Assembly (NCBI RefSeq): GCF_026625605.1
Contig: NZ_CP113054.1
Span: 4,836,001-4,900,000 of the forward strand
Direction: 5' to 3'
DNA: 64,000 nucleotides
Source: Luteolibacter sp. SL250
GTDB taxonomy: Bacteria > Verrucomicrobiota > Verrucomicrobiia > Verrucomicrobiales > Akkermansiaceae
Part shown: one piece after another, positions 1-64,000 of the stretch
Position numbering within the stretch: the stretch's first letter is position 1
How the letters are laid out: each line of letters begins with the position of its first letter
Position numbers and translations under genes: made by a program
Notes under the pieces: generated by a model
The model's input: the letters and a program-made list of their open reading frames with translations, nothing else
Databases searched by the model: none
What the model was told of the DNA's origin: nothing

Positions 1-281
1 ATCGGATTCGCGACGGAGCTGTCGGTGACGTCCGCCCGTCCGGTGACCCTCTGGTCCGGTCCGGCATGCTTCTGCAGGTCCGCGAGGGCGATGGAGAGTG
101 CCAGCCGTGCGTTCGCCTGGGCCACGGACATCGCATGGCCTTGCTGGGACGACCGTATGGTGACCGCGCTCAACGAAAGCACCCCCATCACCAGCACGGC
201 GAGCAACGCCATCAGGGTGATGACGGTGACGAGTGCGAAGCCGGGATGCGGGGCGCCTTTGGGTTTGGCGGCGTGTTGCAT
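1..281 (-). CDS. Prepilin-like N-terminal-methylation-type membrane protein, 5' part only
   Basis: The 93 visible codons encode a short polar start (MQHAAKPKGAPHPG) followed by FALVTVITLMALLAVLVMGVL, one N-terminal hydrophobic helix preceded by Gly-Phe. This layout is typical of type IV pilin-like or PilX-like proteins. The next stretch (ANARLALSIALADLQKHAG) resembles the start of large verrucomicrobial surface proteins annotated as Verru_Chthon cassette protein A; that assignment is by memory of the family and is uncertain. The gene runs off the left edge, so its length and C-terminal domain cannot be seen. The ATG at 281 is the only start upstream of the hydrophobic helix. Confidence 0.55.
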   Translation of the reverse strand, partial: MQHAAKPKGAPHPGFALVTVITLMALLAVLVMGVLSLSAVTIRSSQQGHAMSVAQANARLALSIALADLQKHAGPDQRVTGRADVTDSSVANP

Positions 282-339
282 GGGGAATTTCGATCAGATC
301 GGGTTTTACCAAAATCTCCCTTTGGCGGGGTGGGACCGG

Positions 340-1092
340 CTATCTGCGGCGCCGGGAAATCCCAGCGAACAATCCGGCTGCCGCGAGGAGGGCTGCGGAA
401 GGTTCGGGAATGGCACGGACCTGGAAGGCATTCAGCAGGGCGACGTTGGCAGTGGGTGCGGCAAAGGCATCGAAAACGAAATCCTCGCTGGTGCCGGTCG
501 CGGTGAACGTCCCGACCACATACTGGCCCAGATTTCCCGCCGCGTTCCCGACATTGTAGTCCACAAGTGGACCACCGGCCCCACGGTCGAGGTGCCCGAG
601 GCCCAGAAGCGCGGGATCAAGGTTCCGGCTGTCGCTGATCCAGACCTGGACCTCATAGACGCTCCCAGCCGTCAGACCGCTCAGGGTGAGCGCGTAGGCA
701 TTGAACGCCGAGTCATTGGCGGCGCCCGCGCCCGACCCGCCCGTGGAGCGGATGGATTGACCGAGCAGAGCCTGGTAGGAACTGCTCAATGCACTGAACT
801 GCCCTCCGTTGAAACTGGAGTCAGAGGCGGTCGCCCGGCCCGTGCTGGGGCTCAGAAAGTCGAAGGTGTACGCCCCCGTCACCGAGAACGTGTTGGAGTT
901 GGTGAACCCCACCCCGTTCACCGTCGTGGTGCCGGCCGCCGTAGTGAAGTTGTAGGCGTAAAGGGAGGTTCCGTTGGTGGAGACATTGGAATCACCGGTG
1001 ATGTTCTGCGCGGATTGCCAGGTGATCGCACCTTGGGAAACGGATGCGAGCGACAGGAGACAGGCGGACAGGACTGCGGTTCTGATTTTCAT
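340..1092 (-). CDS. PEP-CTERM sorting domain protein (first tandem paralogue)
   Basis: A 250-aa secreted protein with a Sec signal peptide (MKIRTAVLSACLLSLASVSQG). Its beta-rich middle region includes an LSGLTAGSVYEVQVWISD segment like extracellular beta-sandwich domains. It ends in a textbook PEP-CTERM tail: IPEPSA, a hydrophobic helix, then RRRR. Such tails are recognised by an exosortase, and the protein is normally delivered to the envelope or exopolymer matrix. No exosortase gene is in this window. It is clearly paralogous to the neighbouring protein encoded at 1138-1911: both share FLSPST, GHLD, LVDYN, GQYVVG and NVALLNAFQVR. Ligand and role are unknown. Confidence 0.9.
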   Translation of the reverse strand: MKIRTAVLSACLLSLASVSQGAITWQSAQNITGDSNVSTNGTSLYAYNFTTAAGTTTVNGVGFTNSNTFSVTGAYTFDFLSPSTGRATASDSSFNGGQFSALSSSYQALLGQSIRSTGGSGAGAANDSAFNAYALTLSGLTAGSVYEVQVWISDSRNLDPALLGLGHLDRGAGGPLVDYNVGNAAGNLGQYVVGTFTATGTSEDFVFDAFAAPTANVALLNAFQVRAIPEPSAALLAAAGLFAGISRRRR

Positions 1093-1137
1093 CTGAGGCT
1101 TTATTTTTATGTGTTTGGGGAGAAAGGGAGCGACCGC

Positions 1138-1911
1138 TCAATGGCGGCGGCGGAAGGCGAGGCAGGACAGCCCGAGGAGGCCGAAAATGGCGGCGGAAGG
1201 CTCCGGCACCTGACGGACCTGGAATGCGTTTAGCAGCGCGACGTTGTTCACTTCGGCAGCCGCGGTGGTGAAATCGAACGTCTGGGAAGTTCCGGTGGCC
1301 ACGAACTCGCCTACCACATACTGGCCGATGCCTCCGGCCGCATCGCTCGTGTTGTAGTCGACCAAGACACTTCCATCCAGGTGGCCGAAGCCGAGGTAGG
1401 CGGTGTTCGTGTTCCGGCTGTCGTTCAGCCAGATCTGGACCTGGTAGGCCGCGCCATCCGTGAGGCCGTTCAATGTCACGCGGTATCCGTTGTAGTAGGC
1501 GTCATCCGCCGCGCCGACACCCCCGCTGCTGGGCCCTCCGGTGGTCCCGCCCCCGGTCCGGATCTCCCGGCCGATGAGACTCTTGTAGGAACCATCCAGC
1601 CCGTTGTATGCCCCCGAGGCAAGGGATACATCGGTGCCGACGGTGATCGTGGTGCTGGGAGACAGGAAGGCCACACTGTAGGCCCCGGCCACGGAGGTCG
1701 TGTTCGTGTTGGAGAAAGCGACCGTGTTGATGGTCGTGGACCCCGTGTTCACATTCGAGAAACTGTAGGCATACACCAGGCTGCCGGTGGTGGAGATCTG
1801 GGTGACGTCGTTGGCGATGTCCTGGGGCGTGTTCCAGGTGATCGCTCCGGAGGCCACGGAAGCGAGCGCGAACGATGCGACGATCGGTTTCAGAATGCGG
1901 TTCATTTTCAT
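1138..1911 (-). CDS. PEP-CTERM sorting domain protein (second tandem paralogue)
   Basis: A 257-aa paralogue of the protein at 340-1092, arranged head to tail with only 45 bp between them. Start chosen at 1911 (MKMNRILKPIVASFALASVA), because this places a normal signal peptide at the N-terminus; the frame is open further upstream but encodes arginine-rich sequence overlapping the neighbouring gene. The C-terminus is VPEPSAA, a hydrophobic helix and RRRH, a PEP-CTERM signal. A serine/glycine-rich insertion (TTGGPSSGGVGAADD) is longer than in the sister protein. Likely an exported surface or matrix protein of unknown ligand. The pair probably arose by tandem duplication and may be co-transcribed, since no terminator separates them. 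Confidence 0.88.
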   Translation of the reverse strand: MKMNRILKPIVASFALASVASGAITWNTPQDIANDVTQISTTGSLVYAYSFSNVNTGSTTINTVAFSNTNTTSVAGAYSVAFLSPSTTITVGTDVSLASGAYNGLDGSYKSLIGREIRTGGGTTGGPSSGGVGAADDAYYNGYRVTLNGLTDGAAYQVQIWLNDSRNTNTAYLGFGHLDGSVLVDYNTSDAAGGIGQYVVGEFVATGTSQTFDFTTAAAEVNNVALLNAFQVRQVPEPSAAIFGLLGLSCLAFRRRH

Positions 1912-1949
1912 CGGTTGGGGTTTGTGAATTTTGCCTGGCGGCAGAATGC

Positions 1950-3155
1950 TCAGAGCAGGTAGAGGGGGTTTCTTTTCTCGGTGAGGGGGAACGTGACCCG
2001 CGCGCCGTTGCGGCGATGGGACTCGAAGGCGGCGACGACCATCTCGATGGCCAGACGGCCATCCGGCGCGCCGCACAACGGCTGGCGGTCTTCATCGATG
2101 GCGGCGAGGAGGTCGGTGATGGGCTTGCGGTGACCGCGGATGAGTTTGAGGATCCCGTTGACGGGTTCCGGCTTCCCCACGCCCGCGCTGGTGATGGGAA
2201 TCCACTCACGGGGACCTGCGGGCGGCGCATGCGGGCAACCTGGAACAAGGTGGGCGAGCGGCTGGGATTCCGGGTAGTCCTCCACGGAACAGCGGATGTC
2301 GATCAGGCCGTCGTTGCCGATGATCTGCATGCCGAAACTCGCTTCCTTCACATTCGCTTCCCGCAAGCCGTCGTAGAATACCGGGATGCCGCTCTCCGTC
2401 TCATACCGGACGTGGATCTCGTCACCGGCGATGGGGCCGATGCCTTCCTGGCCTTCGATGAGGTCCGACTTGGTGACCGGACGACCGTTCTGGAGGAGGG
2501 TGGCATGGCAGGCCGTGGGCTTTCCGGCGAAGATCACCGAGAGGTTCAGGAGATGGGTGCCCAGGACCCAGAAGTCCTGCACACCGCCCCGCTTGTCCTC
2601 TTTCCCGCGCATCCGGATTTCCAGGACCTTGCCGATCCCGCCGGATTCGATGGCTTGCTTGATCGCCGGAACCGCAGGGTGGTAGCCGGTGCGGTGGGAG
2701 ATGGTGAGCTTGGTCCCGCTCTCCTCCAGCGCGGCGATGACTTCATCACACTCCGCCAGGTCCCGGCAGAACGGCTTTTCCATGTAGATGCCCTTCGCCC
2801 CGGACCCGATGGCGGCCATAAGCATGTCACGGTGCTGGTCGATGTGGCGGGGGCCGATGGCGACCAGCTCCGGCCGCACGGTCCGCAGCATCTCCCGGTA
2901 GTCGGTGAATCCGCGCTCCACACCCAACCGCTTCAAGGCGGCCTCCAGTCCTTTTTCATGCGCATCCGCCACGGCGACGATCTCCGTCTCAGGCACGTTG
3001 AGCCATCCGGTGTCGATACCGTGTCCGTAGTCCCCCCTGCCCGTGTGGCCGATGATCCCGACCGTGGGGCGGCGGGCGGGCACGGCCCCTCCCCTGGCCA
3101 GGGCGGTGCCAACCCCCGCGGCCACTGTGGTGGAAAGGAAGGATCTGCGTTTCAT
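1950..3155 (-). CDS. Tat-exported Gfo/Idh/MocA family oxidoreductase
   Basis: 401 aa. The N-terminus MKRRSFLSTTVAAG carries a twin-arginine signal (RRSFL). A Rossmann nucleotide-binding segment follows (TVGIIGHTGRGDYGHG), and the family signature MEKPF lies near residue 130. Family members are NAD(P)-dependent sugar or inositol dehydrogenases; exported verrucomicrobial and planctomycete versions are numerous but mostly of unknown substrate. The start codon overlaps the stop of the upstream DUF6797 gene by ATGA, so translation is probably coupled. It is the last of three co-directional genes, the first of which (5926-7074) is another Gfo/Idh protein. Substrate unknown. Confidence 0.88.
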   Translation of the reverse strand: MKRRSFLSTTVAAGVGTALARGGAVPARRPTVGIIGHTGRGDYGHGIDTGWLNVPETEIVAVADAHEKGLEAALKRLGVERGFTDYREMLRTVRPELVAIGPRHIDQHRDMLMAAIGSGAKGIYMEKPFCRDLAECDEVIAALEESGTKLTISHRTGYHPAVPAIKQAIESGGIGKVLEIRMRGKEDKRGGVQDFWVLGTHLLNLSVIFAGKPTACHATLLQNGRPVTKSDLIEGQEGIGPIAGDEIHVRYETESGIPVFYDGLREANVKEASFGMQIIGNDGLIDIRCSVEDYPESQPLAHLVPGCPHAPPAGPREWIPITSAGVGKPEPVNGILKLIRGHRKPITDLLAAIDEDRQPLCGAPDGRLAIEMVVAAFESHRRNGARVTFPLTEKRNPLYLL

Positions 3156-5929
3156 TTCTCCAGGCTCTTGATGAAGAGGATCAGTGATTCGATCTGCGGG
3201 TCGCTCAGGATGCCTTCATAAATGGGCATGCCTGCCTCGATGTTCTTGAACTCCTTGGGAACCTTCGCGCTCGGGTTGAGGATGGATTCGCGCAGGTAGT
3301 CGTTCCCGACCTTGACCTTGCTGTTGTCCGTCAGGACGCGCTCGCGTCCATAGAGCCCCTTCCACGTGGGCCCGACCTTCCCTTCACGCCCGCTGCCGTC
3401 GATGCTGTGGCAGGCCATGCAGCCGGTCATCTCGTACAGGCGCTTCCCTTCACTGGCGGAAGGCTTCTCCTCCTTCGCCACCTTCGCCTTGCGCGGGGTG
3501 AGATCGACCTTGATCGAGCCGAAGCCTTCCTTGACCGGATCAAAGGCCGCCAGCTCGTACGGGGTGAAATACACGCTGTGGGTCAGGGATGCCTGATCCG
3601 CCGACTTGATGCCCCAGCCGAGGCGCATCTGCATGACGCCGTCCTTCATGTCCGGCAGGCCGACGAACACCGACTTGCGGTCCTGGGAAAGATACACGCT
3701 GCTGGCCGTCATCCACTCGCTGCCCGGCTTGCCATCCAGCTTCAGGTGCGGGGAGCCGTACTTCGACGTCCTGCGGTAGTTCCACCGCTCCACGCTGAAA
3801 ACATCCGGGGAGGAGAGTGACTCTTCGTCGAGGGGCACGTCGAACTCCAGCAGAACTCCTTCCTGGGTCGCCGTGCATTCCTTCAGCACCGCCCCGGCGT
3901 TCTTCGTGTGACGGAGCCTCGCCAAGCCGCTGACGCGCGTGGCGGTGGTCCCGAAGTTCTGGAAGCCGGTGACGTAGAGTTGGCCGTCCGCGGGATTCAT
4001 CGTGCCGTTGAGCGGAGCGAACTCCAGGTCGCGGGAGATCGAGATCGCCGCGCCCTGGGGTTTGGTGAATCGATCGCTGAAGAGGATCTGGAAAAGCTCC
4101 GGACGGTTGAAGCCGATGAGGATACACTCGCCATCCAGCGGGCCGAAGCGCGGATCGTTCGCCCAGACCTGGGTGACGGCGCTGGGGTTGACCGGATGCG
4201 GAATCCAGACAGCCGGGTCCGTGATGGGCGCGGGGTATTTCTCCTTCGGCAGCATGTCCGCCAGATAGCCGTAGTAGAGATTGTCCCGGATGATGTGGAC
4301 CGGAGTGGAGGGGACGTAGAATCCCTCCTGGTCGCTGGCGGTGACGAGACCGGTGACCGGATGCACGCCGACGAACGGCTGCCGCAGACCCCAGCCCAGC
4401 GTCTCCACCTTCTTCCCATCCGCATGGACCCGCAGCACCTTGCCACTGTCCTGGGCGAGCGTCGGGCCGCGCTGGCCGCCCTTGCTGATGACGAAGGAAC
4501 CATCCGGAGCGAGTTCCATGGAGTTCGCATACTCGCGCGTTTCCGCCGTCTGGCCGAATCGGTTGGAGAAAAGCTGGTGCTCGTCCGCCACCCCGTCGCC
4601 GTTGTGGTCCAGGATCCGCCAGATGCCGTTGCGGTCGAAAACGAACAGACCGGCGTCCATCCCCGGCAGGTTGCGGTGGACGATGCTCAACGGCTCATGG
4701 AGGCCGGAGGTGAAGCGTTTCCACTCCACTTTCTCCAGGTCGCCCTTGAGGCCGGAGATGAGCCACACGTCACCATCGAAGGTGACCGCCGCGGCGTCTC
4801 CTTTGTCATTGAGGAAGGCGATGTCAGCGAGTCGCGGGTTGCGCTTCCACGGGTTGTCGAGCGGCAGCGGGATGTCATCGAAAACATAGAGATCCGGTTT
4901 TGCTGAAAGCGTGCCGGAAGTCGTGACTTTCCCCGTCCAGGCGGCGGGGCGCTTCGCGGAAGCCGCCTTGGCAGCGGCGGCCGCAGGAGCGGGGAATGCC
5001 ACCTGGATGGTGACGGCTTCCTTTGTTGCCGGGATGACGAGATACCGCACCCCTCCATGCTCGCGGACCGCCAGTTCCTTCCCGTCGGAGGAGGTGATCT
5101 TCCCGGGAGCCGCCGAGCCATCCACCGCGGCGGACAGCGCCACCGCGAAGTCCCGGGCATGCGGTGCGAGTTCGAACTTCCGCACGAGAAATGTGCCACC
5201 CTTTTCTTCCGACAGGCTCAGGGTTTCGGTGACTTCGGTGCCATGGATGTCATGGCTCAGCCGCGCACTCCCATGATCCGGGAAGCGGACACGACGCAAT
5301 CCCGCCTGATCCTCCGGCAACGGACCTTTGCCCACCTCATGTTTCGTCGGACCGGGTTTCCTGGGATCGGAGAAGACGAGCTTTTCACCGGAGCCGGCGA
5401 CCACCTTCCAGCCCTCATAGATCCCGTTGGCCAGGAATGGCGTGCCGATGGGCTTCGGTGCGTCCTTCTGCCCTTTGTCCACCTTCTGGGTGGCGTTGAT
5501 GTAGGAGATGGTGGACATCGACTCATCGGTCACCGCCGCCTTGCCCGCCTCCCCTTTCCACACCAGCGCAATCCTGAGGAGGTCCGTGTCATAAGCGGCC
5601 CACACGTCCTGCCCCAGGTTCAGGATCAGTGCGCGCGGCACGAGGTTGTTCTTCGGAAACGCACCACCGACGGCACGCGCGTCGAGCACGGAGGAGAAGA
5701 AAGGGAAGTCCTTCTCAAGCCAGGGAGCCCAGTCACCCGGAGCGGACAGGTTTCCGGAAGTGATGTCCTCACCCGTCTGGGCGCAAACCGCGCCGACCTG
5801 TAATCCGAGACCGGAAGAGATCAGGAACAAACCGAAACGGGAGAATCTGCGGGAGCCTTCGAGCATTTGGAACGTGTGGGAAATCCTGGAAAGGGTGCGG
5901 GACATCGGGGTGCGGTGGTGTCCGGTCAT
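3152..5929 (-). CDS. DUF6797 domain protein with C-terminal cytochrome c domain
   Basis: 925 aa from the ATG at 5929, which overlaps the stop of the upstream Gfo/Idh gene as ATGA; a second in-frame ATG at 5905 would shorten the protein by 8 residues. A signal peptide follows (FGLFLISSGLGLQVGAVCAQ). The N-terminal third matches DUF6797 as I know it (WLEKDFPFF, ALILNLGQDVWAAYDTDLLR). A propeller-like central region (YVFDDIPLPLDNPWKRNPR, GVHPVTGLVTASDQEGF) resembles the glucose-dehydrogenase/PVC propeller group. The C-terminal 90 residues are a class I cytochrome c: CMACH haem site at about residue 837 and AGMP as probable axial Met. It likely passes electrons from periplasmic sugar oxidation and may partner the flanking Gfo/Idh enzymes; this is inference. 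Confidence 0.85.
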   Translation of the reverse strand: MTGHHRTPMSRTLSRISHTFQMLEGSRRFSRFGLFLISSGLGLQVGAVCAQTGEDITSGNLSAPGDWAPWLEKDFPFFSSVLDARAVGGAFPKNNLVPRALILNLGQDVWAAYDTDLLRIALVWKGEAGKAAVTDESMSTISYINATQKVDKGQKDAPKPIGTPFLANGIYEGWKVVAGSGEKLVFSDPRKPGPTKHEVGKGPLPEDQAGLRRVRFPDHGSARLSHDIHGTEVTETLSLSEEKGGTFLVRKFELAPHARDFAVALSAAVDGSAAPGKITSSDGKELAVREHGGVRYLVIPATKEAVTIQVAFPAPAAAAAKAASAKRPAAWTGKVTTSGTLSAKPDLYVFDDIPLPLDNPWKRNPRLADIAFLNDKGDAAAVTFDGDVWLISGLKGDLEKVEWKRFTSGLHEPLSIVHRNLPGMDAGLFVFDRNGIWRILDHNGDGVADEHQLFSNRFGQTAETREYANSMELAPDGSFVISKGGQRGPTLAQDSGKVLRVHADGKKVETLGWGLRQPFVGVHPVTGLVTASDQEGFYVPSTPVHIIRDNLYYGYLADMLPKEKYPAPITDPAVWIPHPVNPSAVTQVWANDPRFGPLDGECILIGFNRPELFQILFSDRFTKPQGAAISISRDLEFAPLNGTMNPADGQLYVTGFQNFGTTATRVSGLARLRHTKNAGAVLKECTATQEGVLLEFDVPLDEESLSSPDVFSVERWNYRRTSKYGSPHLKLDGKPGSEWMTASSVYLSQDRKSVFVGLPDMKDGVMQMRLGWGIKSADQASLTHSVYFTPYELAAFDPVKEGFGSIKVDLTPRKAKVAKEEKPSASEGKRLYEMTGCMACHSIDGSGREGKVGPTWKGLYGRERVLTDNSKVKVGNDYLRESILNPSAKVPKEFKNIEAGMPIYEGILSDPQIESLILFIKSLEK

Positions 5930-7074
5930 TGGTGGGCTTGCGGGGCAGGGGCCGGGGTGCCCCACTTGGTGTATCCTGCGGCGGAAAGGAGGATCTCCTG
6001 GACCAGCAGGTCGTGGCCGTAGCTGAAAGGGTTCCCGATCTCCCCACGCACGATGGCTCCGAATTCCTTCAACTGGTCCACGTAGCGGTCCTTGCGGATA
6101 CCGAGGTCCACGGTATGGGTCCCCTTCGCATAGGTGCCGGCCTTTTCCTTCAGCCGGAGCTTCAGGAGGTGGGGCGCGCCGAAGCGCTCGACAGGACTCA
6201 GCTCGATGGTCCCTTTGTTTCCGGAAACCTTGATGCGCCGGTTGCTCAGTCCCTCCACCTCCGAATCGCTGACATGGATGGAGGCGATCGTGTGGGCGTA
6301 CTCCAGCACCGCCAGGCAGTTGTTCCTGCCCTTTCCAGCGGCTTCCTTGGTCGATCCCATGAAAGCGGTCACATTCCCGGGACGGCCCAGCAAGGAGGTG
6401 ATCCAGTCGATGTGGTGGCAACCAAGGAGGAACATCGTTCCGCCGGAGAAATCGCCCAGATAGCGGAGATACGCCTCATCGCTGTAGTCATGGCTCATGC
6501 TGGCCTGGATCTCATGGATATCCCCCAGCCAGCCTTCGCTGACGGCTTTGCGGATGAACTGGATGCCGGGATTGGTCCGCAGCATGTAGGCGATCTGGAA
6601 GGGCAGCTTTTTGTCCCGGCAGCCATCGAGCAGCTTCCGGTAGTCCTCCAAGTTCTCACCGCCCGGCTTGTCCATGCAGATGGCCAGCCCCTTTTCCATG
6701 CAGCGGGTGGCCGCGGGAACCAGGTCGCGGTTGGCGGTTTCCACCATCACCGCCTGGAGGTCGGGGGTCGCCAGCAGCTCCTCCTCCGTCATCCACTTCA
6801 GCCCGGAGTAGGTCTTGGAACCTTTTCCGCCGCGGCTGATCTCCGTCGAGTCGGTCCGCTCAGCCACCACACCGACGATCTCGAAGTCATCCGGGAGGCT
6901 TGCCAGGGACTTCATGCGCTCCGAGGCGTGCGCATGGCCGACGCCGAGCTGGGCGATTTTGATTTTCGCGGGCTTGCCACCAGATGCGGCGGCCGCGCGC
7001 TCCGCCAGGAATCCTGACGCGGCGATTGCACCGGCACTCAATGCCGAATTTTTGACGAAGTCCCGTCTGTTCAT
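5926..7074 (-). CDS. Tat-exported Gfo/Idh/MocA family oxidoreductase (operon-leading)
   Basis: 382 aa with a Tat signal (MNRRDFVKNSALSAGAIAASG) and a Rossmann core (IKIAQLGVGHAHASERM). MDKPGG occupies the place of the family EKP motif. The protein differs from the second Gfo/Idh enzyme in this operon (1950-3155), so the two are unlikely to be recent duplicates. It is the first gene of the three-gene unit and its stop overlaps the next start by ATGA. The substrate is not predictable from sequence; a polyol or sugar oxidised in the periplasm is likely from family knowledge. Confidence 0.88.
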   Translation of the reverse strand: MNRRDFVKNSALSAGAIAASGFLAERAAAASGGKPAKIKIAQLGVGHAHASERMKSLASLPDDFEIVGVVAERTDSTEISRGGKGSKTYSGLKWMTEEELLATPDLQAVMVETANRDLVPAATRCMEKGLAICMDKPGGENLEDYRKLLDGCRDKKLPFQIAYMLRTNPGIQFIRKAVSEGWLGDIHEIQASMSHDYSDEAYLRYLGDFSGGTMFLLGCHHIDWITSLLGRPGNVTAFMGSTKEAAGKGRNNCLAVLEYAHTIASIHVSDSEVEGLSNRRIKVSGNKGTIELSPVERFGAPHLLKLRLKEKAGTYAKGTHTVDLGIRKDRYVDQLKEFGAIVRGEIGNPFSYGHDLLVQEILLSAAGYTKWGTPAPAPQAHQ

Positions 7075-7203
7075 GGGTTCTGTGAGCTTTCGCCGTCCGT
7101 CGGAAAGGTGCGGCCTATAGGGGAGATGGCAGAAAATTCACATTGGTTACCTTCCACGTGAAAATTTGATGTTTTTCCCCGGAATCCGCCGCCCCGGGGT
7201 CTA

Positions 7204-8289
7204 TCAGGAACTTGATTTCACCTGCTCCATCGCGGTGACCTCCACCGCGTCGCCGTCCTGCAACAGGGCGTTGGGGCTGAGGACAACCTCCTTTTCCGGA
7301 CTCAGACCGGAAAGGATCTCGGTCTTCGCTCCCAGTGTGCGGCCGGGCTTGACCGGGAGAAACCTCACCTTGCCCGCCTCGATGACCGCGAGGTTCGCGA
7401 CCCCACCACGGATGAGAACCGCATTGGACGGCACCATCAGAATGGGGAAATCCGACTTCGTGATGAATCCAGCCATCCCCGAAAGTCCGGCGGGCAGTAC
7501 GAAATCGGGGTTCGGCACCTGCAGTTCCACACGCATCGTCCCGGAGCCGGCGTCGATGACACCGCTCGAACGGACGACTTTTCCCGGAAAGGTCCTGCCT
7601 GGCAGATCCGCGAAGGAGATCTCCGCTTCCCCGCCCGGTTTGAGCTGAAGGGCGGTCGCAGGAGGAGCGTGGAGGATCATCCTCAGATCATCCAACCGGG
7701 CGATCCGGAACAACCACCCGTCTCCGGAATTCGCATCACCCTTGATCTGGTCGCCCACATCGACACGGCGGGCGGTGATGGTTCCATCGAATGGCGCACG
7801 GATGACAAGAAACCTCTGCAGTTCTTCCAGACGGCCCAGCTCCGCACGTGCGGAGAGAAGATCCGCGGTGGCGGTCCGGGTGCCGGACCTCCGCTCGTCG
7901 AGATCCTCCTTGGAGAAGGCATTGCTCGCGGCGAGGGTTTCGCCCCTCTCCAGAAGAAGCCCGGCCAGTTCCTTGCGGGCCTCCGTCTGTTCCACGCGGG
8001 CCTTTGCAGCTTCAATCTCATGGGGGATCTCCGGAGCGGAGATGACGGCGAGGACATCCCCTTCCTTCACTCGGTCGCCGATGTCCACTTTCCGCTCTGA
8101 TAGGGTGCCGGTCGCACGGGCGTACAACACCGCTTCCTGGCCGGGCGCCGTCCGCCCCGTCGCCTTGAGTGGTTGCTCAGCAGGGGCCGCCTCCGGTTTC
8201 GCCGTGCGGACTTTCACCACCTCCCCGGCATGGAGGGTGGTGGCAAACAATGTGATGCTGAGAATGACTTCAGGAAAGCTCCGGTTCAT
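7204..8289 (-). CDS. RND efflux periplasmic adaptor (HlyD/MexA type)
   Basis: 361 aa membrane-fusion protein. Start at 8289 chosen because MNRSFPEVILSITLFATTLHAG is a normal signal peptide; the open frame further upstream lies inside the permease gene. Seen in order: a lipoyl-like half (ARATGTLSERKVDIGDRVKEGDVLAVI), an alpha-helical hairpin (AKARVEQTEARKELAGLLLERG), the second lipoyl half (RAPFDGTITARRVDVGDQI), and a beta-barrel and membrane-proximal part (PGGEAEISFADLPGRTFPGKV). No lipobox is present, so it is probably soluble or Sec-anchored. It overlaps the end of the permease gene by 20 bp and is surely translated from the same mRNA. No TolC-like partner is in the window. Confidence 0.9.
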   Translation of the reverse strand: MNRSFPEVILSITLFATTLHAGEVVKVRTAKPEAAPAEQPLKATGRTAPGQEAVLYARATGTLSERKVDIGDRVKEGDVLAVISAPEIPHEIEAAKARVEQTEARKELAGLLLERGETLAASNAFSKEDLDERRSGTRTATADLLSARAELGRLEELQRFLVIRAPFDGTITARRVDVGDQIKGDANSGDGWLFRIARLDDLRMILHAPPATALQLKPGGEAEISFADLPGRTFPGKVVRSSGVIDAGSGTMRVELQVPNPDFVLPAGLSGMAGFITKSDFPILMVPSNAVLIRGGVANLAVIEAGKVRFLPVKPGRTLGAKTEILSGLSPEKEVVLSPNALLQDGDAVEVTAMEQVKSSS

Positions 8290-11200
8290 GGTCGTCGAGA
8301 AGGATGGGGGTGGATTCGTTGGTGGCCGGCGCGGCCGCTTTGGCGCGACCCTTCGCCCAGGCGAAGACAACAGGCACGAGAAACAGGGATGCCACGGTGC
8401 CGAACAGGAGGCCACCGATGACCGCGCGGCCCAGCGGGGCGTTCTGCTCGCCCCCCTCACCGGCCCCGATGGCCATGGGAACCACGCCGAGGATCATCGC
8501 CGAGGCGGTCATCATCACCGGACGCAGGCGGGTGGTGGCGGCCTCCAGGGCGGCGGAGACTCCACCGACGCCGTCCGCCAACCGGTCACGCGCGAAGGAG
8601 GTGACAAGCACGCTGTTGGCCGTCGAGACGCCAACCACCATGATGACACCCATCAGCGCGGGCACGCTCAGCGGAGTCCCTGTCACCCAAAGGCCGAACA
8701 ACGCACCGGAGATGGAGACCGGCAGGCCGGAGATGGCGATGAACGGCATGCTCCAGGACTGGAAGTTCACCACCATGACCAGAAACACCAGCACCGCCGC
8801 CAGACCGAGGCCGCCGATCAGTTCGCTGTAGGCGGAGCGCATCAGCGCGGCCTGGCCGACAAGCTCGATGCGGTTGTTCGGTTTCAATTCGGGACGGAGG
8901 CCGGACAGGATCGATTCGAGGTCATCGGCAACGGCTCCGAGATCCCGCCCCTGGACATTTCCGACGACGGTGAAGGTCGGCAGCAACGTCGTCCGCGAGA
9001 TGCTGGCCGAGCTTTTCCGCTCCCCGATCCTGGCGAAGGCACCGAGCAATACCGCCTCCCCGCCGCCGGAAGGCTTCACCGGGATGTCGAGGAGCCGGGG
9101 AGCTGCCTCGACTGCTTTCGGTGGGGCGAGCACCTGCACATCGTAGGACGAACCCGTCGCCGGATCCGCCCAGAAGCTGGTGGAGACACTTGCCCCGGAA
9201 CCGAGAAAGGAAAGGAGTCCGCTCACCGCATCCTGCTGGGTGACCCCCAGTTGGGCGGCGCGGATGCGGTCCACCTCCAGGTAGAATTCCGGCAGGTCCA
9301 GGACCTCACGGAATGTCACATCCACCGCTCCGGGGACTTTCGAAAAGCGCTCCACCAGTTGGTTCGCCAGCACGAGGTTCCCTTTGACATCCCTGCCAAT
9401 GAAGCGGATCTCGAACGTCGTGGCGGCGCCCGACGACAGCGTCTGGCTCGTTGCGTCCGCCGGGCGGAAGAACCCTTTCACATCCGGGAACTTCTCCGCC
9501 AACATGGTGCGGACCTTGGCCATGTATTCCGCCGTCGGCTTGTGGCCCGGTGCGAGCTGCACGAGGATCTCACCATCGAACGTGCCGACGGCGGTGCTGG
9601 GCACCCACGCCTGGTTGATGGAGGATGGCTGGCCGACGTTCTCCGCCACGAACAGGAGTTCCTCCTCCGGGATGATCCTGCGGATCTCCCGGTGCACATC
9701 CGCGAAGCGCCGCCCGGTCTCCTCCAGCCGGGTGCCGGATGGCATGCGCAGGAAAAGGCTCATCAGCCCGGCATCCGTCACTGGAAAGAACTCCCTGCCG
9801 AGGAACTTCGCGGACCCGCCGCCCACGCCGAGCACTGCGAGGACGAGCAAGATCAACACGAAGCCCCTGCGGAGGAAGAAATGGAGGATGCCTGCCTGCA
9901 CACGGGCAACCTTGTCGAGCAGATGCTCGACCCCATGGTGCAGCCGGCGGATGAATCCCGGAGGCTTCTTTTCGGCCTCCACCTCGGATGGCATCATCAT
10001 CGAGGCCAGCGTCGGCACCAAGGTACGGGAAAGCACGTAGCTGGCGATCATCGCGAAGATCACGGCGAGGGCCAGCGGCTTGAAGACATAGGCCGCGGTC
10101 CCGGAAAGCATGAAGATGGGCATGAAGACGATGCAGATGCCCGTGGTGGAGACGAACTCGGGGAAAGCGACCTCCCTCGCGCTGTCGACGACTGCCTGTT
10201 GCACTGGCTTCCCGAGCGCGATCTGGCGCTTGGTGTTCTCAATCTCCACCAGCGCGTTGTCCACGAGGATCCCGATGGCGAGCGCAAGCCCGCCCAGGGT
10301 CATGAGGTTGAACGTCGCGCCGATGAGATACAGGCCGAGGATGGAGCAGAGCAACGCCAGCGGAATGGAGCAGAGGACGATGAGCGTGGACCGCCATGAG
10401 CCGAGGAACAGGATGACCACCAGCGCGACAAGAGAGCCGACGAGGACGATCTCATGCAGCACGGTGCCAACCGCCGCATTGACGAAGACGGACTGGTCGA
10501 AGAGCGGTTCCACGCGCAGTCCCGGCGGAGCCGCCGCCTGGATGTTCGGCATGCGGGCGAGGATGCCGTTGACGATGTCCACGGTGGACGCCTTGCCGAG
10601 CTTCAGCACGGATACCATCACCGCGTTCTGGCCGTTGAGCCGCACGACATTGGTGGAGATGGCCTCACCGTCCCGCGCGTGGGCCACGTCCCGGAGGAGG
10701 ATGACACGCCCGTCGATCTCACGGATGGGCAGATCGAGAAACGCTTCCACGGATTCCGGGCTGGCGTTGATGGACACGGGAAGCTCCCGCTCCCCTTCCC
10801 TCAGCATTCCGGACGGGAGCGTGAGATTCTGGGTGCCAAGCGCGCGGTTGATGTCCGCCGGGGAGAGGCCGAACGCGTTCAGTGCCTCCGGGATCAGTTC
10901 GATCATCACCTGCCGCGCCGCGCCACCGTAGGGCAGCGACATGCGCACGCCGGGAATGCCCTGGATCTGCGCCCGCAGCGCCAGGCGCGCGTAGTCATAG
11001 AGCTGCCCGTCGGTCTGCGTGTCCGATGAGACGATCAACTGGAGGATGGGCACGCTGGAGGGGCTGCTCTGGACGATGAGCGGCGGGGTAGTGCCCTGCG
11101 GCATGCGCCGGAGGATGGTCTGCGAGACGGCGGTGACCTGTGTCATCGCCATCTCGATGTTGACGTAGGGCTGGAAAACCATCTTCACGAGGCCGATTCC

Positions 11201-11461
11201 GTTCGAGGTCTCGGAGCGGACCTCCAGCAGGTCATCGACGTTGTTGATGGTGACGATCTCCGAGAAAGAGGTGACCTTCAGCGCCATTTCCTTCGCGTTG
11301 AGGCCGTTGTAGGTCCACACGAGGGTGATCTGGGGGCTCTCCACCGTTGGCAGGATGTCGGTTGACATCCTCCTCACCGACAGGATGCCGAAGAGCATGA
11401 TCAGGATCGCGAAAACGCCAATCGTGTAGCGGTAGCGGAGGGCAAAACGAACAATCCACAT
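8270..11461 (-). CDS. RND efflux transporter permease
   Basis: 1063 aa, the usual length for AcrB/MexB-type inner-membrane proton antiporters. It starts with a transmembrane helix (YTIGVFAILIMLFGILSV). The TM4 region GGLALAIGILVDNALVEIE carries the conserved Asp of the proton relay, and a second helix cluster near residues 870-1030 mirrors the first. It pumps drugs, metals or lipids across the envelope together with the adaptor encoded downstream. The operon runs permease first, then adaptor. Substrate range cannot be told, but residues 397-420 fit the multidrug/hydrophobe branch better than the CusA metal branch. Confidence 0.93.
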   Translation of the reverse strand: MWIVRFALRYRYTIGVFAILIMLFGILSVRRMSTDILPTVESPQITLVWTYNGLNAKEMALKVTSFSEIVTINNVDDLLEVRSETSNGIGLVKMVFQPYVNIEMAMTQVTAVSQTILRRMPQGTTPPLIVQSSPSSVPILQLIVSSDTQTDGQLYDYARLALRAQIQGIPGVRMSLPYGGAARQVMIELIPEALNAFGLSPADINRALGTQNLTLPSGMLREGERELPVSINASPESVEAFLDLPIREIDGRVILLRDVAHARDGEAISTNVVRLNGQNAVMVSVLKLGKASTVDIVNGILARMPNIQAAAPPGLRVEPLFDQSVFVNAAVGTVLHEIVLVGSLVALVVILFLGSWRSTLIVLCSIPLALLCSILGLYLIGATFNLMTLGGLALAIGILVDNALVEIENTKRQIALGKPVQQAVVDSAREVAFPEFVSTTGICIVFMPIFMLSGTAAYVFKPLALAVIFAMIASYVLSRTLVPTLASMMMPSEVEAEKKPPGFIRRLHHGVEHLLDKVARVQAGILHFFLRRGFVLILLVLAVLGVGGGSAKFLGREFFPVTDAGLMSLFLRMPSGTRLEETGRRFADVHREIRRIIPEEELLFVAENVGQPSSINQAWVPSTAVGTFDGEILVQLAPGHKPTAEYMAKVRTMLAEKFPDVKGFFRPADATSQTLSSGAATTFEIRFIGRDVKGNLVLANQLVERFSKVPGAVDVTFREVLDLPEFYLEVDRIRAAQLGVTQQDAVSGLLSFLGSGASVSTSFWADPATGSSYDVQVLAPPKAVEAAPRLLDIPVKPSGGGEAVLLGAFARIGERKSSASISRTTLLPTFTVVGNVQGRDLGAVADDLESILSGLRPELKPNNRIELVGQAALMRSAYSELIGGLGLAAVLVFLVMVVNFQSWSMPFIAISGLPVSISGALFGLWVTGTPLSVPALMGVIMVVGVSTANSVLVTSFARDRLADGVGGVSAALEAATTRLRPVMMTASAMILGVVPMAIGAGEGGEQNAPLGRAVIGGLLFGTVASLFLVPVVFAWAKGRAKAAAPATNESTPILLDDHEPELS

Positions 11462-11669
11462 GGGCGATGGTCAGGGATATGGGGTCAGCGTTGGCCGAGC
11501 CGGAGGAATCCCCATGACGCGGGTGGTCACAACGGCTCGCAGGTGGTGCCCCCCACTGCTTCCGATCATGCGACCATTGCGGGAGACGCCCACGGAATGG
11601 CACCAGACCCACGGCGGTTACCCCCATCGGGGAAATAGGGGACATTTCCGGAATCTCCGGACGCGGGCT

Positions 11670-13454
11670 TCAGTTCGGTGGCAGGCCGCCGATGAACACC
11701 GGATCAATCTGGAACCGGTCATCCATCATGTCCTGGAAGAACAGGCCATCCACCTTTTCACCCTGTGCGTAGCCAAGATCCGAAAGATCGATCCCCACCG
11801 CGACGGCCCGATAGACGAGCTTCGTCGGACGGGCGAGCAGCTTCATCGAGTCCAGATCCTCGAGCGAATTCGCGACCTTGTTTTCGGAGAAATGGACGTA
11901 GGGCGCGGTGATCCGCAGCGCCTCGGAGGAGTGCAGGTTGAGATCGTAGTTCCGGATCGTGCGGCTGCGCAGCCCTTCCCTGAACTTGAGCGGGCTGACG
12001 TGGAAAGGATCCCCCTCCGGCGGATAAATCACCGGCTGGACTTCGAAAAACACCACATCCGGACCGGGGCCATTGGTCACAGGCTGGCGGAAGCGGATCG
12101 CCAGTCCGGGCGTCCCGTCGTCCCCGGTGGCCGGGTTCCGGAACATGACCGGATCCCCCGTGAGAGGGGTGGCGGATCCGCCGGGGTTGATCACACCGGT
12201 GAGCAGGGAGGGGTCCGCCAGGAGGGACGCGGGCGAAACACTGCCGCCCGGCGTGGTGAGCAGGTAGTCGTAACGGGTCGCGCACGCCGGATCATTCGGA
12301 TCCGCCGCCCCGGCCGGACTCGCGGTTTTCGGACCGGTCATCATGTAGCCGGAGGAAAGTTCGTCCGCCGCCTTGAACCACACCACATCCGCCCGGATCA
12401 GCTTGTCCACCGGGTAAGTGATCACCTCCCCTCCACGCTGCACGGTCACATCCGCCAGATCCTCCGCATAACCGTCATCGGCCGATGAAGCCCGGTAGGA
12501 AACGATCCGGTCAGGGAGCTGCTTGCGGTACTTGCTGGCATCGAAGGTCGCAGCCGTGGTCACCGGATGGAGGGAATCCCGGAGAAGCAGCGCCTGCTTT
12601 TCCGTGAGGCGGATCTCGTTGGAGGGTGAGGTTTCCGGCTTCCCATCGACCGCCGGATAGACATCCGCGATGCCTTCGACGACGTGGATCTCCGTCTCAT
12701 TGGAGTCGTTGACTTTCAAAGAGAACCGGGTGCCACGATCAACCACCGTCGAGCCGGGGGTATCGATGCGGAATCCCTCGGCCCCCGGAGGCGCATGCAC
12801 GGAGCAGGTGCCGGTATCCATCACCAGCACGTCATTTTCCTTCACCCGGAACACGGCGGGAGACTCCAGGATCGCTTCAGCGCCATTGGGGAACTTCAGC
12901 TCCATCATGCCGGCGATGAGCGTGTATTCCTTGTCGTAGGGAATCGACGAATGAAGCTTCGGCGACAGCTCACCGAAGAACCTGGCATGGGCCAGACGGA
13001 CGACGCGGACTTCAGGCACCGCGGTGCCGGCGGTCCCCGCCGGCGCCTCACGCGCCGGATTCCTCCAGAACAGGAGCGCGGCGAGTGTCACACACGCCGC
13101 CGCCAAACCGGTGACGACGAGACGCAGGCCGCGGGACCCGCGCGGCTTCATCGCGTGGGGAGCGCGCTCCAGGGAAACCAGTTCCCGCTGCTTCCGCAGC
13201 ACCTCGCTGGTGAAGGAAACGCCGTCCTTCGGCAGACGTTCCCGCAGGGCTTTTACGAACCGTTCGCTGCCTTCGTCGCTCTCCTTGTAGAGGTAGCCCA
13301 GCAACCGGTGGGTCTGGTAAAGCGGCGCCACCTGTGCGGCCAGCTCTTCGTTCTCCGCGAGCAGTTCCCGGAGCTCAGCCACACCCTGCTCGTCCAGATC
13401 CCCTTCGAGATAATCCGTCCACAGGCGTTCGAACCGTTGTTGCTCGCTTTCCAT
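11670..13454 (-). CDS. FecR-domain anti-sigma factor with unusual C-terminal extension
   Basis: 594 aa. Residues 1-75 form a helical anti-sigma-like region (RFERLWTDYLEGDLDEQ). A transmembrane segment lies at about 110-130 (LRLVVTGLAAACVTLAALLFW). A FecR-like beta domain follows (KFPNGAEAILESPAVFRV, DTPGSTVVDRGTRFSLKV, HVVEGIADVYP). The remaining ~300 residues, outside the membrane, match nothing I recognise and end in VFIGGLPPN. It lies 4 bp after the ECF sigma gene and in the same direction, the standard sigma/anti-sigma arrangement. FecR proteins hold the sigma factor until an envelope signal arrives; the signal is unknown. No TonB receptor is adjacent, unlike classic iron systems. Confidence 0.85.
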   Translation of the reverse strand: MESEQQRFERLWTDYLEGDLDEQGVAELRELLAENEELAAQVAPLYQTHRLLGYLYKESDEGSERFVKALRERLPKDGVSFTSEVLRKQRELVSLERAPHAMKPRGSRGLRLVVTGLAAACVTLAALLFWRNPAREAPAGTAGTAVPEVRVVRLAHARFFGELSPKLHSSIPYDKEYTLIAGMMELKFPNGAEAILESPAVFRVKENDVLVMDTGTCSVHAPPGAEGFRIDTPGSTVVDRGTRFSLKVNDSNETEIHVVEGIADVYPAVDGKPETSPSNEIRLTEKQALLLRDSLHPVTTAATFDASKYRKQLPDRIVSYRASSADDGYAEDLADVTVQRGGEVITYPVDKLIRADVVWFKAADELSSGYMMTGPKTASPAGAADPNDPACATRYDYLLTTPGGSVSPASLLADPSLLTGVINPGGSATPLTGDPVMFRNPATGDDGTPGLAIRFRQPVTNGPGPDVVFFEVQPVIYPPEGDPFHVSPLKFREGLRSRTIRNYDLNLHSSEALRITAPYVHFSENKVANSLEDLDSMKLLARPTKLVYRAVAVGIDLSDLGYAQGEKVDGLFFQDMMDDRFQIDPVFIGGLPPN

Positions 13455-13458
13455 GATA

Positions 13459-14121
13459 TCAGGTGATGGTTCCTTCCATGCGCTGTTCCAGGCACTGCTG
13501 GAGTTTCCGGCGCAACTTCCAAAGCTGTTTTTTGACCGCGGGCACGGAGCGCTCGCTCAGGCGCGCCATCTCCTCAAGGGAAATCTCATCATAGTACCGC
13601 CATTTCAGGAGGCACGCCAAATCCTGGCTGAGGGAAGCCATGCACTTCTTCAGGTGCCCCACCTGGGTCATCAGGTGCTCCGGCTCCACTTCGGCCTCGC
13701 CGTGGAGTTTCTGGAGCAGATCCGGCGCGTAGCGGGAGTGATAATCCGCGATCCTCCGCAGGCGGGTCGTCTCCGTCTTCAACTGCCAGCGGGCGATACT
13801 GAAAAGCCACGCCCCGAAGTTGGTGCCTTCCTCGAATTCATCGATCCGGGTGTAGGCGGCGATGAAGCTCTTCTGGGCGATCTCATCCGCATCCACCCCG
13901 GGCGGAGAAAGGGTGGCCAGCCACGCACGCAAAGGACGCTCGAAGCGGTACACGACCGCCTCGAAGGCATCGGCGTCACCTTGCTTGATGCGCCTGATGC
14001 ATCCGTCATCCGGATCGTCTGAAAGGTAATCCTTCACGTCTGTCCGTACCGTTATGGCAGGATCCCGCTCCAGGTTACCCCCAATCCCAATCTCCAAGTC
14101 CGAGTCCGCTATGATATCCAT
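13459..14121 (-). CDS. ECF sigma factor, Rhodopirellula/Verrucomicrobium type
   Basis: 220 aa RNA polymerase sigma-70 family protein. Region 2 is visible (DADAFEAVVYRFERPLRAWL, DEIAQKSFIAAYTRIDEFE, FGAWLFSIARWQLK). Region 4 forms the helix-turn-helix (LEEMARLSERSVPAVKKQLW). The N-terminal ~35 residues (acidic, DDPDDG) extend beyond a minimal ECF factor. It heads a two-gene unit with the FecR anti-sigma. The upstream region contains a direct repeat (14194-14222) that could be an autoregulatory site. Targets are unknown. Confidence 0.9.
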   Translation of the reverse strand: MDIIADSDLEIGIGGNLERDPAITVRTDVKDYLSDDPDDGCIRRIKQGDADAFEAVVYRFERPLRAWLATLSPPGVDADEIAQKSFIAAYTRIDEFEEGTNFGAWLFSIARWQLKTETTRLRRIADYHSRYAPDLLQKLHGEAEVEPEHLMTQVGHLKKCMASLSQDLACLLKWRYYDEISLEEMARLSERSVPAVKKQLWKLRRKLQQCLEQRMEGTIT

Positions 14122-14193
14122 AATTAATTGTACATCAATGATTAAAAGGCAAACATCCAGATACGAAACCTCCTTCCCATTTTTGTCATTCCT

Positions 14194-14222
14194 TCGGACA
14201 TCCCCGGTAAATCGGACATCCC
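14194..14222 (-). promoter_or_regulatory. Direct repeat upstream of the ECF sigma gene
   Basis: Two perfect 11-nt copies of TCGGACATCCC (minus strand GGGATGTCCGA) start at 14194 and 14212, 18 bp apart, in the 239-bp gap between argS and the sigma gene, about 73 bp before the sigma start codon. The spacing is near two helical turns, which suits a dimeric regulator or a duplicated promoter element. Function is inference only. Confidence 0.35.
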
Positions 14223-14360
14223 GGACCGGGCTTGACGAAACCCGGCAATATCCCTCCTCCCGGCAGCTTCACCAGCGGCCGGAACCCAAAACGCCACCAC
14301 GCAATCAAAGCCGGGCCTGCTTGCTGGAAAGCGGCGCCGGCCTGGAGCTGCCACTGAGGC

Positions 14361-16109
14361 TCACATTCTCTCCGGAACGCGGATGCCCAGCAGGCCGAGG
14401 CCCTGCTTCAGCACGCGGGACGTGAGCTCGCAGAGCGAAAGACGGCTGTCGCGCACCGCCGTCTCCGCCTTCAGGACCGGGCAGGCCTCGAAGAAGGAAT
14501 GGAAGGCACGCGCGACTTCCAGCAGGTAGTTCGCCAGCAGGTTCGGGCGGAAATCATCCAGAATGGTCGGCACGACCTCGCCGAAGCGGACCAACAGGCG
14601 GGCGAGGTGGATTTCCTGCTCCTCCGCAAGGGAGACGGGAGCCAGTTCGGCCGGGGCTTCATCGCCCAGCTTCCGCCAGATGGAGCGGCTGCGGACGTAG
14701 GCGTTCTGGAGGTAGGGCGCGGTGTCCCCCTGGAGGGCCAGCATTTTCTCCAGGTCGAACACGTAGTCGGAACTGCGGTGGTGGGCCAGCTCGGTGAATT
14801 TCACCGCGCTGATGCCGATGAGTTCGGCCAGATCCTTCCGCTCCGCATCCGTCTCCACACGGGAACGCTCCGCGACGGCCACACCGGCGGCGGCCACCGC
14901 TTCATCGAGGAGGTCCGCCAGTTGCGGCAGGTCCCCGGAGCGGGTTTTGAGCGGCTTGCCATCCTTGCCGAGGATCGTGCCGAAGGAAATGTGGCGCAGG
15001 TCCATGCCGTCGAGATCCAGACGGGCAGCCACATCGAAAAGCTGTTGGAAATGCAGCGACTGGCGGTGGTCCACCACGTACCAGACGGAGTCCGCATCCC
15101 ACTGGGAGCGGCGGTACTCCAGCGTGGCGAGGTCGGTGGTAGCGTAGTTGAAGCCACCGTCGCTCTTGCGGACGATCATCGGGAAATCCCCCCAGCCGCT
15201 TTCGTTGCGCACTTTGAACGGATCCGCTTCCGGCTTCTTGGTTTCATCGGAAAACACACAGACCGCGCCCTCGCTCATGCGGGCGATGCCGTTGCCGAGC
15301 AGTTCATCGACCAGGCCCGCCAAGCGGTCATTGTAGAAACTTTCGCCCAGCCAGTGGTCGAACTGCACGTCGAGGCGATCGTAGATTTTCTGGAGACCGG
15401 CCTTGGACAGGTCGATGCAGCGCTGCCAGATGCCCAGGTTCTCCGGATCCCCGGCCTGGAGCTTCACCAGTTCCGCCTTGCACAGCTCTCGGATCTCCGG
15501 GTCCTCCTTGCCGGCGTTGTTCACCTCACGGTAGAGCCTCACCAGCTCCGCGATGGGATCCGCCTCGAGCGCCTCCGCATTCAGGTGGTTCTTCCATCCG
15601 AAGAGGATCATCCCGAACTGGGTGCCCCAGTCGCCGATGTGGTTGTCGGAGACAACGTTGTAGCCCAGCGAGCGGGCGACGCGGCAGAGCGTGTCACCGA
15701 TGATGGTGGAGCGGATGTGGCCGACATGCATCGGCTTCGCCACGTTCGGCGCGGAGAAGTCCACGACCACCGTCTTTCCTTCCCCGACCTGCGGCACACC
15801 GAGGCGTGGGTCGGCCAGGAGTTCCGTGGCGAGAAGGGCGTAGGCTTCCGGGAAGATCCGGAAATTCAGGAAACCCGGCCCGGCGATTTCGGCGGAGGCG
15901 ATCCCGGCGAGGTCGATCTTGTCGATGAGTTCCTGCGCCAGCGCGCGCGGGTTTTTCCCGTGCCGCTTCGCCAGCACCATCGCCGCGTTCGACTGGTAGT
16001 CACCGAAGCGGAGATCCGCGGCAGGGGTCACCGCGGCGGGCGTGGGCTCGCCCAGAACGGATTCGAGGGCGAGAGCAAGACGGGATTCGAGAAGCTGGAG
16101 GAGCGTCAT
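14361..16109 (-). CDS. argS: Arginine--tRNA ligase
   Basis: 582 aa class I aminoacyl-tRNA synthetase that charges tRNA-Arg. Visible: the N-terminal Add-1 domain, the HIGH-type motif as HVGH near residue 128 (APNVAKPMHVGHIRST), DNHIGDWGTQFGMIL, and a C-terminal DALR anticodon-binding domain ending GIRVPERM. The KMSKS loop is replaced by GKPLKTRSG, which is normal for most bacterial ArgRS. Start at 16109 (MTLLQLLESRLALALE) chosen over an upstream in-frame ATG because it begins the conserved domain. A tRNA-Arg gene is in the same window (42643-42717), but not linked. Confidence 0.97.
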   Translation of the reverse strand: MTLLQLLESRLALALESVLGEPTPAAVTPAADLRFGDYQSNAAMVLAKRHGKNPRALAQELIDKIDLAGIASAEIAGPGFLNFRIFPEAYALLATELLADPRLGVPQVGEGKTVVVDFSAPNVAKPMHVGHIRSTIIGDTLCRVARSLGYNVVSDNHIGDWGTQFGMILFGWKNHLNAEALEADPIAELVRLYREVNNAGKEDPEIRELCKAELVKLQAGDPENLGIWQRCIDLSKAGLQKIYDRLDVQFDHWLGESFYNDRLAGLVDELLGNGIARMSEGAVCVFSDETKKPEADPFKVRNESGWGDFPMIVRKSDGGFNYATTDLATLEYRRSQWDADSVWYVVDHRQSLHFQQLFDVAARLDLDGMDLRHISFGTILGKDGKPLKTRSGDLPQLADLLDEAVAAAGVAVAERSRVETDAERKDLAELIGISAVKFTELAHHRSSDYVFDLEKMLALQGDTAPYLQNAYVRSRSIWRKLGDEAPAELAPVSLAEEQEIHLARLLVRFGEVVPTILDDFRPNLLANYLLEVARAFHSFFEACPVLKAETAVRDSRLSLCELTSRVLKQGLGLLGIRVPERM

Positions 16110-16156
16110 GGCTTGCGGGGATGTTCCGCACAAACGACGCGGAGGGGAAGCCGAAG

Positions 16157-16639
16157 TTAAGGAATCGGCGAACCGGTGCGCGACGGCCGGGAATCAAGGA
16201 TGGCCAGCATGTCCTCCTCCGTCTCCGCCTCGACGAGCTGGCGGCGGACTTCCGCGTTGGTGAACATCTTCGCGATGGCCGCCAGGGTCCGCAGGTGCAG
16301 GTGGTAGTCCTTCCGCGGAACGATGAAGAGGATGATGAGCTGGACGGGCTTTCCATCCAGCGCCTGGTAGTCGATCCCCTCCCGTGACCGGCCGAAAATG
16401 GCGACCACTTCCTCCAGGTCATCCGAGAATGCGTGGGGGATGGCCACCCCGCCGCCGATGCCCGTGCTGACCTGCTCCTCACGTGCTTTCAGGGAGGCGA
16501 GGATGCCTTCATACTGAGCCTCCGGGAGCCTCCCGCAGGCGATGAGGCAGTCCACCAATTCCACGATGGAAGCCCAATGTTCGCCCGCCTTCACCTCCAG
16601 AAGGATTTGATCGGGACTTAACAACTGGGCCAACTTCAT
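16157..16639 (-). CDS. PTS IIA (fructose/PtsN-type) phosphocarrier
   Basis: 160 aa EIIA domain, family PTS fructose/nitrogen. The active-site His is His69 in GIGGGVAIPHAF, with the surrounding conserved segment (LIILFIVPRKDYHLHLRTLA). In bacteria without sugar-PTS permeases such single-domain proteins usually regulate rather than transport (PtsN-like). No EIIB, EIIC, HPr or rpoN gene is adjacent, so a regulatory role is more likely; this is inference. It lies 47 bp upstream of argS in the same direction. Confidence 0.88.
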   Translation of the reverse strand: MKLAQLLSPDQILLEVKAGEHWASIVELVDCLIACGRLPEAQYEGILASLKAREEQVSTGIGGGVAIPHAFSDDLEEVVAIFGRSREGIDYQALDGKPVQLIILFIVPRKDYHLHLRTLAAIAKMFTNAEVRRQLVEAETEEDMLAILDSRPSRTGSPIP

Positions 16640-16795
16640 GGTGAAATTTCCCGCAATGACAGCGTAACGGGATGGCGGAGTTACCGTTGTGACCCCGGGT
16701 TGGCAAGACGATTTCCCCCGAACAGGGGCCCCCCTCCTGGCCGCCCCTCTCCCTCTTTCCCCTTTCAGGAGGGGGATTCCGGCATCTCACCGGGG

Positions 16796-16822
16796 TTGAC
16801 GGGGAGAGATCCGGGGCTACAC
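16796..16822 (+). promoter_or_regulatory. Possible sigma-70 promoter of grpE-dnaJ-rsmE
   Basis: TTGACG at 16796-16801 followed after 16 bp by TACACC (16818-16823 region) lies just before the grpE start at 16832. The -35 is good and the -10 poor, and a start this close would give an almost leaderless mRNA. No CIRCE inverted repeat is visible in the 192-bp gap. Confidence 0.25.
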
Positions 16823-16831
16823 CTATCCGCC

Positions 16832-17407
16832 ATGCAAGCCGACGCTGATCGCAACAATCCCCAGGACCCCTCCGACCTCCCCGTGGATGAAACCCTGTCC
16901 CCGGAAGACACGGTGACCGAAAACACCTCCGCCGAAGGCGAGCTCGATCCGTGGGAGCAACTGGAAGCGGAAGCCGCGAAGTGGAAGGACGTGTCCCTCC
17001 GCACTGCCGCGGAAATGGACAATCTGCGGAAGCGGACCGCCCGCGAGCGCGAGGAAGCCGTCCGCTACGCCAACCAGCGCCTGCTGGAGGACCTGCTGCC
17101 GGTGATCGACAATTTCGAGATGGGCATGCAGGCCGCGTCCCAGGACCAGTCGTCGATGATCTACATCGGCATGGACATGGTCCGCCGCCAGCTCAACGAC
17201 TTCCTCACCAACCAGGGCGCCCAGGAGATCCCGACGACCGGGAAATTCGACCCGAACCTCCACGATGCCGTCGCCCAGGAAGACTGCGCCGCCGGTGACG
17301 AGGGCAGGATCCTGCGCGTGACCCGCCGCGGCTTCAAACTCCGCGACCGCCTGCTGCGCCCTGCCAGCGTGGTGGTTTCCAAACTCCCCTCCTCCCCCGA
17401 AGCCTGA
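16832..17407 (+). CDS. grpE: Nucleotide exchange factor GrpE
   Basis: 191 aa. After an acidic, low-complexity N-terminus ([19 protein letters not shown]) come the long dimerising coiled coil ([27 protein letters not shown]) and the beta-wing that contacts DnaK ([37 protein letters not shown]). GrpE releases ADP from DnaK. Start at 16832 chosen because it opens the acidic leader; upstream codons read as proline/arginine-rich noncoding sequence. dnaJ follows after 5 bp and dnaK is not in the window. Contains the expected family features throughout. Confidence 0.95.
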
Positions 17408-17412
17408 TCCCC

Positions 17413-18576
17413 ATGGCGGACAAACGCGACTACTACGAAATCCTGGGCGTCTCCCGCGACGCCTCCCAGGATGAAATCAAGAAAGCCTACCGCAAGCTGG
17501 CGGTGAAGCTGCACCCGGACAAGAACCCGGGGGACGCCACCGCGGAGGAACGCTTCAAGGAGCTGGGTGAGGCCTACGAGGCCCTGAGCGATGCCGACAA
17601 GCGCGCCGCCTACGACCGCTATGGCCACGCCGCGTTTTCCGGCGGCATGGGTGGCGGACGTTCCGGTGGTGGGGGCGGTGGCTTCCATGATCCGATGGAC
17701 ATTTTCTCCCAGGTCTTCGGCGGTGCGTTCGGCGGCGGCTTCGAAGAGTTCTTCGGCGGTGGCGGTGGATCGTCCCGGCGGAAAAGCTCCGGCAAGCAAC
17801 GCGGCAGCGACCTGCGGTATGACCTGGAAATCTCGCTCGAGGAAGCCGCGAACGGCGTCGAGAAGGAACTGGAAATCGAGCGCTACGTTCCGTGCGACAC
17901 CTGCAGTTCGAAGGGCACCAAGGGCTCGGGCGGCGTGAAGGTCTGCCAGACCTGCGGCGGCCGCGGCGTGGTCGCCCGCCAGGCGGGTATCTTCATCCAG
18001 CAGTCCACCTGCCCGGAGTGCCGTGGTGCCGGTGAAACGATTTCCGACCCCTGCTCCTCCTGCAAGGGCGAGGGCCGCGTCCAGCGGGACAGCCGCATCA
18101 AGCTGCGCATTCCCGCCGGTGTCGATACGGGCACGCGCCTCCGGTCCTCCGGCAACGGCGACGCTGGTGTCCGCGGTGGCGAGGCAGGCGACCTGTATGT
18201 TTTCCTCCACGTCCGCGACCATGACATCTTCGAGCGCGACGGCGACGACCTGTTCTGCGAAGTGCCTCTGCCATTCAGCATCGCGGCCCTGGGCGGCGAA
18301 CTGAAGGTCCCCACCCTGGACGGCCAGTCGTCGATCAAGATCCCCGTCGGCACGCAGGGAGGCACCGTCTTCCGGCTGCGCGGCAAAGGCATCGCCGCAC
18401 TCTCCGGCGGTGGCCGGAAGGGCGACCTGAACGTCCGCGTGCAGGTGGAGGTCCCGACGAAGCTCAACAGCTCCCAGCAGGAAAAGCTGCGGACGTTCTC
18501 CGAATCCATCGGCGAACAGAACTCCCCGATGCAGGAGTCCTTCTTCCAGAAAGCGAAACGCTTCTTCGACCGCTGA
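17413..18576 (+). CDS. dnaJ: Molecular chaperone DnaJ
   Basis: 387 aa, type I DnaJ. J domain at residues 3-70 with the HPD triad (KLHPDKNPG). A long Gly-rich linker follows, with [18 protein letters not shown]. The zinc-finger region has four CxxCxGxG-type modules ([32 protein letters not shown]), followed by the C-terminal substrate-binding sandwich and dimerisation segment. It stimulates DnaK ATPase and holds unfolded protein. Second gene of a tight grpE-dnaJ-rsmE unit, with gaps of 5 and 4 bp. Confidence 0.97.
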
Positions 18577-18580
18577 ACCA

Positions 18581-19297
18581 ATGGCCCGCTTCTTTCTCCC
18601 GCCGGATGCGTGGGGCGGCAGCCCCGCCCTGACGGGAGATGAGGCGCGCCACCTGTCCCAGGTGTTGCGCGGAAAAGCGGGCGAACGGATCACCGTCTTC
18701 GACGGCCGTGGGCGGCGCGCCCCTGCCACTGTCCTGGGCGTGTCCAAGGACCGCATCCCGCTGGAACTGGGGGAGCAGGTGACGCGCCGGCAGACTGGAC
18801 CAGCCATCATCCTCGCGCAGGCGATCCCGAAGGGAAAGAACATGGACTTCATCGTCCAGAAAGCCGTCGAACTGGGCGTCACCGCCATCCAGCCTCTGGT
18901 GACCGGCAACACCGTCGTCCAGCCCGGGGACGGGAAGTCCGAGAAATGGCGGCGCGTCGCCCTGGAAGCCTGCAAGCAGTGCGGCCAGGACACCCTGCCG
19001 GAAATCGCGGAGCCGCTGCCGTTCGACCGATGGATGGGTCCGCCGTCCAACGACGGGGATCTGAGAATCATCGCCTCGCTCGCGGACGGGAGCAGGCCAC
19101 TGAAGGACGTCCTCCACGAAAACACGGCGCCCACCTCCGTGACCTATCTGGTGGGACCCGAAGGTGACTTCACCCCGCAGGAAACGCGGACCGCCATGGA
19201 TCATGGATATCTCCCGGTGAGCCTCGGCCGGATCGTCCTCCGGGTTGAGACCGCAACGCTGTGCGGGCTGGCGGTGCTGCGATACGAGTTTCCTTGA
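18581..19297 (+). CDS. rsmE: 16S rRNA (uracil-1498-N3)-methyltransferase
   Basis: 238 aa SPOUT-class methyltransferase. The N-terminal PUA-like part has GDEARHLSQVLRGKAGE. The catalytic trefoil knot shows KGKNMDFIVQKAVELGV, YLVGPEGDFTPQE and VSLGRIVLRVETATLCGLAVL, all family signatures. It modifies U1498 of 16S rRNA in the small subunit. Linkage to dnaJ is common across bacteria. The gene ends 13 bp from the convergent mazG; no terminator is visible in that gap. Confidence 0.96.
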   Translation: MARFFLPPDAWGGSPALTGDEARHLSQVLRGKAGERITVFDGRGRRAPATVLGVSKDRIPLELGEQVTRRQTGPAIILAQAIPKGKNMDFIVQKAVELGVTAIQPLVTGNTVVQPGDGKSEKWRRVALEACKQCGQDTLPEIAEPLPFDRWMGPPSNDGDLRIIASLADGSRPLKDVLHENTAPTSVTYLVGPEGDFTPQETRTAMDHGYLPVSLGRIVLRVETATLCGLAVLRYEFP

Positions 19298-19309
19298 ACT
19301 CCGGGAACT

Positions 19310-20113
19310 TCAGCGCCGCTTGGCCGCTTCCCAGGCATCCGCCATTTCCTCCGTGGTGGCAGCCTCCAGGGAGATGCCCTTCGCTTTCAGCAGCTTCTCC
19401 ATTTCCCCGAAGCGGGTTTCGAACTTGGCGTTGGCGGTCGCCATGAGCACCTCCGGATCGGTCTTCCTGAAGCGGGCGAGGTTCACCACGGAAAACAGCA
19501 GGTCACCCATTTCCTCGGAAACCGCCTCCAGATCCTGCGCGTCCAGCGCGGACTGGAGTTCCAGCAGTTCTTCCCGGATCTTGGCGATGACCCCAGTCTC
19601 CACCGGCCAGTCGAAGCCGATCTTGGCCGCTTTTTTCTGGAGCTTCGCGGCACGCAGCAGGCCGGGCAGTCCCTTCCCCACCCCGTGGAGGTAGGGTTGC
19701 TCCGCGTCGCCCTTCTCCGCACGCTTGATCTCATCCCACTGTTTCAGAACCCCGTCGCTGTCCGCGACCTGGGCTGACGCGAAGACATGGGGATGGCGGC
19801 GCACCAGTTTCTCACTGACGCCGCGGGCGACATCCTCCAGGGTGAAACGGCCCGCTTCCTCCGCGATCTCGCTGTGGAAAATCACCTGCAGCAGGAGGTC
19901 GCCCAGCTCCTCCTTGAGATGGTTGTGGTCGTTGCGCTGGATCGCATCGATGGTCTCGTAGCTTTCCTCGATGAGGTGCGGCACCAGGGACTCATGGGTC
20001 TGTTCCGCGTCCCACGGGCAGCCACCCGGCGCGCGCAGGCGGTGCATGATGGCTTTCAGCCGCTCCAACTGCCGCCCGCTTTCCGGGCAGCCGATCATTT
20101 CGTCATCGGTCAT
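19310..20113 (-). CDS. mazG: Nucleoside triphosphate pyrophosphohydrolase MazG
   Basis: 267 aa, two-domain MazG as in E. coli. The N-terminal domain has GCPWDAEQTHESL and the metal-binding EESYE...EELGDLLLQV pattern. The second domain has SEEMGDLLFSVVNLAR and the ANAKFETRFGEME segment. It hydrolyses NTPs to NMP plus pyrophosphate and limits damaged or excess nucleotides and (p)ppGpp effects. It follows the rhomboid gene by 6 bp in the same direction, so they are likely co-transcribed. Confidence 0.95.
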   Translation of the reverse strand: MTDDEMIGCPESGRQLERLKAIMHRLRAPGGCPWDAEQTHESLVPHLIEESYETIDAIQRNDHNHLKEELGDLLLQVIFHSEIAEEAGRFTLEDVARGVSEKLVRRHPHVFASAQVADSDGVLKQWDEIKRAEKGDAEQPYLHGVGKGLPGLLRAAKLQKKAAKIGFDWPVETGVIAKIREELLELQSALDAQDLEAVSEEMGDLLFSVVNLARFRKTDPEVLMATANAKFETRFGEMEKLLKAKGISLEAATTEEMADAWEAAKRR

Positions 20114-20119
20114 GTCTTA

Positions 20120-21040
20120 TCAGTGGTCGGTGTTCGTGCCGCGCTGGAGGCGTTCGTGTTCGGCATGGAGCTTCGCGCGCTCCTCATCGGTCAGGCTGGC
20201 GAAGCCCTCGCTGGAGACTTTGTCCAGGATCCTGTCGATCTCCGTGTCACCACGGAGGTTGACCTGGCTGCGGGGGCGGAGCTTCGGCTCACCGCGCTGC
20301 TGGAAGGCCCTGGGCCGGATGATGTCCACATCCGGGTTTCTCCTGCCGATCCAGCCGAGCAGGCGCGGGAACTTGATCAGGATGAAACCGAAGATCGCGC
20401 CGCCGAGGTGGCCCGCGTCCCCCCCTTCATTTCCGAAGATGGGGACCGCGATGGAGAACACCGCAATGCCAAGGATGGCCAGTGCGAAGGTTCTCATGGC
20501 AAGCTCGATGGGCGGAAACAGCAGTGCGATGCGCGCGTTCGGAGCGATCACCGCGGTGCCGATCAGGATACCGAAGATGCCGGCGGAGGCTCCGATGATG
20601 CCGGGCCCCAAGTGGATGATCCCCATCCACCCCAGCAGCGAATAGAGCAGCGCGCCGCCGATGCCCGAAATCAGATAGAAGGCGAGGAACTTCCATGTTC
20701 CCCACCAGCGCTCCATGATGGGCCCGAAGAAATAAAGGGCGATGGAGTTGAACAGGATATGGCCCACGCTTCCGTGGAGAAACTGGAAGGTGATGAGCTT
20801 CCAGAGGTGCCCCTCGGAGAAACCGGAACCGACACTGAAGGTTCCGTGAAAGGTGAAGTATGGAACAATTTCCATCCCCTCTTCAGTGAGCACCCTTACA
20901 GGGAAATATTTCACAGACAGCACATCCGCCAGGAAGACGACGATGTTGATGATGAGCAGCCATTTCGTCACGGGCGTGATCCGTGGGGCCTGCCCCATCC
21001 CACGCCCGTCCCTTTGATATTCCCTGTCAGCCGTTCCCAT
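20120..21040 (-). CDS. Rhomboid family intramembrane serine protease
   Basis: 306 aa with six or more hydrophobic helices (WLLIINIVVFLADVL, FQFLHGSVGHILFNSIALYFF, FLAFYLISGIGGALLYSLLG). The catalytic Ser motif is GASAGIFGI (GxSx), with HILFN upstream as expected. The catalytic His is probably in AGHLGGAIFGF. A cytoplasmic tail of about 100 residues includes a charged region (RPRSQVNLRGDTEIDRILDKVSSEGFASLTDEE) resembling the C-terminal tail in verrucomicrobial rhomboids; this is a guess. It cleaves membrane protein substrates within the bilayer. Confidence 0.92.
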   Translation of the reverse strand: MGTADREYQRDGRGMGQAPRITPVTKWLLIINIVVFLADVLSVKYFPVRVLTEEGMEIVPYFTFHGTFSVGSGFSEGHLWKLITFQFLHGSVGHILFNSIALYFFGPIMERWWGTWKFLAFYLISGIGGALLYSLLGWMGIIHLGPGIIGASAGIFGILIGTAVIAPNARIALLFPPIELAMRTFALAILGIAVFSIAVPIFGNEGGDAGHLGGAIFGFILIKFPRLLGWIGRRNPDVDIIRPRAFQQRGEPKLRPRSQVNLRGDTEIDRILDKVSSEGFASLTDEERAKLHAEHERLQRGTNTDH

Positions 21041-21164
21041 CGCTGCCTCCGGTTAGCACGGCAAGCCGCCAACCGCAAGGATGGTGGGAATTTCCACGCC
21101 CGATGAAAAATTTCCGGCCGTGGCGGCGTTATTGCTGATGTGCGCCGCGTGCGCCCTCGGGGCG

Positions 21165-21353
21165 GCCATCGCTCCGTGCCCCAGCAGGCGCGGAGCGATG
21201 GCGGCCCGATTCATTTCGCTGGGACCGCTGGTCTTCAGACCGGCGGCAAACGGAGCGCGGACTTCAGTCCGCCCCATAGAATCCGGCTTGGCGAAACGAA
21301 GCGGACTGAAGTCCGCGCTCCATCGTGGCGAAGCCAAGCCGGCTGAAGCCGGC
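21165..21353. repeat. Array of four inverted repeats between rhomboid and pckG
   Basis: Four dyads fill the 416-bp divergent gap. (1) GCCATCGCTCCG at 21165-21176 pairs with 21191-21202. (2) GGTCT-TC-AGACC at 21230-21241. (3) A perfect 21-nt inverted repeat, 21252-21272 against 21301-21321, whose arms each contain a GCGGACT-GA-AGTCCGC (or complement) hairpin. (4) GCCGGCT-GA-AGCCGGC at 21338-21353. Units 2-4 keep the GA or TC centre while their stem sequences differ in compensating fashion. Unit 3 recurs at 35369-35437. The rest of the gap contains nothing else that I recognise. Confidence 0.85.
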
Positions 21354-21456
21354 GCTCCGTTCCCTCCGGGGATGGCCGGGGAGAATTTCGCAAATGCAGC
21401 CCGTTTCTTCGCATCGTGTTGCACTGCGGCACGCCTTACGCTTTAGGTGATAGGGC

Positions 21457-23298
21457 ATGACCGATACGTTCCGCACTTCCCACGCCGCGCTCCAGAAATG
21501 GGTCGATAAGATGACAGCGCTCTGCAAACCGGACGCCGTCCAGTGGTGCGATGGCTCCCGCGCGGAGTGGGACCGGCTGACGGAGCTGCTGGTGACGGGC
21601 GGAACCTTCACCCGGCTGAATCCGGAGAAGCGGCCCAACAGCTTCCTCGCCCGTTCCTCCCCATCCGACGTCGCGCGGGTGGAGGACCGCACGTTCATCT
21701 GCACCCGCCGCCCGGAGGAGGCGGGTCCGACCAACAACTGGGCGGACCCGATGGAGATGCGGGAGACGCTGCAGCGGAAATTCGACGGCTGTATGAGGGG
21801 CCGCACGATGTACATCATCCCGTTCTGCATGGGGCCGATCGACTCCCCGCTGGCGAAGGTGGGGGTCCAGGTGACGGACAGCGCCTACGCCGTGGTGAAC
21901 ATGCATATCATGTGCAAGACAGGCTCCGACGTGCTGAAGCGCCTGGAGGACGAATGGTCCGGAGCCGCGCCGAAGAAACGGGACGGCCACAAATTCTTCA
22001 TCCCCTGCCTGCATTCTGTCGGCGCACCGCTGGAACCCGGCCAGGCGGATGTCCCATGGCCGTGCAACGAGGACAAATACATCGTCCACTTCGTGGAGAC
22101 GCGGGAGATCATGTCCTACGGGTCCGGCTACGGCGGGAACGCGCTGCTGGGCAAAAAGTGCCTGGCGCTGCGCATCGCCTCGAACATCGCGCGTGAGCAC
22201 CGCTGGATGGCGGAGCACATGCTCATCGTCGGCATCCAGGCACCGGACGGGACGAAGACCTATGTCTCCGCCGCCTTCCCCTCCGCCTGCGGCAAGACGA
22301 ACCTGGCGATGATCGTGCCGCCGAAGAAATATCAGGACGAGGGGTGGAAGACATCGCTCATCGGCGATGACATCGCCTGGCTGTGGCCGCACCAGGACGG
22401 CAAGCTCCATGCCATCAACCCGGAGACCGGCTTCTTTGGCGTGGCACCCGGCACCTCCCATGACACGAACCCCATCGCGATGGAGTCGATCAAGGAGAAC
22501 GTGATCTTCACCAACGTGGCCCTGACCGATGATGGGGACGTCTGGTGGGAAGGGATGACGAAAGAAAAACCCGCCCACCTCATCGACTGGCAGGGCAATG
22601 ACTGGACGCCGGACAGCGGCCGCCCCGCCGCCCATGCGAACTCACGCTTCACCGCACCTGCGGTCCAGTGCCCGACGATCGACCCGGAATGGCAGAACCC
22701 GGAGGGCGTGCCCATCGACGGCATCATCTTCGGCGGCCGCCGGGCGACCACCATGCCGCTGGTTTTCCAGGCCTACAACTGGTCCCACGGCGTGTATCTG
22801 GGAGCGACCATGGGCTCGGAAATGACCGCCGCCGCCGCAGGCACCATCGGCAAGGTCCGCCGCGACCCGATGGCGATGCTGCCTTTCGCCGGCTACAACA
22901 TGGGCGAATACTTCGGCCACTGGCTGGAAATGCGGCGTTACCTGACACACCTGCCGCGCTTCTTCCATGTGAACTGGTTCCGCAAATCCGCGGAGGGGAG
23001 CTTCCTCTGGCCGGGCTTCGGCGAGAACATGCGGGTGCTGGAGTGGATCATCAACCGCTGCCAGGGCGCCGCCGCCGGGCATGAGACGCAGATCGGCTGG
23101 ACCCCGGCGTTCGAGGATTTCAACGTGGATGGCCTGGATGGCTTCACCCTGGAGGACTTCGAGAAGGTGATGTGCTTCGACCGGGCGGAGTGGAAGGCGG
23201 AACTGATCAGCCAGGCGGAGCAGTTCATCGACCTCTACGACCACCTGCCGAAGGAACTGGTGTTCCAGCGGGAACTGCTGGCGGCACGGCTTTCCTGA
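21457..23298 (+). CDS. pckG: Phosphoenolpyruvate carboxykinase (GTP)
   Basis: 613 aa, full length for the GTP-dependent enzyme. Seen: [21 protein letters not shown], the catalytic Cys/kinase loop [12 protein letters not shown] (about residues 275-290), IGDDIAWLW, and the GTP-binding/mobile lid region near [12 protein letters not shown]. It converts oxaloacetate and GTP to PEP, GDP and CO2, the first committed step of gluconeogenesis. Transcribed alone, divergent from rhomboid-mazG. The GTP rather than ATP form is common in this phylum. Confidence 0.97.
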
Positions 23299-23310
23299 AC
23301 GGACCCTGTT

Positions 23311-24438
23311 TCACTCGCTCCAGTCGAGGGAGTCCACATCGATCACTTCGATGTGCGGTGTCCCCTCCATGTTCCAGCGCAGGCTGACGGTGGCTCCCAC
23401 GCCCTGTCCGTATCTCACTCCCAGCCTCTCCAGCTTCTCACGCAGGGGAGATGATTTTCCGAAATACGCCTTCGCCAGATCCGGTGATCCGGGGGCGACG
23501 GCGATCTTCATCGTGTACTTCAGATCGTGCGCGGGGATCGTTTCATCCGAGCAGAACTCGAAAATGGTCGCCACGACACGGAACTTCACCACATCTCCGC
23601 CAGGGGTGGCGGCGAACGCCCCGAAGCGCCCGCCGTAAGTGTCCAGAAATGGGTCCGCGACCACCTTCGGCTCCTGGCTGCCACGGGCACGCACCAGGAC
23701 GAGTGAGGAGTCCGGCCTCCCTTCCACACTGCGGAACCCGCACTTGAACAGCACTTCATTCGTGCCGATGACCTTGTCGAACTTCACTTCCAGGCTCTCG
23801 AAATTCCCGGTGCTCTCCAGCGGGCCTGCCAGAACGCTTTTTCCAAGTTCCTCCGGGGGTGTCCTGCATTCCATCAACGGCTGCCGTTCCTCCAGGTTGC
23901 GGGCGACCAAAAACGCGCCGAGAACTTCTGCGGACCGGGCCACGAATTCATGCACATCCATCCCTTCCGGAGCCACCTGGAGATCCCGTGCCGGAGAAGG
24001 CTCCCGTTCCCCGGACGGGTCATCCTGCTTTGGTGGAGCGGCCTGCGCTTTCACCGTGGCCTGCTTCGGCACGCGGGAGTCCGCTTTTCCGTCCTGCGCC
24101 ACCAGGAACCCGGCGACGATGGAGACCAACCCCACGACGATCACCGCCGTCAGCAGCGTCCGCCGCAGGCTGGATTTCCGGTCGGAACGCATCGCGGTGG
24201 ACTCGACGAATGTCTGCTGCGCGACGGGCTGGAAGCCTGCCAGCGGCTTCGCCCGCGCCATGGGTTCCTCCACCACCTCCAGCCTCACCGGGATCTCCTC
24301 CGGCTTCGGGGTGAAGCGGGGCGCGCGGATGACGCCCCCGCAGCGCGGGCAGGGGCCCTCAACCCCGGCGGCGCTCGCAGGCACCACCAAATCCACCCCG
24401 CACCGCGGGCAGGTGAATCCCAGATGGTCCATCTCCAT
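23311..24438 (-). CDS. Zinc-ribbon membrane protein of unknown function
   Basis: 375 aa from the ATG at 24438 (a second ATG at 24432 is possible). An N-terminal zinc ribbon is built from two CPRC motifs (TCPRCGVDLVVP and PCPRCGGVIRAP). A cytoplasmic linker and one transmembrane helix (LLTAVIVVGLVSIVAGFLVA) follow, then a ~230-residue extracytoplasmic domain with no recognised family (FEFCSDETIPAHDLKYTMKIAV; ending VIDVDSLDWSE). The layout, cytoplasmic ribbon plus single TM plus unknown outer domain, is frequent in Verrucomicrobia. Convergent with pckG (12-bp gap). Confidence 0.75.
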   Translation of the reverse strand: MEMDHLGFTCPRCGVDLVVPASAAGVEGPCPRCGGVIRAPRFTPKPEEIPVRLEVVEEPMARAKPLAGFQPVAQQTFVESTAMRSDRKSSLRRTLLTAVIVVGLVSIVAGFLVAQDGKADSRVPKQATVKAQAAPPKQDDPSGEREPSPARDLQVAPEGMDVHEFVARSAEVLGAFLVARNLEERQPLMECRTPPEELGKSVLAGPLESTGNFESLEVKFDKVIGTNEVLFKCGFRSVEGRPDSSLVLVRARGSQEPKVVADPFLDTYGGRFGAFAATPGGDVVKFRVVATIFEFCSDETIPAHDLKYTMKIAVAPGSPDLAKAYFGKSSPLREKLERLGVRYGQGVGATVSLRWNMEGTPHIEVIDVDSLDWSE

Positions 24439-24460
24439 AGATCGCTGCCGTGGTTTCGAA

Positions 24461-24480
24461 GGCGGGACACCCATCCCGCC
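24461..24480. repeat. Short hairpin repeat GGCGGGA...TCCCGCC
   Basis: A perfect 7-bp stem (GGCGGGA / TCCCGCC) with loop CACCCA, in the 212-bp gap between the divergent zinc-ribbon and peroxiredoxin genes. No U-tract follows, so it is not an ordinary terminator. It resembles the hairpin repeat at 62304-62347 in design only. Confidence 0.5.
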
Positions 24481-24650
24481 GTGGTCCGCGCAGCATAGTG
24501 GATCCCAATGGCAATCCAAGAGGTTCTTTCCCTCCGCATCAGGCATTTTCCCGAATGGTCCACCGGCGGCGCGGCGGGTCGGTTTAGGGTTGCGGCGGGG
24601 GGGATTCTTTCCTACCTCCCGCGCCGACCGAACCTCATCACAAACACATC

Positions 24651-25277
24651 ATGGCAGTTCTCGTTGGCAAACCAGCCCCCTCTTTCCGCGCCAAGGCCGT
24701 CAAAGGCGAAACCATCATCGAGGACTTCTCCCTCGAGCAGTTCATCGGCAAGAAATACGTCGTCTTTTTCTTCTACCCGAAGGACTTCACTTTCGTCTGC
24801 CCGACGGAACTGCACCGCTTCCAGGAAGAGCTCCATGAGTTCGAGAAGCGCGAGGTGGCCGTCGTCGGCTGCTCCACGGACTCCGAGTTCTCCCACTGGG
24901 CCTGGCTCCAGACCCCGAAGAGCAAGGGCGGCATCGAGGGCGTGAAATACCCCCTCGTCGCGGACATCAACAAGACCATCTCCGAAGACTATGACGTGCT
25001 GGCCGGTGACTACTCCACCGACGAGGACGGCAAGCTGGTCGTCGAAGGTGAGCTGGTCGCCTACCGCGGCCTGTTCCTCATCGACAAGAAGGGCATCGTC
25101 CGCCACCAGATCGTCAACGACATGCCGCTGGGCCGCTCGATCCGCGAGTGCCTCCGCATCGTGGACGCGCTCCAGCACTTCGAGCAGCACGGCGAAGTCT
25201 GCCCGATGGACTGGCAGAAAGGTGACGACGCGATGACCGCCGACCACCAGGGCGTGAGCGACTACCTCTCGAAATAA
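24651..25277 (+). CDS. 2-Cys peroxiredoxin (AhpC/Prx1 type)
   Basis: 208 aa. The peroxidatic Cys is Cys50 in FYPKDFTFVCPTEL, and the resolving Cys is Cys184 in HGEVCPMDWQKG. It reduces H2O2 and organic peroxides; recycling would need thioredoxin or AhpF, neither adjacent. The Prx1 signature GLFLIDKKGIVRH is present. It is probably highly expressed, being a monocistronic gene followed at once by a strong intrinsic terminator (25297-25331). Length and motif spacing are those of the typical decameric enzyme. Confidence 0.95.
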   Translation: MAVLVGKPAPSFRAKAVKGETIIEDFSLEQFIGKKYVVFFFYPKDFTFVCPTELHRFQEELHEFEKREVAVVGCSTDSEFSHWAWLQTPKSKGGIEGVKYPLVADINKTISEDYDVLAGDYSTDEDGKLVVEGELVAYRGLFLIDKKGIVRHQIVNDMPLGRSIRECLRIVDALQHFEQHGEVCPMDWQKGDDAMTADHQGVSDYLSK

Positions 25278-25296
25278 GTCCGCTTCCCACTCCCAC

Positions 25297-25331
25297 AGCC
25301 GCCTCCCCTGACCGGAGAGGCGGCTTTTTTT
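25297..25331 (+). terminator. Intrinsic terminator of the peroxiredoxin gene
   Basis: 9-bp perfect stem AGCCGCCTC (25297-25305) with GAGGCGGCT (25317-25325), 11-nt loop, followed by a seven-T run. It lies 20 bp after the stop codon. Confidence 0.93.
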
Positions 25332-25407
25332 CTTCAGCCAAGGGCAAAATTTGGATTCCAATCTGGAACAAAACCCGCTTCATAGAGGGTCTGCCTACTG
25401 ACAACCC

Positions 25408-25752
25408 ATGAAAACGATCCTCCTCGCCACGCTCCTCGGCCTGTTCTCCCTCGTCACCGCCCAAGCCGGTGCGGTCAACAGCAAGTGCCCCGTCTCAGGC
25501 AAAGACGCCAAGAAGGACGTGGATGTGCCCATTTCGTTCTGCTGCAACAACTGCAAGGGCAAGTTCGACAAGGCTCCCGCCGACTATCTGAAGGTGGTGG
25601 CGACCGCGGAGAAAGGGAAATGCCCGCTGAGTGGCAAGGCCGCCGATGAGGAAGTGACCTCCAACCTGACCGTGGGCGTCTGCTGCAACAACTGCGCCGG
25701 CAAACTCAAGGAGAACCCGCAGGCCTACCTCGGCAAGATCGAAGCGAAGTAA
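25408..25752 (+). CDS. Small secreted Cys-rich protein with two YHS-like repeats
   Basis: 114 aa with a clear signal peptide (MKTILLATLLGLFSLVTAQAG). The mature part is two ~40-residue repeats, each with CPxSGK...CCNNCxGK: KCPVSGKDAKK...FCCNNCKGKFDKAPADYL and KCPLSGKAADE...VCCNNCAGKLKENPQAYL. This pattern, Cys-Pro then a pair of CCNNC Cys, resembles metal-binding YHS-type domains known from verrucomicrobial and planctomycete proteins. Role in metal binding or trafficking is inferred. Followed by its own terminator (25778-25811). Confidence 0.85.
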   Translation: MKTILLATLLGLFSLVTAQAGAVNSKCPVSGKDAKKDVDVPISFCCNNCKGKFDKAPADYLKVVATAEKGKCPLSGKAADEEVTSNLTVGVCCNNCAGKLKENPQAYLGKIEAK

Positions 25753-25777
25753 TCCCTTCCCGCCCTCAATTTCCCAA

Positions 25778-25811
25778 AAGCGTCTCCCGGTCCGCCGCGA
25801 GGCGCTTTTTT
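25778..25811 (+). terminator. Intrinsic terminator of the small Cys-rich protein gene
   Basis: AAGCGTCTC (25778-25786) pairs with GAGGCGCTT (25799-25807), with one G-T pair, and the run of Ts continues to 25811. It stands 25 bp past the stop codon. Confidence 0.9.
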
Positions 25812-25836
25812 CATGCCCTCGCCCGCCCTACCGGAG

Positions 25837-26985
25837 TCAGGCCTTCCGGCGGAACTCGGTCGGTGTTTTACCGGTATGGCGTCTGAACGTCTTGCACATC
25901 TGCGAGGCCGAAGGCCAGCCACACGCCGCCGCAATGTCCGGTGTCGCCTGCCGGGTCTCCACCAGCAGGGCGCACGCCCTTGCCACCCGCACCCGGTCGA
26001 TCTGCTGTTGCAGTGTCAGCCCGAACGCGCTCTTGAAGCCTGTTTCCAACGCGCGCCGCGACATATGAACCTCTTGGAGAAGCTCGGCCACCGTGAGCCA
26101 TTCGCAGGCACGCTCACGGATGATGAGAAGCGCGCGGCGCAACCGTGGATCCTCCACGGCCAGGGAGTCGGTGGAACGGCGCTCAACCACCGCCTTCGGA
26201 TGGATCAGCAATCTCCGCCGGTTCTCCGGCAACGGTTCCTGGAGGATGAGCTTCAACAAACCGGAGGCCTGGAGGCCCATCTCCTGGGTATTGATATCGA
26301 TGCTGGAAAGCGCGGGATGGGTGAGCTCGCACGCAAGCTCGTTGTTATCGACACCGAGCACCACCAGATCCTCGGGAACCGCCCGCCCGATGGCACGGAT
26401 CTCCCGCAACGCCATCACGCCGGTGGCATCGTTCGCCGCCAGGAGCGCGGTTCGGGGAGGAAGCAAACTGAGCCATCTCACCAATTCCTCTCTTGGCAGC
26501 GTTCCGTCCGGCGCATGGGGTGGCAGCGTCACACGCAGTCCGTGGGCGGTGGCGGCATCCCGGAAGCCCTGCAACCGGAGATCCGAATACGGCCGCCCGG
26601 GGCTGCCCAGAAACGCCAGATGACGGAACCCCCTGGCGTGATAGAACGAGAACGCCATCCTCCCCACTCCGTTGTTGTCCGTGGATACGCCACCCCAATG
26701 GGAACCGGCCAGTGGACGGGTGCCACTGGCCACGGTGACAAGGACCTTCACCTTCAGGCGGCAGAGTTCCATGAGAGCCGGGTCCCGGACTTCAGCGATC
26801 ACCGCGTCGACCTGCGCCTGGAGCAGATCCTCCAATCCGGCCGCTGACGGAGGACCACCATCAATCAGTTCCCAGGATGGCTGGTATTTCCCGTAGTTGA
26901 TGATCCCCCTCAGGATCGACCGACCATAGCCCGTCTCCTGGTGGAGGAGCAGCCCAATGCGGACGACCCGGGCGATTTGGCTCAT
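25837..26985 (-). CDS. XylR-like transcriptional regulator (LacI-type sensor plus AraC HTH)
   Basis: 382 aa. Residues 8-265 form a periplasmic-binding-protein-like sugar sensor (RIGLLLHQETGYGRSILRGI, GVSTDNNGVGRMAFSFYHARGFRHLAFLG, VVLGVDNNELACELTHPALSSID). Residues 280-382 carry two AraC-type HTH motifs (WLTVAELLQEVHMSRRALE, ATPDIAAACGWPSASQMCKTFRRHTGKTPTEFR). This two-part layout defines the XylR family, which activates xylose and other sugar genes. It is transcribed away from the M14/glycosidase/hydrolase operon and is the obvious candidate to control it from the 154-bp intergenic region. The effector sugar is unknown. Confidence 0.9.
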   Translation of the reverse strand: MSQIARVVRIGLLLHQETGYGRSILRGIINYGKYQPSWELIDGGPPSAAGLEDLLQAQVDAVIAEVRDPALMELCRLKVKVLVTVASGTRPLAGSHWGGVSTDNNGVGRMAFSFYHARGFRHLAFLGSPGRPYSDLRLQGFRDAATAHGLRVTLPPHAPDGTLPREELVRWLSLLPPRTALLAANDATGVMALREIRAIGRAVPEDLVVLGVDNNELACELTHPALSSIDINTQEMGLQASGLLKLILQEPLPENRRRLLIHPKAVVERRSTDSLAVEDPRLRRALLIIRERACEWLTVAELLQEVHMSRRALETGFKSAFGLTLQQQIDRVRVARACALLVETRQATPDIAAACGWPSASQMCKTFRRHTGKTPTEFRRKA

Positions 26986-27037
26986 TATTGCCAGAATGAT
27001 TTTCCAACGGTTGGGGGAAAGGAAATTGCGCTGATCG

Positions 27038-27050
27038 GCAAATTATTTGC
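27038..27050. promoter_or_regulatory. Candidate operator GCAAATTATTTGC
   Basis: A perfect 6-bp dyad around one central T, in the AT-rich centre of the divergent region between the XylR-like regulator (start 26985) and the M14 gene (start 27140). Its symmetry and location suit binding by the divergent regulator, but classic XylR sites are direct repeats, so the link is inference. A TTGCGC hexamer recurs at 27026 and 27047. Confidence 0.4.
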
Positions 27051-27139
27051 GCCTAAGGCTGGGCATCTCCGGCAACATTTATGTCACCGTCCGATAAGTG
27101 AGATCATCGGCCCATCCGTTGATCGACCATGAAGATGCG

Positions 27140-29566
27140 ATGAAAGCCCTCCGGATCCTATCGATGGCCCTGCTCACAGGGGCCGCCCCCCTGCATGCGG
27201 AAACCGTGATCTACCGGCACGACTTCGGCGGTTCCTCCACCAGGAACCTTGCCGGAACGGCCGTCGAAACGTCATCAGAACAACTGGGAGGCACCAGCGG
27301 AGCCGAATGGACCGGTTCCGCCGTGTTCAGGGCGGATGGCAGCTTCACGCTCGGTGGAGGGGACTCATCGGCGAATGTACCGTTCCGTCCCGTTGATGGC
27401 TATCTTTACACCATCTCCGTTGAGACAACCGCAGCGGCGGTCGCCACCAATCCGACCACCTCCCTTTCCTACGTGGGGGTCGCACTCTACAACGGCGAAA
27501 CCGCCCCGAGCAACAGCCTCGCGGTCGGCAGCCAACGCGTCATCGCCCCCATCACCCGGAGTCCGGACAACACGCCGAACGCTTCCAGCGCGGCCGGACC
27601 ATTCAACATCCTCCGCCGCTGGCACCGGGACACGCCCCACACCACCGGCACCTCCCTCACCCAAAACCATCTGGCATCCGTGGGGACCAACGCCGGAACC
27701 TGGAGGCTCTCCATCCAGTTGGACACCTCCACCCCCGGCAACTGGAAATACCGCTGGCTGGTGGAAGATGTGGCGACCTCCACGGTATTGTCCCGGAGCC
27801 ACGCCGATGGCGCGACGTGGCCGTCGGTCGGATCCCTCACGGCATACCCCATCAATCGCATCCTCCTGTGCAAGGTGGGGCCGTTCAGTTCCGGCGCGTT
27901 CGACAACTTCCTGGTTTCCGCGACGCCGAAGCAGGACGACACGGGAGGAGGCATCACCCATCCGGAACCCGTGGTGATCGACCGCGATTTTCCCGGGGGG
28001 AACATCCGGGTGACGGCCCTCACCCAGCAATCACACGCCAGCCCGCGGAAAGCGTTCCTCGACCGGGAACTCCGCCCGGAGGACCGCGACTGGTTCTACT
28101 GGAGCTTTCGTACCCGGGACACCACCGGCTTCACCGCGGTCTTCAGCGACCGTGACCAGCTCGGCCCGCGCGGGGCGGCGGTCAGCCATGACGGCGGGGC
28201 CACCTGGTCCCACCTTGGCGGGGCCAGCGTGGTGCAACAGAACATCGGTGGGGTGGACCACTGGACATTCGAAGTCCCTCCGGTCGAGGCAGGGAAGGAA
28301 GTCCGTTACTCGTTCAGCGCCCACTACCTGCAGAGTCACCTCGAAACATGGCTATCGGCACATGCGGGAAACCCTCATGTCGACGTGTCCGAACTCTGCC
28401 GCAGCCGGAAGGACCGCAGCGTGGAGCTGGTGAGAGTGGGACGTCCGCTTTCAGCGGCATCGTCGGAAATCATCTTCCTGACCGGCCGCCACCACTGCTG
28501 CGAGACGTGCGCGAGCTACGTGATGGAGGGGATCCTCGATGCCGGACTGGCGGACGATGACATCGGGAAACAGTTGCGGAAAAGAACCCTTCTCGCGGTG
28601 CCCTTCGTGGACAAGGACGGGGTGGAGGAAGGGGATCAGGGAAAGGACCGCATCCCCCATGACCACAACCGTGACTACGGCCCCACCCCGATCTATCCGG
28701 AGGTTTCGGGGATCAAACGGTTCGGGACGGAGCACGGCAGGAGAGTGGTCACTTTCCTGGACCTGCACTGCCCGGTCGTCCATGGCACCTGGGACAAGCG
28801 GCTGCATTTCTACGAGTCGTCGGACACGCGGCACGCCGGGAATCTGCATGCCTTCATCTCCGTCCTGATGAACACCCGCACCGGCGAGATTCCGCTGCAG
28901 GCCGACGATTTCCTCGCCTACGGCGGGTCCAACAACAGCGGCAACTACAGTGACAGGTCGAGGGGATGGGCGGAGACCGCCTTCCCGGATGCACGGCTCA
29001 TCAGCACGCTGGAGATCCCTTACGCTGAGGTCCGGGGTGTGGAACTCACCGTCGCCCGGGCGCGTAATCTGGGCAGGGACATCGCCCGCGCGCTCGTCGC
29101 CCACCTTCCACCGGTGGAGGTCACCGGCGGTCAGCTCTGGCGGGAACTGGCCTTCGGCGCGGACGCGGAAAACCCTGCGGTCGGAGGTTGGCTGGCGGAT
29201 CCGGACCACGACGGGATCACCAACATCATCGAGTATGCATTCAATCTGCCTGCCTCCGGACCGGTAGCTCCGGCGGGGAGTGGCGCCGCCGTTTCCGGGA
29301 TCCCATCCGTGGGCATCACGCGCGACTCCGGCAACCCTGGCCTCCGTCTCGAATACCTGCGGCGCAAGTCCACGTCGGACCCGGGAGTGAGCTACACGCC
29401 CGAGGTTTCCGAGAACCTCAGCTCGTCAGGTGAGGAAGGCTGGAGGCCCGCCACCGGGCCGGAAGATGTCACGAGCATCGACAGCACCTGGGAACGGGTC
29501 TCCGTCCAACTGCCTGCGGACAAACCAGCCCGCTTCGCCCGGGTACGGGTGACTACCATCCCCTGA
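27140..29566 (+). CDS. Secreted protein with M14 metallopeptidase-like domain
   Basis: 808 aa with a signal peptide (MKALRILSMALLTGAAPLHAE). Residues ~22-260 are a beta-rich domain (IYRHDFGGSSTRNLAG ... AFDNFLVSATP), also present in the next gene. A second beta region follows. Residues ~420-660 are an M14-type domain: zinc ligands His452 and Glu455 (RHHCCET), DHNRDYG, second zinc His543 (DLHCPVVHG), and catalytic-type Glu625 (STLEIPY). All expected residues are present, so it is likely active as a carboxypeptidase or, as in several exported M14 branches, an amidase/deacylase. The C-terminus (~686-808) has the verrucomicrobial DPDHDGITNIIEYAFN module. First gene of the putative XylR-controlled operon. 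Confidence 0.82.
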   Translation: MKALRILSMALLTGAAPLHAETVIYRHDFGGSSTRNLAGTAVETSSEQLGGTSGAEWTGSAVFRADGSFTLGGGDSSANVPFRPVDGYLYTISVETTAAAVATNPTTSLSYVGVALYNGETAPSNSLAVGSQRVIAPITRSPDNTPNASSAAGPFNILRRWHRDTPHTTGTSLTQNHLASVGTNAGTWRLSIQLDTSTPGNWKYRWLVEDVATSTVLSRSHADGATWPSVGSLTAYPINRILLCKVGPFSSGAFDNFLVSATPKQDDTGGGITHPEPVVIDRDFPGGNIRVTALTQQSHASPRKAFLDRELRPEDRDWFYWSFRTRDTTGFTAVFSDRDQLGPRGAAVSHDGGATWSHLGGASVVQQNIGGVDHWTFEVPPVEAGKEVRYSFSAHYLQSHLETWLSAHAGNPHVDVSELCRSRKDRSVELVRVGRPLSAASSEIIFLTGRHHCCETCASYVMEGILDAGLADDDIGKQLRKRTLLAVPFVDKDGVEEGDQGKDRIPHDHNRDYGPTPIYPEVSGIKRFGTEHGRRVVTFLDLHCPVVHGTWDKRLHFYESSDTRHAGNLHAFISVLMNTRTGEIPLQADDFLAYGGSNNSGNYSDRSRGWAETAFPDARLISTLEIPYAEVRGVELTVARARNLGRDIARALVAHLPPVEVTGGQLWRELAFGADAENPAVGGWLADPDHDGITNIIEYAFNLPASGPVAPAGSGAAVSGIPSVGITRDSGNPGLRLEYLRRKSTSDPGVSYTPEVSENLSSSGEEGWRPATGPEDVTSIDSTWERVSVQLPADKPARFARVRVTTIP

Positions 29567-29604
29567 ATCTCCATTCCCAAACCCCAGCAACCCGAACACT
29601 ACCC

Positions 29605-32600
29605 ATGTCACCGCATCCAAACCCCTCCCTGAAATGGATCTGGCTCCTCCCTGTCATTCTCACGATACCGGTCGTGGAAGCCGCAAGTGTGATCTACGAA
29701 CATAGCTTCTCCGGATCTTCCACCGCCAACCTGGGCGGCACCTCCCTCGATGCCTCCGCCACCGGGATGGGTGGCACCTCCGGCGCCAGGTGGATTTCCT
29801 CCACCCGCTTCAAGGCGGACGGGAGCATCGCCACCACGGACTCGGCGGGATCGGCGTTTGTCGCGTTCTCGCCCCAGAACGGCAACATCTACTCCATCTC
29901 CGTGGATACGAGGGCAACGCCCCGTGCAACGACTCCCGCGAGCCACCTGGCTTACGTCGGCATCTCCCTGAACAGCCACGTGGGGGCCACGCCGGACACT
30001 GCCGCGCCTTTCAGCTCCGGCCACAGATCCATTTCACCGATCGCAAGGAGTCCGGACGGCACACCCAACGCCAGCAACACCACCAACCCGAAGTACATTC
30101 TCCGCCGTTGGGAAACCAGCGCCACCTACATCCTGGCGGCGGATCACATTCCCACCCTGGCACTGGACCAGGGCGTCTGGCGGCTGACGATCGAGCTTGA
30201 TACCACCAATGCCGGAAACTGGCAGTACCGCTGGCTGGTGGATGACGTCAACGGTTCCACCCTCACCTCCCTGAGCGTCGGAGACTGGACCTCGTTCGCC
30301 ACACCCACACCTGCCATCTCCTACATCCAGCTCTTCAATACGGGGCAGCTCGGATCAGGCTCCTTCGACAACTTCAGCGTCACCGCAGTGCCGGAGCCAG
30401 CCACCGGAGTCCTTGCCGTAGCCGCCCTCGCGGCATTCGCCCTGAAACGAAAACGGACAGCCCGCAGGACCACCATGAAGGTCCTGCCAGCCGTGCTCTG
30501 CTGCTCGATGCCGCTGGTGGCGCGCGCTTCCGCAGAAGACCACTATGAAGCCTACGTCCGGAATTCGGAAGACTTCCGGCGGGTGAAGCAGGACAAGGAA
30601 TGGGCTCTCAAAGCGTGGCCATCATGGACCTACATGCCGTGGACCTACCAATGGCACATCGGCTATGATGATGCCTCCGGTGAGTGGAGCCGCACCCATG
30701 GCTACAATGGAACCCTGATGGACCAAGGCCACCTGCTCCAGGAAGCCACCAGGAAGGGAAGACTCGACTGGATCGACAAACACGGCCTCCGCTTTTACCT
30801 GGACCACACGGCGGGAAAGGGGGTGCTGCACCTGTGGGACGGGGACAAGGTGAAGCCGCATCTGGAACAGTTGCAGGGTACGGGAGTCCGGAACGTGCCC
30901 CTGAACGCCGCGGCGGAAGCCGGGCTGCGGGACATCATGAAGCGCCATATTGGAGCGGTCCGCGACTCGCCCCACCGCGCCGCCTACGCGCTGGATGACG
31001 AGCCGTCCTGGGGACACTTCGTGCGTCCGGCGATGTGGCAGATCACCGACGACCCCACCGCCTACACCCAATGGCTGCGCGGCATCTACGGCCCCAAGGC
31101 GCCGGAGCGCGGGAAATGGCTGAGCTATGATGACATCCGCACCAAGCTGCCGGAATGGACCATCGCCGATTTCGACGCCAGCCCGCTGATGGACCAGTGG
31201 AGTTTCAACGACTCCTACTGGGCGAACCTTCTCGGCAGGCTGGTCGAATACTCGAACGAACTGGACCCGGCGACGCCCTGCGGCCTTGTCGGCGGGCAGG
31301 CCCCGAATGCCTTCGGCGGCTATGACTATGCCAAGCTGATGCGGAAGATGCAGTTCATCGAGAGCTACAACATCGGCTCGTCCCAAGCGATCATCCGGTC
31401 CTTCAACCCGCGGAACTCGCTGCCCACGGTGACGACCCACTTCCACCGCGACACTGCCGACACCATCTGGCAGGCTTGGTATTACCTCGCCCATGGGAAC
31501 CGCGGACACATCGGCTGGGTGGAGAAATGGTTCGATGGGAAGACTCCGGAGCCCTGGCATGCGGAGGTGGCTCCCTCCTATCTGGAGGCGGAGCGGAAAA
31601 TCGGCCCGCTGATGGCTGGCGCGGAGTGGAAGCACGATGGGGTGGCGATCTACTACAGCCACGCCTCCATCCAGCTGGGCTGGATCCTCGATGCGGAGTC
31701 GCACGGAAAGACCTGGCGGCAGCGGAACTCGGACGAGCGCCTGAGCAGCGCCGCCCACGTCCGGAAGGCCTGGGAAAACATGCTCCGGGATTCCGGCCTC
31801 CAGTACGATTTCATCAACTACGCGGACGTCATCCAGAAGGGGGTGCCACAGGATTACAAGGTCCTCATCCTTCCTGGGGTCCTCTGCCTTTCGGATTCGG
31901 AGGCGCGGGCGATCAGGACGTTCTGCGAGAAAGGCGGCACCGTCATCGCCGACTATCTTCCCGGACTGTGGGACCAGCACGGCAAGGGGCGCAAGGAAGG
32001 CGGAGTTCTGGACTCCATGTTCGGAGTGAGCCATTCACCGTCCCTGTCAGCGAAGGATATCTTCGGCGGAAAATATTGGGCTGAAGTGGACCAGGATACG
32101 AACTTCTCGTGGAAGGATTACGAAAGCTTCCTGACCAACAAAAACACTTCGGTGAAAGACGCGAGCGGGTTCCACAAGGCGGTGAGGGAGATGCCTGTCG
32201 GTCACGTCGCTTCAGCAGGAAAGGGAAAGGCTGTCATGATGAACCTTTCCCCCCAGTGGTACAACGCCCACCGCGAGGCGGGGCCGGAAAGGGCGGAAAA
32301 ACGTGAGGTTTTCATGAAACACGTCATGGCCGCCGGGGTGCAACCGTGGGTCCGCATCTCCAGTGACCAGGCCCCGGTCCATGGATATGAGATCACCTAC
32401 TGGAAGCAGTCCACGGATGGAAACCCACGGACGATCCTCTATGTCTGCTCCAATCCCGAGATCCGCGGGACTTCACTCGGCGGCGGCAACTCCGTCGGCC
32501 TGAAGTCAGACACCATCCCGGTCCGGCTGCAGTTCAACCAGACCAAGGAACAGGTCCGGGATGAACGCACCGGTGAGATGCTTGGCGATGGCAGGGAATT

Positions 32601-32655
32601 CCCCCTGCGGTGGAAACGGGATGAGGCCATCGTGATTTCGTTCGAAGGATTATGA
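29605..32655 (+). CDS. PEP-CTERM protein fused in frame to a GH42-like glycosidase
   Basis: 1016 codons without a stop. Part 1 (residues 1-290) is complete by itself: signal peptide (LLPVILTIPVVEAAS), the same beta-rich domain as the upstream M14 protein, and a PEP-CTERM signal (VPEPATG at 262-268, hydrophobic helix, LKRKR). Part 2 starts at Met291 (DNA 30475) with a second signal peptide (MKVLPAVLCCSMPLVARASA). A TIM-barrel glycosidase-like domain follows, with candidate acid/base Glu466 (ALDDEPSWG) and nucleophile Glu586 (QFIESYN), then a beta-galactosidase trimerisation-type domain (YKVLILPGVLCLSDSEARAIR). AGGA precedes ATG 30475 by 5 nt, so the second part may be an independent gene in the same frame whose predecessor lost its stop codon. 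Glycosidase substrate unknown. Confidence 0.8.
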   Translation: MSPHPNPSLKWIWLLPVILTIPVVEAASVIYEHSFSGSSTANLGGTSLDASATGMGGTSGARWISSTRFKADGSIATTDSAGSAFVAFSPQNGNIYSISVDTRATPRATTPASHLAYVGISLNSHVGATPDTAAPFSSGHRSISPIARSPDGTPNASNTTNPKYILRRWETSATYILAADHIPTLALDQGVWRLTIELDTTNAGNWQYRWLVDDVNGSTLTSLSVGDWTSFATPTPAISYIQLFNTGQLGSGSFDNFSVTAVPEPATGVLAVAALAAFALKRKRTARRTTMKVLPAVLCCSMPLVARASAEDHYEAYVRNSEDFRRVKQDKEWALKAWPSWTYMPWTYQWHIGYDDASGEWSRTHGYNGTLMDQGHLLQEATRKGRLDWIDKHGLRFYLDHTAGKGVLHLWDGDKVKPHLEQLQGTGVRNVPLNAAAEAGLRDIMKRHIGAVRDSPHRAAYALDDEPSWGHFVRPAMWQITDDPTAYTQWLRGIYGPKAPERGKWLSYDDIRTKLPEWTIADFDASPLMDQWSFNDSYWANLLGRLVEYSNELDPATPCGLVGGQAPNAFGGYDYAKLMRKMQFIESYNIGSSQAIIRSFNPRNSLPTVTTHFHRDTADTIWQAWYYLAHGNRGHIGWVEKWFDGKTPEPWHAEVAPSYLEAERKIGPLMAGAEWKHDGVAIYYSHASIQLGWILDAESHGKTWRQRNSDERLSSAAHVRKAWENMLRDSGLQYDFINYADVIQKGVPQDYKVLILPGVLCLSDSEARAIRTFCEKGGTVIADYLPGLWDQHGKGRKEGGVLDSMFGVSHSPSLSAKDIFGGKYWAEVDQDTNFSWKDYESFLTNKNTSVKDASGFHKAVREMPVGHVASAGKGKAVMMNLSPQWYNAHREAGPERAEKREVFMKHVMAAGVQPWVRISSDQAPVHGYEITYWKQSTDGNPRTILYVCSNPEIRGTSLGGGNSVGLKSDTIPVRLQFNQTKEQVRDERTGEMLGDGREFPLRWKRDEAIVISFEGL
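30475..32655 (+). CDS. Alternative independent start of the GH42-like glycosidase
   Basis: This is the in-frame ATG at 30475 inside the larger open frame. It begins an ordinary signal peptide followed by the glycosidase domain, giving 726 aa, a normal length for a GH42-like enzyme with its trimerisation domain. The sequence GCAGGACCACC just before it contains an AGGA ribosome-binding core at good spacing. If used, it would decouple the enzyme from the PEP-CTERM part. Entered as an alternative product, not as an additional gene. Confidence 0.5.
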   Translation: MKVLPAVLCCSMPLVARASAEDHYEAYVRNSEDFRRVKQDKEWALKAWPSWTYMPWTYQWHIGYDDASGEWSRTHGYNGTLMDQGHLLQEATRKGRLDWIDKHGLRFYLDHTAGKGVLHLWDGDKVKPHLEQLQGTGVRNVPLNAAAEAGLRDIMKRHIGAVRDSPHRAAYALDDEPSWGHFVRPAMWQITDDPTAYTQWLRGIYGPKAPERGKWLSYDDIRTKLPEWTIADFDASPLMDQWSFNDSYWANLLGRLVEYSNELDPATPCGLVGGQAPNAFGGYDYAKLMRKMQFIESYNIGSSQAIIRSFNPRNSLPTVTTHFHRDTADTIWQAWYYLAHGNRGHIGWVEKWFDGKTPEPWHAEVAPSYLEAERKIGPLMAGAEWKHDGVAIYYSHASIQLGWILDAESHGKTWRQRNSDERLSSAAHVRKAWENMLRDSGLQYDFINYADVIQKGVPQDYKVLILPGVLCLSDSEARAIRTFCEKGGTVIADYLPGLWDQHGKGRKEGGVLDSMFGVSHSPSLSAKDIFGGKYWAEVDQDTNFSWKDYESFLTNKNTSVKDASGFHKAVREMPVGHVASAGKGKAVMMNLSPQWYNAHREAGPERAEKREVFMKHVMAAGVQPWVRISSDQAPVHGYEITYWKQSTDGNPRTILYVCSNPEIRGTSLGGGNSVGLKSDTIPVRLQFNQTKEQVRDERTGEMLGDGREFPLRWKRDEAIVISFEGL

Positions 32656-33974
32656 ACCAACCGGACGATTCCACAGAGACTCATCCCGATCCGGAAACGC
32701 CCCAAGGGTGCGGCAGGCGTGAGTTCCTGAAACGCTCCGCGGGCATCCTGGCGGGACTGCCCGGGGTGGCCCCATTCCTTCCGCTCCATGGGGAGCAGGC
32801 ACACCCCTCCGCCATGCCTGGTGAAAGCAAAAGCATCATCGGCCACTATGGTTCCTGGGCGTCCAACCTCCGGCCTTCTCCTCCCACCCTGTCATTCCGG
32901 AATGCCCGTTGGACGGATCCCGCGGAGTGGCGGGTGCATGCACGGCATAAGGCCTGGGAATTGCTCGCTCCGCCGGACCAGGGCGGCGTTCCGCAGGCGC
33001 GGGTGGACCGTGCCTACGCCTACGACGGACTGACCGTGGAGGAACTGAGCTGGCAACTGCCCTACGGGCGGCGGACAAGCGCTGTCCTTCTCAAGCCCGC
33101 AGGCACCCGGGGACGCCTCCCGGCCATCCTTGCCCTCCACGACCATGGTGGGAACAAGTACTTCGGCGCGGGGAAGATCACCCGCACCGCCGCGGACATC
33201 CATCCCCTCCTCGCCGCGCATCAGGAAAAATACTACGGTGGGACCGCGTGGGCCAACGAGGCGGCCCGGAAGGGCTACGTCGTCCTGGTGCATGATGCCT
33301 TCGCATTCGGGAGCCGGCGTGTCCACTACGGGGATGTGGAAGGCATCCCGTGGGGGAACCTGAACGTCGCCGGCAGGCAAGAGCCCGATCCGCAGGATAT
33401 CAATGGCATCGACAACTACAATGCGTGGGCCTCCGACCATGAGAATGTCATGTCGAAATCCCTTTTCTGCGCGGGAACGACCTGGCCGGGCGTCACACTG
33501 GCGGAAGACCGGAGCGCCTTGGACATCCTTTCGGCACGGGAGGATGTCGACGCCGGCAGAATCGGCTGCGGCGGGCTCTCGGGTGGCGGGCTGAGGACGG
33601 TTTATCTCACGGGACTGGATGATCGCATCAACTGTGCGGTTTGCGTCGGCTTCATGTCCACTTGGGACGATTTCCTTTCCCGGAAGGCCTACACGCATAC
33701 CTGGATGGCCTATACCCCGCTGCTCTCCAACTACCTGGAATTTTCCGAGATCTTCGGCCTCCGGGTACCCGCCCCATTGATGGTCCTCAACAACAGGCAG
33801 GACCAGCTTTTCACGCTGGAGGAAATGGAGAAGGCGGACGCCATCCTGCGGGAGATCCATACGAAAGCCGGAGCCAGCGACCGCTTCAGGTCGGCCTTCC
33901 ATGACGGCCACCACAAATTCGATCCCGCCATGCAGAAGCAAGCGTCCGACTGGTTCGACCAATGGCTCAAATGA
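32652..33974 (+). CDS. Tat-exported alpha/beta hydrolase (acetylxylan-esterase/DLH-like)
   Basis: 440 aa. Starts with an ATGA overlap on the glycosidase stop. A twin-arginine signal is at GRREFLKRSAGILAGLPGVA. The alpha/beta hydrolase core shows PAILALHDHGGNKYFG (oxyanion region), nucleophile Ser in GCGGLSGGGLRT, an acid near NNRQDQLF, and His in HDGHHKF. A large insertion (AGKITRTAADIHPLLAAHQEKYYGG) is typical of carbohydrate esterases in polysaccharide loci. Likely removes acyl groups from a glycan handled by the neighbouring glycosidase; inferred from context. Last gene of the operon. Confidence 0.85.
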   Translation: MNQPDDSTETHPDPETPQGCGRREFLKRSAGILAGLPGVAPFLPLHGEQAHPSAMPGESKSIIGHYGSWASNLRPSPPTLSFRNARWTDPAEWRVHARHKAWELLAPPDQGGVPQARVDRAYAYDGLTVEELSWQLPYGRRTSAVLLKPAGTRGRLPAILALHDHGGNKYFGAGKITRTAADIHPLLAAHQEKYYGGTAWANEAARKGYVVLVHDAFAFGSRRVHYGDVEGIPWGNLNVAGRQEPDPQDINGIDNYNAWASDHENVMSKSLFCAGTTWPGVTLAEDRSALDILSAREDVDAGRIGCGGLSGGGLRTVYLTGLDDRINCAVCVGFMSTWDDFLSRKAYTHTWMAYTPLLSNYLEFSEIFGLRVPAPLMVLNNRQDQLFTLEEMEKADAILREIHTKAGASDRFRSAFHDGHHKFDPAMQKQASDWFDQWLK

Positions 33975-34019
33975 CACACGCCACCGTGCGCCAGCAGATC
34001 CGGCGTTTTCAGGAGGATT

Positions 34020-34679
34020 TCAGAGCGAATCATCATCCACGCCCTCGCCGAATTTCAACCGCTTCACCGGAGGCAGGCCCAGCCGGAGCGCCCGCGCGTC
34101 CTCATTGACCTCCCGTGCCCAGACCAATTTCGCGAAAACCTCGGATGGGAGCGGACCGACCAGCGCGTCGATGATGGTGGGGACATTCTCCCGGTTCCTC
34201 ATGATGTTGCCATTGTGCAGGTCACAGATGATCCAGGCCTGCTCCTGCAGCCAGAAGACCGCGATCTCCCGGTTGAGGCGGGTGAATGGCGGGATGATCG
34301 CCCGGATGGCGTCCGTCGCCGCGCGCCGGTCCTTCAGGAAGTCGGCGTAGGGCATGGCCAGCGGCTGTTTCGCGATGAGGAAATTCCCGTCGTCCGACAG
34401 GCCGACGATCTCCGTAGGGTGCCCGCCCGCATCATTGAGGACGATGAGTTTTTCCAGGGTGTCCCGCAGCGTGGCGTCATGGAGGACGATCTCATGGCGC
34501 TCATCCTCCATCTGTTCGAGCGTGACCCGCTTTCCGAGCGAGCCATTGGCGCGGAGGTTGAACAGCTTGTAGACGACACGGGCTTCGTCATCCGCGAAGG
34601 GGTAGGCCTCCGCGCCGCTCCTGAGCTGGCGGAGTTCCTTCGACCCGAGCATGCCGTCGGCATCCAGGGTGATGCCCAT
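34020..34679 (-). CDS. Atypical protein-kinase-like protein
   Basis: 219 aa from the ATG at 34679, which is preceded by GGGGCGG and lies 14 bp after the small upstream gene; the same frame is open to a TTG at 34928, but that part lacks the codon bias of the neighbourhood. Kinase-like signatures in order: ARVVYKLFNL with candidate ATP-binding Lys38; ICDLHNGNIM with catalytic Asp153 and Asn158; PTIIDAL with Asp171 at the metal-binding DFG position. This fits the compact kinase fold of polyvalent or HipA-like proteins. No antitoxin or phage gene is nearby. Substrate unknown; biochemical activity is inferred. Confidence 0.55.
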   Translation of the reverse strand: MGITLDADGMLGSKELRQLRSGAEAYPFADDEARVVYKLFNLRANGSLGKRVTLEQMEDERHEIVLHDATLRDTLEKLIVLNDAGGHPTEIVGLSDDGNFLIAKQPLAMPYADFLKDRRAATDAIRAIIPPFTRLNREIAVFWLQEQAWIICDLHNGNIMRNRENVPTIIDALVGPLPSEVFAKLVWAREVNEDARALRLGLPPVKRLKFGEGVDDDSL

Positions 34680-34693
34680 CCGCCCCAGCGAAA

Positions 34694-34924
34694 TCAGCGG
34701 GACGTCGCGCCGGGAGGATTCTGAGGCAAAAGCTGCATTCCAAACATCAGCCTGAAGCGATTCCCGGGATGGAGTGCGTTGAGCTGCGTCCAGGATTCCG
34801 CCTGCTCGCTGGCGGTTAAGGGCAGAGCAAGCTGCTCGCTGAGCGGATGCTGGGCTTCCGAAATCAATGGCACTGGGCCGGTCGGTCCGGAAGTCGATTG
34901 CGAACTGGGCTGGGAAGAGTTCAT
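34694..34924 (-). CDS. Small hypothetical protein preceding the kinase-like gene
   Basis: 76 aa, MNSSQPSSQSTSGPTGPVPL..., ending QNPPGATSR. Its third-position GC is about 70 percent, better than the competing frame on the same strand, which supports it as coding. It has a Ser/Pro-rich disordered N-terminus and a short helical middle (LTASEQAESWTQLNAL). It matches no family I recognise. It sits immediately upstream of the kinase-like gene and is probably co-transcribed, so it could be a partner or regulator of that protein. Confidence 0.45.
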   Translation of the reverse strand: MNSSQPSSQSTSGPTGPVPLISEAQHPLSEQLALPLTASEQAESWTQLNALHPGNRFRLMFGMQLLPQNPPGATSR

Positions 34925-35033
34925 TCAAACGTGTGAGAGGGAATGCCTTGAGGATTCTGGCATCAGGAGCAGTCCCACCCGCATCCTAAACCAAGCCTCC
35001 GGCGGCTCAAGGATTTCCGGAGAAATGTCACCA

Positions 35034-35309
35034 TCACGCGATGATGGAGAAGCCCCGGACGCCCTCCAGCGGGGGGATCTCCTCCGCCATCAGGGACTTG
35101 ATGTGGTGCGCCACGTTCGATTCCTCCGCGATTTCCCGGATGAAGTCCTCCACCTCGCCCCGCTCCCCCATGACCTGGAGCTCCACCGTGCCGTCCGGAA
35201 GGTTTTTCACCCAGCCACAGACGTCAAAACCACGCGCCAGATCCTTCGCCGTGTAGCGGAAACCGACGCCTTGGACCCTACCGCTGAAAATCACCCGCTT
35301 TGCCATCAT
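35034..35309 (-). CDS. acyP: Acylphosphatase
   Basis: 91 aa, the usual length. Catalytic Arg is in SGRVQGVGFRYTAKDLA and catalytic Asn in GWVKNLPDGTVELQVMG. It hydrolyses acyl phosphates such as carbamoyl phosphate or 1,3-bisphosphoglycerate. Start is MMAKRV at 35309 (second Met at 35306); the open frame upstream runs into the repeat at 35369-35437 and should not be annotated as protein. The C-terminus, FSIIA, keeps the family ending. Confidence 0.93.
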   Translation of the reverse strand: MMAKRVIFSGRVQGVGFRYTAKDLARGFDVCGWVKNLPDGTVELQVMGERGEVEDFIREIAEESNVAHHIKSLMAEEIPPLEGVRGFSIIA

Positions 35310-35368
35310 CACGGCCCATTTCCCACGATCCGGCGGCACGGGTGAAGGATTTAATTCCGGAGACTTGC

Positions 35369-35437
35369 GGAGCGCGGACTTCAGTCCGCCCCAAAGAATC
35401 CAGCCAGCGAAACCAAGCGGACTGAAGTCCGCGCTCC
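35369..35437. repeat. 21-nt inverted repeat, second copy of the 21252-21321 element
   Basis: Arms 35369-35389 and 35417-35437 are perfect inverted copies and identical to the arms at 21252-21272 and 21301-21321. The 27-28-nt spacers are also closely similar (both begin CCCCA(A/T)AGAATCC). The arms contain the short hairpin GCGGACT-GA-AGTCCGC. The unit sits 6 bp past the stop of the membrane protein gene at 35444-35830 and ahead of acyP. Two near-identical loci 14 kb apart indicate a dispersed, probably MITE-like or REP-like element. Confidence 0.9.
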
Positions 35438-35443
35438 GTTCCC

Positions 35444-35830
35444 TCACGACCTCACCTCGTGGGCGAAGACGTACTTTTTGCAGGATTCGCAGACCAAAAA
35501 CAGATCCTCCATCTCGCCCTCGCCCTTTTCCCAGCGCTTTTCAAATTCAGTGCCGCAGTGGAGGCAGGCGCGCTTCGGGTGCATGATGCCCAGCACCAGC
35601 GCATAGATGCTGCTGGCGATGAAGACCGCCCAGCCCGGATTCGCCCATGTGGGCCGGCCCATCCATCCGGCGATGATCACGATGGTGGTGCCGATGCCAA
35701 CACCCACCGCACAGCCGATGTACTGGCGGCGCTTCCACCGCGCACGCCCGTCCAGCAGGGCCTGCGCGGCTTCGTCCAGGAAGTAGCCCTCATGGGGATA
35801 CTCCTTGATTTCGAGCGGCCGGGATCTCAC
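35444..35830 (-). CDS. Small membrane protein with zinc ribbon
   Basis: 128 aa with a GTG start that overlaps the TGA of the upstream thioredoxin gene (GTGA), so the two are translationally coupled. Two transmembrane helices (IGCAVGVGIGTTIVIIAGWMG and PGWAVFIASSIYALVLGIM) precede a zinc ribbon made of CLHCGTEFE and LVCESCKKY. Function is not known; the coupling to a redox-active thioredoxin protein hints at envelope work, but that is inference. Confidence 0.7.
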   Translation of the reverse strand: MRSRPLEIKEYPHEGYFLDEAAQALLDGRARWKRRQYIGCAVGVGIGTTIVIIAGWMGRPTWANPGWAVFIASSIYALVLGIMHPKRACLHCGTEFEKRWEKGEGEMEDLFLVCESCKKYVFAHEVRS

Positions 35831-36978
35831 TCGGCCAGGGCCTTGATGATCTGGCGGCGCACCTCAACGATGTCGAGCTTGTCGGTGTGCTTCCACAGGA
35901 TCTTGCCATCCTTGCCGAGCAGCACGGTGTGCGGCAGCGCGCCGGTCCAGTCCTTGTCGATGGCGTCCGCCAGCGGATCGGTGTTTTCTGCGGTCCAGAT
36001 GTAGTTGTTGGTGGTGCGGCCTTCCTCTTTCACGGAAGGGGCGGTCTTGTCCGAAAGCGCGGCGTGGCGGGAGGTGAGAAACTTGCCGACAACGGCCTTT
36101 TTCTCAGCAGGGTCGATGCTGATGGAGATGAACTCGAACGGGCGGTTCTGGAAGCGGCGGTAGGTTTCCACCAGTTCCGGAAACTCCGCGACGCACGGGC
36201 CGCAGGTGGTGGACCAGAAGTTGATGAGGCGGATCTTGTCCGTGCCGTTGGCGCGGAGCTTCTTCGCCAGGTCCACGCTCAGGTCCTCAACGGTGACCGG
36301 CTTGGCCTTCCAGTTCGCTTCGTCCTTCTCGACGTTGCTGGCCTTGAACAGCCATTTCGTGGAGCAGCCGAACGGGCGCGGGGTTTTCTCGCCCACTTCC
36401 TTGCCGGCGAGGGTGGCGTCCAGCGCGTCACGCAGGTAGCTCTTTTCCGTGGGGCCGGACTTCCGCTTCATGTCATCCATGCGGCCGGTGAAGACGAGCT
36501 TCCGCCCACCATCGAACAGGAACACGTGCGGAGTGGCCTGCGCGCCGCAGGCGGTGGCGAACTTCTGATTTTCTCCGTCGTAGAGGTAGGGGAAGGTCCA
36601 GCCGTTCTCCATGGCGAACGGAGTCATTTCCTCGAAGGAGTCATTGTAGGGGGAGTAGCCCAGCTCGTCCGGAGTGAGGCTGCCCGGGTTGTTGGCGTTC
36701 ACCGCCACCATGGCCACGCCCTTGCCCTTGTAGTCCTGGTAGATCTGCTCCATCCGGGTGGCCGCGCCCACGGCATCAGGACAGTGATTACAGGTGAAAA
36801 CAACGCAGAGGGCCTTCGCGTCCTTGTAGTCCGCCAGGGTGCGCGTCTTGCCATCGGTCCCTTTGAGGGAGAACTCAGGAGCGGGCGAGCCGATCTCGAG
36901 GACTTTCGGGATTTCCTGTCCGAAGGCGGGCGCGATGAGCGCGGCGGCCACGATTCCCAGTACGGTTTGGATTTTCAT
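35827..36978 (-). CDS. Secreted protein with two thioredoxin-fold domains
   Basis: 383 aa with a signal peptide (MKIQTVLGIVAAALIAPAFGQ); start at 36978 chosen for this reason. Domain 1 (~28-200) is AhpC/TSA-like with an unusual active site CNHC (VFTCNHCPDAVG). Domain 2 (~225-383) is TlpA-like with the redox motif CGPC (NFWSTTCGPCVAEFP). It likely reduces or isomerises exported protein thiols. The order, TSA-like domain followed by TlpA-like domain, is common in Verrucomicrobia and Planctomycetes. It is co-translated with the membrane protein downstream. Confidence 0.88.
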   Translation of the reverse strand: MKIQTVLGIVAAALIAPAFGQEIPKVLEIGSPAPEFSLKGTDGKTRTLADYKDAKALCVVFTCNHCPDAVGAATRMEQIYQDYKGKGVAMVAVNANNPGSLTPDELGYSPYNDSFEEMTPFAMENGWTFPYLYDGENQKFATACGAQATPHVFLFDGGRKLVFTGRMDDMKRKSGPTEKSYLRDALDATLAGKEVGEKTPRPFGCSTKWLFKASNVEKDEANWKAKPVTVEDLSVDLAKKLRANGTDKIRLINFWSTTCGPCVAEFPELVETYRRFQNRPFEFISISIDPAEKKAVVGKFLTSRHAALSDKTAPSVKEEGRTTNNYIWTAENTDPLADAIDKDWTGALPHTVLLGKDGKILWKHTDKLDIVEVRRQIIKALAE

Positions 36979-37147
36979 CAGACCCGGATACAAGCGGCGG
37001 AAGGGAAATCCTGCAAGGAATCTCCCATTCGCCGGGGGCCATCCATCCCGGCTCTGTTCCGGGAGCGGAGGGTGATGGCCGGCAACTGTCTTTTTTGTAT
37101 TGCTTCCGGGGTTGATCGCGTAGCCTTGGTTTCCAGTTCCCATATCC

Positions 37148-38290
37148 ATGAAACCCATCCCGTTCATCCTCCTTTCCCTCGCCCCGCTCGCCCACGCGGG
37201 ATTCCGCGCCCAGCCGATCGATGACAAGGTCACCATTGGCTACGGCCTAGCGGTGGCGGATGTGGATGGCGACGGCAAGGATGACATCCTGCTGGTGGAT
37301 GCAGCCCAGACCGTTTGGTACAAGAACCCGACCTGGGAGAAGCACACGCTGAGCGGAAAGCTGACGCCGAAGGATCACGTCTGCGTCTGTGCGAAGGACA
37401 TCGACGGCGACGGCAAGGCGGAGGTGGCGGTGGGCGCGGAGTGGGCACCGAACGATACGAAGGACAGCGGCGCGGTCTTCGCCCTCTTCCCCAGTGAGGA
37501 CCGGACGAAGCCTTGGAAGGAAAAGGCGCTGCACCGGGAGCCGACGACCCACCGCATGCACTGGGTGCTGGAGAAGCCGGGCGTTAACTTCCTCGCCGTG
37601 TTGCCGCTCCACGGCTGCGACAACGTGAAGGGCGAAGGCCCGGGCATCAAATTCCTGGGTTACCGTCCGGAAAAGGATCCGACCAAGGATTGGGCGACCT
37701 TTCTCCTGCACGAAGGCTTCCACATGGCCCACAACTTCGATCCCGTGAAGTGGCCCGGCAACGAGGAGGGAGAGAGCCTGCTGGTCGCCTGCAAGGAGGG
37801 AACCCACCTGCTCCAGCAAAGGGACGGGAAATGGAACGCCACCCGCATGACCGAAAAAGGCTCCGGCGAGGTTCGCACGGGCAGGCTGCCGGGAGGGAAG
37901 CGCTTCATCGCCACCATCGAGCCGATGCACGGCAACGAGGTGGTCATCAACCCGGAGAACGCGGAAGGGAAGCTGTGGTCGGAGAAACGCGTCGTACTGG
38001 ATGACACGCTGGCCCAGGGCCACGCACTGGCGGCGGCGGATTTCCTGGGACTCGGCCATGACCAGGTGGTGGCGGGCTGGCGCGAACCGTCGAAGGACAC
38101 GAAGAAGGTCGGCATCAGACTCTACGCTCCGAACGCGGATGGCACGGAGTGGAAGCTGCACTCGCTGGTCGATGACAACACCATGGCCTGCGAGGACATC
38201 AAGGCGGCGGACCTGAACGGTGACGGCAAGCCGGACCTCATCGCCTCCGGACGGGCGACGAAGAACCTCATCATTTACTGGAACGAATAA
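37148..38290 (+). CDS. Secreted FG-GAP/VCBS repeat protein
   Basis: 380 aa with a signal peptide (MKPIPFILLSLAPLAHA). Calcium-binding FG-GAP/EF-hand-like loops: DVDGDGKDD, DIDGDGKAE and, near the C-terminus, DLNGDGKPD, spaced as in beta-propeller proteins of the integrin-alpha-like class. Likely a seven-bladed propeller on the cell surface or in the periplasm; ligand unknown. It lies 8 bp upstream of a VOC family gene in the same direction, and divergent from the thioredoxin protein. Confidence 0.87.
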   Translation: MKPIPFILLSLAPLAHAGFRAQPIDDKVTIGYGLAVADVDGDGKDDILLVDAAQTVWYKNPTWEKHTLSGKLTPKDHVCVCAKDIDGDGKAEVAVGAEWAPNDTKDSGAVFALFPSEDRTKPWKEKALHREPTTHRMHWVLEKPGVNFLAVLPLHGCDNVKGEGPGIKFLGYRPEKDPTKDWATFLLHEGFHMAHNFDPVKWPGNEEGESLLVACKEGTHLLQQRDGKWNATRMTEKGSGEVRTGRLPGGKRFIATIEPMHGNEVVINPENAEGKLWSEKRVVLDDTLAQGHALAAADFLGLGHDQVVAGWREPSKDTKKVGIRLYAPNADGTEWKLHSLVDDNTMACEDIKAADLNGDGKPDLIASGRATKNLIIYWNE

Positions 38291-38298
38291 CAACGGCC

Positions 38299-38733
38299 AT
38301 GGAACCACGGGTCACCCTCATCACCCTCGGCGTGGCGGATCTGCCCCGCGCCGTCCGCTTTTACCGCGACGGCCTCGGCCTGCCGACGAACTACAAGGAC
38401 GGCGATCCCATCGCCTTCTTCGACACGCTGGGGACGAAGTTCTCCGTGTTTCCGCTCGCCGAGCTGGCCCACGACATTTCCCCGGAGACGAAGCCATGCG
38501 GTGGAGGATTCAGGGGCATCACGCTGGCCCACAACGTCCACGCGAAGGAAGAGGTGGCAGCGGTGCTGGCTGAGGCGCAGCGAGCCGGGGCCATCATTGT
38601 GAAGCCCGCGCAGGATGCCTTCTGGGGCGGGCACAGCGGCTACTTCACGGACCCGGACGGCCACTACTGGGAGGTCGCGTGGAATCCCCTGTCCCCGCTG
38701 GGCGAGGATGGATTCATGACGCTGGAGCCCTGA
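38299..38733 (+). CDS. VOC family protein (glyoxalase/bleomycin-resistance type)
   Basis: 144 aa with two betaalphabeta-beta-beta modules. It begins RVTLITLGVADLPRAVRFYRDGLGL and ends GHSGYFTDPDGHYWEVAWNP, with a metal-binding-type Glu in the last segment. Short VOC proteins act as glyoxalases, extradiol dioxygenases, epimerases or antibiotic-binding proteins; this one cannot be assigned further. It overlaps no neighbour and likely shares the transcript of the FG-GAP gene. Confidence 0.85.
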   Translation: MEPRVTLITLGVADLPRAVRFYRDGLGLPTNYKDGDPIAFFDTLGTKFSVFPLAELAHDISPETKPCGGGFRGITLAHNVHAKEEVAAVLAEAQRAGAIIVKPAQDAFWGGHSGYFTDPDGHYWEVAWNPLSPLGEDGFMTLEP

Positions 38734-39128
38734 CGGCCTGTTGAAATGGATGCGCCGTGGCGGGGCGTCACGGCCACTTTCCTTCTCCTTCCTCCCTCCT
38801 TTCCTCCATGATCGCGTAATAGGCTGTTGGCCGGATTTGTGACAGTGTCTTCACGTCAGCGCGACGGACGCCCCCCGACCGGAACAAAGACAAAATCTCC
38901 CCCCGAGAAACCAACTCCCCCCAAAAAGAAATCGGCAGGTGATTCCCCCCGCGGTGTCATCTGCCGATTGGATTTGGCGGGGTCCCTCACAGCGCACCTT
39001 GCATAGGTGGAGTGCGATTTCGCCCCCTCCCGCGGGAAGCGTCCATCCGCAGCGAACTGAGCGTCAACGCCTCCTGCCCCGGCACATGATCTGCGGATCT
39101 GGTTCCACCAATCCAACCCATTGGAACC
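38734..39128. other. Structured 395-bp leader region with four C6 tracts
   Basis: Contains no gene that I can support. Four CCCCCC tracts start at 38871, 38899, 38917 and 38945, spaced 28, 18 and 28 bp. The last lies in the loop of a 13-bp hairpin (AATCGGCAGGTGA 38930-38942 with TCATCTGCCGATT 38957-38969, one G-T pair). A weaker stem-loop follows (CACCT/AGGTG near 39000). It precedes the 50-aa gene and may be its untranslated leader. On the minus strand the four G6 runs could form a G-quadruplex. Confidence 0.5.
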
Positions 39129-39281
39129 ATGAAACAGAAACACGACCCGAAAACCAAGAAATCGCATCAGGAAAGCGAACATCCGTCCCGCAAGTCATCT
39201 TCCCCGCCGCAGGAGAGCAATCCACGCCGCCGCAGCGACAATGAGGCGAAGATCGAGAACGACATGATCCTCCGCCGCTGA
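39129..39281 (+). CDS. 50-aa highly charged small protein
   Basis: ATG at 39129 to TGA at 39281, 50 aa: KQKHDPKTKKSHQESEHPSR, a Ser/Pro stretch, then RRRSDNEAKIENDMILRR. It is rich in Lys, Arg, Glu and Ser with almost no hydrophobics, so probably disordered or nucleic-acid binding. A strong intrinsic terminator starts 34 bp after the stop. Its position in a long non-coding leader with an own terminator is the main evidence that it is expressed; it matches no family that I recognise. Confidence 0.6.
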   Translation: MKQKHDPKTKKSHQESEHPSRKSSSPPQESNPRRRSDNEAKIENDMILRR

Positions 39282-39315
39282 AATACGTCCGGGCAATCCA
39301 CTGACCCGGTGCACG

Positions 39316-39342
39316 CGGGCCGCCCATCCGGCGGCCCGTTTT
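39316..39342 (+). terminator. Intrinsic terminator of the 50-aa gene
   Basis: 9-bp perfect stem CGGGCCGCC (39316-39324) with GGCGGCCCG (39330-39338), 5-nt loop CATCC, followed by TTTT. GC-rich stem and U-tract are standard. Confidence 0.9.
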
Positions 39343-39691
39343 CGTGGGGAGACCTCCTCAATGCGCGGCCATCAGGCACCCCGCCAATGCCACAACGTGA
39401 AAGAGGACGATGATGAACGGCCAGAAAAGAAGCGAGCGCAGGAGGACGACGGGTGGCAAAGTGGTGGCAGAATCCGTCCAAACCCTAACATTAGCACCAA
39501 AAAAACAGGGAATTCCTCAGATAAACCCGGATTCACGTTCCGATGGCCGCTGCACGTGCGGAAATCCCGCGACGCTCCCCCCGGAAGCCGTCCATCCCGG
39601 ACAGCGAAGACGATGAGGCCATTTCTCCGTAGATTGAAACATCCCGGCGTTCTGGAGCTTATCATTTGCGCCATTTTCCCTTGAACCCATC
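39343..39691. other. Intergenic region before the phospholipase C gene
   Basis: About 350 bp without a supported gene. A short minus-strand frame (39358-39459, TTG start, 33 aa) encodes one hydrophobic helix (SLLFWPFIIVLFHVVALAG), but no ribosome-binding site is visible. A leading AT-rich stretch near 39660-39690 may hold the promoter of the downstream gene. Confidence 0.35.
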
Positions 39692-42232
39692 ATGCAATCA
39701 CGGCGCGACTTCATCCAAAGGGCGGCATTGCTCTCCGGCAGCCTCGGTACCATCGCCGCCATCCCCCCTTCGCTGCTCAGGGCACTCGAGATCGGGCCGA
39801 AGGACGGTTCCACTTTCATGGATGCGGAGCATGTCGTGATCCTGATGCAGGAGAACCGCTCGTTCGATCATGCCTTCGGAACGCTGTCCGGCGTCCGGGG
39901 ATTCGATGATCCGCGGGCGATCACCACGCCCGGCGGAAACCCGGTATGGCTGCAAACGGATGCGGCAGGCAGGACGTTCGCCCCCTTCGGACTGAACATC
40001 CACGGGACGAAGGCGACATGGATGGGCGACCTGCCCCATGACCGCGGCTCCGAAATCGCCGCAGGCAACAAGGGCAGGCATGACCAGTGGCTGAAGGTGA
40101 TGCACTCCGGGACCAAGGACTACGCGGAGATGCCACTCACACTCGGCCACTATGAACGCCGTGACATTCCCTTCTACCATGCCTTTGCGGACGCGTTCAC
40201 CATCTGCGACCAACACTTCTGCTCCGCGCAGACCTGCACGACGCCCAACCGCCTTTTCCTCTGGACCGGGACGAACCGTGACCCGCGCGATCCGTCGGCA
40301 CCCGTCGTCCTGCGCAACCAGCAGGTCGATCTGGATTCCCCGGCGGACTGGCCGACCTTCCCCGAGCGGCTGGAGGCAAACGGTGTTTCATGGAAGATCT
40401 ACCAGAACGAGATCACGATGCCCACTGGTCTGGGCCCCGGGGAAAGCGCATGGCTGGAGAACTTCGGCGACAACCCGATGGAATACTTCACCCAGTACCA
40501 TGTGGAGTTCCACCCCGCCCACCTCTCCCACCTGCAGGACCGGCGGGCCGCGCTCGAAATGACGATCCGCAGGCTGGAGGCAGGAGACCAGATTCCAGAG
40601 GAAAACATGGACCTCTATTCAGCGAAGGAGGCCCTCACCGCTCTCGAAACGGAGATCGGGCGTTGCTCGCCGGAAAATTTCCTCAAGCTGCCCGAATGGG
40701 AACGCAGCCTCCACCGGAAGGCCTTCTCCACCAACACGGGGGATCCGGACCACCGCCGGCTGGAAACACTGGTCTACCAGGACGACGGCATGGAGAGGCG
40801 GATGGAGGTTCCCGCCGGGGATGTGCTCCACCAGTTCCGCCAGGATGTGGACCAAGGGAAGCTCCCTGCCGTTTCATGGCTCGTGGCGCCGGCGAATTTC
40901 TCCGACCACCCGAGCGCACCGTGGTACGGGGCGTGGTATGTCTCCGAGGTGCTGGACATCCTCACCCGCGATCCGGAAGTGTGGCGGAAAACCATCCTCA
41001 TCCTGACCTACGACGAGAACGACGGTTACTACGACCACGTCCCCCCCTTCGTCCCTCCCCACCCGGCGGATGCGGGGAGCGGCGCTGTCTCCGGAGACCT
41101 GGACACCACCGGGGAGTTCGATGAACTGGGCCATCCCATCGGCCTCGGTTACCGCGTGCCGATGGTCATCGCCTCACCGTGGAGCCGGGGCGGGAATGTC
41201 TGTTCGCAGGTCTTCGACCACACTTCGGTCCTTCGGTTTCTGGAAGTGCTCCTGAAGGGCAGGACCCCGCAGCCCATCGTTGAAACGAACATCAGCGCGT
41301 GGCGCAGGACGATCTGCGGAGATCTCACCTCCACCTTCCAACCAGCGGGTGCCGGGCCGGCGAAAAACCCGCTCCCGCTGGAACGCGACACCTTTGTCGG
41401 AGCCATCCACAATGCGCGGTTCAAGGATGCCCCGGCGGGGTTCAGGAGCCTCACTCCGGAGGAAATCTCGGAGATCCGGCAGGATCCCGCCGGTTCCCCT
41501 CTCCTACCCCGCCAGGAACCCGGCACCCGGACATCACTCGCATTGCCATACGAGCTGCATGCCGACGGCTGGCTCTCAAAGGACGGCACCACCTTCAGCA
41601 TCATTTTCCGAACCGGAGAACGCTCGGCGGGTGCGCCATTCCAGGTGTATGCACCGGGAAACTTCCTTTCCTCCCGGACCGACCGGGATCCGGGGGTGGA
41701 GGAAGACGCCGTGATCCATGAAGCGGCACGGCGGTGGTCGTTCGCCGTCGAGGCGGGGCGGGAGGTGCGATACTCGTGGCCGGTGGCTTCGTTCGAAAAC
41801 GGGGTGTATCATCTGCGGGTCTATGGGCCGAACGGCTTTTACCGCGAATTCCGCGGGACCGCCGGTGACCCGCCCATACTGGTGCTGCCGGACTACGTGC
41901 CGCAGGGTCCCGCCATCCGGCTGGCGGTGGCGAACCGGCAGTCCTCCGGGGATCTCGCCTGCTCCGTGGAGGACGTTTCCTATGGAAGGCCCGCCGTCGC
42001 CCTCGCCATCCCTGCGGGTGGGCACGCCACCCTTCCGCTGGATCTCGCCGACAGCTCCGGGTGGTATGATTTCACGCTCCACATCGCGGGCCACGGGCCA
42101 TTCTCACGGCGCTGGGCGGGGCGGGTGGAGACGGGCAAGGCCGGCACCACCGATCCGTTGATCGGCCGCGGCGCGACGAAGACCGTCCTTCAGGAAGAGC
42201 CAGGAACAGAACCTTCCACCCGCCGGAACTGA
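39692..42232 (+). CDS. Tat-exported non-haemolytic-type phospholipase C
   Basis: 846 aa. A twin-arginine signal (QSRRDFIQRAALLSGSLGTIAA) opens the protein. The N-terminal ~520 residues form the phosphoesterase domain: HVVILMQENRSFDHAFGTLSGVRGF, the metal/substrate region HDQWLKVMHSG, and YDENDGYYDHVPPF. The remaining residues are the two C-terminal beta domains of phosphocholine-preferring phospholipase C (DVSYGRPAVALAIPAGGHATLPL). It hydrolyses phosphatidylcholine or related phosphodiesters outside the cytoplasm, giving diacylglycerol and a phosphorylated head group; it may serve phosphate scavenging. Length is in the family range. Confidence 0.92.
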   Translation: MQSRRDFIQRAALLSGSLGTIAAIPPSLLRALEIGPKDGSTFMDAEHVVILMQENRSFDHAFGTLSGVRGFDDPRAITTPGGNPVWLQTDAAGRTFAPFGLNIHGTKATWMGDLPHDRGSEIAAGNKGRHDQWLKVMHSGTKDYAEMPLTLGHYERRDIPFYHAFADAFTICDQHFCSAQTCTTPNRLFLWTGTNRDPRDPSAPVVLRNQQVDLDSPADWPTFPERLEANGVSWKIYQNEITMPTGLGPGESAWLENFGDNPMEYFTQYHVEFHPAHLSHLQDRRAALEMTIRRLEAGDQIPEENMDLYSAKEALTALETEIGRCSPENFLKLPEWERSLHRKAFSTNTGDPDHRRLETLVYQDDGMERRMEVPAGDVLHQFRQDVDQGKLPAVSWLVAPANFSDHPSAPWYGAWYVSEVLDILTRDPEVWRKTILILTYDENDGYYDHVPPFVPPHPADAGSGAVSGDLDTTGEFDELGHPIGLGYRVPMVIASPWSRGGNVCSQVFDHTSVLRFLEVLLKGRTPQPIVETNISAWRRTICGDLTSTFQPAGAGPAKNPLPLERDTFVGAIHNARFKDAPAGFRSLTPEEISEIRQDPAGSPLLPRQEPGTRTSLALPYELHADGWLSKDGTTFSIIFRTGERSAGAPFQVYAPGNFLSSRTDRDPGVEEDAVIHEAARRWSFAVEAGREVRYSWPVASFENGVYHLRVYGPNGFYREFRGTAGDPPILVLPDYVPQGPAIRLAVANRQSSGDLACSVEDVSYGRPAVALAIPAGGHATLPLDLADSSGWYDFTLHIAGHGPFSRRWAGRVETGKAGTTDPLIGRGATKTVLQEEPGTEPSTRRN

Positions 42233-42642
42233 CCCCGGCCCCGGTGGGGCCGGTCAGGCGTTCCTTCGCCGCGGATGAACTCCACCGCATCACCCGCTAC
42301 GACGGTGGAGTCCGCACGGTGATCCTCGTCAACACCCCGAAGAAGAAGAAGAGTGCGGGCTCATTGGAATCCTTCCGCTACTTTCCAATCGCCAAGCGGC
42401 CCTGGTTCTGCCATGTTTCCCTCGTCGCAAGACAAGACGGTCCGGCTGAGATGCTTCGAGGTTATTGGGTTTTTCCTCGGGGATGATCATCCGGACCGTT
42501 TTTTTTGCCCGATCAGCTCTGGATTGGAAATGGGGCAGCAGGACAGGAAAGGGCCGGCAGCGCTGGATTCCGTCATCAATTCTCCGATCTCACGCCGGAA
42601 TGGAAATCAGCTTCACCAGGCACTCAGGCCGGTGTGTTCGAG
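42233..42642. other. Intergenic region between phospholipase C and tRNA-Arg
   Basis: Two dyads are visible. ACTCCACCG (42279-42287) pairs with CGGTGGAGT (42303-42311), 15-nt loop. A larger terminator-like structure follows at 42437-42506. An 80-codon open frame (42244-42486) ends between them; it has no family resemblance and is not called. Confidence 0.45.
42437..42506 (+). terminator. Terminator-like structure with long loop
   Basis: ACGGTCCGG (42437-42445) pairs perfectly with CCGGACCGT (42491-42499), followed by eight Ts. The 45-nt loop contains an inner stem CGAGG/CCTCG. It could end the phospholipase transcript or a small RNA transcribed from the preceding 200 bp. Confidence 0.6.
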
Positions 42643-42717
42643 TGGTGGTCCCGGGTGGAATCGAACCACCACCTACGGCTTCGGAGACCATCGTCCTATC
42701 CATTGGACTACGGGACC
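42643..42717 (-). tRNA. tRNA-Arg(CCG)
   Basis: 75 nt, read on the minus strand. Acceptor GGTCCCG/CGGGACC, D stem GTCC/GGAC, anticodon loop CTCCGAA giving anticodon CCG, T arm GGTGG-TTCGATT-CCACC, encoded CCA end. It decodes CGG. Complete cloverleaf with a 5-nt variable loop, no intron. Confidence 0.97.
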
Positions 42718-42818
42718 TTTCTCGCGGAGGCGGGGAGATTTAGCGGCCCGCTCCCCTCTTGGCAAGGAGAAGGGTGGCGAAATTTCCCGCCTCCCTTCTC
42801 CTGCAGATCACAGGGGCG

Positions 42819-44198
42819 TCACTTCACGCAGCCGTCGTAGAAGTGGTAGTCGCCGTCCTTCGCCCAGCGGCTGATGCACAGCGCCAGTTCCCGCGCGTGG
42901 TAGTCGCCCCACTGTGAGGACTCACCGAAGGGGACTTTCTTCCCTTCCGGGATATAGTCCCAGCCGTTCGGGCGGTGGTAGACGCTGTGGAGCAGCAGGC
43001 CGTGATGGCTTTCGTCCGAGGAAAGGTACGGGTCCGCGAACAGGGAGCGGGCGGTGGTGAGTCCGGCCTGCCAATACTTCGCGCCGTCCTCCGATCCGGT
43101 GCCGAGCCAGCGGCCGAGGCGGAGCAGACCTTGTGCGCCGATGGCGGCGGCGGAGGAGTCGATCGGCTCGTGGTCGTTGTCCGGCTGGGAAACGCGGTCG
43201 AGGTAGTCGCCGAGGTGGACGAGCCCGGGAGCGCCGGTGTCCCAGTAGGGCACGCCATCGACGGGGGTGTTCGCGATGAAGAAATCGCAGGTTGCGCGGG
43301 CGGCCTTCTCGAAGATGGCGACCACGGCAGTGCGGCCGCCGAAAGGTGCCAGCGCGTCATCCGGAACGAGGGCGAGGAACTCGAGCTGTTCCGCGAAGCC
43401 GACCATGGCCCAGGCGAGGCCGCGGGTCCAGGTGGTGAAACCGGTGTAGCCCTGCTGGGAGTTCGGGCAGCGGAAGTTGCCATCGTTGGTGTTGAAGACG
43501 GCCTCGTGCGCGGCGCGGCCCCACACATCATAGACGTCCCGGCCCTCACCGTAGAAGACGGAGTATTTCGCGGTGGCCTTGCAGTGGAAGATGAGGCGCT
43601 CCAGCAGGTCGGTTTCCTTGTCACCCTCGTCCATGGCCTTGTGGCCGAGCAGCCATGAGCAGGCGAGCGCGCGGCAGGAACGGATGGTGTCCACGAACAG
43701 GGAGTGCGGGCCGTTGAAGGAGTAGAGGTATCCGCCGCCGTCGGAGGTCGGGGTGAAGCGGCGGGCCTGGGACGCGCCGGAAAGCTTCAGCGCCAGGATG
43801 TTGAACTCCCGCTCCCACTTGTCCTGCGGGATGCGGCCTTCCTTGATGAGGCGCAGCAGGTTGCCGTAGGTGGAGACGTTGTTGAATCCATGGTCATGCA
43901 CGCCGAAGTGGCTGACGTGCGGGGCCATCAGCTCGACGGTGTTTTTCCGCGCGTAGTCGAGATGCCATTCGTCACCCGTCGCGTCGAACTGGAGCAACGC
44001 GGAGCCGAAGACGAACCCCTGCGTCCATTCCGTCCAGCCGCGCGTGGTGTATTTCCCGGCGGCGGTGAATACGGGCGAACCTTTGGCTGTATCATATTCG
44101 GCGTCGATCCGGCGGATCTTCGCATCGGAATACTGCCAGAGCTTGTCGATCGCCGGTTGCAGGTCGGCGGCGGTGAGATTTTGGTCGATGTTGAGCAT
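42819..44198 (-). CDS. Glycoside hydrolase family 88 (unsaturated glucuronyl hydrolase-like)
   Basis: 459 aa alpha/alpha6 barrel protein. A family-88-type catalytic Asp is likely in VHDHGFNNVSTYG, with the second acid near SLFVDTIRSCRALA. Other barrel features include RGWTEWTQGF and GFTTWTRGLAWAMVGFAEQLEFL. GH88 enzymes remove unsaturated uronic acids from lyase-generated oligosaccharides. No signal peptide is evident, so the enzyme is cytoplasmic. The SDR gene upstream runs in the same direction; a role in uronate use is plausible but inferred. The gene lies between two repeat elements. Confidence 0.87.
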   Translation of the reverse strand: MLNIDQNLTAADLQPAIDKLWQYSDAKIRRIDAEYDTAKGSPVFTAAGKYTTRGWTEWTQGFVFGSALLQFDATGDEWHLDYARKNTVELMAPHVSHFGVHDHGFNNVSTYGNLLRLIKEGRIPQDKWEREFNILALKLSGASQARRFTPTSDGGGYLYSFNGPHSLFVDTIRSCRALACSWLLGHKAMDEGDKETDLLERLIFHCKATAKYSVFYGEGRDVYDVWGRAAHEAVFNTNDGNFRCPNSQQGYTGFTTWTRGLAWAMVGFAEQLEFLALVPDDALAPFGGRTAVVAIFEKAARATCDFFIANTPVDGVPYWDTGAPGLVHLGDYLDRVSQPDNDHEPIDSSAAAIGAQGLLRLGRWLGTGSEDGAKYWQAGLTTARSLFADPYLSSDESHHGLLLHSVYHRPNGWDYIPEGKKVPFGESSQWGDYHARELALCISRWAKDGDYHFYDGCVK

Positions 44199-44224
44199 GG
44201 GTCTGTGGATAGAAGATTTGGATC

Positions 44225-44312
44225 AACCACGGATGGACGCGGATGAACACGGATGAGAAAAGGGAGGCAGGCTGTTCGCTTTATCTGTGTCCATCTGCGT
44301 TCATCTGCGGTT
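44225..44312. repeat. Inverted pair of GGATGxACxC decamer repeats
   Basis: A 32-nt block at 44225-44256 (AACCACGGATGGACGCGGAT...) is mirrored by 44281-44312, which read as its reverse complement agrees at about 25 of 32 positions, all differences being purine transitions. Each block is made of 10-nt units (CGGATGGACG, CGGATGAACA). It fills the 125-bp gap between the SDR and GH88 genes. Comparable ...GGATGAACACGGATG... sequences are common dispersed repeats in many bacterial phyla (from memory). Confidence 0.75.
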
Positions 44313-44323
44313 TGAATTTCTTT

Positions 44324-45130
44324 TCAGAGCTTTTCGATGTGGAAGCCACCGTCGAGGTAGATGGCGTCCCCGGTGGTGAAAGGCCAGTCTCCGGCGGCGA
44401 AGGAACGGACGGCGCGGCCGACATCCTCCGGGTTGCCCCAGCGCTTCGCGGGGACGGTGGAGCCGCTGTCGATGATGGCGTCGTACTTCTCCTTCACGCC
44501 GGAGGTCATGTCCGTGGCCATGATGCCGGGGCGAAGCTCGATGACCTGGGCGATCTCCGCGAGGCGCAGCGCCCACAGCTTTGACGCCATGGCGAGGCCC
44601 GCCTTCGACACGCAATACTCGCCCCGGTTCAGCGAGGCCGCCGTGGCGGAAATGGAGGAGACGAAGACCATCTTGTAGCCGCCGGGCACCGGGCAGTCGG
44701 CGGCGCCGCGCTCCAGCCAATGGTTCGCCACATCCTGCGCGAGGAAGTAGGGGGCCTTCAGATTCACCTCGATGAGCTTGTCGAAGCTGTCCTCGGAGGC
44801 TTCGGAAATGTCCTTCCGCTCCGGCGGGGCGATGCCCGCGTTGGAGACGAAGACGTCCAGCTTGCCCAGCAGGCGGATGGCCAGACGAACCAACGAGCGG
44901 CGGTCCATGTTCTTGCCGAGGTCCGCACCCAGCACGGGGAACTGCGCATCCGCACGCGGCGAGATGTTCTGGCAAGCCTCCGCCGTCTCCTGCGCAGCGA
45001 ACTTGTTGCCGGCATAGTGGATGGCCACATCGAACCCGGCCTTCGCCAGTTCAATGGCGATGCCACGGCCAAGGCCGCGGCTGGATCCGGTCACAAGGGC
45101 GGTGGGGGCGGATGAATTTTCCTCAGGCAT
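44324..45130 (-). CDS. SDR family oxidoreductase (3-ketoacyl-ACP-reductase-like)
   Basis: 268 aa. Start at 45130 (MPEENSSAPTALVTGSSRGLG) chosen over the upstream frame, which covers repeat sequence. Cofactor site TGSSRGLGRG; SNAG substrate-side motif; Ser-Tyr-Lys triad as SSISATAASLNRGEYCVSKAG. The C-terminal YLDGGFHIEKL fits classical SDRs. It precedes the GH88 gene and may act on the same uronate or sugar; 3-ketoacyl reductase, gluconate or glucose dehydrogenase activities are equally possible. Confidence 0.85.
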   Translation of the reverse strand: MPEENSSAPTALVTGSSRGLGRGIAIELAKAGFDVAIHYAGNKFAAQETAEACQNISPRADAQFPVLGADLGKNMDRRSLVRLAIRLLGKLDVFVSNAGIAPPERKDISEASEDSFDKLIEVNLKAPYFLAQDVANHWLERGAADCPVPGGYKMVFVSSISATAASLNRGEYCVSKAGLAMASKLWALRLAEIAQVIELRPGIMATDMTSGVKEKYDAIIDSGSTVPAKRWGNPEDVGRAVRSFAAGDWPFTTGDAIYLDGGFHIEKL

Positions 45131-45500
45131 GACAGAAGGGTAGAAGTGAATTTTGTTGGATGCAATAAAAAGACATCGGGAGCTTTGGCATCCGAAAAGG
45201 GACATTTCATCCCTGTCCCGTTCCAGAGGTCAAGAACCCGGTTGCGGAGCATCGGGACAGCAAAGGGACATGACAATCCCGAGGATGGCGTCGCGCACTC
45301 ATCTCCTATCCAACAACTTACACGGAAATGGACAAACGGGACATTTCCGGGACAGGACGGATTTGTCCCCAGGGAAAAGGGAAAGGGACACAGGGGGGCT
45401 TATAAGAAGCCCCCCGTGTCCCGATCCCGGCACTTTGGTCTGGAGATGCGTAGCTTGATGAAACACTTCTCCGAGCTGAAGCCAGAGGACCCTGCCGGAG
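45131..45500. repeat. 370-bp region with ten GGGACA/TGTCCC hexamers and a 16-bp hairpin
   Basis: GGGACA occurs at 45199, 45254, 45265, 45338, 45349 and 45385; its complement TGTCCC at 45214, 45364 and 45417. A nearly perfect hairpin lies at 45385-45422: GGGACAC, a bulged A, GGGGGGCTT, loop ATAAG, AAGCCCCCC, GTGTCCC. The region contains no gene that I can support. It lies upstream of the SDR gene start (45130) and downstream of the unknown gene at 45501-46451. Confidence 0.7.
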
Positions 45501-46451
45501 TCACAGGCACAGCCGGTGCATCCACAGTCCGGGGCGGTGGCGGCGCTTCGGTCTGCGGACGAACTTCGGCAGCTCCGCCGTTTTCTCGAAGCAGAACCGC
45601 CGCGGCAGGTCCGTGTAGAGGGATACCGGAGCGTCCTTCACGTTCTTCAACCGCGCTCCGCTGACCGGGCTGTGATACCAGATCCGGCGGATGCCCAGTT
45701 CCTCCACGATGAAGCGGATGGCCGCGCAGAGCATCGCCTCATCCCAGAACTGGCGGGAAAGCCTGAGCCGCTCATTCCAGTAGCGGAGCACCAGTGCAGC
45801 ATCGATCTCCACACCGCGCACCCTGACGGTGGTGAGCTGCTGCGAAAGGATGCGGTCCACGTCCCAGCGTACCTCGCGCAGACGGTCATTCTGGATTTCC
45901 TCGATGAGCGCCTCACCCGTGCTCCAGTCCAGGTCGATGCGCGCCCAGGCGAGCGTACGGTGAAGCCCCCGGTGGATGGGATGGAACCTCCGTTCAAAGG
46001 GATCGCGGTCCCGCTCGGGCTGGATGCGGTTCATCCACTCCACGTCATGGCTGTTGAGATTGAGCTGGAGCACGATGTTCCATGCACGGTTGCCCTTGCG
46101 GGTTGTCTGCGACCAGCCTCCGTACAAACCGGCGGTAAGGCGGTATGTTTCCGTCTCCTGCGGCCAGAGCATGTCCAGATCCCCCGGCGTGATTGCTTTC
46201 TTTCCGAGCGATCCGAGCCATGTCCTGATCTGTGGCTTTTCGAACAGTCTGCCCAGTGATGTCTTTTTCAGTTCCTCATGGCAGGCGCGTTCCATTCCCA
46301 TCCGGAGGAGGGAGATGGCGTAGCCGTCCTTGCCATAGGTGAAGAGCGTGCGTCCCCCGGGCAGGAGGGACAGAAGCTCTTCGGCTTCGTCTTGTTTCAT
46401 GCGATCTCGCGTCGCGGGCATGATCAGCCCGTCTTGTTTTTCTGGTTCCAT
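45501..46451 (-). CDS. Hypothetical protein of unknown family
   Basis: 316 aa from the ATG at 46451 (a GTG at 46460 is also possible). It has no signal peptide or TM helix. Sequence is well-mixed and globular. The C-terminal third (FWDEAMLCAAIRFIVEELGIRRIWYH ... SLYTDLPRRFCFEKTAELPKFVRR) has the amphipathic pattern of a GNAT-like or nuclease-like domain, but no certain family motif. WLGSLGKK and RAWNIVLQLNLNSHDVEWM are also distinctive. The C-terminus is basic, RRPKRRHRPGLWMHRLCL. It lies alone between a regulatory-looking repeat cluster and an unlinked small membrane gene. Function unknown. Confidence 0.65.
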   Translation of the reverse strand: MEPEKQDGLIMPATRDRMKQDEAEELLSLLPGGRTLFTYGKDGYAISLLRMGMERACHEELKKTSLGRLFEKPQIRTWLGSLGKKAITPGDLDMLWPQETETYRLTAGLYGGWSQTTRKGNRAWNIVLQLNLNSHDVEWMNRIQPERDRDPFERRFHPIHRGLHRTLAWARIDLDWSTGEALIEEIQNDRLREVRWDVDRILSQQLTTVRVRGVEIDAALVLRYWNERLRLSRQFWDEAMLCAAIRFIVEELGIRRIWYHSPVSGARLKNVKDAPVSLYTDLPRRFCFEKTAELPKFVRRPKRRHRPGLWMHRLCL

Positions 46452-46619
46452 GGAAGCCACCGCGAAAGGAGCGGCGGCATGTGCACTGATGACCCGCCTT
46501 CAGGAAAGGAAGGCGGCATCGGGATCAGGGCCTGGAACTCGGGACACGCATGATGGTGCGGGGTAAGATGGAGATACGGCTAACAGACCGGCGGAGATAC
46601 GTCAAGGATAGGAGTCGGG

Positions 46620-46648
46620 GATAGCGGACCTCGCGAGAGATTCCATGG
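46620..46648 (+). repeat. Diverged GTAGCG-type hairpin repeat
   Basis: GATAGCGGACCTCGCGAGAG... on the plus strand, related to the four minus- and plus-strand copies described at 47281, 48374, 54934 and 55042. GGACCTC and GAGATTCC can pair imperfectly around GCGA. This copy lies upstream of the 46730 gene, not after a stop codon. Confidence 0.4.
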
Positions 46649-46729
46649 GGATGGAGCGAGGCCTCAGTCCCCGCTGCCCCAGACTTTGGATTGCAGTGAG
46701 CCATCGCAGCCGTGATAGGATGACATCAC

Positions 46730-47254
46730 ATGCGTGATACTCCCCCAGCCGCTACCGGATTCAAATGGTTACTCCGCATCGTGGCCCTGGTGGTATTGGT
46801 CGTCATCCTGTCCTATGGTGCCATCATCGTTGCGCTATTCATTCGATTCCCCCCACCCGATGAACTCACCGACCGCATCCCGACCGCAACGGAAACAGGC
46901 AAACTGGCTGCGGCAGGCTACCCGCATCCTGTCACCCGCATCGTAGACATCGATACCACTGGCGGCATGACCGGAGATGGAGAGACGTTGAAAATCCTCT
47001 GCTTTCCTACCGACCAGATCGAGAAGATGAAAAGCGTCATCGCTTCGTCACAAAGCGCCGCCGGGGAGTGGCGGGCAGGGCTCCCCGCCGAGCGATGGTG
47101 GATCTCATACATGGGGAGAAAGATCCCGCACGAACTGGCACTTCAGGAGCACGCCCCAGCGGAGGATTATATCCATCTGAAGGTTTCACCGCACGCCTGC
47201 CTCATCATCGACAAGAAGAGAGGAATCAGTTATGAATATCGTCTTTTCTGGTAA
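46730..47254 (+). CDS. Hypothetical membrane-anchored protein
   Basis: 174 aa with one N-terminal transmembrane helix (WLLRIVALVVLVVILSYGAIIVALFI), followed by an outer domain of about 130 residues with no recognised family (DTTGGMTGDGETLKILCFPTDQIE, GLPAERWWISYMG). It ends RLFW. The gene stands alone between divergent and convergent neighbours. Function unknown. Confidence 0.65.
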   Translation: MRDTPPAATGFKWLLRIVALVVLVVILSYGAIIVALFIRFPPPDELTDRIPTATETGKLAAAGYPHPVTRIVDIDTTGGMTGDGETLKILCFPTDQIEKMKSVIASSQSAAGEWRAGLPAERWWISYMGRKIPHELALQEHAPAEDYIHLKVSPHACLIIDKKRGISYEYRLFW

Positions 47255-47280
47255 GAATATGAGGTGAGGACGCCATCTTC

Positions 47281-47309
47281 CCCGCCGAAGGTCTCACGAA
47301 CTTCGCTAC
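47281..47309 (-). repeat. 3'-end hairpin of GTAGCG family (copy A)
   Basis: Read on the minus strand: GTAGCGAAGTTCGTGAGACC, then TTCGGCGGG. CGAAG pairs with CTTCG around TTCGTGAGAC. The TAG inside GTAGCG is the stop codon of the SRPBCC gene, so the element overlaps the end of the coding region. Confidence 0.65.
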
Positions 47310-48241
47310 ATCTCCCCCATCCACGCACCGGCCTGCTCCCCGCGCTCCAGATACCATTTCAGCGCGAACAGCGAAGCGGACCAGCCGAGCTTGTATTCCC
47401 ACACGGCGTAGGAACTGAAGGGCATCTTCGCGTGCCTGAAGTCGAGGCGGGTCCCGCCCTCCCCTTCCTCCTCCATTTTCCAACTGACCGTGGATGAAGA
47501 CTCTCCGAACCAGGAATAAACCAACCGGCTGCCCTCCACATATTCCTCGATCCGCCCGGGACCATCTCCGCCTTCCTCCTCCATTTCCCAGCCGAATGAA
47601 TATCGTCCTCCGGTGTGGTTCTCGATCACAGCGTCCTCCCCACTCATCCGCTCCCACTTCCGCAGTTCCGCCACATCCGTGAGCGCGGAGAAAACAGCCT
47701 GCGGTGATGCGGCGATCCGGATGGAGAAATTGATCTCGTCATCGACATCATGCTCCGGAATCCCCGGCCCCGCGTCCCCGTCCTCCAGCAGCCCGCGCAG
47801 GCGGCTGATGGCGTAATCCCACGATTGCTTCTGGAAACTCATGCCTTCCGGGTCATAGCCGAAATAAGCCCCTGAAGGAGCATCATGCCCGGCCTGTTGG
47901 CTGACAGAGAGCATGACGCCGTCGTCGTGGGGCGCGAACCCTACATCCAGGCGGGTGGGGTACCCGTTGATGAACCAGGTGAGGGAGAGGAAGGAATGTT
48001 CCCGCACCTCCTCCACCCGGTGCCTGCCGGACTGGAGGGGCAGCTTGGAACTGATGAGGAAGTCACCGCCCGCCCGGCATTCGACGGTGGCGCGGGTGGC
48101 CAGCCATCCGGCAAGGCGGGCGTCTTCCGTCCAGTATTCCCAGCACCGCGCAGGGCTACTACGGATCAGGTAGTGGGTGGTGCAACCATACGGCTTTTCC
48201 TCATGGGAAAGATCGGCACCCTCTCCGGGATCAACACTCAT
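47306..48241 (-). CDS. Tandem SRPBCC (START/Bet v1-like) protein
   Basis: 311 aa with two SRPBCC domains in tandem. Domain 1 (HYLIRSSPARCWEYWTEDARLAGWLATRATVE) and domain 2 (NFSIRIAASPQAVFSALTDVAELRKWE) each begin with the typical helix-grip entry; WFGESSSTVSWKMEEEGEGG lies in domain 2. Hydrophobic-ligand binding or polyketide-cyclase-like roles are known for the fold; the specific function is unknown. The ATG at 48241 lies in a 15-bp inverted repeat (48228-48263) and may be translationally controlled. The stop codon is inside hairpin copy A. Confidence 0.8.
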   Translation of the reverse strand: MSVDPGEGADLSHEEKPYGCTTHYLIRSSPARCWEYWTEDARLAGWLATRATVECRAGGDFLISSKLPLQSGRHRVEEVREHSFLSLTWFINGYPTRLDVGFAPHDDGVMLSVSQQAGHDAPSGAYFGYDPEGMSFQKQSWDYAISRLRGLLEDGDAGPGIPEHDVDDEINFSIRIAASPQAVFSALTDVAELRKWERMSGEDAVIENHTGGRYSFGWEMEEEGGDGPGRIEEYVEGSRLVYSWFGESSSTVSWKMEEEGEGGTRLDFRHAKMPFSSYAVWEYKLGWSASLFALKWYLERGEQAGAWMGEM

Positions 48242-48263
48242 GCGGCATCATGAGTGTGGATCC
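48228..48263 (-). promoter_or_regulatory. Inverted repeat burying the SRPBCC start codon
   Basis: GGATCAACACTCATG (48228-48242) and CATGAGTGTGGATCC (48249-48263) form a 15-bp stem with one mismatch and a 6-nt loop (CGGCAT). In the minus-strand mRNA the start ATG at 48239-48241 lies inside the stem. This would limit ribosome access until the structure is opened. The palindrome makes both strands start an open frame with MSVDP. Regulation is inferred from structure. Confidence 0.5.
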
Positions 48264-48373
48264 CCCGGATGGGTCAAGGAAGAGATGGGGTGATGGAGCA
48301 GCGGATCTTATGGGAGATTCGGCGGGGGCACTCCGCCCATCCCTGGACAGCGTATCTGATGGATGCCATCTCC

Positions 48374-48402
48374 CCCACCGAAGGTCTCACGATTTTCGCT
48401 AC
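48374..48402 (-). repeat. 3'-end hairpin of GTAGCG family (copy B)
   Basis: On the minus strand: GTAGCGAAAATCGTGAGACC, then TTCGG. It starts 6 bp beyond the stop codon of the SDR gene (stop 48409-48411), in the sense orientation of that gene. Weaker pairing than copies A and C (CGAA with TTCG). Confidence 0.6.
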
Positions 48403-48408
48403 CCCACC

Positions 48409-49146
48409 TCACTGCCCGCCTGCGGTAGGACGGATGATGATCTCATTCACATCCACATCCGCCGGTTGCCCGATGGCGTAGGCAATGCCGCGGGCGATGG
48501 CGTCCGGGGTGAGGGCCACGGCGCGGAAGTCGTCGATCATCTTCTTGGTGTCCGGATCCGAGATGGTGTGGGCCAGCTCGGACTCCACGACGCCGGGGGA
48601 GATGATGGTCACGCGCACGTCCTTGTTCTCCAGGCGCAGGCCTTCGGAAATGGCGCGCACGGCGAACTTCGTGCCGGAATAAACCGCACACGTCGGCCAT
48701 ACCTGGAAGCCGCCGATGGATGACACATTGATGACCTGGCCGGACCGGCGGGACTGCATGTGCGGCAGCACGGCGGCGATGCCATGGAGCACGCCGCGGA
48801 TGTTCACGTCGATCATCTGGTTCCACTCCGCGACCTTCAGCTCATGCAGCGGGGAAAGCGGCATGACACCCGCGTTGTTGATGATGACGTCGATGCGCCC
48901 GAACTTGTCCAACGCGAAGTCCGCGAAGGCCTGCGTGTCCTCAAGGCTGGTGACATCGAGCGATTTGATTTCAACCTGTCCTCCCGCACCGCGGATCTCC
49001 CCGGCGAGCTTTTCCAGACGGTCCACCCGGCGTGCGCCGAGGACGACGGTGTGGCCCAGCGCGGCGAGGTGGCGGGCGGTGGCTTCGCCGATGCCGCTGC
49101 TGGCTCCGGTGATGAGGATGATTTTGGATTCGGTGGTGGTATTCAT
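48409..49146 (-). CDS. SDR family oxidoreductase (YdfG-like)
   Basis: 245 aa classical short-chain dehydrogenase: NAD(P) site ITGASSGIGEATARHLA, NNAGVMPLSP, Ser-Tyr-Lys triad (NVSSIGGFQVWPTCAVYSGTKFA). Members oxidise small hydroxy acids, serine-like compounds or sugars; the specific substrate is unknown. It follows another SDR gene (51-bp gap) in the same direction, both divergent from the AraC regulator at 50085, so the three probably form one regulatory unit. Confidence 0.87.
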   Translation of the reverse strand: MNTTTESKIILITGASSGIGEATARHLAALGHTVVLGARRVDRLEKLAGEIRGAGGQVEIKSLDVTSLEDTQAFADFALDKFGRIDVIINNAGVMPLSPLHELKVAEWNQMIDVNIRGVLHGIAAVLPHMQSRRSGQVINVSSIGGFQVWPTCAVYSGTKFAVRAISEGLRLENKDVRVTIISPGVVESELAHTISDPDTKKMIDDFRAVALTPDAIARGIAYAIGQPADVDVNEIIIRPTAGGQ

Positions 49147-49197
49147 GGGATCAAGTTTCTGGTTTTCAGTGTTCAGTTTTCAGGAAGAGACGAAGTG

Positions 49198-49959
49198 TCA
49201 GATAAAGAGGCCGCCGGAGGCCTCGATACGCTGGGCATTGACCCAGCGGCCTTCGTCGGAGCAGAGGAAGACGGACACGCCCGCGATGTCATCCGGCTGC
49301 GCGGTCCGCCCGAGCGCGGTCTGAGAGACGATGGCGCCGCGGATGGCGGGATTCCCGAGGGAGGCGCTGGTGAAATCCGTCTCCGCGGGGCCGGGAGCTA
49401 CTGTGTTCGCCGTAATGCCACGCGGCCCCAGTTCCTTCGCCAGGTAGCGGGTGTAGACCTCCACCGCACCTTTCATCGCCGCGTAGGCGGAGTAGCCGGG
49501 CAGGGTGAAGCGGGCCAGCCCCGTGGAGGTGTTGACGATGCGGCCACCGTCCGCCAACAACGGCAGCAGCGTCTGGGTGAGGAAGTAGACGCCCTTGAAG
49601 TGGACGTTGAACAGGCGGTCGAAGTCCTCCTCGGACATCTCCGCCAACGGGCCGCGCACATCCATGCCCGCGTTGTTGAGCAGGAAGTCGAAGCTCTCCC
49701 GACCCCAGGTTTCCCTCAGGGCGGTGGCGGCCGCTTCCGCGAAGGCGGGGAAGGATGAGGAAATGCCGGTGTCCAGGAACAGCGCGGCGGCTTTCCGTCC
49801 CGTGCCACGGATCTCCTCCACGACAGCCTCCGCTTCGTCCTTTCCACTGCGGTAGGTGAGGATCACGTCGGCTCCGTGGTCCGCCAGTTGCAGGGCGGTT
49901 GCCCGGCCCAGCCCGCGGCTGCCACCGGTGATGAGTGCGATCTTTGCGTTCAGTTTCAT
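49198..49959 (-). CDS. SDR family oxidoreductase
   Basis: 253 aa from ATG 49959 (the frame continues upstream into the promoter region). TGGSRGLGRATALQLADHGAD is the cofactor site; NNAGMDVRGPL; Ser-Tyr-Lys triad NTSTGLARFTLPGYSAYAAMKGA; C-terminal VNAQRIEASGGLFI. Paralogue of the SDR at 48409. It is the first gene after the divergent AraC regulator, whose target it likely is. Typical pattern: AraC regulators with N-terminal type-I domain often control adjacent SDR or aldo-keto reductase genes. Confidence 0.87.
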   Translation of the reverse strand: MKLNAKIALITGGSRGLGRATALQLADHGADVILTYRSGKDEAEAVVEEIRGTGRKAAALFLDTGISSSFPAFAEAAATALRETWGRESFDFLLNNAGMDVRGPLAEMSEEDFDRLFNVHFKGVYFLTQTLLPLLADGGRIVNTSTGLARFTLPGYSAYAAMKGAVEVYTRYLAKELGPRGITANTVAPGPAETDFTSASLGNPAIRGAIVSQTALGRTAQPDDIAGVSVFLCSDEGRWVNAQRIEASGGLFI

Positions 49960-50084
49960 GACGGGAACACGGTGCCACAGAAGATGCCCCATCCACAATA
50001 CCCACACCTCCCGAATGATTGCCTGATTCTATCACCCGATAGATCCCTGTTGCCAAATCCACCCCGATCCTTGTCTATTCCTCC

Positions 50085-50975
50085 ATGAACAAGAAACCAA
50101 CGCTTACTTCGCTGCTGGAAGAACTCACCTCGGAGGAAGGTGTGCGCCCGTCCCCTCTCCCCGGCGTTCGGCTGATGCGCTCCACGGAGAACTGGCCGCG
50201 CGTGCCGGTGACCTATGAGCCCGGCATCGTCATCATCGCGCAGGGAATGAAGCGCGGCCACATCGGCGGACAGACCTTCAACTACGGTCCGGGAAACTAC
50301 CTGGTGCTGTCCCTGCCCCTGCCATTCGAGTGCGATACGGAAGGCTCCGTGGAGGAGCCGATGCTGGGTGTGGCCATCAGCGTGAACCCCGCCATCGTCG
50401 CGGAGCTGGTCATGGAGATCCGCAACCTGCCGCCGGTCACGGAGCCGCAGACGCTCGCACTGCGCTCTTACCCGCTCGATGGGGAACTTTCGGACACCGT
50501 GCTGCGCCTGTTGCTCTGCCTGCGGAATGACGATGACATGCGCGTGCTCGGCCCGCAGATCATCCGGGAGGTCATCTACCGTGCGTTGCTGCGGGAGCGC
50601 AGCGGCACCCTGCGTGCGCTGGCCACTCCCCACAGCCACTTCGGCCAGATCCGCCGCGCCCTTTCCCGCATGCACGCGGACTACGCGAAGGCCGTGGACA
50701 TCTCCACCCTGGCGGCGGATGCGGGCATGAGCGTCTCCACCTTCCACAGCCATTTCAAGGCCGTCACGTCCTCCCCTCCCCTGCAGTATCTGAAGAACAT
50801 CCGCCTGCAGAAGGCGCGCATGCTCATGGCGCATGATGGTTTCACCGCCAGCACCGCCGCGCGGGAGGTGGGCTACGAAAGTGCCTCCCAGTTCAGCCGC
50901 GAGTTCAAACGCTACTTCGGCAACACCCCCGCCGCCGTCGCGGAGGAAATGCGCTCGGCGATGATCCGGCTGTAA
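50085..50975 (+). CDS. AraC family regulator with N-terminal cupin-like domain
   Basis: 296 aa. N-terminal effector domain of AraC type I (WPRVPVTYEPGIVIIAQGMKRGHIGG, YLVLSLPLPFECDTEG). C-terminal HTH pair (VDISTLAADAGMSVSTFHSHFKAVTSSPPLQYLKNIRLQKAR and TAAREVGYESASQFSREFKRYFGNTP). It diverges from the two SDR genes across a 125-bp region and probably activates them. A short hairpin CCCGCGA/TCGCGGG at 50997-51024 follows the gene without a U-tract. Confidence 0.92.
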   Translation: MNKKPTLTSLLEELTSEEGVRPSPLPGVRLMRSTENWPRVPVTYEPGIVIIAQGMKRGHIGGQTFNYGPGNYLVLSLPLPFECDTEGSVEEPMLGVAISVNPAIVAELVMEIRNLPPVTEPQTLALRSYPLDGELSDTVLRLLLCLRNDDDMRVLGPQIIREVIYRALLRERSGTLRALATPHSHFGQIRRALSRMHADYAKAVDISTLAADAGMSVSTFHSHFKAVTSSPPLQYLKNIRLQKARMLMAHDGFTASTAAREVGYESASQFSREFKRYFGNTPAAVAEEMRSAMIRL

Positions 50976-51085
50976 GAAGGTCCGCGTGGAGAAGTCCCCG
51001 CGAGAGCCGCTTCATCATCGCGGGCTATCAATGACCAGTCTTTGAATCTTGTCTCCCCTCGGAAGATTTCCTTATCTTGAGGGAG

Positions 51086-52261
51086 ATGAAGAAGTCGATT
51101 CCGCTCATTCTCGCCGCGTTGATTGGTATCGGCGCATATCTGGCGGGGCGGAATTCCTCTACACAGGCGGCCAACGGAGAGGAACGGGAAGATGTGTCGG
51201 ATATCAAAGGGGCGGGCCGCCCCGGTGGCATCGAAAGACGGACCATGACGGAGCAGCGGAGAAGTCCCCGTCCGTCCGGCAGCAACAGACAGGGAACCGC
51301 ACCCGCATCAGACACCATCATCACCCCCGCCGAAGCAGGGAAAGCGCTGGCGCGGCTGCGTCTGGAGGAGAAAAATCTGGAGACGCTTGCGGCGAAGACC
51401 CGCGAAACCATCGCCCTGCTCTGCAAGGCCGGCTATTCACGAGAAGCGTGGGAACTGATCGATGGGGAACCGGGAATGGTCCGTGAGGCATCCCTGCAGG
51501 GTTTCTTCCATGATGCCGCGCTGCCAAAGGCGGAGCTGATGCAACTGCTGGATGGCCTGGAAAAGAAAGACCGTGCGATGGGACTGTCCGGCTACTGGAA
51601 CCGCCTCGCGCCGGAAGAGTTCTCCCGGCTGGACCTCTCCGAATTCGCGATCCGCAGCCCGGATGAGCGGGCCGCCCTCCGGCAAACCTTCCAGAGGATG
51701 ACGGCGAATGCGTATGATCCCGGACACCCGGAACTTGGAAAAGGGGTAAGGCAGGATTTGCTGAATCTGGCCGCGGCGCAGGTCAACAGCGGAGTGCTGG
51801 TCTATGAAGACGTCGGGAAAATGCTCAAGCAGGATCCTTCCAAGGATGGCTTCGCCTACTGGGACGCGCTGTCACGGGTGGATCCAACTTTCCGTCAGGG
51901 CCAGGATAGCCTGAAAGGGACGGATGCCGAGGTCATCCGTGCCATGACCATCCAGGATCCGGAGCGCACGCTCGACATGACATTGGTCATGGGCACCCCG
52001 GCACGGGGCAAGGGCTACGTGGCGTTGGAAAAATGGCTTACCATGGACTTCCGTGCTGCCGAGACATGGTACCACCGCAACAGCAACCAGACGGACGCGG
52101 ACAGCTCCGCCGTCGCCTTTATGCGGGCCTGCAGGGCGCTCGGCAGGTATCAGGAAGCACTGGATTGGTATGCCAGGATCGAGAAGGAAAGCTGGCGTAC
52201 CGGGGTGGGTGGAGAAATGCGTGCCATCGAAAGGAAACGCCAGGCGGATGCGGGGAACTGA
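51086..52261 (+). CDS. Hypothetical secreted helical protein
   Basis: 391 aa from ATG 51086; a TTG three codons upstream (51077) is also possible. A membrane-anchoring hydrophobic start (KKSIPLILAALIGIGAYLAG) is followed by a low-complexity, Arg/Ser-rich linker and a ~300-residue alpha-helical region (TPAEAGKALARLRLEEKNLETLAAKTRETIALLCKAGYSREAWELIDG ... ALDWYARIEKESWRTG). The repeated helical pairs resemble TPR-like repeats, but no consensus is kept. Function unknown; no neighbour gives a hint. Confidence 0.7.
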   Translation: MKKSIPLILAALIGIGAYLAGRNSSTQAANGEEREDVSDIKGAGRPGGIERRTMTEQRRSPRPSGSNRQGTAPASDTIITPAEAGKALARLRLEEKNLETLAAKTRETIALLCKAGYSREAWELIDGEPGMVREASLQGFFHDAALPKAELMQLLDGLEKKDRAMGLSGYWNRLAPEEFSRLDLSEFAIRSPDERAALRQTFQRMTANAYDPGHPELGKGVRQDLLNLAAAQVNSGVLVYEDVGKMLKQDPSKDGFAYWDALSRVDPTFRQGQDSLKGTDAEVIRAMTIQDPERTLDMTLVMGTPARGKGYVALEKWLTMDFRAAETWYHRNSNQTDADSSAVAFMRACRALGRYQEALDWYARIEKESWRTGVGGEMRAIERKRQADAGN

Positions 52262-52359
52262 AGCGGGGGGATGAAAAATTCCATCCCCTCATCTTCCCAT
52301 CATGTTCGTGGTCCAGGGTCTGGCATCGGTAACGAAACAACCAACACCGACCCGAACCT

Positions 52360-52830
52360 ATGAAAACAATCCTGATTCACAGCCTCATCGCCCTTTCCCT
52401 CTCCGCCTTTTCCTCCGCGGATGATGACATCTCCCTCAACCAGTGCCCACCCGCCGTGCAGGACATGATCCAGAAAAACCTCCGCAGCGGAAAGCTGGAT
52501 GACATCGAGAGGAAACACTACGGCAACCGCAGCATCTACGTGGCGGAGATTGATCTTCCCGGCCGCGATGATGACAACGACCTGGAGCTCCACATCGCGG
52601 AGGACGGCGGGATGCTGAAGCTCATCGAGGACATCAATGTGAAGGACACTCCTTCCGCCGTGACGGACGCCCTGCGGAGCTTCGGCGGAAAGGTCGATGA
52701 CATCGACCGCGTGGAGGTGGACGGCCAGGTGACCTACCATGCCGAGATCGACCGCGAGAACGACCATGATCTGGATGTGGTGGTGGCAGCCGATGGGAAG
52801 ATCATCCGGGAAACCCGCGACGACGATTGA
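52360..52830 (+). CDS. Secreted PepSY-like domain protein
   Basis: 156 aa with a signal peptide (MKTILIHSLIALSLSAFSSA). The mature part contains two PepSY-like repeats (CPPAVQDMIQKNLRSGKLDDIERKHYGNRSIYVAEI and TPSAVTDALRSFGGKVDDIDRVEVDGQVTYHAEID). PepSY domains inhibit peptidases or sense envelope state. The next two genes encode a two-component system, an arrangement seen for envelope-stress sensing; this protein may be its target or a co-sensor. A 12-bp hairpin follows the gene. Confidence 0.85.
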   Translation: MKTILIHSLIALSLSAFSSADDDISLNQCPPAVQDMIQKNLRSGKLDDIERKHYGNRSIYVAEIDLPGRDDDNDLELHIAEDGGMLKLIEDINVKDTPSAVTDALRSFGGKVDDIDRVEVDGQVTYHAEIDRENDHDLDVVVAADGKIIRETRDDD

Positions 52831-52843
52831 TCACCCTTCGAAC

Positions 52844-52878
52844 CCCGCCGGAGGAGGACTGGCACATCCTCCGGCGGG
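52844..52878 (+). promoter_or_regulatory. 12-bp hairpin between the PepSY gene and the response regulator
   Basis: CCCGCCGGAGGA (52844-52855) pairs perfectly with TCCTCCGGCGGG (52867-52878) over an 11-nt loop. No U-tract, so not a standard terminator. Its 3' arm includes GGCGGG, which would be the ribosome-binding site for the alternative start of the regulator at 52883. It could attenuate or control translation between the genes. Confidence 0.55.
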
Positions 52879-52894
52879 ATGTATGCTCACCCGC

Positions 52895-53572
52895 ATGAAA
52901 CTGCTCGTCATCGAGGACTCGCTCCGCCTGCGGACGACGCTCGGCCGCGCGCTCACGAAGCTGGGGCACGCGGTCGATCTGGCGGCGGACGGCGGCGAGG
53001 GCGATGTGATGGGCCGCACGACCCGCTATGACGCCATCGTCCTGGACCGCATGATGCCGGTGAAGGACGGCATCGACGTGCTTCGCGGCTGGCGCGCGGA
53101 CGGGATCGACACTCCGGTCCTCCTGCTCACAGCGCTGGGGGAGGTGGAGGACAAGCTGGCCGGCTTTGGCGTCGGAGCGGATGATTATCTGACAAAGCCT
53201 TTCGCGCTCGCGGAGCTGGTCGTGCGGCTGGAGGCGATCGGCCGCCGCCGCCACCACGCGCAGGCATCCCCCATGACCACCGTTGGCCCGCTGGCCATCG
53301 ACCTGACCGCGAAGACGGTGGCGCGTGACGGCGCGGACATCCCGCTCACCGCTCGCGAATTTTCCCTGCTGGAGCTGCTGGCGCGCCGCCCGGGACAGAT
53401 TCACAGCCGCGCCCAGATCGAGGAGCGCCTTTACTCTGAGACGGACGGCCCGCTCAGCAATGCGGTGGATGCCGCCGTCTATTCCCTGCGGAAAAAAATC
53501 TGCCCACCCGGTACCGCCCCGCTCATTCATACCCGGCGCGGGCTGGGCTACGTCCTGGAAGCCGCGCCATGA
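52895..53572 (+). CDS. OmpR family response regulator
   Basis: 225 aa from ATG 52895 (MKLLVIEDS); a start at 52883 would add four residues and has a better ribosome-binding site. Receiver domain with phospho-acceptor Asp51 (VLDRMMPVKDG), switch Thr in LLTALGE and Lys101 (DYLTKPF). C-terminal winged helix (TAREFSLLELLARRPGQIHSR ... IHTRRGLGYVLEAAP). Its stop overlaps the histidine-kinase start (ATGA). Confidence 0.93.
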   Translation: MKLLVIEDSLRLRTTLGRALTKLGHAVDLAADGGEGDVMGRTTRYDAIVLDRMMPVKDGIDVLRGWRADGIDTPVLLLTALGEVEDKLAGFGVGADDYLTKPFALAELVVRLEAIGRRRHHAQASPMTTVGPLAIDLTAKTVARDGADIPLTAREFSLLELLARRPGQIHSRAQIEERLYSETDGPLSNAVDAAVYSLRKKICPPGTAPLIHTRRGLGYVLEAAP

Positions 53573-54921
53573 CTTCCATCCGCCGCCGCCTCTCCCTGCC
53601 TCTGGGCATAGCCATCGCCCTGCTGTTCCTGTTTGCAGGTGCGGGCGTGACCATCTCCATGCGGCATGCGCTCCACTCCCGGCTGGACGACAGCCTGGAC
53701 GCCCGGGCGCGCACGCTCGCCGCCGCCGCGGAGATCGATGATGACGAATTCGAGTTCGATTCCTCCGTGAAGGATCTGGTGGATTTCAGAAAGGGGCGTG
53801 ACTACTACGCCGTCCGTAGATTGTCCGGAGGGACGCCGGTGGAAACGTCCGACGCCGCCGCGGAGATCGGAACGCTTCCATCTCCCGGTGAAGACGCGCC
53901 GCTTTCCGTTGACTCCACACTGGATGGAAAGCCCGCGCGCTTCCACCTGCTCCGGTTCACCCCGAAGGACGACGACGAGCGCCGTTTCCGCGATCTCTAC
54001 CTCGTCATCGGCACGCCCACGGCGGATCTCGATGCCCAGCTCGGCCTGCTGCGTGCCATCATGCTGGGGGCCGGGGCGCTGGCCATCCTCGCCACCGTCG
54101 TCATCGTCGGCTATGCCGTGCGTGGTGGATTGAAACCACTGGCCGCACTGACCGACGAGCTGGCCACCCTCCAGCCTGACCAGCTCGGGCGGCGGCTGGA
54201 GACGTCCCGCCTCCCCACCGAGCTGAAGCCGGTGGGCCACAGCCTCAACGAGTGGCTCCAGCGGCTGGAGGCCTCCTTCGAGCGCGAGCGCCGTTTCAGC
54301 AGCCATGCCGCCCATGAACTGCGCACCCCACTGGCGGAACTGCGGGCGATGGCGGAGCTGGGCGCGATGTTCCCGGACGAGGCCACGCCGGAGCGCTTCC
54401 ACGAAGTGCTGGCCGTGAGTGACGAGCTTTCCTCCCTGCTGGAGCGGCTTTCCCTGCTCTCCCGCACGGAGGCCGGACGCCAGCCTGTCTCCAATGAACC
54501 GGTGGACCTGCGCGCGGCGGTTGATCTTGCCGTGGAGCGTGTCTCGCGGCAGGCGGAGGAGCGCGGCATCCGCTTCACCGCAGCGGTTGATGGGGCGCCC
54601 TTCACCAGCGACCCGGTGCTGTGGGCCACCATCCTGCAAAATCTCATCGGAAATGCGGCTGCCCACTCGCCGGTGGGATCAGGGGTGGAGATCACCGCTG
54701 GCCCAGGAAATGTCACCGTCTCAAACCCCGCACCGGATCTCACGCAGGCGGATGTGGATCTGCTGTTCGAGCGGTTCTGGAGAAAGGACGCGGCGCACAG
54801 CGGCACGGAGCATTCCGGATTGGGGCTGTCCATCGTCCAGGCCACCGCGAAGGCACTGGGCGGGGAATGCTCCGCAGAGCTGTCTGCCGGAGGCGTCCTG
54901 ACGATCAGCGTGAGTATGTAG
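53569..54921 (+). CDS. Sensor histidine kinase
   Basis: 450 aa. TM helix 1 (LPLGIAIALLFLFAGAGVTI), extracytoplasmic sensor of ~130 residues, TM helix 2 (LGAGALAILATVVIVGYAVRG) and a HAMP-like linker. HisKA phospho-acceptor is His249 in HAAHELRTPLAEL. HATPase with N box NLIGNAAAHSP and G-rich GLGLSIVQATAKA. QseC/EnvZ-type topology with a partner OmpR regulator upstream. The signal may involve the PepSY protein encoded two genes before. Confidence 0.93.
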   Translation: MTSIRRRLSLPLGIAIALLFLFAGAGVTISMRHALHSRLDDSLDARARTLAAAAEIDDDEFEFDSSVKDLVDFRKGRDYYAVRRLSGGTPVETSDAAAEIGTLPSPGEDAPLSVDSTLDGKPARFHLLRFTPKDDDERRFRDLYLVIGTPTADLDAQLGLLRAIMLGAGALAILATVVIVGYAVRGGLKPLAALTDELATLQPDQLGRRLETSRLPTELKPVGHSLNEWLQRLEASFERERRFSSHAAHELRTPLAELRAMAELGAMFPDEATPERFHEVLAVSDELSSLLERLSLLSRTEAGRQPVSNEPVDLRAAVDLAVERVSRQAEERGIRFTAAVDGAPFTSDPVLWATILQNLIGNAAAHSPVGSGVEITAGPGNVTVSNPAPDLTQADVDLLFERFWRKDAAHSGTEHSGLGLSIVQATAKALGGECSAELSAGGVLTISVSM

Positions 54922-54933
54922 CTGAGATGTGAA

Positions 54934-54959
54934 GTAGCGGCATGGCTGCGCCATGACGG
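54934..54959 (+). repeat. 3'-end hairpin of GTAGCG family (copy F)
   Basis: GTAGCGGCATGGCTGCGCCA... on the plus strand, 12 bp past the histidine-kinase stop and in its sense orientation. CATGGC pairs perfectly with GCCATG around TGC. The stem differs from other copies, but the GTAGCG start and final CGG are kept. It faces copy C from the opposite gene in the same convergent gap. Confidence 0.5.
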
Positions 54960-55041
54960 TTGGACGCACGGCCATCACGTCACCTACCATGAAGCGGAAA
55001 GCATCCACGGATAAAGACACTTCGGGGCAAGGGCGGATCCA

Positions 55042-55071
55042 CCCAGCCGAACCTCTCACGAGGTTCGCTAC
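55042..55071 (-). repeat. 3'-end hairpin of GTAGCG family (copy C)
   Basis: On the minus strand: GTAGCGAACCTCGTGAGAGG, then TTCGGCTGGG. CGAACCTC pairs perfectly with GAGGTTCG around GTGA. It lies 5 bp past the stop codon of the gene at 55077-55583, in the sense orientation. Best-preserved member of the family here. Confidence 0.75.
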
Positions 55072-55076
55072 GCCAA

Positions 55077-55583
55077 TCACTTCGCCGGATAAGGCGAGGC
55101 GGCCAGAGCCTTGAACTCGGCCTTCACCTTGCCCGCCGCATCCTTCGGGGCGTTCAGGCGGATGAATACATTCCCCTGCGGGCCGGGCACGATGGCTGCC
55201 AGCGTGACGTGGTTCTCCAGCGGCACCGGCTCAGGGCGCATGGTCGATCCTTTGTAGGTGCCGGTAATGGTGGCGATGACGATTTCCTTCTCCCCCGCCT
55301 TCACGGTTTCCTTCTCCAGCGTCGGAGCCGGCTCCGGAGCGAACTGGCCCTGCCAGCGCGCGAGGTTCGCTTCCACGCTGCCACCCTGTCCGCCGGGGAA
55401 GTGGTAGAAGATCGCCTCGAGCTTCGGCTCGCCTTCCTTCACCAGGCTGCCCGCGCTCATCGGCCGAGCTTCTTCGGCGGCTTTCCAGCCATCGGCGGCC
55501 TTGAATTTCAGGCCGGCGACTTCGATCTCGGCGGCATACAGCGGGGCGACCAGGGCGGAAAGGATGGCAAGATGACGGATCAT
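55077..55583 (-). CDS. Hypothetical secreted protein
   Basis: 168 aa with a signal peptide (MIRHLAILSALVAPLYAAE). The mature domain of ~150 residues is of mixed alpha/beta pattern (FYHFPGGQGGSVEANLARWQGQF; ITGTYKGSTMRPEPVPLENHVTLAAIV). It matches PsbP/DUF-like secreted families only loosely; I cannot name one. Convergent with the histidine-kinase gene, and probably monocistronic since both flanks have hairpins. Confidence 0.7.
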   Translation of the reverse strand: MIRHLAILSALVAPLYAAEIEVAGLKFKAADGWKAAEEARPMSAGSLVKEGEPKLEAIFYHFPGGQGGSVEANLARWQGQFAPEPAPTLEKETVKAGEKEIVIATITGTYKGSTMRPEPVPLENHVTLAAIVPGPQGNVFIRLNAPKDAAGKVKAEFKALAASPYPAK

Positions 55584-55623
55584 GATGGGATACCTCTACG
55601 GCAATGCTCGGGAAAGTATAGCA

Positions 55624-55647
55624 GGGAATCTCCGTGCTCTTCGCTAC
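55624..55647 (-). repeat. Diverged 3'-end hairpin of GTAGCG family (copy E)
   Basis: Minus strand GTAGCGAAGAGCACGGAGAT, ending TCCC. Located 25 bp past the stop of the small gene at 55673-55900, in its sense orientation. Pairing is poor, so membership rests on the GTAGCGAAG start and position. Confidence 0.4.
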
Positions 55648-55672
55648 TCCTCGACCGTCTTCTCGAAGCGGC

Positions 55673-55900
55673 TTAAAGCCCTCTGAAAGCCGAGGCACTC
55701 TGGTGGCATCTGCAATCGGTCGCCCATATTTGGGCAGCGGGCTCCGTCACCGTGATGGGGAACCCGCAGGTCACGCAGGTCTGATCAACGGGGAATCCAG
55801 CCTGATACTCATGGAGCGCAATCAAGACGCGGTTCTCCTTATCCGAAAAACGAGGATCCGGGGTTTTGATTTCCTTCAAAATTTCCGCGCGGTCTTTCAT
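55673..55900 (-). CDS. Small zinc-finger-like hypothetical protein
   Basis: 75 aa. An N-terminal amphipathic helix (MKDRAEILKEIK) precedes a Cys-rich C-terminal half with CVTC and CRCH (TCVTCGFPITVTEPAAQIWATDCRCH), a likely zinc-binding pair. No family that I recognise. It lies between the HAD gene and the 55077 gene, all on the minus strand. A 17-nt direct repeat (55874 and 55944) links its 5' end with the HAD 3' end. Confidence 0.55.
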   Translation of the reverse strand: MKDRAEILKEIKTPDPRFSDKENRVLIALHEYQAGFPVDQTCVTCGFPITVTEPAAQIWATDCRCHQSASAFRGL

Positions 55901-55935
55901 GATGTCAGAACTTCAGCACAAGGGTCTGAGCCCAT

Positions 55936-56646
55936 CTATTTCTCTTCAAAATTTCCGCGCCCGATCGCATCGAGCACCTCCGCCAACCCACCCAGGTCCT
56001 CGCAGAACCACCGGGCTTCGGGATGATGTTTCCTCACCAGCACCGCCTCCAGCCCCGCTGCGCTCGCACCACCGACGTCCGCCACCCACCTGTCCCCGAT
56101 CATCACGATCCTCACATCGTCCCTCGCGTGTTGCCGCACCATCCGGAAGGCGGAAGGGTGCGGCTTCTCGACACCAGTGAGGCCGGAGGTGAAAATGATC
56201 TCGAAATGGGGCGTCAGGCCGAGCGCCGCCACCAGATCCGCCAACTCCGGCACGTGGTTGGAGAGGATCACATGCCGCCAACCGGCTGCCGAAAGACGTT
56301 CGAGGGCAGGCACGACATCGGCGAAGACCTCCCATCCGGTAGGTTCGCAATAGATCGCCTTCACCCGGTCTGCCGCGCGGACCGCCGCCTCGTGCGCCAG
56401 CCCTGCGCCGCTCTCCAACGCGGTGATGAAAAGCAGTTCGAGCCGTGCCCACCATGCCTCCGCAGCTTCATCCACGCGGACGGTCTCCGGCAGATGCCAT
56501 GGGAATCCTTCGCGCAGGTAGGGCTTCAGCGCGGCGGCATCCACCGCCACGCCTTCCGTCGCCGCCGCCTGGGCCAGGGCACCGCTCCACCGGCCATCCC
56601 GGCGGGCGAGCGTGTCATCGAAGTCCCAGATCAGGTAACCGGCCAT
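55936..56646 (-). CDS. HAD family hydrolase
   Basis: 236 aa phosphatase-like protein. Motif I WDFDDTLARRDG with nucleophile Asp and acid Asp; motif II VILSNH; motif III TGVEKPHPSAF; motif IV MIGDRWVADVGGASAAG. A helical cap sits between motifs I and II. Substrate is not predictable; sugar phosphate or phosphoglycolate-like compounds are usual. The coding sequence ends inside a direct repeat also present 70 bp downstream. Confidence 0.9.
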   Translation of the reverse strand: MAGYLIWDFDDTLARRDGRWSGALAQAAATEGVAVDAAALKPYLREGFPWHLPETVRVDEAAEAWWARLELLFITALESGAGLAHEAAVRAADRVKAIYCEPTGWEVFADVVPALERLSAAGWRHVILSNHVPELADLVAALGLTPHFEIIFTSGLTGVEKPHPSAFRMVRQHARDDVRIVMIGDRWVADVGGASAAGLEAVLVRKHHPEARWFCEDLGGLAEVLDAIGRGNFEEK

Positions 56647-56689
56647 GGTGTTATCCGGAAAATATTCCTTTCCGTCCGGCAGGCCAAGC

Positions 56690-57133
56690 TCACGGCAGTG
56701 GTCCTATAACCTGTATCCCCTGACTGGAGCGGTTCGACTCGATCCGGTATAGCCTGTCCGCCAGCTTGGTGAGGCGGCGCGGGCGGTCCACCTCCTTCAC
56801 TCCAGGAAACGGGACGTAGTAGGTGCCCACCAGCGAGTTCACATAGAAAATCATCGCCTCCGGCCGCTCCCTCGGGCCGATCAACGAGGCCGTCACCCCT
56901 TCCTTCATGGCAGGCAAGGACCTCAGCTCCGGGGTAAGTGCAAGGAACGCGGGTTCATCCTGAACCGCAGCCATGCTGTAGTCGTCGTCCGAAAGGTCGG
57001 CGGCGGCTACCGGAAGCTTGATGCGATCCACTTCCGTGACCAATTCCACGGGAGGGCCGCCGCCCGCCCCTTTCGGAGGAGAGCACCCGATGCAGGCAAA
57101 CGTGAAAGCGAAGGCAGCGACGAGTGATTTCAT
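56690..57133 (-). CDS. Hypothetical lipoprotein
   Basis: 147 aa from ATG 57133, which shares one base with the serS stop (TGATG), so translation is coupled. The N-terminus (MKSLVAAFAFTFACIGCSPPKG) is a type II signal peptide with the lipobox-like CIGC. The remaining domain has no recognised family (LVTEVDRIKLPVAAADLSDDDYSM; MIFYVNSLVGTYYVPFPGVKEVDRP). Function unknown. Confidence 0.72.
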   Translation of the reverse strand: MKSLVAAFAFTFACIGCSPPKGAGGGPPVELVTEVDRIKLPVAAADLSDDDYSMAAVQDEPAFLALTPELRSLPAMKEGVTASLIGPRERPEAMIFYVNSLVGTYYVPFPGVKEVDRPRRLTKLADRLYRIESNRSSQGIQVIGPLP

Positions 57134-58413
57134 CACCCGATGCTCTCCGCGCCGAAGTAGGGCACCAGCGCTTCTGGGATGCGGATGGAGCCGTCCGGCT
57201 GCTGGTACTGCTCCAGCAGCGCCACGTAGAGCCGTGGCAGGGCGGTGCCGGAGCCGTTGAGCGTGTGCGGGAAGCGGTTCTTGCCCTCGCCGTCCTTGAA
57301 ACGGAGCTTCATCCGGCGGGCCTGGTAGTCGGTGAAGCAGGAGCAGCTCGAAACCTCCAGATACTTGCCGTGGCCGGGTGCCCAGACCTCGATGTCGTAA
57401 GTCTTGGCCGAGGAAAATCCGATGTCGCCGGTGCAGAGTTCGATCACACGGTAGTGCAGGCCCAGCTTCTGGAGAATCGACTCCGCGTGGCCGGTGAGGT
57501 CTTCCAGCACCTCGAAGCCCTTGTCCGGATGGACGATCTGGACCAGCTCCACCTTGTCGAACTGGTGCATGCGGATGATGCCCTTGTTGTCGCGCCCGGC
57601 GGAACCCGCCTCACGGCGGAAACACGGGGTGTAGGCGACCATTCGCACCGGCAGATCGCTTTCCGCCAGGATAGTGTCGCGGACCAGGTTGGTCACGGGC
57701 ACCTCCGCGGTCGGCGCGAGGAACAGGTTGTTGATGCCGTCCTCACCGGCGTCCGTGCCGTACATGTCGTCCTCGAATTTCGGGAGCTGGCCGGTGCCTT
57801 CCATGCACTCGCGTTTCACCAGGTGGGGGACATTGACCTCCTCATAGCCGTTCGCGGCCTGGGTATCCAAAAGGAAGTTGATGAGCGCGCGCTCCAGCTT
57901 CGCACCCTTGCCGCGATAAACGACAAAGCCGGATCCGGCGACGCGGATGCCGTCCTCCCAGTTGACCAGCTTGTGGGCCAGCGCCAGCTCGACGTGGTCC
58001 TTCGGCTCCGTGAGTTCCGGCTTCGTGCCCCATTCGCGGACGATCGGGTTGGCGCTTTCATCTTCACCCACCGGGCAGGCGTCGTGAGTCAGGTTCGGGA
58101 TGTTGAGCAGGAGTTCCTGCTGCTTCGCGGTGGCGGTTTCCGCCTCGGCGTCCAGCTCGACGATCTTCTCGTTGATGCCGCGCACCTCCGCCTCCAGCTC
58201 GGAGCTGTCCAGCCCCTGCGCCTTCATCCCGCCAATGTTCTTGGAAATCGACTTCCGGGAGCCTTGGAACGCCTGTTTGGTGGTTTCGGCGGCGCGACGG
58301 GTTTCGTCGCAGGCGAGGACCTCATCGACCAGTTTCCAGTGGTCGCCGCCCCGTGCTTTGAGGCGTTCTTTGACGAGGTCGGGATTTTCGCGGATGACGC
58401 GGATATCGAGCAT
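57133..58413 (-). CDS. serS: Serine--tRNA ligase
   Basis: 426 aa class II synthetase. N-terminal tRNA-binding coiled coil (LDIRVIRENPDLVKERLKARG ... ETTKQAFQGSRKSISKNIGGM). Motif 2 is TPCFRREAGSAGRDNKGIIR; motif 3 region is VWAPGHGKYLEVSSCSCFTD and LNGSGTALPRLYVALLEQYQ. Start at 58413 (MLDIRVI) chosen because it begins the conserved helix; the upstream open frame encodes non-conserved sequence. It charges both tRNA-Ser and tRNA-Sec. A coupled lipoprotein gene follows. Confidence 0.97.
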   Translation of the reverse strand: MLDIRVIRENPDLVKERLKARGGDHWKLVDEVLACDETRRAAETTKQAFQGSRKSISKNIGGMKAQGLDSSELEAEVRGINEKIVELDAEAETATAKQQELLLNIPNLTHDACPVGEDESANPIVREWGTKPELTEPKDHVELALAHKLVNWEDGIRVAGSGFVVYRGKGAKLERALINFLLDTQAANGYEEVNVPHLVKRECMEGTGQLPKFEDDMYGTDAGEDGINNLFLAPTAEVPVTNLVRDTILAESDLPVRMVAYTPCFRREAGSAGRDNKGIIRMHQFDKVELVQIVHPDKGFEVLEDLTGHAESILQKLGLHYRVIELCTGDIGFSSAKTYDIEVWAPGHGKYLEVSSCSCFTDYQARRMKLRFKDGEGKNRFPHTLNGSGTALPRLYVALLEQYQQPDGSIRIPEALVPYFGAESIG

Positions 58414-58602
58414 GGCGGGGTGAGTCTTGCGGGCCGTCGGTGCGCGTTCAAGAGAAAGCTCGGCGGGAGAGATGAGCACCGCCGGCATCCCCCGTCCGGA
58501 AAACCGCGTGAAATCCGGGAAAATACCCCTTCCGTGTGATGAAATTCCTGATATTTATGTCAGATTTTGGCCTGTCGTGACGTATGTTCGGGCACACACA
58601 CG

Positions 58603-60960
58603 ATGGGTTTTCCGCTCTCCTTCCTCCGCTCCGCCACACGCAGCATCCCGGCTTTCGTGGCTGCGGGCATTTCGTTTTCCTGTGTCAGCGCCCGGGCGGC
58701 TGAACCGGTGAGCGTGAAGGCCGCGGGAGCGGTCCCGTCGAAGGCCCAGCTCGCGGAGAGCTACAAGAAGGAGATCCTGCCGATCTTCACGACCTATTGC
58801 TACGACTGCCACGGTGACGGCTCGAAAAAGGGCGAGCTGGCGATGGACCACTACGCGGACATCGACGCGATGATCGCCGACCGGGATGTGTGGAAGCGCA
58901 TCCGCGACCACATCGACTTCCGCCTGATGCCGCCACCGGATGAGGATGCCCCGGATGACGTGAACCGGAAGAAGCTCATTTCCTGGATCGATGATGCGGT
59001 GTTCCCCGTCGATCCGAACAACCCGGACCCGGGCCACGTGACGCTCCGCCGCTTCAACCGGACGGAGTACCGCAACACCATCCGCGACCTGCTGGGGGTG
59101 AACGTGAACGTGGATGAGATCCTGCCCGCGGACGACAGCGGCTACGGCTTCGACAACATCGGGGACGTGCTCACGCTTTCCCCCGCGCACCTCGAGCGCT
59201 ACCTGGAAGCGGCCCGTGTCGCGCTGAATCTGGCCATCGATCTGGGCCCGCAGCGTCTTCCTCAGAGGGCCGTCAACGGCCAGGACTTCAAGGGCAATGG
59301 CAACCGTGACAAGGAAGGCTTCTATTTCTTCGCGAATGCCGAGGCGTCCAGGGATTTCAAGCTGCCTCCGGGGCGCTACAAGTTCATGGTCCGCGCCGGT
59401 GCGGAGGCGATCGCCAAGGAGCCCGCCAAGATGGTCCTCCGCCTGGACGGCGTCGACGCCCACACCTGGGAGGTGAGGAACCTCCGCTCCAAGCTGGAGA
59501 CCTACGAGACGGAGATCCGTGTGGAGGGGAAAGCCAACACGAAGGTGGGCATCGCCTTCACCAACGACTTTTACGACGCCGCAAACCCCGACCCGAAGGA
59601 GCGTGACCGCAACCTGCTGCTGAAGCAGGTCATCGTGGAAGGCCCGCTCGACGGACCGCTGGCCCCACGTCCGGAGACCCACCGCAGGATCTATGGTGAA
59701 AGGGCCAACGGTCTGACGGACGACGCCTACATGGTGGAGGTCCTCAACCGCTTCGCCCGCCGCGCCTTCCGCCGCCCGGCGGAACCCGGTGAGATCGAGC
59801 GTTACCTCGCCTTCAACCGCATCGCCAAGTCCCAGGGCAAGCCGGTGGAGGAAGCGATCCGCCACGCGCTGGAGGCCATGCTGATCTCCCCGACGTTCCT
59901 TTTCCGGGAGGAACCCGGCATCGGCACGGCGAAAGGCGGCCGCCAGCTCATCTCCGAGCACGCCCTGGCCGCACGGCTGTCCTATTTCCTCTGGAGCACC
60001 ATGCCGGATGACGAGCTGATGAAGCTGTCCAGCGCCGGGAAGCTGCGTGAGAACCTGCCCCAGCAGATCTCCCGGATGCTGGCGGACAAGAAGGCGGAGG
60101 CGTTCACCTCGAACTTCGCCGGCCAGTGGCTGCAGCTCCGCAACCTATCCGGCACCTTCCCCAACCGCTACCTGTTCCCGTCGTTCTACGACGACCGCCT
60201 GGCCCCGCTGATGCGGAAGGAGACGGAGATGCTGTTCGCAAACATCCTCCAGGAAAACCTGCCCGTGGACACCCTGCTGACGGCGGACTACACCTTCATC
60301 AACGACAAGCTGGCAAAGCACTACGGCATCGAGGGCGTGGAAGGCGGGGACTTCCGCAAGGTATCCCTGAAGGATTCACCACGGCGCGGCATCTTCGGCC
60401 ACGGTTCCTTCCTGGTGTTGACCTCCTACCCGAACCGCACCTCACCCGTGCTGCGCGGCCAGTACATCCTGGAAAACCTCCTGCACACCCCGGCCCCGCC
60501 ACCTCCTCCGAACGTGCCGCAGCTCACCGCCACCGGCGGCAGCAAGAAAAAGGAAAGCCTGCGCGAGCAGATGGAAAGACACCGGGATGATCCGGCGTGC
60601 GCGTCCTGCCACGCGCTCATGGACCCCATCGGCTTCGGCTTGGAGAACTTCGACGCCGTCGGACGCTGGCGGGAGAAGGAAGGCGCCAACCCCGTGAACG
60701 CCTCCGGCACGCTCGTCACCGGCCAATCCTTCGCCGGCCCGCAGGATCTGATGAAGATCATCTCCAGCGACAACCGCCATGCCTTCCACAAGGCGATGGC
60801 GGAAAAGCTCCTCACCTACGCCCTGGGCCGCGGTGTCGATTGGTATGACCGCCCCGCCGTTGAAAGCATCGTCTCGAAGACGGACGCCGGCGGCGGACGT
60901 TTCGGCCAACTGATCCAGGCGGTCGTCACGTCCGTGCCGTTCCAGTTCCGCCGCGACTGA
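58603..60960 (+). CDS. DUF1592 domain protein with N-terminal cytochrome c-like domain
   Basis: 785 aa from ATG 58603. A signal peptide is followed by a planctomycete-type cytochrome c domain with CYDCH (haem attachment, about residue 67). Then DUF1587-DUF1595-DUF1592-DUF1588-DUF1585 regions: TLRRFNRTEYRNTIRDLLGVN, RRPAEPGEIERYLAF, SYFLWSTMPDDELM, RTSPVLRGQYILENLL, DPACASCHALMDPIGFGLENFDAVG, TYALGRGVDWYDRPAVE. This domain order is that of the large exported proteins paired with DUF1552 proteins in Planctomycetes and Verrucomicrobia. Function is not established; an electron-transfer role is likely from the haem site. Confidence 0.92.
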   Translation: MGFPLSFLRSATRSIPAFVAAGISFSCVSARAAEPVSVKAAGAVPSKAQLAESYKKEILPIFTTYCYDCHGDGSKKGELAMDHYADIDAMIADRDVWKRIRDHIDFRLMPPPDEDAPDDVNRKKLISWIDDAVFPVDPNNPDPGHVTLRRFNRTEYRNTIRDLLGVNVNVDEILPADDSGYGFDNIGDVLTLSPAHLERYLEAARVALNLAIDLGPQRLPQRAVNGQDFKGNGNRDKEGFYFFANAEASRDFKLPPGRYKFMVRAGAEAIAKEPAKMVLRLDGVDAHTWEVRNLRSKLETYETEIRVEGKANTKVGIAFTNDFYDAANPDPKERDRNLLLKQVIVEGPLDGPLAPRPETHRRIYGERANGLTDDAYMVEVLNRFARRAFRRPAEPGEIERYLAFNRIAKSQGKPVEEAIRHALEAMLISPTFLFREEPGIGTAKGGRQLISEHALAARLSYFLWSTMPDDELMKLSSAGKLRENLPQQISRMLADKKAEAFTSNFAGQWLQLRNLSGTFPNRYLFPSFYDDRLAPLMRKETEMLFANILQENLPVDTLLTADYTFINDKLAKHYGIEGVEGGDFRKVSLKDSPRRGIFGHGSFLVLTSYPNRTSPVLRGQYILENLLHTPAPPPPPNVPQLTATGGSKKKESLREQMERHRDDPACASCHALMDPIGFGLENFDAVGRWREKEGANPVNASGTLVTGQSFAGPQDLMKIISSDNRHAFHKAMAEKLLTYALGRGVDWYDRPAVESIVSKTDAGGGRFGQLIQAVVTSVPFQFRRD

Positions 60961-61002
60961 AATTCCGAATAATTCTCCGTCCCACCCCTCTTACGCAAAG
61001 CC

Positions 61003-62304
61003 ATGAGTTCACGCCGCACTTTCCTCAAGGGCATCGCAGGCACCCTCGCCCTGCCGAGCCTCCAGTCGATCGTCAAAGCAGCCCCCGCCGTGGCGGCCGC
61101 CGCTCCCACCCGGCTTGGGTTCGTCTACATCCCGAACGGCGTGAACCTGGACCTGTGGCAGCCGAAGGGCGCGGAGAACATCTCCGAGTCGCTCTCTCCG
61201 CTCTCCGGACTCCGCCAGCACTACTCCGTGATGCGTGGACTGGACCACAAGCACGCGAACTCCAACGGCGACGGCGGTGGTGACCATGCCCGCGCGAACG
61301 CCACTTTCCTCACCGGTGTGCAGGCGCGGAAGACCTCCGGCGCCGACATCAAGATCGGCGTCTCCGTTGACCAGGTGGCCGCCCAGCAGCTCGGCCACCT
61401 CACCCGCCTGCCCTCGCTCGAACTTTCCACGGACCCGCCCCGCCGCTCCGGCAACTGTGACTCCGGCTACTCCTGCGCCTACCAGTTCAACCTCGCCTGG
61501 CGGGGTGAGGCGACCCCGGCCCCGGCCGAGCGGGATCCACGGCTGGTGTTCGAGAAAATGTTCGGCTCTGGCGACCCGAAGGAAGATTCCCGCCGCAGGC
61601 TCTACCAGAAGAGCGTGCTCGACTTCGTCCTGGAGGACGCGAAGCGCCTGAACAGCCGCCTCGACGGCACCGACAAGTCGAAGATGGATGAGTACCTCAC
61701 CTCTGTCCGGGATGTGGAAAGCCGCATCCAGCAGGCGGAGAAATTCCGAGTCCAGGCACCGGAGGAACTCCGGCCCAACGGCGTGCCGGAAACCTACAAG
61801 GACCATATCCGCACCATGTATGACATGATGGTGCTGGCCTTCCAGACCGACAGCACCCGGGTCGCCACCTACCTCCTCGCCCACGACGGATCGAACCGCA
61901 CTTTCGGCGAGATCGGCGTGACGGACGCCCACCACCAGCTCTCCCACCACCGGGGGGATCCGGAGATCCTCGCAAAGATCGCCCTCATCGACAAATTCTA
62001 CATCGAGCAGTTCGCCTACTTCCTCGAGCGGATGCGCTCCATCAAGGAAGGCAGCGGCACCCTGCTCGACCACTCCATGATCGTCTTTGGAGGCGGCATC
62101 GCGGATGGCAACCGCCACAACCACAACGACCTCCCCATCCTCCTCGCGGGTGGCGGCAACGGCACCCTCAAGCAGGGCCGCGTGATCGAGGCTCCGAAAG
62201 GCACCCCGACGACGAACCTCTACCTCTCCCTGCTCGACCGTATGAACGTGAAGGCGGAGCGCATCGGTGACTCCAACGGAAAGCTCGAGTCCATCGCGTC
62301 CTGA
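61003..62304 (+). CDS. Tat-exported DUF1552 domain protein
   Basis: 433 aa. Twin-arginine signal SSRRTFLKGIAGTLALPSLQ. A DUF1552 domain follows (RLGFVYIPNGVNLDLWQPKG, DHKHANSNGDGGGDHARAN, GVSVDQVAAQQLGHL, CAYQFNLAWRG, FGGGIADGNRHNHNDLPILLAGGG). The family resembles alkaline-phosphatase/sulfatase-like folds in its metal-site pattern, but its activity is unknown. It follows the DUF1592 gene by 42 bp, the conserved pair. The stop codon overlaps a hairpin repeat (62304). Confidence 0.92.
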   Translation: MSSRRTFLKGIAGTLALPSLQSIVKAAPAVAAAAPTRLGFVYIPNGVNLDLWQPKGAENISESLSPLSGLRQHYSVMRGLDHKHANSNGDGGGDHARANATFLTGVQARKTSGADIKIGVSVDQVAAQQLGHLTRLPSLELSTDPPRRSGNCDSGYSCAYQFNLAWRGEATPAPAERDPRLVFEKMFGSGDPKEDSRRRLYQKSVLDFVLEDAKRLNSRLDGTDKSKMDEYLTSVRDVESRIQQAEKFRVQAPEELRPNGVPETYKDHIRTMYDMMVLAFQTDSTRVATYLLAHDGSNRTFGEIGVTDAHHQLSHHRGDPEILAKIALIDKFYIEQFAYFLERMRSIKEGSGTLLDHSMIVFGGGIADGNRHNHNDLPILLAGGGNGTLKQGRVIEAPKGTPTTNLYLSLLDRMNVKAERIGDSNGKLESIAS

Positions 62305-62347
62305 GTAAGGAGGGTGGACACTCCTGTCCACCAGCTGCAATGGCGAA
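62304..62347 (+). repeat. Left copy of a 44-nt hairpin repeat (AGTAAGGAGGGTGGACAC...)
   Basis: Begins at the last base of the DUF1552 stop codon. Contains the hairpin GTGGACA-CTCC-TGTCCAC. Forms an inverted pair with 62619-62662, 40 of 44 positions agreeing. Placed directly behind the plus-strand gene in sense orientation. Confidence 0.8.
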
Positions 62348-62618
62348 CAAAGGAGGAGAAGTTTTGGCTCTTTATCAAAGATCGGGGACATAAGGCATCG
62401 CTGCCATCATGCCCCTTAGTTTCTTGACCTGAATATAGGCCTGAAGGGTTACGCCCCCCTCCTAACCTCAAAAACCGCCTCATCCCCGATCCTTGGTGTA
62501 GACCCCAAGTTTTCAGTTTCCAGTTTTCAGGGAAGAAAGAAGGCTGATCGCGAATCTTTGAAGAAAGGCATCTCTCTTCCTTCGCGCTCTTTGCGCCTTT
62601 GCGGTGAATCTTTTCTGA
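62348..62618. other. Noncoding core between the paired hairpin repeats
   Basis: 271 bp with no supported gene. It holds a TTTTCAGTTTCCAGTTTTCA stretch (62511-62530) resembling one at 49157-49180, and CTTCGCGCTCTTTGCGCCTT (62582 on) of the kind found dispersed in many genomes. It could be the core of a MITE-like element or simply a 3'-flank between convergent genes. Confidence 0.45.
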
Positions 62619-62662
62619 TTCGCCAATGCCGCCGGTGGACAAGAGTGTCCACCCTCCTTACT
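62619..62662 (-). repeat. Right copy of the 44-nt hairpin repeat
   Basis: On the minus strand it reads AGTAAGGAGGGTGGACACTC, then TTGTCCACCGGCGGCATTGGCGAA in two parts of the stem-loop. It begins 75 bp past the stop of the minus-strand gene at 62738-63493, in the sense orientation of that gene. Changes relative to the left copy keep the hairpin loosely. Confidence 0.8.
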
Positions 62663-62737
62663 GGGAGCGAAGAAACCTCCTGCCTCGAGCCGTTGTCGGC
62701 GCTTCAATGCCCGCTCTTCCCACACGTTTTCCGTTCC

Positions 62738-63493
62738 TCAGCGGATCACGTGCTTGAAATAGAACTTTTTCGCTTTCCCGTCATCCTCCGCTTGGGGATG
62801 TGCTTGCCGGGGTTCCCTTACATTCACGATAGGGTGATTTTTGAGGGTCTTCAACACCGGCGAGCGGTAGCCGAAGAGATCGGGGCTTGTCATCCAGTCC
62901 GGCGCGGCAGCGATCGTGTATAAGAACCCACCTGCCTCGATGGTCCGCTCATTCCCTCTGAACGCTTCCAGCGCAAAAGCAACGTCCCCCCGTTTGTTTG
63001 TCAGCTCGACAGTGAGTATATCGCCCTTCTTCGCGTAGGCACGTCCGGAGGCCACATTGGGCAGGGTTGCCGTCACCACCGGAGCCCCATTGAGGCATAC
63101 CCGTGCCATATCGTCAGCCAAGACATAGATCGTCAGCGCATCCAACCGTGAGGCAGTGAAAGGAGTCCCATCCTTCTTCTTTCCCCGGATGGCCGAACGA
63201 TCACTCGCCATTTCAAAGTCGAAAACCTGGTCGATCTCCCACTTGATGACATAGCGGCGGAACCGCTCGGAAAAGGGATCGTGCTCCCATTTTCCTCGAA
63301 GCACATATTTGCCCGGAAACCTGAGCGTCGCGGTGCCATCGGCATTGATCCCCAAGTCGCGCCCGTCATCGACCCGCCACATCCCTGTCGCCGGATCATC
63401 TGCAGCAGGTTTCGGCTGCGCATGCAGCACCTGGAGCTGGCCGGCGAAGAACCAAGACAGGATCAGGAACAAAATTACGGGAGAATTTTTCAC
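62738..63493 (-). CDS. Hypothetical secreted protein
   Basis: 251 aa with a signal peptide (MKNSPVILFLILSWFFAGQLQVLHAQ). The mature region is beta-rich (GMWRVDDGRDLGINADGTATLRFPGKYVLRGKWEHDPFSERFRRYVIKW), resembling small lipid- or sugar-binding barrels, and is followed by a second domain (TIYVLADDMARVCLNGAPVVTATLPNV) like a carbohydrate-binding sandwich. No family that I can name. Convergent with the DUF1552 gene. Confidence 0.7.
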   Translation of the reverse strand: MKNSPVILFLILSWFFAGQLQVLHAQPKPAADDPATGMWRVDDGRDLGINADGTATLRFPGKYVLRGKWEHDPFSERFRRYVIKWEIDQVFDFEMASDRSAIRGKKKDGTPFTASRLDALTIYVLADDMARVCLNGAPVVTATLPNVASGRAYAKKGDILTVELTNKRGDVAFALEAFRGNERTIEAGGFLYTIAAAPDWMTSPDLFGYRSPVLKTLKNHPIVNVREPRQAHPQAEDDGKAKKFYFKHVIR

Positions 63494-63511
63494 AATAGGA
63501 GGATCCTCAGA

Positions 63512-63913
63512 TCAAGAATTGGCAGCAGGCTCCAAGAAACACAGCAAGTCCACCGCCGCCGCCAAACTCATATCCATGGATACATTCGCCGACAGGCGTT
63601 CGGTGAGATGGAAAAGGATGACCTGGCGCAGCGCTTCCGGCTCCTGGATACCTGATCCCAACAACTTTCCACAGGTCACATCGTGACTCCAAATCCCCAT
63701 GAATTTTGCATTCCGGGGCTGGTTCCCCCCATCATCCATGGGTCCGATATGGATCATCTGGCCCCTACTGTCCCAAGCCGAATAAATCCCTGCCTCAATG
63801 TCGGGTGATTCCATCGCACCCCCCGCTGCGACCGGATCCATCCACCATTTCACCCCATCGTCCGCCTTCACTATAATAGGGAGAATCATCTCATATTTCG
63901 CCTCGATTGACAT
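63512..63913 (-). CDS. Hypothetical protein
   Basis: 133 aa, no signal peptide. Begins MSIEAKYEMILPIIVKADDGVKWWMDPVAAGG, contains GIYSAWDSRGQMIHIGPMDDGGNQPRNAKFMGIWSHDV and an amphipathic C-terminal helix (LSANVSMDMSLAAAVDLLCFL). Its size and sequence suggest a small cytoplasmic protein, possibly an immunity-like or SMI1-like fold, which cannot be shown. It precedes the 62738 gene by 18 bp in the same direction. Confidence 0.6.
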   Translation of the reverse strand: MSIEAKYEMILPIIVKADDGVKWWMDPVAAGGAMESPDIEAGIYSAWDSRGQMIHIGPMDDGGNQPRNAKFMGIWSHDVTCGKLLGSGIQEPEALRQVILFHLTERLSANVSMDMSLAAAVDLLCFLEPAANS

Positions 63914-63936
63914 GATGGAAAGAGGCTAGAACCTCA

Positions 63937-63960
63937 GCAACCCATTTGACAATGGGTTGC
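63937..63960. repeat. 10-bp perfect hairpin near the right edge
   Basis: GCAACCCATT (63937-63946) pairs perfectly with AATGGGTTGC (63951-63960), loop TGAC. It lies upstream of the 63512 gene and next to a tRNA-like T-arm at the window edge. No U-tract on either side. Confidence 0.55.
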
Positions 63961-64000
63961 AACTCCGGGCGGATTCGAACCCGCTGAACGGACTTCGCTG

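Follow-up and report, generated by a model that had tools for sequence, protein, structure and literature searches.

Proteins sorted by the PEP-CTERM/exosortase system (TIGR02595/PF07589; EpsH/exosortase, TIGR02602 and TIGR04178) have an N-terminal signal peptide, a PEP triad followed by a helix and a basic tail, and an exosortase encoded in the same genome. Little is understood of how exosortases recognize and cleave their substrates, and a strictly C-terminal position is assumed for the signal. According to Haft et al. (2006), 87% of PEP-CTERM proteins have fewer than 10 residues after the signal (median three), and the very few with dramatically longer tails were suspected to be non-functional (PMC1569441). 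The protein described here is encoded in a 64,000-nucleotide stretch of the Luteolibacter sp. SL250 genome (the window, meaning the whole stretch that was analysed). It has all the features just listed but, unlike typical PEP-CTERM proteins, carries its signal 732 residues before the C-terminus.

Another close system is FbcH of Bradyrhizobium japonicum (gene fbcH), a cytochrome b/c1 precursor that signal peptidase cleaves at a signal peptide lying inside the chain. FbcH and the fused protein are alike in that a single chain has a transmembrane part and then an internal signal peptide before a periplasmic (here predicted) domain. Unlike FbcH, the fused protein has a preceding part that ends in an exosortase signal, and its cleavage is predicted. 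Literature searches for precursors of this sort in bacteria turned up only viral or irrelevant work. As to the enzyme half, GH42 beta-galactosidases and GH164 beta-mannosidases (Bs164, PMC7105311) share its trimerisation domain and overall fold class, and six separate homologues (L117-L122) are the same enzyme with its own leader, fused to nothing.

Our best explanation, to which we give a probability of about 0.5, is that two genes were fused and now specify one translated precursor, which would be threaded through the membrane out-in-out and have its enzyme freed by signal peptidase.

One reading frame with two export signals

The frame at 29605-32655 (+) is open throughout (1016 codons, zero internal stops). 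Its product begins with a signal peptide and a probably all-beta domain, continues with a PEP-CTERM signal, TARRTT and the stretch MKVLPAVLCCSMPLVARASA, and finishes with a 706-residue enzyme (Table 1). Translation bears out the coordinates and residues that the first-pass annotation gave for this frame: VPEP is at residue 262, with a hydrophobic stretch and LKRKR after it (30388-30456), Met291 (ATG at 30475) heads the second leader, and AGGA-CCACC-ATG is present in the DNA at that place. By inspection and hydropathy, signal peptide 1 has a hydrophobic core comparable to those of other signal peptides. MKVLPAVLCCSMPLVARASA leads into EDHYEAYVRN..., and its hydropathy lies within the span shown by the separate homologues' leaders. 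Because the next gene overlaps the fused gene (ATGA at 32652) and only 38 bases separate the end of the upstream gene from the fused start, the cluster looks like an operon; the divergent regulator is its probable, inferred controller.

Table 1. Features of the fused gene and its neighbours, in window coordinates
Feature	Position	Strand	Remarks
Divergent regulator, Peripla_BP_3 + AraC-type HTH	25837..26985	-	
Upstream gene: paralogous N-terminal domain without PEP-CTERM + peptidase-like domain	27140..29566	+	
Signal peptide 1	29605..29685	+	residues 1-27, MSPHPNPSLKWIWLLPVILTIPVVEAA; from sequence and hydropathy
N-terminal domain	29686..30384	+	~residues 28-260; family shared with separate PEP-CTERM proteins
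Internal PEP-CTERM signal VPEPATGVLAVAALAAFALKRKR	30388..30456	+	residues 262-284, VPEP...LKRKR
Junction TARRTT	30457..30474	+	basic; counterpart in G022 is NA
Second signal-peptide-like stretch MKVLPAVLCCSMPLVARASA	30475..30534	+	residues ~291-310; ancestral enzyme leader
Glycoside-hydrolase-like enzyme with GH42 trimerisation domain	30535..32655	+	residues 311-1016 + stop
Next gene: alpha/beta hydrolase (Peptidase_S9/AXE1-like)	32652..33974	+	start overlaps stop of fused gene (ATGA)

Identity of the two halves

The enzyme matches the GH42 trimerisation domain PF08532 (E=1.7e-9; 38.7 bits, cut-off 25.8), but a Pfam profile search found no match to the GH42 catalytic domain, and identity to GH42 and GH164 enzymes in structural alignments is only ~10-14%. 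The earlier label 'GH42-like enzyme' is therefore supported by the trimerisation domain and not by the catalytic one. In sequence profile searches the links to GH164 beta-mannosidase and to GH42 beta-galactosidases likewise run via the trimerisation domain. Foldseek lists both families over the full length (TM ~0.35) for a weak query model (pLDDT 53). Homologues of the enzyme share an invariant stretch, DDE(x)SWGHF, plus IGWV(E/Q), whose Glu varies; that these hold the acid/base and nucleophile glutamates is a guess. We classify the enzyme from its sequence as a predicted secreted glycosidase of the GH42 superfamily. The N-terminal domain has no Pfam match and is probably an all-beta sandwich, its model being all-beta with a pLDDT of 39, too poor for a structure search. 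Neither this model nor that of the enzyme is strong enough to speak to function.

The same fusion in a congener

The gene occurs in only two of 73 genomes of the genus. The only other holder of an orthologue is G022, a congener whose enzyme is 83% identical and whose frame is likewise unbroken and fused. The order there is a start, a shortened N-terminal domain, VPEPSSGLLGMIAFASLALKRKR, NA, the leader-like LKAWPLVACCSLSLMDRSEA and the enzyme; the codon aligned with the window start is TTG. About 137 residues of the N-terminal domain (~411 nt) are deleted in frame and the junction has a 12-nt in-frame gap, so both indels near the junction preserve the frame. Between LKRKR and MKVLP, where the first-pass annotation had proposed checking orthologues for a stop codon, G022 has none and the frame continues. 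An assembly error or a stop loss in a single strain is ruled out, since G022 has the same fusion; the two species were sequenced independently, and the fusion is real and inherited.

Downstream, the order with the alpha/beta hydrolase gene is conserved in G022; upstream of the fused gene, a transposase-like frame stands in place of the peptidase gene. Because these upstream surroundings differ, the junction common to both genomes did not come from recent copying of the entire region. Transposase-like frames flank the G022 fused gene and its neighbour (L023, 4541-5965 and 10024-10605), and the pair may sit on a mobile or rearranged segment.

Origin of the fusion

About 15 relatives (43-69% identity) have the enzyme as a protein by itself, in which a leader immediately precedes D(P/A/H)YE. 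The six named homologues (61-67% identity in the best segment; 62-68% in a second comparison, of L117-L122) are from Verrucomicrobiales, Prosthecobacter, Kiritimatiellia and Phycisphaerae; these and about ten further separate homologues in the order and phylum have their leader next to the DPYE(N/T)YVR start. In a tree of the enzyme the two fused proteins form a clade (support 100/100) among separate homologues. Elsewhere in both genomes the N-terminal part has its family in separate PEP-CTERM proteins: one G022 paralogue, for example, has 286 amino acids and ends LRRRR, and one in the window genome is a 275-codon frame. Identity of the N-terminal domain to its paralogues is 44-48% (~44% for the copy in the upstream gene). 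Because relatives carry both halves as separate proteins, the fusion is derived; the comparison places it in the ancestor that the window species shares with G022, the sorting signal of the first protein and the signal peptide of the second both being retained. There is a small residual chance that the two genomes acquired it in independent events, and this counts against our best explanation, only two fused genomes being known.

How were the two genes joined? The first-pass annotation had proposed a stop codon lost between them. Its view that two genes were fused holds, but a simple loss by one substitution is not visible and is rejected: in the window species none of the codons separating KRKR from ATG291 differs from a stop codon by a single change. 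An insertion or deletion, not a single substitution, is for that reason the probable cause. The peptidase-like part of the upstream gene (27140-29566) has a G022 relative that matches Peptidase_M14. Taken together, the genes show that the N-terminal domain family has been joined to enzymes on two or more occasions, in one case cleanly and in the other with retention of the signal, and suggest that it has been shuffled repeatedly by local recombination. In G022 a separate PEP-CTERM version adjoins a fusion of the N-terminal domain with a peptidase-like domain (L024; C3 855112-856917).

Position and rarity of the internal signal

A PEP triad, a hydrophobic helix and a cluster of basic residues are all present in the window species (VPEPATGVLAVAALAAFALKRKR) and in G022 (VPEPSSGLLGMIAFASLALKRKR), and 732 residues (729 in G022) follow a signal that is normally located at the extreme C-terminus. 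TIGR02595 gave 20.2 bits for the internal motif in a genome scan (cut-off 16). With hmmscan of the whole protein the motif scored 14.8-15.5 bits for TIGR02595 (cut-off 16) and 18.5 bits for PF07589 (cut-off 20.7), slightly under the curated cut-offs, which we count against our best explanation. The G022 motif scored 17.5 bits. Each genome has one exosortase gene (TIGR04178; 77 bits in the window genome, G000, and 75.5 bits in G022).

We read the tails after 190 TIGR02595 matches, 102 in the window genome (95 + 7) and 88 in G022. A long continuation after a credible motif was found only in the two fused proteins (732 and 729 residues); the remaining credible matches in both genomes have tails of at most 68 residues, nearly all of them at most five. 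All but two of the first 95 matches in the window genome have tails of 0-5 residues, the exceptions having 19 and 732, and the seven further matches comprise six with tails of 0-4 residues and one false match. A would-be second internal PEP-CTERM at 4373198 (166-codon tail) proved to be a false hit, a weak match without a proper motif. The G022 tails are mostly of five residues or fewer, with the orthologue as the single large exception and 68 as the next longest. Thus the 190 matches contain no other credible internal PEP-CTERM fusion in either genome. The match with 68 extra residues (L197; C1:1029037-1029108 of G022) is possibly frameshifted or has lost its stop. Another PEP-CTERM conserved in both species (L083, G000:C1:2823097-2823162; L211, G022:C1:807255-807320) has an unusual 19-residue extension that is alike in the two (SGATECMTNPLKTPINRGI and SGATACMMNPLNSPANRGI, respectively).

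An internal PEP-CTERM is thus exceptional within its own genome, though not wholly unprecedented. We know of no report of an internal PEP-CTERM that has an export signal behind it and is shared by different species. The broader claim that an internal signal is new needs correction, since Haft et al. (2006) had already noted long-tailed cases.

Selection on the parts

Between the window species and G022, whose synonymous divergence is ~1 or more, pN/pS is 0.16 for the enzyme, 0.22 for the N-terminal domain (over the part shared with G022), 0.36 (0.17-0.69) for the PEP-CTERM signal, 0.65 (CI 0.38-1.14) for the junction with the second leader and 0.85 for the first leader. These values, and the simulation below, presuppose that the genes fused once, before the two species split, and that a simple substitution model applies. 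The second leader is weakly constrained and also short, which counts against our best explanation; free evolution of a signal peptide is, however, to be expected while its hydrophobicity lasts. A neutral simulation, with no selection and with stops rejected, kept PEP motif, uncharged helix and basic tail jointly in at most 0.05% of runs and a second leader that was hydrophobic and free of charge in 4-8%. These values point to purifying selection on the PEP-CTERM signal since the split. They give no date for the G022 deletion, and part of the constraint may be older than it. Conservation of the frame together with purifying selection supports translation of the fused frame and its maintenance at the protein level.

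A different account would make the gene an accidental fusion in two sister species, tolerated as the enzyme is still exported, with the N-terminal part degrading. The ~137 residues missing from the G022 domain and the presence of the gene in just two genomes of the genus fit such decay; pN/pS values of 0.22 on the remaining N-terminal domain and 0.36 on the PEP-CTERM signal, and a frame preserved through two indels, do not, and we consider it very improbable. In G022 itself the N-terminal product may be decaying, most of the first domain being deleted. That product can hardly be functional there, a point that also weighs against the precursor that we favour.

Is the enzyme also made on its own? 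The first-pass annotation had suggested a free enzyme made via the internal AGGA-CCACC-ATG. On this account ATG 30475 would be the main start in the window species, with the fusion a read-through by-product. Met291 does head a normal leader, AGGA lies five bases upstream, and the separate homologues begin at the corresponding place. However, G022 retains the leader without Met291 or AGGA (a CTG aligns with the ATG, and AGGA was lost within the 12-nt deletion), and the N-terminal part is under purifying selection in the enzyme's frame. Initiation at this codon is therefore not conserved between the two species. A Shine-Dalgarno-like 4-mer precedes five of 37 putative starts in the window and six of 35 PEP-CTERM gene starts, compared with 13.6% of internal in-frame ATGs by chance. 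The window genome hardly uses Shine-Dalgarno motifs, and some Verrucomicrobia are listed as scarce in them (PMC10783764). In a genome so poor in these motifs AGGA is uninformative and does not argue for a start. For G022, initiation at a codon other than ATG, the TTG within LALKRKR, is conceivable but unsupported. The motif itself is real, but the proposal is weakened and we judge it improbable.

Predicted topology and processing

In the favoured single precursor, signal peptide 1 would start export of the N-terminal part, and transfer would stop at the PEP-CTERM helix and the basic KRKR tail behind it. The second hydrophobic stretch would then re-enter the translocon, the chain crossing the membrane out-in-out, and the enzyme would end outside the cytoplasm. 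Signal peptidase I would cut after ASA (SEA in G022) and release it. The PEP-CTERM of the N-terminal part could still serve as an exosortase substrate, and of all the steps this cut is the one least certain to happen. The first product in G022 would perhaps be only a targeting stub, the core of the domain being mostly lost. In both species a strongly basic loop separates the two hydrophobic stretches (KRKRTARRTTMK in the window species; KRKRNALK in G022), so that by the positive-inside rule it is predicted to lie on the cytoplasmic side. Candidate signal peptidase sites close the second stretch (ASA/ED in the window species, SEA/AD in G022), and a single open frame with an internal leader is conserved across the two species.

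The main rival is a single chain that is never cut: the PEP-CTERM helix and the second stretch would form a membrane hairpin, neither signal would be processed, and the enzyme would be anchored in the inner membrane facing the periplasm. Such a hairpin accords with the basic loop in both species, with the weak constraint on the second leader, of which hydrophobicity alone may matter, and with the suspicion that internal PEP-CTERM signals are non-functional (Haft et al. 2006, PMC1569441). A hairpin has no need of the VPEP triad, yet both species keep it where neutral drift almost always loses it, and plausible signal peptidase sites persist in both as well. We regard the uncut chain as unlikely.

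Processing of one precursor by both exosortase and signal peptidase, as the first-pass annotation had also proposed, is compatible with the data and, because both signals persist in the two species and the PEP-CTERM is under purifying selection, is favoured here, with both cuts predicted. The more specific version, in which exosortase and signal peptidase I would cut either side of a short membrane hairpin, so that a single round of translation gives a PEP-CTERM surface protein and a secreted glycosidase in equal amounts, is held tentatively and at well under an even chance.

Significance

The fusion is real, conserved and unusual; its consequence for exosortase processing is testable but unproven. 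A conserved internal PEP-CTERM with an export signal after it offers a natural means of testing if a free C-terminus is required by exosortase, and also if bacteria make exported polyproteins by such a route. If the precursor is indeed cut twice, the exosortase signal need not be C-terminal. If the signals are mere relics, the fused protein would still illustrate how secreted enzymes gain the domains of surface proteins by fusion, with the sorting signals intact.
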